Assembly: GCA_016839955.1 (NCBI GenBank) | Contig: JAEOTI010000194.1 | Location: 1 to 22,722 of the forward strand | Length of the DNA: 22,722 nucleotides | Direction: 5' to 3' | Origin: Candidatus Hodarchaeota archaeon | GTDB lineage: Archaea > Asgardarchaeota > Heimdallarchaeia > Hodarchaeales > YT1-057 | In this document: piece after piece, positions 1 to 22,722 of the stretch | Numbering within the stretch: the first letter of the stretch is position 1 | Layout of the letters: each line of letters begins with the position of its first letter | Translations under genes and position numbers: made by a program | The notes under the pieces: generated by a model | Told to the model about the DNA's origin: nothing | Seen by the model: only the letters and a program-made list of their open reading frames with translations | Databases searched by the model: none

Positions 1-2
1 AG

Positions 3-62
3 GGACTAAAGGATTCACATCCAAGCTATCAATCTGCTAAAGAAATCCTAGAATCTATTTAG
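3..62 (+). CDS. Possible C-terminal fragment of an upstream gene (3' partial)
   Basis: An open frame enters from the left edge and ends with TAG at 60-62. The 19 residues visible end in a plausible amphipathic helix (SAKEILESI). It would converge on the 79-aa minus-strand gene whose stop lies at 85. The fragment is too short to name, and it could be a chance open frame. Confidence 0.3.
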   Translation, partial: GLKDSHPSYQSAKEILESI

Positions 63-84
63 AATGATTTTAAGTTTCTAGATG

Positions 85-324
85 CTATTTTAAGTTGTTA
101 AAATGTTCCCCGGGATTTTTTTCATCAAGTTGCTCCCATGCAGGATCTTCTTTTTTTGCATAGACTCTTAAAAGGTGATGAAATGCGTCATGAGGGTATA
201 AATGGGGGTTATTGTCTCGATTCTGTAACTGTAGTTGAACTAGATCAAGGAGTTTCTTGTCAGTTTCTCTTATTCTAATGACAACGGTGTTTTCATCTTT
301 TGTTTTAGGCAAGGTGATCCTCAT
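85..324 (-). CDS. Small hypothetical protein, possible ribbon-helix-helix-like regulator
   Basis: A 79-aa protein of unknown function. A short beta-like stretch near the N-terminus (TVVIRIRETD, about residues 13-22) is followed by two predicted helices, KKLLDLVQLQLQ and HDAFHHLLRVYAK, separated by a polar loop. That order (strand, helix, helix) resembles a CopG/ribbon-helix-helix fold with a long loop, but no diagnostic motif proves it. The ATG is directly preceded by AGAGG, which is too close for a good ribosome binding site. A TTG four codons in, with GAGG 6 nt upstream, is an alternative start. The gene has its own TATA-like promoter overlapped by a perfect palindrome (382-399), so it is probably transcribed separately from the Isc operon whose last gene stops at 461. 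That arrangement would suit an autoregulated small DNA-binding protein, but this is inference. Confidence 0.55.
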   Translation of the reverse strand: MRITLPKTKDENTVVIRIRETDKKLLDLVQLQLQNRDNNPHLYPHDAFHHLLRVYAKKEDPAWEQLDEKNPGEHFNNLK

Positions 325-373
325 CCTCTATATTAAGAAACCTTGAGATAACATATGTGCTTTTGATATCACT

Positions 374-399
374 AGTTATATATGTAACTGAAGTTACAT
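374..399 (-). promoter_or_regulatory. TATA-like element with adjacent perfect inverted repeat upstream of the 79-aa gene
   Basis: The inverted repeat is ATGTAAC (382-388), TGAA, GTTACAT (393-399). Read on the minus strand it directly abuts a TATATAAC element (about 375-382), which lies some 50 nt upstream of the ATG at 324. A repressor bound here would cover the BRE/TATA region. It could instead act as a hairpin at the 3' end of the Isc operon, although it lies 60 nt beyond the tusA stop and has no run of T. Confidence 0.4.
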
Positions 400-460
400 C
401 TAAAAAAGCTTTACATTATGTCCTATTACTAGTAATTTGACTAACAAAATTAAAATTAAT

Positions 461-676
461 CTAAGGGACTTTGATTTTTATCTGCCAAACGTCTCCGTCT
501 TCAAAAGTGGAAATAATTTCCATTTTTAGTGCTTGTGCTACCATTGGCACCTCAAATTTTGATGGTTCATGATTACCAATGATTTCCACAATTGTTCCAG
601 AAGGAGCGGTCTTTAAGGCCTTCCGTGTTTCGATTACTGGGATAGGGCATGTTTTTCCTCTCACATCAACTCTCAG
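461..676 (-). CDS. tusA: TusA/SirA-family sulfur carrier protein
   Basis: TusA-family proteins carry a persulfide on the first Cys of a CPxP motif and pass sulfur between desulfurases and acceptor pathways such as tRNA thiolation, molybdopterin and Fe-S cluster formation. The CPIPVIETRKAL segment matches the family signature (CPxPv..tkkal). It is followed by the usual GTIVEII and a C-terminal strand (GDVWQIKI). The total length of about 71 aa is normal. The family's first strand is L-D-x-R-G before CPxP. Starting at GTG 664 deletes it, whereas the CTG at 676-674 gives M-RVDVRGKTCPIP and overlaps the iscU stop as CTGA, with GAGG 4 nt upstream. I therefore prefer the CTG. It is the last gene of the HTH-iscS-iscU-tusA operon. 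Because the IscS homologue lacks its PLP lysine, the sulfur donor for this protein is unclear. Confidence 0.85.
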   Translation of the reverse strand: MRVDVRGKTCPIPVIETRKALKTAPSGTIVEIIGNHEPSKFEVPMVAQALKMEIISTFEDGDVWQIKIKVP

Positions 677-1095
677 TGATCCTCATCCTCCTGATTACTC
701 ATCGTTTCTTCAACAGAAATTCCGTTTCGATAATTTTTGATTGCATAATGGAGAGCATCTGCAGCAAGATTCGAGCAATGCATCTTAATGGGTGGAAGAC
801 CCTCAAGTGCTTCCGCAACGTTCGCATTCGTGATTTCAAATGCTTCATCAAGTGTCTTTTTCATTGCTAGCTCCGTTACCATACTAGATGTAGCTATTGC
901 TGCGGCGCAGCCAAAAGTCCTTACCTTAATGTCATCTAATATTTCATTACCGTTTTCATCTTTTTTTACTTTAATATAAACCCACATCAAGTCCCCGCAT
1001 GTTGGGTTCCCAACTTTACCAATCGCATCAGCATCTAGCATCTCTCCCATATTCTTTGGGTTTGTAAAATGTTCCATCACAGTTTTGGAGTACAT
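673..1095 (-). CDS. iscU: Fe-S cluster assembly scaffold IscU/NifU-N
   Basis: IscU is the scaffold on which [2Fe-2S]/[4Fe-4S] clusters are built from iron and sulfur before transfer to apo-proteins. All ligands are present: Cys33 and Asp35 in NPTCGD, Cys63 in the FGCAAAIATSS motif, and His106-Cys107 in KMHCSNLAADAL. The 140-aa length is typical for a stand-alone scaffold, and the tail (NQEDEDH) is short and acidic. The ATG at 1095 has GGAG about 11 nt upstream. The gene follows the IscS homologue by 28 nt and its TGA overlaps the start of the TusA gene, so the three are very likely co-transcribed and translationally coupled. The Asp in NPTCGD normally helps cluster release, and its presence argues for an active scaffold even though the IscS partner is unusual. 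Confidence 0.95.
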   Translation of the reverse strand: MYSKTVMEHFTNPKNMGEMLDADAIGKVGNPTCGDLMWVYIKVKKDENGNEILDDIKVRTFGCAAAIATSSMVTELAMKKTLDEAFEITNANVAEALEGLPPIKMHCSNLAADALHYAIKNYRNGISVEETMSNQEDEDH

Positions 1096-1123
1096 GTTCT
1101 CGAATTCTCCTATATTTGTATAA

Positions 1124-2329
1124 CTAAATTTGTCCCGTTTCTTTCCATTTTTTCATTAATTTTGAATCCATGGGGCTTATTTCTCGTAAACGAATTACTA
1201 CTTCTTTCAATGCATCTATAAAGTTATTTACATCGTCTTTTGTATTTCCAATTCCTAAAGTTAAACGAATAGATCCATGAGAGACTTCTTGTGGAATTCC
1301 TAATGCTGTTAACACATGACTCGCCTTAAGACGTTTAGTAGAGCACGCTGACCCCGTTGAGATGCTAAACCCTCTCATGTCAAGATGCAATAGGAGAGAC
1401 TCACCCTCTACAAAATGGATTAAGAATGATGCCACATGGGGAAGTCTATTTTTTCTTGGACCGGTTAGTTGAACATCCTGAATTTCATTTAATAATCGGT
1501 CAATCAAATAATCTCGTAGTTCGCGAATTTTATCTATTTCTGACCAATCAAATAATTCAATAGCTCTTCCAAAACCCACAATCCCAGGAATATTCTCAGT
1601 TCCCCCTCGTAAATTGCTCTCATATAAACCGCCATGTAATATCTTCGAAATTCTAGCACCTTTTCTTATGTACAGCGCACCAATACCCTTTGGGCCATAA
1701 ATAAGGTGTGATGATATAGTGAGTAAATCTATATTCATTTCTTCAACGTTAAGGGGAATTTTACCAAAAGTTTGGACCGCATCACTATGAAAGAGTATAT
1801 TTTTTTCTTTACAAATCAAACCGATTGTTTTAATATCTTGAATAGTTCCTATCTCACCATTTCCATGACTTATCGAAACGAGTATTGTATCTGGTAAAAT
1901 AGCTTCACGAACTTTATCAGGAGAAACAATTCCTTCAGCATTGGTAACTAAGTAAGTAATTTTGAAGCCTTCTTTCTCTAGCCACTCACATGTGTCTAGA
2001 ATAGAAGAATGTTCTATTTTACTAGTAATGATGTGATTACCTTTATTGGTTTTTCTGGCTTTATGAGCTACTCCTTTAAGAGCAAGATTGTTTGCTTCTG
2101 TCCCACCTGACGTGAAAATAATATCTTTCGGGTTAGCTCTTATTTCCTTTGCGATTTTAGATCGGGCATTAGAGATCGCTTGCCCTGCTTCAATCCCAAA
2201 CGAGTGACCATAATCTGAAGAAGCAAGACCGAATTTGGAGTTGAAAAAGGGGAGCATTTCTTGAATGACTTCTTCACGGACAGGAGTAGTATCCCCATAA
2301 CAGAAGTATGCTTGTTTCTCAGCTATCAG
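1124..2329 (-). CDS. iscS: IscS/NifS-like cysteine desulfurase homologue lacking the PLP lysine
   Basis: This is a class V aminotransferase-fold protein of the IscS/NifS family. From the preferred start it has 401 aa, close to E. coli IscS. Family motifs present are TSGGTEANNLALKG, the IEHSSIL histidine, HSDAVQ (the Asp/Gln that contact PLP) and the catalytic-loop Cys329 in STGSACSTKRL. The key departure is SSHLIYGPKGIGALY: Leu209 stands where nearly all members have the Schiff-base Lys (SSHKIYGPKG), encoded CTT rather than AAA/AAG. The N-terminal YLDxxATTP is also altered to YFCYGDTTP, and HANNEIG to HGNGEIG. An ATG at 2383 would add 18 residues inside the HTH gene without a ribosome binding site. 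AAAGGAGG at 2342-2335 instead points to CTG at 2329 (5 nt spacing). It lies between the HTH regulator and iscU. It may deliver sulfur atypically or act as a structural partner of IscU. Confidence 0.9.
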   Translation of the reverse strand: MIAEKQAYFCYGDTTPVREEVIQEMLPFFNSKFGLASSDYGHSFGIEAGQAISNARSKIAKEIRANPKDIIFTSGGTEANNLALKGVAHKARKTNKGNHIITSKIEHSSILDTCEWLEKEGFKITYLVTNAEGIVSPDKVREAILPDTILVSISHGNGEIGTIQDIKTIGLICKEKNILFHSDAVQTFGKIPLNVEEMNIDLLTISSHLIYGPKGIGALYIRKGARISKILHGGLYESNLRGGTENIPGIVGFGRAIELFDWSEIDKIRELRDYLIDRLLNEIQDVQLTGPRKNRLPHVASFLIHFVEGESLLLHLDMRGFSISTGSACSTKRLKASHVLTALGIPQEVSHGSIRLTLGIGNTKDDVNNFIDALKEVVIRLREISPMDSKLMKKWKETGQI

Positions 2330-2735
2330 TATTTCCTCCTTTGCTACTCTTACAGACAGAACAAGATTCTGAAGCACTACCATACTGTTTATGAAGCTCG
2401 CAAAGTAGTCCAGTCTCTTTGACGTGTCGGCAAAGGCGTTGGACTTCTCTAATTACTGATGTTTCTTCTGAAAGGACTCGATTTGCAGCCTCATCAATCT
2501 CCTGAAGGATAGATTCACTAAATGTAACCTTTGTTCCTCGAATTCCACTGAAATATTGAGAAACACATGCCTCAGTGACATTTAGCAGCTCTGCAATACG
2601 TTTTTGTGGTTGCTTTCGTTCTTTAAATTTCTGAGCTAAAGTTCTATGAATGGCAGGAATTACAAACCAAACTTCAATTTCTTGTGGATAGTGTAATTTC
2701 TGTCTTGGATTCTTCCTTTTATCCTGAGAACTCAT
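2319..2735 (-). CDS. XRE-type HTH regulator with C-terminal four-cysteine motif (COG2522-like)
   Basis: This is a probable DNA-binding regulator of the Fe-S operon that it heads. The N-terminal part (EIEVWFVIPAIHRTLAQKF, then PQKRIAELLNVTEACVSQYFSG) is the archaeal HTH family in which IPAIRRELA precedes a helix-turn-helix with the A-V-S-Q-Y-L-S-G recognition helix. The C-terminal half carries four cysteines, C102, C112, C125 and C128 (C-x9-C-x12-C-x2-C) with a nearby His, as expected for an Fe-S or zinc site. The ATG at 2735 gives 138 aa; a GTG three codons earlier is possible. Its 3' end contains the ribosome binding site of iscS and overlaps that gene by a few bases, so the two are coupled. 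By position it is a functional analogue of IscR sensing cluster status, which is inference. The upstream TTGTTAACATA repeats are a candidate operator. Confidence 0.8.
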   Translation of the reverse strand: MSSQDKRKNPRQKLHYPQEIEVWFVIPAIHRTLAQKFKERKQPQKRIAELLNVTEACVSQYFSGIRGTKVTFSESILQEIDEAANRVLSEETSVIREVQRLCRHVKETGLLCELHKQYGSASESCSVCKSSKGGNTDS

Positions 2736-2799
2736 CAGCAACACACCAAAAACTGTTATTATTAGATAGTTCTACAATTAACTAACAATACTGATCTTT

Positions 2800-2827
2800 T
2801 TGTTAACATATAACTATTGTTAACATA
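2800..2827. promoter_or_regulatory. Candidate operator: two TTGTTAACATA direct repeats flanking a TATA-like element
   Basis: The 11-mer TTGTTAACATA occurs at 2800-2810 and again at 2817-2827, 17 nt apart. Each contains the palindrome GTTAAC. Between them, on the minus strand, lies TTATAT, placed well as the TATA box of the HTH-iscS-iscU-tusA operon, whose first ATG is at 2735. This is the expected layout for autorepression by the HTH protein. No binding data are available. Confidence 0.5.
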
Positions 2828-3006
2828 AAAGTTTGTTCAATATGACAAATAGTCTTTTTAAATAAAAAACTAAAAAAAAAATTAGTTCTGAGATCATTTA
2901 TCCGATTTTAAGAGCAATCCTTTTGAGCTCAAGCCTGAGTTGTCAAGAATAATCAACTAATAAAGTATGATTAGTGTGTAGTAACTAACTTAATAGGAGA
3001 AAGTCT

Positions 3007-3795
3007 ATGATGGATGTTAATCATCAAGAACAAGATCACTTGGTTACCGGACTTTCTCTAATTGTTTTTACAGATGAGTTTGGTCCAACATTAATTAATT
3101 CTACAGACCCTAATTTAATGGTTCAAGATAAAGTGGGATTTCGTTTTAATCTCGCCCATCGTTTGGTTCTTGTTTGTGGGATTGGTGATACAGTAGTAGA
3201 ATTAGAAAAATTACATGGACCAGTTGAAATTCCAGAAATGAAACCTACACAAAATGTTTGGGTGCTTCCATTTTTAGCTCATGATAGTGAAACTATTGAT
3301 GCTCGAATTAAGCAAAAAGGTCGGTTAACACTGTTTGCCGTCCATTCTCTTGCTTCTGACAAAAAAGAACTAAAAAAGTTAGAAAAAGTAATGCAGCTTA
3401 GTCTCCGGAAATCAATAAACTTGTTACGTGATACAAAAACTAACAACCTTACTATGGACAAATTAAGATCAAATGATATGGTTTCAAAGATCCTTTCAAA
3501 CTTTCATCAAGAGTTAGATGCCATTTTAGCACTCAGACAAGAAAGAGAAAGGATTGGTAAGAATTTATTTAATCTTGGTACCTTAAAAAACCTGCCTACT
3601 GATATGCAAAACCTAGCAAAGGTTATTATCCATCATCCAGATGGAATCACAATTTCAGATATTAAAAAAATTGGAAAATTTGAAGATGAGCTATTAATTC
3701 CTTTAGTTGAAAAAATGGAAAGAATGGGCTATTTAGATATAAAATTTCTTGAAAATAATAAATCAATTAGCGTAAAGATGGATGAAAAAGATTAA
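3007..3795 (+). CDS. Longin-like domain protein with C-terminal winged helix
   Basis: A 262-aa protein with no catalytic motif. Residues 12-140 have the alternating strands and final amphipathic helix of a longin/roadblock-like domain: GLSLIVFTDEFGPTLINST opens it, VWVLPFLAH and RLTLFAVHSL are further strands, and KKLEKVMQLSLRKSINLL is a helix. A linker helix rich in charged residues (165-185) leads to a winged-helix-like segment (195-255), with LAKVIIHHPDGITISDIKKI and LLIPLVEKMERMGYLDI followed by a short wing. Longin-type modules serve in GTPase regulation and membrane trafficking in eukaryotes and are expanded in Asgard archaea. Coupling one to a winged helix could indicate regulation or a scaffolding role. 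The start is supported by GGAG 8 nt before the ATG. It is divergent from the Isc operon and its stop overlaps that of the next minus-strand gene. Confidence 0.75.
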   Translation: MMDVNHQEQDHLVTGLSLIVFTDEFGPTLINSTDPNLMVQDKVGFRFNLAHRLVLVCGIGDTVVELEKLHGPVEIPEMKPTQNVWVLPFLAHDSETIDARIKQKGRLTLFAVHSLASDKKELKKLEKVMQLSLRKSINLLRDTKTNNLTMDKLRSNDMVSKILSNFHQELDAILALRQERERIGKNLFNLGTLKNLPTDMQNLAKVIIHHPDGITISDIKKIGKFEDELLIPLVEKMERMGYLDIKFLENNKSISVKMDEKD

Positions 3796-4079
3796 CTAAT
3801 CAAAGAATTGTTATCCATTTTTAGATTTGTCCGAAAACCATTTCTGGTTGCCTGGATTGCATTTCCATTGTGAGTAACAAGTCCTGTTCTTATCAAGAAT
3901 TGTAATTGTCTTCGAAATTGTGTGAAATTTAAAGGGAATACTTTTGGACCTATTGCTATAAGTAAATTTTGTGTTTTTTCAAATATTCTAGCTGTTGTTG
4001 CGGGGCCTTCTGTTGAAATCACGTATAATAATAAATCTTTATGTTTAATAATTGTAGGGTGTTGATTATGGACATACAT
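3792..4079 (-). CDS. Small winged-helix-like protein
   Basis: A 95-aa protein of unknown function. Its pattern is an N-terminal helix (IIKHKDLLLYVIST), a second helix (TARIFEKTQNLLIAIG), then LNFTQFRRQLQFLIRTGLVTHNGNAIQATRNG. The last part looks like a recognition helix followed by the strand-turn-strand wing of a winged-helix domain (GLV...G..IQAT..G). It converges on the longin-like gene with stop codons overlapping in a shared TTAA (3792-3795). There is no Shine-Dalgarno site before the ATG, but an AT-rich TATA-like stretch about 20-25 nt upstream would suit a leaderless transcript. A transcription-factor role is plausible but unproven. Confidence 0.6.
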   Translation of the reverse strand: MYVHNQHPTIIKHKDLLLYVISTEGPATTARIFEKTQNLLIAIGPKVFPLNFTQFRRQLQFLIRTGLVTHNGNAIQATRNGFRTNLKMDNNSLIS

Positions 4080-4637
4080 TGGTATTCAAATATCTATTAT
4101 TAATTCAACCTTATTTTATCAACGCACAGAGGGAGGTTGATGAAAAATGAAACCCTATAGTAATTTCAGAAAATGATTGATTAATCTCAGATCAAGAAAA
4201 TGAGATAGAAATTAGTCTTAATATTTCAAGTAAATTAATTTTATAACATTATTCGTGTTTTCTAAATCAAAACTAATTTTTATTGATGTAAACTAACTAA
4301 AAAGTGTAATATAAAGTATAAAGTGTGGTCTTAGATGTATATGCAAGAAATACTGTAATTTGTCGCATTTTTAAATAGACTTAATGAATTACCATTTCAT
4401 GAAATTGTTTTTGTTGTCTTGTTAAGAAAAATCTTAAGATACCTCTTGTATTAAAAAAGCTGAAGAAGATTTCTCTTTCAAGAAAACCTGATTGCGTAAT
4501 AGAAGTCTTCATTAAATATTTCATAATATCTTTGGCCTTTTGAGAGAGATATTATCAAGCTAAATACGAAACCTAATAAGCTTCAGTCACCTCGCTTGAC
4601 CTAGTATATCCAAGGTATAGATAATCGTTCCGTAGCA
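4080..4637. other. Long AT-rich intergenic region with no recognised gene
   Basis: I find no ORF with a convincing start and ribosome binding site on either strand, and no tRNA-like fold. A good Shine-Dalgarno-like GGGAGG (4131-4136) precedes only tiny ORFs. Around 4310-4327 the motif AAAGT is repeated three times (AAAGTGT twice), next to TATA-like sequence. An unannotated small RNA cannot be excluded by eye. Confidence 0.4.
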
Positions 4638-4648
4638 TTATTATAATA
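4638..4648 (+). promoter_or_regulatory. TATA-like promoter element for the Pro-rich protein gene
   Basis: TTATTATAATA is centred about 50 nt upstream of the TTG start. That would place transcription initiation near 4668 and leave a short leader containing the GGAGG at 4680-4684. Confidence 0.35.
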
Positions 4649-4692
4649 CAACTAGCATGTGACATACCTTTTGAGTTCTGGAGGCTACCTTA

Positions 4693-5397
4693 TTGGCTAA
4701 GAAGAAAGAGTTCAAAGTAAAAATTAACGTTCGCTTAAAGAAGATGGTAGAAGAAGAGTATAATTTAGTTGCTGGCCTCTGGAAAAAGATGATGCTTGAT
4801 TTTGAAGAGAGATTAAGGGTTATTCTGAGGAATAATCAACTAGACTACAAAACATTCAAAGAACTAGATAAAGGCTTTGATTTTCCCAGCATTGCAGCTT
4901 TTAATGTAGCGATACCTGCACTTTCAGAAACCTTCCAACCTGAAAAAAAACCAACTCCAATTCAACCTACTCCCCAACCAATAATACCAGATACACCAGT
5001 TCTAGAATCTCCCCAAGTCCAACCTTCTCTATTAAGCAGTCCTACTTCAGTTGAAGTTAAGGAACCTCCAACACCCAGTCCAACTATAACCGATCATGTT
5101 GTATCTCCTACTCCTCAAACCATAGAAATCGAACCACCAAAGAGTGAACCTTCCTCATTAAGTTCTCTAACTGGTTTAACAAAGAGTTCTATCACTGAAC
5201 CACCAGTGCAAACACCAACACCATCGATAGCAAAAATTAGCCCTGGGGTTCCAAAAGTACCAACTGCTGAAGAAACTCCAATCAGTAAACCTGTTGAAGA
5301 AGATCGAGCAACAGGAATAGCGATATTAAGACAACAAATGCTCTCAGAACTTAAAAAAATTAGAGGTATTATCGAAACAAAAGAAGAAAAGCGATAA
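4693..5397 (+). CDS. Proline-rich low-complexity protein of unknown function
   Basis: A 234-aa protein with three parts. A basic helical N-terminal domain (1-75) contains RLKKMVEEEYN and LWKKMMLDFEERLRVIL. A disordered middle (about 80-205) is dominated by Pro, Thr, Ser and Glu with recurrent PTP/PSP units. A charged C-terminal helix (208-234) contains RQQMLSELKKIRGIIETKEEKR. The start is TTG, supported by GGAGG 8 nt upstream; there is no competing ATG. There is no signal peptide or membrane segment, so it is cytosolic. The layout of two helical ends joined by a long flexible linker suggests a tether or adaptor. Asgard profilins have been reported to bind polyproline, but these repeats are not runs of Pro, so that link is speculative. 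Confidence 0.7.
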   Translation: MAKKKEFKVKINVRLKKMVEEEYNLVAGLWKKMMLDFEERLRVILRNNQLDYKTFKELDKGFDFPSIAAFNVAIPALSETFQPEKKPTPIQPTPQPIIPDTPVLESPQVQPSLLSSPTSVEVKEPPTPSPTITDHVVSPTPQTIEIEPPKSEPSSLSSLTGLTKSSITEPPVQTPTPSIAKISPGVPKVPTAEETPISKPVEEDRATGIAILRQQMLSELKKIRGIIETKEEKR

Positions 5398-5516
5398 AAC
5401 CTATTGAATTCCAAGCGAGACGTAGATCATTATGAATACTCCTGAAATTTTGATTCTGTTCTAGGAAATTTACCAAGAAAATTCTCAGAATGCCGATCTA
5501 ATAATATCCATTACTA

Positions 5517-5525
5517 ATTATAATT
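5517..5525 (+). promoter_or_regulatory. TATA-like element for the inositol-1-phosphate synthase gene
   Basis: ATTATAATT is centred about 25 nt before the ATG at 5546. That is the usual TATA-to-start-site spacing in archaea, so this mRNA is predicted to be leaderless or nearly so. This agrees with the absence of a ribosome binding site before the ATG. Confidence 0.4.
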
Positions 5526-5545
5526 CCAGTTATGAGTGGGTTTAG

Positions 5546-6622
5546 ATGAGTAAAATTCGTGTTGCAATTGCAGGAATAGGAAATGCGGCCTCAGCTTTTT
5601 ACCAAAGTATTCTTTATTATTCTAAGAAGGATCCGAGAAATATAATTGGTGGCACTCACACATTTATTGGCCCTTACAGGATTCGTGATATCGAGATAGT
5701 TGCTGCATTTGATGTCGGTCAAGCAAAGGTTGGAAAACCGTTATCTGATGCTATTTTTGAAAAACCAAATGTTTTGCCAAAGATGGTAGATATGCCATCT
5801 GGTGATGGTCCCATCGTTATGAAAGGCCCTGTACTTGATGGAATTGGTGATGCTGTAAATGAAATTCTCATAGAAAGCACTGCTTCAGAAGAATCCGTAA
5901 GTAATGTTTTGAATGAGACTGAAGCTGAAATTTTTATTGCCTTATTGCCATCAGGAGCATTAAACGCAACTAAAAAATATGCTGAAGAAGCTATTGAAGC
6001 TAAAGTTGGCTTCATTAATTGCACACCAACAAGGATCGCTTCAACTCGAGAGTGGGGACAAAAATTTAAAAAAGCGGGTATTCCTCTTGCAGGAGACGAT
6101 TTACAGAGTAAAGTTGGTGGTACAAGAATCCATAAGGGTATCTTGGAACTCCTTAACATTTATGGTGCAACAGTTGAAGCAACCTATCAATTGGATATCT
6201 CCGGAGGATTAGAAGGGCTTAACACACTAGAAGTGGATCGTCGGCATGCAAAAAGAGCGGTGAAATCCGAAGCGATTCGATCAGCTGTACCTTACCTTTC
6301 TGAAGACAAAGTGGCTACTGGGACAACAGATTATCTTGATTTTCTTGAAAATAAAAGAATCGGTTACTTTTGGATCGAAGGTAATTACTTCATGGATGCT
6401 CCCTTCCAAATTGATCTAACTTATCGAACGTTAGATGGCCCTAATGGTGCTGCCATGCTAGTAGACGTTGTTCGCGCTATGCAAATCGCCTTGAATCGAG
6501 TAGCAGATGGTCCACTTGTATCTGTTTCAGCCTATGGAATGAAAATTCCACCAATAAGTACAAACGAACATAACGCCCGTCTTTGGTTTAAAGAGTTCAT
6601 TGAGGGTAAAAGAAGTATCTAA
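5546..6622 (+). CDS. ino1: Myo-inositol-1-phosphate synthase
   Basis: Converts D-glucose 6-phosphate to L-myo-inositol 1-phosphate by an NAD-dependent oxidation, aldol cyclisation and reduction. In archaea the product feeds inositol-containing polar lipids (archaetidylinositol) and, in some lineages, inositol solutes. The 358-aa length fits the compact archaeal/bacterial form. The Rossmann nucleotide-binding motif is AGIGNAASA (residues 9-17). Family signatures follow: FINCTPTRIAS, GDDLQSKVGGTRIHKGILELL in the catalytic domain, and the closing DAPFQIDLTYRTLDGPNGAA with a Lys-bearing C-terminal region. The ATG has no Shine-Dalgarno site, but a TATA-like element 25 nt upstream suggests leaderless translation. 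An oligo-T run at 6719-6726 probably ends the transcript. A nucleotidyltransferase-like gene lies downstream on the same strand, with one opposite-strand gene between. Confidence 0.93.
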   Translation: MSKIRVAIAGIGNAASAFYQSILYYSKKDPRNIIGGTHTFIGPYRIRDIEIVAAFDVGQAKVGKPLSDAIFEKPNVLPKMVDMPSGDGPIVMKGPVLDGIGDAVNEILIESTASEESVSNVLNETEAEIFIALLPSGALNATKKYAEEAIEAKVGFINCTPTRIASTREWGQKFKKAGIPLAGDDLQSKVGGTRIHKGILELLNIYGATVEATYQLDISGGLEGLNTLEVDRRHAKRAVKSEAIRSAVPYLSEDKVATGTTDYLDFLENKRIGYFWIEGNYFMDAPFQIDLTYRTLDGPNGAAMLVDVVRAMQIALNRVADGPLVSVSAYGMKIPPISTNEHNARLWFKEFIEGKRSI

Positions 6623-6718
6623 TTCCATGTTAACTACAATTATTTAATAAAAATAACATATATTGGGTAATACTATATGAATAAAAACTAAAAAGTCACT
6701 TAGAAGACTAAAAACTCA

Positions 6719-6726
6719 TTTTTTTT
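6719..6726 (+). terminator. Oligo-T transcription terminator after the inositol-1-phosphate synthase gene
   Basis: Eight consecutive T follow the stop codon by about 95 nt, preceded by a weak AGTC/GACT stem. Archaeal RNA polymerase terminates at such T runs. Confidence 0.4.
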
Positions 6727-6818
6727 CCAGGTAATGATCCCAATATCAAAAATATAATTTCTTCTTTCCTTCGAACCTCCCCAAAATGTTTGCTCCTTGG
6801 AAAACAGGAGAGCTTGAA

Positions 6819-6835
6819 AAGGTCGTTTTGACCTT
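6819..6835. terminator. Perfect hairpin between convergent genes
   Basis: AAGGTC (6819-6824) pairs with GACCTT (6830-6835) across a 5-nt loop, GTTTT. It sits just beyond the stop of the minus-strand gene (6838). It has no T run on the minus strand, so it may aid mRNA 3'-end stability rather than termination. Confidence 0.3.
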
Positions 6836-6837
6836 CT

Positions 6838-7140
6838 CTATCGCCCAAAACGGTATTTATGACCTTCTTGAAGCAAAGTCTCGCCGATCGATTCTCCTTC
6901 TTGGACTTCTAAGTTAAAACCAACTCCAATTCGCGCACCATTTCTAAGTTGGAACCCAGTTTTACAAATACCTCTGGCTTGTCGGCCTGCCATCCTTTTT
7001 GTTACGAGACCTGCGTCAGGAGCAAAACTAAGTGTAGCTATTTGGGATTGCTCGTCGAGATCTAAATAAGCTTCACCTTCAGCTTTATCTTCAACAAATC
7101 CAGTTTCAACAAACGTTATACGAACCAAAATATCACCCAC
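6838..7140 (-). CDS. Conserved small archaeal-type protein of unknown function
   Basis: A 100-aa single-domain protein, apparently beta-rich. Strands ILVRITFVETGF, GEAYLDLDE and QIATLSFAPDAG lead to a very well-formed motif block, RMAGRQARGICKTGFQLRNGARIGVGF, and a short tail ending in HKYRFGR. The block looks conserved rather than random: small residues, a central Cys and paired basic residues around G-x-R. I recall similar sequences in other archaea but cannot name the family. The start is GTG at 7140 with an AAGAAG-like purine stretch just upstream. A TTG four codons in, preceded by GGGTGAT, is also possible. It is divergent from the nucleotidyltransferase gene, and the 268-nt gap probably holds both promoters. 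Confidence 0.7.
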   Translation of the reverse strand: MGDILVRITFVETGFVEDKAEGEAYLDLDEQSQIATLSFAPDAGLVTKRMAGRQARGICKTGFQLRNGARIGVGFNLEVQEGESIGETLLQEGHKYRFGR

Positions 7141-7336
7141 TTCTTTTTTGAGAGTATTTGATTTGAGGCATTAATAATCTATTTTAAACTCTATTTTTTA
7201 CTAGTCTAATCAGAGATTTGTAAATATTCTCACTTAAGTATCTGTTATCTAGTATAACGATAAATCTTGAGAGGATTTTCTCACGAATTTTTTATGCTTT
7301 ACGAAGTCATAATAATTATTTTTTAGAATTTTCTTG

Positions 7337-7345
7337 TTTATAAAA
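7337..7345 (+). promoter_or_regulatory. TATA-box candidate for the nucleotidyltransferase gene
   Basis: TTTATAAAA is centred near 7341, about 65 nt before the TTG start. That leaves a roughly 40-nt leader containing GAGG at 7397-7400. The rest of the 7141-7408 gap is AT-rich with no ORF. Confidence 0.4.
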
Positions 7346-7408
7346 CGACACTTCGCCGGAAAAGTTTTCCATATCATTTAATCTAATCTAAATCATGAGG
7401 ATTCAGCT

Positions 7409-8254
7409 TTGACTCTGTTAAAACATCTTCAAGAGTTTTCAAGGAAAATCTTAACATCTAACGATTCTGATATAAATATAGAAAAACACGATTTAGACGA
7501 TTTTAAGGGCAAATGTTTGGTAATTTTGCCTGCAGGTGGAGAAGGAACAAGAGCTCGAGCTCTAACATCCAATCAAGAAATCAATAAGGCTGTTTTTAGC
7601 ATTGAAGGCGGTCAAAGCCTTATTGAAAGAACGATTTGTATGTACAGGGATGCGGGAGTTAAAAATTTTCTTTGTTTGACTTATTATCGTTCAAAAAGTG
7701 TCCGACAGCAACTTGGAGATGGTTCCTCTCTTGATGTTACAGTTAATTACAGTGAGGATCCTGGATATGCTGCTGGAAGGGGTGGTGCTATTTTAAACGC
7801 ATTAGATAATGGATTAATTAAAAAAGAACATACTGGGATAGTTCATAATCCTGATGACATAATTATCACCTCAGAACAAAGATTTCCTGACTCTTTACTT
7901 ATAAATCACTTGAAAGGAATGGAAAACGATGCAAAAGCTACTGTAGTGGTTGTGTCACATACTCCCTATGCCTATACCGGAATGTCAATTGAAAATAGTT
8001 TTGTAAGTGAGATTAATATGTATCCTATGATTCCTGTTCCTGCTCATGTTGGTGTAACTGTGCTATCATCAAACTCATGGAAATTTTTCGAAGATTCTAT
8101 TGAGAGAGGGAAAAAAATAGATTTTGAAACAAATATTTTACCAAAATTAGCCCAAGAAGGAAAACTATATGCTTATGTAATACCTTATGACTCCTGGTAC
8201 CCTGTTAATGACTTGAAAGGTGCTAGAAGGTTAAAAGCTAGATTAAGCCAATAA
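7409..8254 (+). CDS. Nucleotidyltransferase family protein (sugar/inositol-phosphate NTP transferase-like)
   Basis: A GT-A-fold NTP transferase of 281 aa, the type that joins a sugar or polyol phosphate to an NTP to give an activated NDP compound. The signature loop is LPAGGEGTRARALTS (residues 40-54), a variant of AGGxGTRLxPLT with the final Pro lost. Lys60 in the following NKAVFSIEGGQSLIERTI segment matches the substrate-phosphate lysine. GRGGAILNAL corresponds to the family GTAGAL segment, and HNPDDII (146-152) supplies the metal-binding Asp. Residues 1-32 are a charged N-terminal extension. The start is TTG with GAGG 8 nt upstream. The nearby inositol-1-phosphate synthase makes inositol-1-phosphate a candidate substrate (CDP-inositol formation), but glucose- or mannose-1-phosphate are equally possible from sequence alone. 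It ends 4 nt from the convergent next gene. Confidence 0.8.
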   Translation: MTLLKHLQEFSRKILTSNDSDINIEKHDLDDFKGKCLVILPAGGEGTRARALTSNQEINKAVFSIEGGQSLIERTICMYRDAGVKNFLCLTYYRSKSVRQQLGDGSSLDVTVNYSEDPGYAAGRGGAILNALDNGLIKKEHTGIVHNPDDIIITSEQRFPDSLLINHLKGMENDAKATVVVVSHTPYAYTGMSIENSFVSEINMYPMIPVPAHVGVTVLSSNSWKFFEDSIERGKKIDFETNILPKLAQEGKLYAYVIPYDSWYPVNDLKGARRLKARLSQ

Positions 8255-8258
8255 AAAA

Positions 8259-10097
8259 TCATCCAGTATAAGCAATATCCTGAAATGCAATTCGACACGA
8301 GTCAGTTAAATATTCAAATTCCTTTTTATCTAGGAACCCTTCTTTATTCAACAAACGTAATCCATCTAAAATTAAACCTCTCGCATCTTCGCTATTAAGA
8401 AGATTCTTATTTTCTAGTTTTCTGAGTATTCCAGGGTCATTTGATATATTATCCCAAACAGAATGAATTTCTGAACGCAATTCTTCCCAGAATAAGAATT
8501 TATCATCCTCAGATTTTTTCATCTCATAACCAGGAGTTATTAAATAATCTCTTTTGTCACCATTACTCGAAAATGTTACTAAATAAAATGGAATCCAGAA
8601 GTGAATAGTACCATCCTTAATAATTGCTTCAGAATCATTTTGTTCTTGGATATGAGGAATTGATAAAACTTGTTTTGGCGGGATAAAACTGGATTTGATG
8701 TTTTTATCCAAATTTGTAAGAGTTTTGACTACATCCTCATTCCACATTTCTAGATTTCGTAAAAGGAGCCGTCCATCTTCTAAATGTGATTGAATTGAGT
8801 TAATATGACCTTTAGTCATTTGATCAAGTTTTTGCAAACGACTTTCCTGCGCTTCAATTTGGGGATCAATTTCATAATCTAAAGCAGCTAGTTTTTCATT
8901 TCGTAGTTCAATATCTTCTTCTTGTTGGAATCGTTGTTTTTTCACTTTCTGCTTTCGAAATATTTCTTCTACCTTTGAATCAACTTCAACAACTAATTTT
9001 TCTCTCTCCTTCCTGTATTTTCCTTCTAATTCAAGCAATTCTTGACGGGAGTCTTGTTCATAACGCTTGAATCGGTTTAATAATAAGTTTTTTAATTCTA
9101 CAACTAAAAGGCGAGATTTCTCATTTGATTGAAAAACTGAGTTAATAGACTCAATAATATGTTTTTTTAGGTCCGTCTCATTTTTTAAAGGTAATTTAAT
9201 ACTATTCCATAAAGGAATAGACGTTATAGAATCTATAAACAACTTGAATTCTTCTCTGAGTTTTAAACTGCCTACTTCTAATTTTCTCATTTGTTGAGGT
9301 AAATTTGTTTGAAAAATTGTTGTTTTTAGTAAGGAAATGATATTGGACTCACTCTCAATTTTGTTCAGAAGTTTTTCTACTTGCGATGAATTGGCAGTAT
9401 AAATATCTGATTCAACATTAAAATAATTTGAGGTGATAATAAAATCAGATTCATTAATGGGGATAATATTGTAGGGTATTGCGAATCTAATAAGTTGTTT
9501 AGGAATTTCCTCGACTTTTCTAAACATACTTTTCTTGACCAATTTTCGATTTTTTTGAGCTAATGAAAATGCGAGGGACAATTCGAAAGCTAAGCTTTGA
9601 TCAATTCGTTTTTCAGTATTGCATAAGGGTATTCCTTTAACAAACAATAATTTTGCGATATCTTTCTCCCAACGCTCCACCATTCTATCGAGTTCTTGAT
9701 CAAATGATTTCAGTGCTTCTTTTTTAAATTCAAAACCAAGTTTACTGAGTTCACCAAATCTTAATTGAAAACGTGTCTCAATATCAGAGAGTAATTCTCT
9801 AATAGCTTCATTATTGCTAGTAGCAACTAAACAAAATACTATATCAGAATCTGTTCCTTCTAATATGACGTACTTGTTTTCAATTTTTAATGTATTGATT
9901 TGACCCCCTATCATTTCGTCAGCAAAGGTCATAATTCCACTAAGAAGACCTGAAAATAATGTTTCTTGAATATCACCCTTTTCTTTAGCTGCTAAGAAAG
10001 TTTTTGAAAATATCCCTACTCCTGTCTTTCGGAAAATAACAAAATGAAGAGGCTGAGGTTTTTTGGATACAATTGGCTGATTTTGATCTGTCACCAT
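8259..10097 (-). CDS. Large longin/roadblock-like protein with central coiled coil
   Basis: A 612-aa cytosolic protein of unknown function. Residues about 15-140 form a longin/roadblock-like module: LHFVIFRKTGVGIFSKTF, a helix SGLLSGIMTFADEMIGG, strands INTLKIENKYVILEG and DIVFCLVATS, and a final helix AIRELLSDIETRFQLRFG. A helical middle leads to a long charged coiled coil (roughly 335-475, rich in Glu, Lys, Arg and Leu heptads). A mixed alpha/beta C-terminal part includes FWIPFYLVTFSSNGDKRDYLITPGYE. The start is M8 of the open frame (ATG at 10097), because GAGG lies 6 nt upstream; the earlier ATG at 10118 lacks a site. This longin head plus coiled coil recurs in Asgard genomes and suggests a GTPase-linked or membrane-tethering scaffold, which is inference. 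Confidence 0.7.
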   Translation of the reverse strand: MVTDQNQPIVSKKPQPLHFVIFRKTGVGIFSKTFLAAKEKGDIQETLFSGLLSGIMTFADEMIGGQINTLKIENKYVILEGTDSDIVFCLVATSNNEAIRELLSDIETRFQLRFGELSKLGFEFKKEALKSFDQELDRMVERWEKDIAKLLFVKGIPLCNTEKRIDQSLAFELSLAFSLAQKNRKLVKKSMFRKVEEIPKQLIRFAIPYNIIPINESDFIITSNYFNVESDIYTANSSQVEKLLNKIESESNIISLLKTTIFQTNLPQQMRKLEVGSLKLREEFKLFIDSITSIPLWNSIKLPLKNETDLKKHIIESINSVFQSNEKSRLLVVELKNLLLNRFKRYEQDSRQELLELEGKYRKEREKLVVEVDSKVEEIFRKQKVKKQRFQQEEDIELRNEKLAALDYEIDPQIEAQESRLQKLDQMTKGHINSIQSHLEDGRLLLRNLEMWNEDVVKTLTNLDKNIKSSFIPPKQVLSIPHIQEQNDSEAIIKDGTIHFWIPFYLVTFSSNGDKRDYLITPGYEMKKSEDDKFLFWEELRSEIHSVWDNISNDPGILRKLENKNLLNSEDARGLILDGLRLLNKEGFLDKKEFEYLTDSCRIAFQDIAYTG

Positions 10098-10118
10098 TAA
10101 CAACCTCAGTAAGTCCAT

Positions 10119-10329
10119 TATTTAAAACAAAATGTCCTTTAGGTAAATTTCTGATTCAGAAATTTTCTTTTTTAATCCAGCAAAAGCGAAGTGGAATTTA
10201 TTTGATTTTAAAATTAATATCAACTGAAGACATTTATAATCTTTGAAATTTAAATTACTATTCTATGATAATTTATTGACAGTTAGTGACAGTATATGTT
10301 AATAAATATTGAAGATGTCCTTCTTAACT
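10119..10329. other. Intergenic region upstream of the coiled-coil gene
   Basis: AT-rich, with no ORF. It contains a GACAGT direct repeat (GACAGTTAGTGACAGT, about 10279-10294) and several TATA-like stretches that could drive the minus-strand coiled-coil gene. I see nothing else. Confidence 0.3.
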
Positions 10330-13300
10330 TTATAAATTCCTTAAAACCTCTGCAATTCTTGTTTGTCCTGCACGACGTGATGGTAAAACAGAACCAGCTA
10401 ATAAAAATACGAAAACTAGAAGAATAGTAATAATTAGAGTGTTTATAGGGATATATATTGAGTAGGGCAGTAATTTGAATATTAGAAGATTACCAATCGA
10501 GAGCTCAAGAAAAGCTAATGAAAATATTAACGAAATAATACCTCCTAGAATCATAGAAACTACTGCCATTGACATAAATTCCCCAATTACCGATTGAAAA
10601 ACTTGCTTTTTTGTCGCACCTACTGCTCGTAATAAGGCATATTCCTGTTTTCTTTCGCTTATAATAAAATCAAGAAAAACACCTAGAGCAAAGGCAATTA
10701 TAGCTAAAGATCCAAGAAAATCGATAGTTAAAATTCCTGGTACTCCACCTAAGGCTAAGAATCCCTCATTTTCAACATCAAAAAAATCTGAATAGTAAAC
10801 TGCCTTGACATAGGGTAAATCTCGTAGTTCTGAAAGGATCGTCTTGTGATTTGAATTATCTTCTGCTTTTAGGAGAAATGCACTAGCTGTGTCTAATCCA
10901 AATTCCTCGTAGAGGAAGTAATTGTTTACAATCGCCCCACCATAGCTTGTCATAGGAGCATCAAGGGGTAATTCAGTGAATTGTGAAAGAATTCCTATTG
11001 CGGGAGCTGAATATCCGATAGCAATAATATAGAGTTCTACATCAACACCTGAGCTAATGTCTTCATATGTAATTGTGTCTCCAACTCTTAACCTTAGATC
11101 AGATGCTAATTCCTGATTAATTATTATTCCATTATTCTTATTCTCTAAATCTCCTAAAATCTCTGAAATAGTACGTTGTTTCCCACTTGCCTTGTAAAAA
11201 GGACCTTGAGACGAATATCCTACTGTATTATCGCTTTCTTTAAAAGCAGAGCTATCCCAATTGCCAATGCGAGAAAATACAGTCGCATTGACGCCAACAA
11301 TACCCATAAGCCCATCTGTCAATTCAAGATACCTTATTGCTAAAGGCATAGCTTCTGAGATACCATCAATGGTAGAAAAATTAGTGCCTGTTGTTATAGG
11401 TATACTCTGTGTAAAGATTTTATAGTCAGAACCAATACCATAGTCCAATTGATTCTGAGTATTTAGAATCATAGTCTCATTATATATTGAGGCAAAAATA
11501 CCAATACTAAATGTCACTGTCGCAATAAATGCCAGAATTCCTATTAAATATTGTCTTCGTTTTAGATTTGCTACAATCATAAAAGATGATGCGGAAAACA
11601 AGTAATGCAAAAGCTTCTCAGCTTTTGATACAGTTGTAGAGATGACTCGAGACGTTATAGCGGCAAAACCAAGCCAAAGAATAACTGCCAGAGTCAAGTG
11701 TAATGCTAAAAATTCTTGATCAGAAAATGTTTTCCCTAGAATATCACTATCTATTAGCCAAAAAAGCGCAGGAAATCCTACTAGTAGGACTAAGAGATCA
11801 AGATTATGTTCACTTATGTATTCAATTAATGGATTAACTCGTTCTCTTTTTTGGGAAGTTGGGAAAGACACCAACTTTCGAATTTGAAAAAAAGATTGAA
11901 TTAGGATTGCTAAAAGGAGCAGAAACCCAAAAATCAGAACTGTAGTTAACCACGCTCCATTATTTTTCCCTAATAATATTTCCCAAAAATCTGGATTCTC
12001 TGTTAATTTCGGCTGTAAAAATTGGGTAGTTGCTGGAATAGAAAGTGAAAGAAAAACTCCAATAGACAGTCCAATTCGGATAGCAACTAAACCAATCAAT
12101 GTAATTTCAAGAATAACGGCACTAACAATTTGTAGTGAGTCTGCTCCTCGAGTTCGTAAAATTTGAATTTCAAATTCACGGTATTTATTCAGAACCCCAA
12201 CAGTAGTAATAGCTAAGATCACTGAAAGCGCTACAATAGGAATAAGTAAGAATACAATAACCCATCTAGTATCTTGATATAATTCAATTGCTTCAAAAAC
12301 TTCATTCATTTCCATAAAAACGCTAGCATGAATAAAAGCTGCATTCTCGATTCTTCTTACAAGGGCATCTATTTCATTTTCAAATTGATCCCAGGCTACA
12401 ACCGATAATGTTGTTTTATCTAAACGAGTAAATAGCCTTGCATATACTAATGCAAAAGTATTTCGATTTTCTAACCCTTCATAAGTGCCCCACTCAAGAT
12501 CCCTAAGAAAATCTTCATCAGTAGAATCTATAAACGATTTTGGAACATAGAGTCCTGCACCAAGGGTTTCAGGATTGTACGCGGAAAAAGAGACTCTTCT
12601 TGCAGAAGCCCTTTCAACAATCGCACTTACACGAGCATTTTGTAAGTCAAGGCGCTTATAGAATCCTAAGAGTGTTCCATTTGGAGGAGCTTCAGGATCT
12701 AAGTCATTTCTGGTTAAAGAAAAATTTAATATGTCTCCTGCATGAACTTCAAGGCCTATGGACCTATTTAAGTCCTCTTGAAGATGACGATTGATAATTA
12801 TATTGTTTTGAGAAAAATCTAAGGTTCCTTCAATCACTTGTAGTTGTCCCTTAATGTTATTAAGAAAGTCCTCAGATATTAACTGAGCGTGCTGATTATA
12901 TATGCCTGATTCGGAACTTGTGACGTAAATTTGATCTGAACTATTATATTTACCACTAGCTGGCGGATTTGTAATATAATCCATTTGATAATCATCAGTT
13001 TTATTTCCTACATTGAAGAGACCAAGAGTATTGAACGTTAATTCAGTATCCTCTACAAAAGGTTCATATTGGTCAATATATCCCTGTAATGCCGTGAGAA
13101 TTTGGTGGTCTCCTGATGCACCCGTACCAAAACCAGTTCTTTGGATATAAAAATGATAATCTCTCTCATCTAGTGCTCTTTCAATAGCTACTTTTGGAGC
13201 ATCTTCAACCCAAATAGATAGGGAGGTAACTAATGAGACAGCAATAATAATGACAATAAATAAGTTAAGAGAGCGTTTTTTATGTTTCCAAAGGCTTGAG

Positions 13301-13941
13301 AGTGAATAAGTAATTGCAGGAAAAAAGTACCAAATTAAATCAGAAATAGAATATGTGGATGGTTTTGATAGAATAACAATTTCATGAGTCCAGATTATAC
13401 TAATAATAGTAAAAACTGAGATAAACGTAAGAGAAATTAAATGATCAGATTCTAGATTTGAAAAATCCCTGTTAGGGATAGCTGTTGGGAGAGTTTGCCA
13501 TAAAAATGTAATTGAACTACCAACAGTTATCAGGATGAAAGAGACAAAACATGCAACCCTTGCTCCATTTTTTGATTTAGCAGCTCCACCCCAAATAGCA
13601 CCTAATCCTGAAAAAAGTCCAACAAACAACGTGAAGAATTCAAGTCTCCAGCCATCGGCGAAATATACAGTTAAAATCCAAAGGATTAAACCCAAAGTTC
13701 CAGCTATTGTTGAAAAAATGAAATAACGAATATAGCTCCCTACAGTCAGTGATGGCTTGTGAATTTGAGACTGATGGTTCTGGTTCCTTTTCCGCCATTC
13801 AAGTAGAACAAATACACTCATAATTGCAATACATGCTAATATTATAGATTTTTGGTTAACTAAGGAGCTTTCTGAAATTTTGAAGGATTCAAACAAGCCA
13901 AAGGACAATTTTGTTAGAAGATAGCTTGTCACACTCGTCAC
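10330..13941 (-). CDS. ABC transporter permease, FtsX/MacB type, with extra N-terminal membrane block
   Basis: A 1203-aa integral membrane protein with the duplicated FtsX architecture of MacB/LolCE-type permeases, which work mechanically with an ATPase to export or extract substrates. The first FtsX unit starts at the TM near 226-244, followed by a large extracellular domain and TMs near 565-590. There the coupling segment REFEIQILRTRGAD is visible. The second unit ends with SERKQEYALLRAVGATKKQV (about 1090-1110), further TMs and the typical PSRRAGQTRIAEVLR tail. Five additional hydrophobic segments (about 32-48, 71-93, 102-119, 128-148 and 169-190) precede the first FtsX TM and are not part of the standard fold. 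The start is GTG with AAGGAG 5 nt upstream. No cognate ATP-binding protein is encoded in the window. It is divergent from the ectodomain protein at 14130. Confidence 0.9.
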   Translation of the reverse strand: MTSVTSYLLTKLSFGLFESFKISESSLVNQKSIILACIAIMSVFVLLEWRKRNQNHQSQIHKPSLTVGSYIRYFIFSTIAGTLGLILWILTVYFADGWRLEFFTLFVGLFSGLGAIWGGAAKSKNGARVACFVSFILITVGSSITFLWQTLPTAIPNRDFSNLESDHLISLTFISVFTIISIIWTHEIVILSKPSTYSISDLIWYFFPAITYSLSSLWKHKKRSLNLFIVIIIAVSLVTSLSIWVEDAPKVAIERALDERDYHFYIQRTGFGTGASGDHQILTALQGYIDQYEPFVEDTELTFNTLGLFNVGNKTDDYQMDYITNPPASGKYNSSDQIYVTSSESGIYNQHAQLISEDFLNNIKGQLQVIEGTLDFSQNNIIINRHLQEDLNRSIGLEVHAGDILNFSLTRNDLDPEAPPNGTLLGFYKRLDLQNARVSAIVERASARRVSFSAYNPETLGAGLYVPKSFIDSTDEDFLRDLEWGTYEGLENRNTFALVYARLFTRLDKTTLSVVAWDQFENEIDALVRRIENAAFIHASVFMEMNEVFEAIELYQDTRWVIVFLLIPIVALSVILAITTVGVLNKYREFEIQILRTRGADSLQIVSAVILEITLIGLVAIRIGLSIGVFLSLSIPATTQFLQPKLTENPDFWEILLGKNNGAWLTTVLIFGFLLLLAILIQSFFQIRKLVSFPTSQKRERVNPLIEYISEHNLDLLVLLVGFPALFWLIDSDILGKTFSDQEFLALHLTLAVILWLGFAAITSRVISTTVSKAEKLLHYLFSASSFMIVANLKRRQYLIGILAFIATVTFSIGIFASIYNETMILNTQNQLDYGIGSDYKIFTQSIPITTGTNFSTIDGISEAMPLAIRYLELTDGLMGIVGVNATVFSRIGNWDSSAFKESDNTVGYSSQGPFYKASGKQRTISEILGDLENKNNGIIINQELASDLRLRVGDTITYEDISSGVDVELYIIAIGYSAPAIGILSQFTELPLDAPMTSYGGAIVNNYFLYEEFGLDTASAFLLKAEDNSNHKTILSELRDLPYVKAVYYSDFFDVENEGFLALGGVPGILTIDFLGSLAIIAFALGVFLDFIISERKQEYALLRAVGATKKQVFQSVIGEFMSMAVVSMILGGIISLIFSLAFLELSIGNLLIFKLLPYSIYIPINTLIITILLVFVFLLAGSVLPSRRAGQTRIAEVLRNL

Positions 13942-14129
13942 CTTAGCTCCTTATTAGATGAAATTTCATTTTCGGATTCAATTAGGTATATCTCCCTCAT
14001 ACATGAATTTTTTGATGTTGACATTGGGGTTTAGGATTTTAAGGGAGCCAAATAAGTGAATTTAAAGATGATGAACCTTTAAAATGTTATAAGTATTATT
14101 TCAGCGGCATTTCAGAAATCTAAACAATA

Positions 14130-16475
14130 TTGAACGCTTTATTTAAAAAGGGAAATTGGGTTTTTTTAGTTAGAAAACTGATTTGGATGAGTTATTTAAG
14201 AAAGAAAATCCTAGGTTATATGTTGGTGGTTATTATCTATAATCAGAAGCGGGTGAGAGTTGGTATACCGTTAATCTTAATTTTTTTTTCAATGGGTTCG
14301 TGTATATCCCTCAATCAAGATTTAAAGGTAATTTCTGAAAAAAACCCTGCTTCTCTAAGATCTAGTTCAATGAACGAAAAAAATTCATTAGAACTATCCT
14401 TTAATCGGAGTGCTTTATATATAAACGATCTGTTTAGTAATGTTTCTCTCCTTCTTCCAAATGGTACGATGTATTTTTCAGATATAACAAATGAGACAGT
14501 AGCTGCAATTTGGAAGATTGTTCAACCAAATTATCAAGCCCAAATTACCATTGAAGTCACTGACTTAAACGTATCTGGAAACCTTTTGTTAAATTGTGAA
14601 TATTATATCGCCAAAGAGAAAAGTTCGACCATTTTTAACGTCACTGATCCAATTAAAGTCAAGAATAATCAATCTAGATCAATTCGAAGTAATTTTACAA
14701 ATACCGATCAAGCAGCTGATTGGTATTTTGTTCTTCATCCTGGTGCAAATTATGGAAATTATTCAATTGTAGCTGTTGAAAAAGACCAAGGATTTAGTTT
14801 TCCAACTGCCAAAAGTCTTACTTCAAATACAGCTGGATCTTTCCCATTTGTTGGGACATGGGAGTATTGGTATCTAACGTTAGAAAGTAATCAGAGAATC
14901 AGTATTACAATAACTGCTCAAAATAAAGAAGTTATAGACGGTTTAAGAGTAGATTGGCATGATTCTCCTGAATCAACAGAGCATGATGATAAAGCTACAG
15001 ACTTAAATGAACCTTCATGGACTACACAATTCAAATCATCTAAGCCGTTGACTCATAGATACTATCTTCTACTAAAACATGCTTTCTATTCTGATACTGC
15101 AATTACGGGATCATACAACCTTTCTATTGAACTAGAAGAAAGTGGTTATAACTTTGACAAAGCGTACACTTTAGTTGCAGTAAATGGTTCTTGGAATGAG
15201 TATTTTGATTATGATTATCCAGGTGCAAATCCATACTTTAAATTCAGCGTAGATTCGAGAGTACGAGTCGAGATTACAGTATCAGGAGAAAATGATACTA
15301 ATCTTCTTGAATACGCTCAAGTTGAAGTTTATAGACCAGATAAATCACAAATAGCTTCTTTTAAAGAAGAGGATGGTAATGACAACCAAATTCAGGGAAC
15401 ATTTTTAATCGATGAAGATGCTGCTGGAGACTATTACTTCAAATTAGAGCTATTTCCACTCAATTCTGGTTTAGTCAATATTTCACTCAATATTTCAGAA
15501 TCACCAAAATCATTCGAATGGAAATTCGAAGCTCAAATAATTACGCTTTTTTTCTTTGGATTAGCCATTCTCCTTCTAGGATTTCAACGTAAACGATGGA
15601 GCTTTATTCAAAATCAATGGACTGTTAGTGCTCCTATTGATATTGTTTACAAGGCATTATTTGATAGTCAAAGATTTGAAATATATGGGATGATCCCTGA
15701 TAAATTATTAAAAATTAAGAGGACAATCTTAGGAATGAAATATTCTTCAGAACTAACCTTAGAGCAAATAACTCCGAAGGACACAATCCTAATCTCTTCA
15801 AGAAAAGCACAATGGTGGGAGAGTATTGTTCCAATTTTAGCTGTCGTTTCATCCTATTTTTTAATAAACTACTTAATTTTACTATCTTCTCCTGAAAAAC
15901 GGTTATTACCAATTTCACTTGACTCTACAGAGAACATACTTATTTTAGGGTCATTATTATTTACAATATTGACAGGTTTGTTATTAATATCTCTTCTTCT
16001 TAGAGAACAACATAAAAATTTTGAAAAAGAAGTTGAGGGCACCATCCATGACCTTGTAAGAAGCCATAAAGATATCTCAATACCAGAGGCGGAAAGAGAG
16101 GCCTTTTTTGAAAAACAAATAGAACGAAATATTTCTTATGTACGGGTACTTTGGAACCAAGCTAAGACTGCATTTAAAGAGGATAACTACGATTTATTCG
16201 TTATCAAAGCTGATGCAGGTGTAAAAAAATTACTTGAAACTAGATATATGCAAGTTTATGGATATTTGGAATTTGACTCATCTATGGATTTCAAGACACT
16301 TTGTGAAAAAATAAGACTTGCAGGGTTTGATATTCCGAAGGTGAAGAAAATCGAACATCACCGCAAATTGCGCAATTATATTGTACATTCCTCTCGAATC
16401 TTAGATCAAGACGAATCTGCTGAAGTTTTTTCTTATTACAACAAGTTTTTGGGAAGATTAGGGTTGCGAGCGTGA
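14130..16475 (+). CDS. Membrane protein: sequon-rich ectodomain, SRPBCC-like segment, HEPN-like C-terminus
   Basis: A protein of 781 aa in the longest frame. Residues 41-57 (KRVRVGIPLILIFFSMGS) form a signal sequence. Since the TTG at 14130 lacks a ribosome binding site, ATG 14220 or GTG 14253 may be the true start. Residues 60-465 form a beta-rich ectodomain with two or three PPC-like modules (GSWNEYFDYDYPGANPYFKF; AAGDYYFKLELF) and about twelve N-x-S/T sequons. One TM spans 467-485. Residues 497-560 (VSAPIDIVYKALFDSQRF) look like the start of an SRPBCC/START-like domain but run into two more TMs (565-585, 603-624). The cytosolic end (675-775) is helical and carries R748-NYIV-H753, the R-x4-H motif of HEPN domains. 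I infer a receptor-like architecture. It is coupled to the HflX gene downstream, and the permease is divergent. Confidence 0.75.
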   Translation: MNALFKKGNWVFLVRKLIWMSYLRKKILGYMLVVIIYNQKRVRVGIPLILIFFSMGSCISLNQDLKVISEKNPASLRSSSMNEKNSLELSFNRSALYINDLFSNVSLLLPNGTMYFSDITNETVAAIWKIVQPNYQAQITIEVTDLNVSGNLLLNCEYYIAKEKSSTIFNVTDPIKVKNNQSRSIRSNFTNTDQAADWYFVLHPGANYGNYSIVAVEKDQGFSFPTAKSLTSNTAGSFPFVGTWEYWYLTLESNQRISITITAQNKEVIDGLRVDWHDSPESTEHDDKATDLNEPSWTTQFKSSKPLTHRYYLLLKHAFYSDTAITGSYNLSIELEESGYNFDKAYTLVAVNGSWNEYFDYDYPGANPYFKFSVDSRVRVEITVSGENDTNLLEYAQVEVYRPDKSQIASFKEEDGNDNQIQGTFLIDEDAAGDYYFKLELFPLNSGLVNISLNISESPKSFEWKFEAQIITLFFFGLAILLLGFQRKRWSFIQNQWTVSAPIDIVYKALFDSQRFEIYGMIPDKLLKIKRTILGMKYSSELTLEQITPKDTILISSRKAQWWESIVPILAVVSSYFLINYLILLSSPEKRLLPISLDSTENILILGSLLFTILTGLLLISLLLREQHKNFEKEVEGTIHDLVRSHKDISIPEAEREAFFEKQIERNISYVRVLWNQAKTAFKEDNYDLFVIKADAGVKKLLETRYMQVYGYLEFDSSMDFKTLCEKIRLAGFDIPKVKKIEHHRKLRNYIVHSSRILDQDESAEVFSYYNKFLGRLGLRA

Positions 16476-17816
16476 TTCAAAATCTGTCCTGTCGCAGTTG
16501 CTGTTTACATTCAGAAACGAGGTAGACAAAACAATATAGTTGAGTTCAAGGACCTAATTGAATCTGCGGGATATTCGGTACACCCTCAGATTTTTATCCA
16601 AAATGAAATATTGACAACCAATAATCCTCTTGCACCAAGTAATATCCAAGAACTAGAAGTTTTACTTGAAGACAAACAATTAAATATAACGACAATAGTA
16701 TTTAGTGAAGAACTCTCTCCTAAACAAGCCTTGGCACTTGAGGAAGAACTTAACCTAGAAGCAGGAAACGTTATTGATAAATTTGAATTGATTTTAGAAA
16801 TTTTTGAAGCACATTCTACAACACAGGAATCAAAACTTCGATGTAACTTAGCCCGAATACGAAGAGAATTACCCCTGCAAAGAATTAGACTTCTCCACAA
16901 GATGGGAAGCGAAAGAAAGGCCTCAGCTGGAATTGGTGGTCGAGGAATTGGGGTATCTCGACTTGATTTATTTACCACATCTAATAGAAAACAAGAATCG
17001 AAAATTGAAAGAAAACTTGAAATAATTCGGTCTCGACGAGAACTGCAACGAAAGAATCGAACACGTGGAAATTTTTTATCTATCTCAATTCTTGGCTATA
17101 CCTGTGCGGGAAAAAGTACGTTGGTCAACGCAATGTCAGATTCCTCTAAACATATACCAACTGATTCAAATATGTTCACCACAATTTCTCCACATACTCG
17201 TCGGGGAACACTTCGTAATGTAGGGTTAAACTGCCTAATAACTGATACTGTTGGTTTTATTGAAGAACTACCGGAACTCCTTCGAGAATCATTTTTAAGC
17301 ACTTTTGAGGAAGGACTTGCAAGTGATCTTCTTCTTATTTGTGTAGATGGATCTGAATCAAAAGAATGGATAATAAGAAAATTAAACTCAGTTTTAGCCT
17401 CAATAGATGAAATTGGAAGTGAAAACGAGATTTGTAGGCTGATTGTGCTAACCAAAAAGGATCAAGGTCTCATGATTTCGCCTCAAGAAATCAAATCTTT
17501 AACAAATATACCAGTTGTTTCTGTTTCGGCGATTAAAAAAAATATAAATGAGTTAAACATAGTTATTGCTAATCTGGTTAAACCTACTCATTGGGAATTA
17601 GAGGTTGAAACAAATTCAATGACACCCGCACTAAGATCATTCCTTTTCAGAGAGTATAACGTAATTAGTGAGTCTTTTGGGACTCAATATTCTGTAATCT
17701 TCTCTTCTTGGCGAAATATTATTTCATTGAGAAAAAAAATAAGCGAGCTAGGGCTTATACCTAAAATCAAACCGCTTCAGGAAACCCAACGTGAAATTAG
17801 TAAAGTTTCTAGTTAA
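16476..17816 (+). CDS. hflX: HflX-family GTPase, 5' end unresolved
   Basis: HflX GTPases bind the large ribosomal subunit and split stalled ribosomes. Counting from TTG 16611, G1 is GYTCAGKST (162-170), G3 DTVGF (212-216) and G4 TKKD (281-284, usually NKxD). The HflX N-domain segment VFSEELSPKQALALEEEL and the glycine-rich IGGRGIGVSRL are recognisable, the latter lacking the usual Glu of RGPGE. The first strand and helix of the HflX domain (VAVAVYIQKRGR, FKDLIESAGYSV) lie upstream of 16611, in the same frame back to the TGA at 16473, so that start is too short. No ATG/GTG/TTG exists in that extension. A GTG at 16472 overlaps the preceding stop as GTGA but is one base out of frame. I therefore give the start of the open frame. 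See findings. It is convergent with the solenoid gene. Confidence 0.85.
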   Translation, partial: FKICPVAVAVYIQKRGRQNNIVEFKDLIESAGYSVHPQIFIQNEILTTNNPLAPSNIQELEVLLEDKQLNITTIVFSEELSPKQALALEEELNLEAGNVIDKFELILEIFEAHSTTQESKLRCNLARIRRELPLQRIRLLHKMGSERKASAGIGGRGIGVSRLDLFTTSNRKQESKIERKLEIIRSRRELQRKNRTRGNFLSISILGYTCAGKSTLVNAMSDSSKHIPTDSNMFTTISPHTRRGTLRNVGLNCLITDTVGFIEELPELLRESFLSTFEEGLASDLLLICVDGSESKEWIIRKLNSVLASIDEIGSENEICRLIVLTKKDQGLMISPQEIKSLTNIPVVSVSAIKKNINELNIVIANLVKPTHWELEVETNSMTPALRSFLFREYNVISESFGTQYSVIFSSWRNIISLRKKISELGLIPKIKPLQETQREISKVSS

Positions 17817-17834
17817 TTGTTTAATGACTTCTAA

Positions 17835-19085
17835 TTAGATAGAGATCCTAGTAGTTCCATCAACATTTGGATGGTTTATATTTGCTGATATTTCTCTTCC
17901 CTTGAGCATATTGATTGTCAGATCTGCACGAAGGGCTAATTCAAAAATGAAATTCTGAGATGGAGCAAAATTGGCCAGCTGTTTAGTTTTTGTACCATCA
18001 GTTATGGAAAAACCGTCAGGAATGTCAAGATTCACCTGAAGGTTCTCAACATTTCCGGGACCTTTATTTCTAAGTTCAACAACCAGATTATATTCAAAAT
18101 CTTTAGTTATTTCATCAAGTCTTAACTCACAGTGGACTACTGCTGATGGTTCATTAACAAATAGTTCAATTGAATCTGTTTGTAATTCAAATTGGAACCC
18201 ATTCTCCACTTCATATGAAATTATACATGGACCTATTGTCCAATTCCCAGGAAGATGTGCCTCGATTTGAAATAAATAATTTTGAGGGTGATTGATTGAA
18301 ACAGAATTTGTTCCTTGATCTAACTGTGGTCTATGGATAACAGCGCCTTTAGAACCTGTCCGAAGTGAAATTTGTTTTATTATTGTTCGACTTGTACTTG
18401 ATACGTCAATATGGATAGGAACAGATTCTTTAATATCAATTGTTTTCGCTTTTAAAGGTAATAGCTCAGCCTGAAGGGTAGTATATCCTTGCAAAACCTG
18501 TTTAACTTTCATTAGAACTTCTGAAAATTCCTCTGGAAGAAAATCCCAATCTAAAATGTAATCATGTAGTTGTACTGTGCGTTCTTGAATTAGCTTATCA
18601 AGTTCATTGATTTTTACTGATATAGTGGACTTTCTCTTTAAAATGGGGTGACTCGCTGTTTTTCTAGCTCGGTTTAAGTCTCCCCTAGCGATTTGCAAAA
18701 GGTATTGAATAGCTAGAATAAAACAAATTTCGTCCAATTTTGCATCTTCAGAGGATAGAATAGCTTTAGTTGCTTTTTCAGCTTCATAAAGGACATCTGA
18801 GGCTTCATTCAACCTCAAATTTAATATAACCGCTTGAACGTGAAAATGAGCTGCTTGATTATCGAATCCAAGTTGGGTAGCGCATGTTGCTGCGGAAATA
18901 ACACTTCTTAATTCCATTTCTGGATTTTCACCTGAAAAACCCCTAGCAGCCCTTTTGAAATAAGCATAAGCAAATTTATACTCTTTATGTGAAAAAAAAA
19001 CCTTAGCTTGAGTAAAAACTTCCTCAGGTGGAGGTCTCCTTAAAAGTTTGTTAAGAAACCGTCGAAAAGACACTCTAAATACCAC
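17835..19085 (-). CDS. Alpha-solenoid (TPR/SNAP-like) plus double beta-sandwich protein
   Basis: A 416-aa soluble protein of unknown function. Residues 22-200 are paired helices with TPR/SNAP-like Ala and aromatic spacing (QAKVFFSHKEYKFAYAYFKRAARGF; SAATCATQLGFDNQAAHFHVQA; YEAEKATKAIL). Residues 220-312 and 313-416 look like two immunoglobulin-like beta-sandwiches. The second has the CARDB-type pattern VELRNKGPGNVENLQVNLDIPDGF. A short basic N-terminus (RVSFRRFLNKLLRRPPP) precedes the solenoid. Solenoid plus ear/appendage sandwich is the layout of eukaryotic vesicle adaptors, and alpha-SNAP is a solenoid of this kind, but homology cannot be shown by eye. The start is GTG; a GTG four codons later is an alternative. 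It is convergent with hflX, with a 19-nt gap. Confidence 0.65.
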   Translation of the reverse strand: MVFRVSFRRFLNKLLRRPPPEEVFTQAKVFFSHKEYKFAYAYFKRAARGFSGENPEMELRSVISAATCATQLGFDNQAAHFHVQAVILNLRLNEASDVLYEAEKATKAILSSEDAKLDEICFILAIQYLLQIARGDLNRARKTASHPILKRKSTISVKINELDKLIQERTVQLHDYILDWDFLPEEFSEVLMKVKQVLQGYTTLQAELLPLKAKTIDIKESVPIHIDVSSTSRTIIKQISLRTGSKGAVIHRPQLDQGTNSVSINHPQNYLFQIEAHLPGNWTIGPCIISYEVENGFQFELQTDSIELFVNEPSAVVHCELRLDEITKDFEYNLVVELRNKGPGNVENLQVNLDIPDGFSITDGTKTKQLANFAPSQNFIFELALRADLTINMLKGREISANINHPNVDGTTRISI

Positions 19086-19172
19086 TCATCTAATAAATAG
19101 GTTCTAGGAAAACCGCTCTTAATAGAAGCATGTTCTATTGTGATAAGGAACCAGGAAAAGATTGTAAAGAAT

Positions 19173-19604
19173 CTATTCATTAGTTTTTGCTACCTGAGCA
19201 AGGAGAAATTGCTCACGTGATCGACAAGCTTCTATCACTTTTATTTTCAAATCTGTTGTGTCATGGACTTCTTGTGAGAGATGATTGAGTGTTTCAGCGA
19301 GTTCTTTATCTCCTAAGACATAAAGTATCCACATAGGAAGGTCGGAGATTGGTGTTGGGATTCCTAATATGTCAACAGTTCCTAAACTCTCTATATTGTC
19401 AACAATTCCATATACTGAATCTTTTGACATATGATGTTGGAGGATTAATGGATGGACTTGGGGGAGAAACGAAACTAAGTCAGGAAGATTCTCTATAATA
19501 CCAGAAATTTTTCCATTACTTCCAACGAACCGAAAAGCTGGTTGACCTTTCTTAAAAGCTGCTTTTGCAACGCCTATTATCGATTCACCTTCCGACAACA
19601 CCAT
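19173..19604 (-). CDS. Small protein of unknown function (weakly DUF5752-like)
   Basis: From the preferred ATG this is a 143-aa soluble protein. A short N-terminal part (IIGVAKAAFKKGQPAFRFVGSNGKISG) is followed by a helical region: IIENLPDLVSFLPQVHPLILQHHMSKDS, MWILYVLGDKELAETLNHL and DLKIKVIEACRSREQFLL. The order of leucine-rich helix, paired His, Trp-containing helix with a GDKELA turn, then a final helix recalls DUF5752-type proteins. That is pattern memory only. The open frame continues 52 codons upstream to 19760, but that part is Phe/Tyr/Lys-rich and AT-biased, while GAGG sits 8 nt before the ATG at 19604. I take the shorter start. The same orientation as the solenoid gene (87-nt gap) makes co-transcription possible. 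Confidence 0.65.
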   Translation of the reverse strand: MVLSEGESIIGVAKAAFKKGQPAFRFVGSNGKISGIIENLPDLVSFLPQVHPLILQHHMSKDSVYGIVDNIESLGTVDILGIPTPISDLPMWILYVLGDKELAETLNHLSQEVHDTTDLKIKVIEACRSREQFLLAQVAKTNE

Positions 19605-19910
19605 TTTGTATTCCTCACTTTGATTTAAGTAATTTAATAGTCTATTTTTTAATCTGTAAATTTCAAACAATATATACCTTTGCTTTGGTGTGTATCTTAA
19701 AATGGTGTAAAAACGTTGTAGAGAAAAAAAAAACAATTTTTGTTTTATTTTTAAGTACATTACTTCAAATTAAATTTAATCATTTTGTTTTTTATAAAAA
19801 TGGGCAGGAATGACTGTTCATCTAATAAGATAATAAAAATCTACTACTGTTTGAGGATTTTGGATCAATTTATAAGAACATAAAAAACAATCTGATAAAA
19901 AAACCTTAGG

Positions 19911-19918
19911 TATAAATA
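19911..19918 (+). promoter_or_regulatory. TATA box for the Cys-rich ORF/RidA unit
   Basis: TATAAATA lies about 45 nt before the ATG at 19961. It predicts a start site near 19940 and a leader of about 20 nt containing GGAG at 19951-19954. Confidence 0.45.
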
Positions 19919-19960
19919 CCATTAATTCTATGTCGTTTATAATTAATAATGGAGTTTTTT

Positions 19961-20110
19961 ATGATGGTATGTAGTGCGTACGAAGGCGAGGGTTTTACTG
20001 GAGAAGGAAAATGCACGAAACTCAATACAGAGTTTAAATCGGGATTTCAACGACCTTGTGAACACGTTTCAAGTCCAGAATCATGTCCACTGGTAATCAT
20101 GCGAGGATAG
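19961..20110 (+). CDS. Small four-cysteine protein (49 aa) upstream of RidA
   Basis: A short ORF with a good archaeal promoter (TATAAATA at 19911) and GGAG 6 nt before the ATG. It encodes a 49-aa product with four cysteines, C4, C18, C33 and C42, set in a Gly/Glu/Lys-rich context (VCSAYEGEGFTGEGKCTKL, QRPCEHVSSPESCP). The spacing C-x13-C-x14-C-x8-C is not a classic zinc ribbon, but four cysteines in 49 residues make metal or Fe-S binding plausible. It ends 8 nt before the preferred TTG start of RidA, so the two are likely co-expressed. If RidA began at the ATG 20083 the genes would overlap by 28 nt. I cannot name a family. Confidence 0.55.
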   Translation: MMVCSAYEGEGFTGEGKCTKLNTEFKSGFQRPCEHVSSPESCPLVIMRG

Positions 20111-20118
20111 GAATCGAA

Positions 20119-20514
20119 TTGGATAAGTTTAATTCTTATTCATCATCCAAAGGTCCTCCACCCGTAGGACCTTATTCAGCAGTTGTTGAAGCTAAAAACC
20201 CAAATCGTATTCTCTTTATAGCAGGACAACTTCCTATGACTTCTGATGGTAACATTGTTTCCGAAGACATAAAAGAACAAACCAAAACTGTTCTAGAAAA
20301 CCTCAAAAATCAATTAGATGCAGCTAATTGTACATTTCAAAACGTTGTAAAGACTACAGTCTTCCTAAAAAACATGGATCACTTTCAAGACATGAATACG
20401 ATTTATTCTGAATTTTTCGCAGATAATACAGTTAAACCTGCTCGTGCAGCGGTTGAAGTCTCTAGATTACCTAAAGATGCTCTTGTTGAAATTGAAGCCA
20501 TTGCTATTGATTAG
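20119..20514 (+). CDS. ridA: RidA/YjgF/UK114 family enamine-imine deaminase
   Basis: RidA hydrolyses reactive 2-aminoacrylate-type enamines/imines released by PLP enzymes such as threonine/serine dehydratase, protecting PLP enzymes from damage. The sequence follows the family closely: KGPPPVGPYSAVVEA, ILFIAGQLPM, TKTVLENLKNQLDAANC, VVKTTVFLKNMDHFQDMN, and KPARAAVEVSRLPKDALVEIEAIA with the catalytic Arg in PARAAVEV. The protein acts as a trimer. ATG 20083 would add twelve residues that overlap the small Cys-rich ORF. The TTG at 20119, preceded by TAGGA, gives the usual short lead before the GPYS motif (131 aa), so I prefer it. A hairpin with a T run follows the gene. Confidence 0.93.
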   Translation: MDKFNSYSSSKGPPPVGPYSAVVEAKNPNRILFIAGQLPMTSDGNIVSEDIKEQTKTVLENLKNQLDAANCTFQNVVKTTVFLKNMDHFQDMNTIYSEFFADNTVKPARAAVEVSRLPKDALVEIEAIAID

Positions 20515-20555
20515 ATAGTTCAATATCGAACTAAGTTTAAGCAAGAAGCTAAAAC

Positions 20556-20583
20556 AAAAGAGGGAGCACTTTTCTCTTTTTTT
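20556..20583 (+). terminator. Hairpin plus T-run terminator after ridA
   Basis: AAAAGAG (20556-20562) can pair with CTCTTTT (20574-20580), followed by more T. It lies 42 nt past the ridA stop and before the aconitase promoter. Confidence 0.5.
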
Positions 20584-20795
20584 CTTAGTTTAGATATCCA
20601 AAAAAACAGGATGCTATTCAGAATCCTAGTTTCATGAGAATAATTACAAAATAAAGAACTTGCCAGAACCAAAGCTAAGAATAAATTTTGATTAACAATG
20701 AGAATATCAGTTCATTTCAATGTGAACCTTGTTCAAACCTAAGTTAGAGAAACCATGGGGAAAATTTACTTTCAATTTTTCATCAGGATTGCTAG
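20584..20795. other. Intergenic region between ridA and the aconitase gene
   Basis: AT-rich, with no independent ORF. From 20755 an ATG runs in frame into aconitase and would add 27 residues, but it has no ribosome binding site and precedes the TATA element, so I do not use it. Confidence 0.4.
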
Positions 20796-20805
20796 ATATA
20801 TAATA
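20796..20805 (+). promoter_or_regulatory. TATA-box candidate for the aconitase gene
   Basis: ATATATAATA is centred near 20800. The expected start site near 20825 would leave a leader of about ten nt before ATG 20836. Confidence 0.45.
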
Positions 20806-20835
20806 TTGAGTCTCAAACAGGTGGAAGCGGGCAAT

Positions 20836-22722
20836 ATGGCAGAAATTACTGATAAAATCTTGGAATCAGTAAAAACTAGCACAAATTTTAGAATAGGAGA
20901 AAGTGTGTATTATTCCTTAGCTTATTTAGAAAAAGCTGGGTTGGTAGAACTCAGTAAACTACCTTTTTCCATTCGAGTGCTCCTTGAAAATATCATTCGA
21001 AATTATGATGGGCACATTGTCACAAAAAACGATGTCAAAACAATATTAGGATGGCCAAAAGGAACTGGAATAATACCCATCCTATATTTACCTTCACGCG
21101 TATTATTACAAGATTTTACTGGAGTTCCCTTGATTGTCGATCTAGCAGATATGCGAGATGCTATGAAAGAAGTTGGTAGTGATCCAACAATGATAAATCC
21201 TATTGTTCCTACAGATTTAGTAATTGATCATTCTGTCCAAGTGGATCATTATGGTAGTGTAGAAGCTTATACAGACAATCTCAAAATTGAATACCAAAGG
21301 AATAGTGAACGGTATGAAGTTATTAAGTGGGCTCAACAATCCTTTAAGAATTTTAGAGTTGTACCTCCAGGTGCTGGAATCTGTCACCAAGTGAATTTAG
21401 AATATTTAGCAAAAACAATTGATTATAGAAAAATCAAAGGCGAACTAACCTCATTTCCTGACACCATTGTAGGAACAGATAGTCATACTCCAATGGTAAA
21501 TGGAGTTAGTGTAATGGGTTGGGGAGTTGGTGGCATTGAAGCAGAAGCTGTGATGCTTGGTCAACCATATTCTATGCTTCTTCCAGAAGTAATAGGTATT
21601 AAACTTACAGGAGAACTCCCTAAAGGGGCAACAGCTACAGATTTAGTCTTAAATTTAACCAAAATGCTTCGCACAAAAGGTGTTGTTGGGAAATTTGTGG
21701 AATATTTTGGTCCCGGACTCAAAAAGTTATCAATTCCTGATCGTGCAACAATATCGAATATGAGTCCTGAAACAGGATGTACCATGAGTTTTTTTCCAAT
21801 AGACGAAGTTACTTTAACATATTTACGATTAACTGGACGAGCTCCTGAACATGTCGATTTTATAGAAGAATATGCAAAATTACAACAGTTATTCTATGAT
21901 GAGACTATCCCAAATCCTCAATATAGCGAAGTCATTGATTTTGACATGAATAAGGTTGAACCTACGATATCTGGTCCTCTAAATCCAGAAGAGGGAATGC
22001 CCCTTTTTGATCTCAAAGACTGTGTTTCTGAACTTATAATCAATCACAGAAAAAACAAAGAAACTCTTCAGAATTTTATTGAGCTTGATGGAAGTAAGTG
22101 GCTTTTTAATGATGGAGATCTCGTTATTGCCGCGATTACAAGCTGTACTAATACATCTAATCCTGTTGTAATGATTGGAGCTGGATTATTAGCAAAAAAT
22201 GCAGTCCAAAAAGGGCTTCAGGTAAAACCTTTTGTTAAAACAAGTCTCGCCCCTGGATCAAGAGTAGTGACTGATTACTTACATAAACTTGGCTTATTAC
22301 CCTATTTGGAAGCTTTAGGTTTTCATATTGTTGGCTATGGATGTACAACTTGCATTGGGAATTCAGGACCACTTCGAAAGCCCATTGAAGATTGTATTCA
22401 AGAAAAAAATATGTATATGATGTCTATTCTAAGTGGAAATCGGAATTTTGGAGGAAGAATCCATCCCCTTGGACGAGGTAACTTCCTTGCTTCACCTATT
22501 CTAGTTGTCGCATATGCTCTTGCTGGGACACTATTAATTGATATTACTAAAGAACCAATAGGTTACACTCCTAACAGTAAGCCTGTCTATTTGAAAGACC
22601 TTTGGCCAACACAAGAAGAAATTTGGGATGCTATCGAGAAGGGGTCAAACCCGGAAGATTATAAACGACAATTTGGTGCTATTACTGAAGGTGATAACTT
22701 TTGGCAATCACTACAAAGTACT
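20836..22722 (+). CDS. acnA: Aconitate hydratase, AcnA/IRP1 type (3' truncated by window end)
   Basis: Interconverts citrate and isocitrate through cis-aconitate in the TCA cycle using a [4Fe-4S] cluster. The 629 visible residues cover domains 1-3; the swivelling C-terminal domain lies beyond the window (full AcnA is about 890 aa). The cluster cysteines are C437 (ITSCTNTSNP), C503 and C506 (GYGCTTCIGNSGP), matching the human IRP1 numbering as I recall it. Other AcnA signatures are IDHSVQVD, PPGAGICHQVNLEYLA, GTDSHTPMVNGV, GWGVGGIEAEAVMLGQP and SGNRNFGGRIHP, where the usual Glu before GR is Gly. ATG 20836 is chosen because it follows the TATA element at 20796 and matches the usual AcnA beginning. 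The protein is a client for clusters made by the Isc operon at the other end of the window. Confidence 0.95.
   Translation, partial: MAEITDKILESVKTSTNFRIGESVYYSLAYLEKAGLVELSKLPFSIRVLLENIIRNYDGHIVTKNDVKTILGWPKGTGIIPILYLPSRVLLQDFTGVPLIVDLADMRDAMKEVGSDPTMINPIVPTDLVIDHSVQVDHYGSVEAYTDNLKIEYQRNSERYEVIKWAQQSFKNFRVVPPGAGICHQVNLEYLAKTIDYRKIKGELTSFPDTIVGTDSHTPMVNGVSVMGWGVGGIEAEAVMLGQPYSMLLPEVIGIKLTGELPKGATATDLVLNLTKMLRTKGVVGKFVEYFGPGLKKLSIPDRATISNMSPETGCTMSFFPIDEVTLTYLRLTGRAPEHVDFIEEYAKLQQLFYDETIPNPQYSEVIDFDMNKVEPTISGPLNPEEGMPLFDLKDCVSELIINHRKNKETLQNFIELDGSKWLFNDGDLVIAAITSCTNTSNPVVMIGAGLLAKNAVQKGLQVKPFVKTSLAPGSRVVTDYLHKLGLLPYLEALGFHIVGYGCTTCIGNSGPLRKPIEDCIQEKNMYMMSILSGNRNFGGRIHPLGRGNFLASPILVVAYALAGTLLIDITKEPIGYTPNSKPVYLKDLWPTQEEIWDAIEKGSNPEDYKRQFGAITEGDNFWQSLQST

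Follow-up and report, generated by a model that had tools for sequence, protein, structure and literature searches.

A lysine-less IscS encoded with IscU and TusA in a Hodarchaeota archaeon, and its counterparts in other Asgard genomes

The IscS homologue encoded in the window (the whole analysed stretch of 22,722 nucleotides, contig JAEOTI010000194.1 of a Candidatus Hodarchaeota archaeon) has leucine at the position of the PLP-binding lysine, retains the mobile-loop cysteine and is encoded together with IscU and TusA. Proteins of this kind recur among Asgard IscS homologues, in which the lysine state has changed repeatedly. The window IscS most likely lacks cysteine desulfurase activity, and the evidence suggests a former enzyme that is now a docking or relay part in iron-sulfur cluster building. 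The reading that we prefer, and to which we give somewhat better than even chances, is that a desulfurase-dead IscS has been kept as the partner of IscU, with a loop cysteine that takes sulfur from TusA and/or ligates the nascent cluster.

The isc operon of the window and the lysine site of its IscS

Four genes are arranged on the minus strand in the order regulator, iscS, iscU and tusA (Table 1). The iscU product has the NifU_N domain with the three cysteines, the aspartate and the LPPxK motif of a scaffold. The tusA product scores well above the PF01206 cut-off of 28.6 bits, and its CPxP cysteine lies in CPIP. In the regulator, C112, H115, C125 and C128 were invariant among 15 aligned sequences. 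Searches of Pfam and NCBIfam (E 0.001) and of folds (E ≤ 0.001) gave no match for it; its HTH assignment is supported by weak Pfam matches of one relative, all below the cut-offs, and by a helical predicted model. The invariant Cys/His residues would be in keeping with a sensor of metals or clusters, and the protein is a possible cluster-sensing autoregulator. Two regulator relatives (P0124 and P0126) are on contigs that agree in length (3163 and 8476 bases) and source with those of two Leu-bearing relatives of the window IscS (P0006 and P0007), and so appear to be paired with them.

Table 1. Features of the isc operon in the window
Feature	Position	Strand	Basis
Putative HTH regulator, C-terminal Cys/His	2319..2744	-	ORF; overlaps the iscS start region with its stop
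iscS, Lys-less (Leu227)	1124..2383	-	PF00266, 251.5 bits; translation; alignment of relatives
Cys28 codon TGT, where the N-terminal motif usually has Asp	2300..2302	-	Alignment column
Leu227 codon CTT, PLP-lysine site	1703..1705	-	Column 227 is Leu in 8/8 window-clade rows
Cys347 codon TGC, mobile-loop Cys (STGSACS)	1343..1345	-	Cys in 8/8 window-clade rows
iscU scaffold	673..1095	-	PF01592, 139.7 bits; three Cys, Asp and LPPxK present
tusA, with CPIP	461..664	-	PF01206, 65.6 bits on 467-673; ORF from GTG

The window IscS has the domain of the class V, fold-type I aminotransferases and the catalytic cysteine of the mobile loop. The motif of the Schiff-base lysine (SxHKxxGPKG) reads SSHLIYGPKG, and the Leu codon lies inside the interval 1650-1760, where the sequence-only reading had placed it. 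That reading had counted at least two base changes from AAA or AAG to CTT; the bound holds and the exact number is three. Its descriptions of HSDAVQ and STGSACS as intact, and of the N-terminal motif as YFCYGDTTP, agree with the translation. The Cys28 column holds Cys in 7/7 window-clade rows with data, as against Asp in 86/86 near-canonical Lys forms with data. Two NCBIfam equivalog cut-offs were missed (TIGR02006, 400.4 of 643.2; TIGR03402, 461.9 of 530.75), which is not diagnostic because the Lys-bearing relative P0010 misses both as well. The conserved part of the protein begins near 2326, as judged from the alignment of relatives. At the aligned start (2300-2340, minus strand) there is no ATG, GTG or TTG; GGAGG is followed by AAATACTGATA, and translation must therefore begin at CTG or ATA, or inside the regulator gene.

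A protein search was run with the window IscS, and the best 120 of 7999 scored candidates were taken for alignment. In the resulting set of 121 proteins (query included) the site is Lys in 110 and Leu in 11, the latter being the window protein (P0001), its database copy (P0002), eight relatives (P0003-P0009 and P0013) and P0012. The eight relatives show 69-72% identity, and the named ones are from Hodarchaeales, Hodarchaeota and Thorarchaeota MAGs. P0012 and the Lys-bearing P0010 and P0011 are each about 58% identical to the window IscS. The Leu common to the eight relatives rules out a sequencing error, which had already been judged unlikely from the codon, and makes the substitution a fixed property of a clade. 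Site loss by itself could also point to decay or artefact, that is, to a pseudogene or an assembly error; with an open frame, a retained loop Cys and the same Leu in eight relatives, this is extremely improbable.

Within the window clade, the catalytic His is replaced by Gln in 6/8 rows (the window itself retains His), and Gly occupies, in 8/8, a column where 79/88 near-canonical Lys forms have Asn. T95, D201, S224, H226, T262 and R373 are unchanged in 8/8 rows and, with most other pocket residues kept, the proteins may still hold PLP. Retained desulfurase activity, in which PLP would be bound with no Schiff base or through a different lysine, would be in keeping with these unchanged residues, with the title of the Archaeoglobus fulgidus entry 4hvk (unusual L-cysteine desulfurase) and with the PLP in a figure of 4EB5 (PMC9769115, excerpt). 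We consider it very improbable, because an aldimine is impossible with Leu and the catalytic His is mostly replaced. Of the clade-specific invariant lysines, the one nearest to a motif is K247, three residues before HGG.

Lysine-less IscS in Asgard genomes and changes of the lysine state

The survey was entered through the genomes of five loci found by a scan of genome contigs. A total of 227 Asgard genomes were searched, 186 were matched at E ≤ 1e-40, and loci were fetched from 136 of the 186 with flanks of about 1.5 or 2.5 kb (shorter at contig ends). The association counts exclude L005, whose site is unreadable, and one frame that occurred twice, as well as L001-L003 and L006-L035, which duplicate later loci or hold other proteins; L226-L237 also stand outside them, as these regions were picked for the IscS-like or TusA rows that they contained. 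L005 (CP070665, 7977-8759), from a small genome, has an IscS frame of 261 aa that stops just before the lysine motif and represents a truncation or a frameshift.

Among 161 distinct Asgard IscS loci, 84 were Lys-less, 76 carried Lys and one had no readable site. The residues at the site of the Lys-less loci are D, E, L, R, H, T, V, S and A, and the loop Cys is kept in every locus with a readable column. When an Asp-type protein was used as query, the best 120 of 8000 scored candidates all carried Asp and the loop Cys. Lys-less forms were found in 83/136 sampled genomes, a fraction biased upward by the ranking profile (A1), in which 8 of 10 rows have Leu. Both kinds were present among the fetched loci of 22/136 genomes, and only the Lys-less kind in 61/136, where weaker matches are possible. 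The lysine is an imperfect marker, because ten Lys-bearing relatives have also lost residues of the PLP pocket. A divergent group with a WENGS or ENS motif has lost PLP-pocket residues while all members have the loop Cys; its lysine site is Arg in 12 rows (L183-L191 and L193-L195) and Lys in the ten relatives just mentioned.

For the tree, 131 rows were used (67 Lys-less, 64 Lys) and the site column and its neighbours were removed; it was a quick tree with no bootstraps and did not contain the IscS1 sequence of Methanosarcina acetivorans. The lysine state changes seven times on the best tree, and well-supported branches force at least six changes, parsimony counts that do not separate loss from gain; the lysine was probably lost rather than regained. 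A. fulgidus IscS falls in a group with Asp, Glu or Ser at the site. The window clade groups with other Asgard proteins, beside the pair formed by P0010 (Lys) and P0012 (Leu). A topology constrained to unite the window clade with the Asp group was rejected (AU p=0.004), which rules out simple membership of the window protein in the A. fulgidus clade and makes the lysine loss of the window clade look separate.

The A. fulgidus precedent, which the sequence-only reading had named, is real: entries 4eb5, 4eb7 and 4hvk hold one sequence with SSND at the site, and 4r5f is titled as the D199K mutant. This IscS is described as Lys-less and reported as inactive (PMC7585200, excerpt), and in the complex of IscS with IscU(D35A) its Cys321 sits on a [2Fe-2S] cluster (PMC9769115, excerpt). 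The window protein shows the features of this type in that it lacks the Schiff-base Lys and has the loop Cys and an adjacent iscU. A. fulgidus IscS differs in having Asp where the window has Leu, and Asn where the window has the preceding His. Q204 and R373 are kept by the window but lost in 51/51 and at least 48/51 rows, respectively, of the Asp group (A. fulgidus included). The proposal that the window pair works in the same way finds partial support in the absent Lys, the conserved loss and the adjoining IscU with its cluster residues, and falls short in clade membership. IscS1 of M. acetivorans (MA0808) is also reported without the catalytic Lys, and its gene is clustered with iscU1 and four uncharacterised genes (PMC7585200, excerpt); its loop, STGSACFS, resembles that of the Asgard Thr group.

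Linkage of tusA, dsrE and iscU to lysine-less iscS

Profile searches of the fetched flanks, on the same strand, served to compare the 160 Asgard loci whose site could be read. A tusA gene adjoins 53/84 Lys-less and 0/76 Lys loci (Fisher 1.1e-20); among loci whose flanks reach 1 kb or more on each side the counts are 44/67 and 0/65. A dsrE-like gene was found at 27/84 Lys-less versus 0/76 Lys loci, iscU at 69/84 versus 29/76, and the regulator at 10/84 versus 2/76. Weak TusA-like frames occur in two Lys loci, L170 and L172, with E values (1.5e-4 and 8e-4) that exceed the cut of 1e-4. In E. coli, tusA is located outside the isc operon. The mere presence of TusA was rejected as evidence, since 205/227 Asgard genomes have it regardless; adjacency alone is informative.

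In the 22 genomes with both kinds, tusA accompanies the Lys-less copy in 19 and never the Lys copy (sign test 3.8e-6), and IscU accompanies the Lys-less copy in 18 and the Lys copy in four (16 to 2 discordant; sign test 0.0013). These Fisher and sign-test values ignore kinship. The tree gives four independent pairs, of which zero to two (mean 1.5) show TusA the same way and none the opposite way (sign test median p 0.5), and TusA linkage changes only three times on it; the Fisher value thus overstates the link, because there are few independent origins.

The same 22 genomes bear on whether a Lys-less chain could form mixed dimers with a Lys-bearing IscS, or regulate it, its own site being a passenger. 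The active site of IscS is shared between subunits, and the presence of both kinds in these genomes would allow such pairing. The genomes in which only the Lys-less kind was fetched, and the position of IscU, which in two-kind genomes mostly stands by the Lys-less copy, count against it and render it improbable.

CPxP is present in all 54 operon TusA sequences (window included), one Cys column is common to all 27 DsrE-like proteins (the three scanned all match PF02635/PF13686), and the three Cys and the Asp of the IscU beside Lys-less IscS are kept wherever alignable (69 sequences). The gene order is iscS-iscU-tusA in the window and L001-L003, tusA-dsrE-iscS-iscU in the Asp types L083, L117, L124 and L128, and tusA-dsrE-iscS-iscU-ferredoxin in the Thr type L052. 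In L128 (1703-2482, minus strand) the IscU of the Asp-type operon carries a fused C-terminal half with similarity to a portion of thioredoxin reductase (48.5 bits to TIGR01292 over residues 125-258, below the cut-off); it might supply electrons for the reduction of sulfane sulfur.

No TusA was found at 31/84 Lys-less loci, among them the far Arg group (12/12) and a group with H, R, V or L at the site (10/10). At the ten H/R/V/L loci the regulator is present, and 9/10 of their genomes carry a second, Asp-type copy with TusA (L151 in G192, and eight more). Those eight come from the 12 chosen regions L226-L237, of which 8/12 have an IscS match, and DsrE is present in 7/8.

A surface patch matching R220/R223/R225 of E. 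coli IscS has a mean charge of 4.1 in 31 L/H/T/V/near-R rows versus 2.2 in 98 Lys rows. It was dropped, since the Lys-bearing P0010 is equally basic in the segment compared and the 51 Asp-group rows average 2.3.

Sulfur source and the role of the lysine-less IscS

Twenty genomes with an L/H/R/T/V-type IscS (far Arg group excluded) were checked for another source of sulfur. A Lys-bearing SufS-type protein was found in 19 of them, with its Cys readable in 18 and that part masked in G002. In G003 (single-contig chromosome CP070695, Leu-type IscS) no protein with both Lys and Cys was found among three SufS-model matches at E ≤ 1e-25. A Lys-bearing SufS could supply sulfur from cysteine. Cysteine sulfur via SufS and TusA and inorganic sulfur are therefore both possible; for T. 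kodakarensis and M. maripaludis, inorganic sulfur has been reported as a source for cluster assembly (PMC12442378, excerpt). Eight genomes (G186, G188, G189, G190, G192, G193, G194 and G213) also encode a Lys-less SufS-type homologue (L218-L225) with a GNIGLLGPP-like motif that retains the SufS Cys (RSGLLCAHP-like), and all eight have a Lys-bearing SufS; this is apparently a second family of Cys-conserved, desulfurase-dead proteins.

The loop Cys, conserved where the lysine is not, is likely to be a persulfide acceptor or, like Cys321 of A. fulgidus, a cluster ligand. As a ligand only, IscS would hold IscU and provide Cys347 as a transient ligand of the cluster; the sulfur would come from free sulfide, and TusA would serve another acceptor. 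The inactive A. fulgidus IscS and its cluster-bound Cys321, the Lys-less loci with no adjoining TusA and the SufS matches of G003 all agree with this account, which we hold to be rather unlikely, as it leaves the clustering of TusA and DsrE genes with Lys-less iscS unexplained. Sulfide, which the sequence-only reading had named as the source, remains a candidate and is not the sole one, with tusA in the same operon and TusA and DsrE repeatedly flanking Lys-less IscS.

The link to TusA and DsrE favours delivered sulfur. In the preferred reading, of a desulfurase-dead partner of IscU, Leu227 would be unable to form the internal aldimine and desulfuration of cysteine would be lost; the Lys-less IscS would be retained as the partner of IscU, and Cys347 would still reach the IscU site and handle sulfur from elsewhere. 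TusA, with a DsrE-like partner in sister operons, would bring sulfane sulfur to the pair. The sulfur would be received either by Cys347, in the opposite sense to the IscS-to-TusA transfer of E. coli, or by IscU, with Cys347 serving as a ligand of the nascent cluster. We put forward more tentatively, as possible and short of an even chance, that Asgard IscS has repeatedly been converted into a persulfide acceptor whose loop Cys is loaded by TusA (with DsrE) and then passes the sulfur to IscU.

In E. coli, TusA and IscU both dock on the IscS dimer and receive sulfur from it (PMC11302665, excerpt); this IscS is an active desulfurase with transfer from IscS to TusA (PMC9769115, excerpt), unlike the direction proposed for the window. 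TusA and DsrE-family carriers, as found at the Lys-less loci, also form the relays of tRNA thiolation and sulfur oxidation, but the account of those relays does not link them with a Lys-less IscS and its IscU (PMC3397948, excerpt; Pfam). Lys-less IscS was already known from A. fulgidus and from one M. acetivorans paralogue (PMC7585200, excerpt); the new part is the separate lysine loss and the link to TusA/DsrE. No description of the repeated Asgard lysine change or of this link, and no biochemical work on the window clade, was found in the literature searched, in which excerpts of PMC8351635, PMC10653786 and PMC6857552 contain nothing on the lysine; a printed precedent is possible.

Lys-less forms in many sampled Asgard genomes, tied to TusA/DsrE, make the sulfur source of archaeal clusters directly testable. 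The annotation 'cysteine desulfurase' in Asgard archaea is often no safe presumption of that activity, a warning that bears on inferences such as the Asgard association of NFS1 (PMC12872458, excerpt). If true, the acceptor reading would reverse the textbook direction of transfer between IscS and TusA, and the release of sulfur (by SufS, by a Lys-bearing paralogue or from inorganic sulfur) would be split from the assembly of the cluster.
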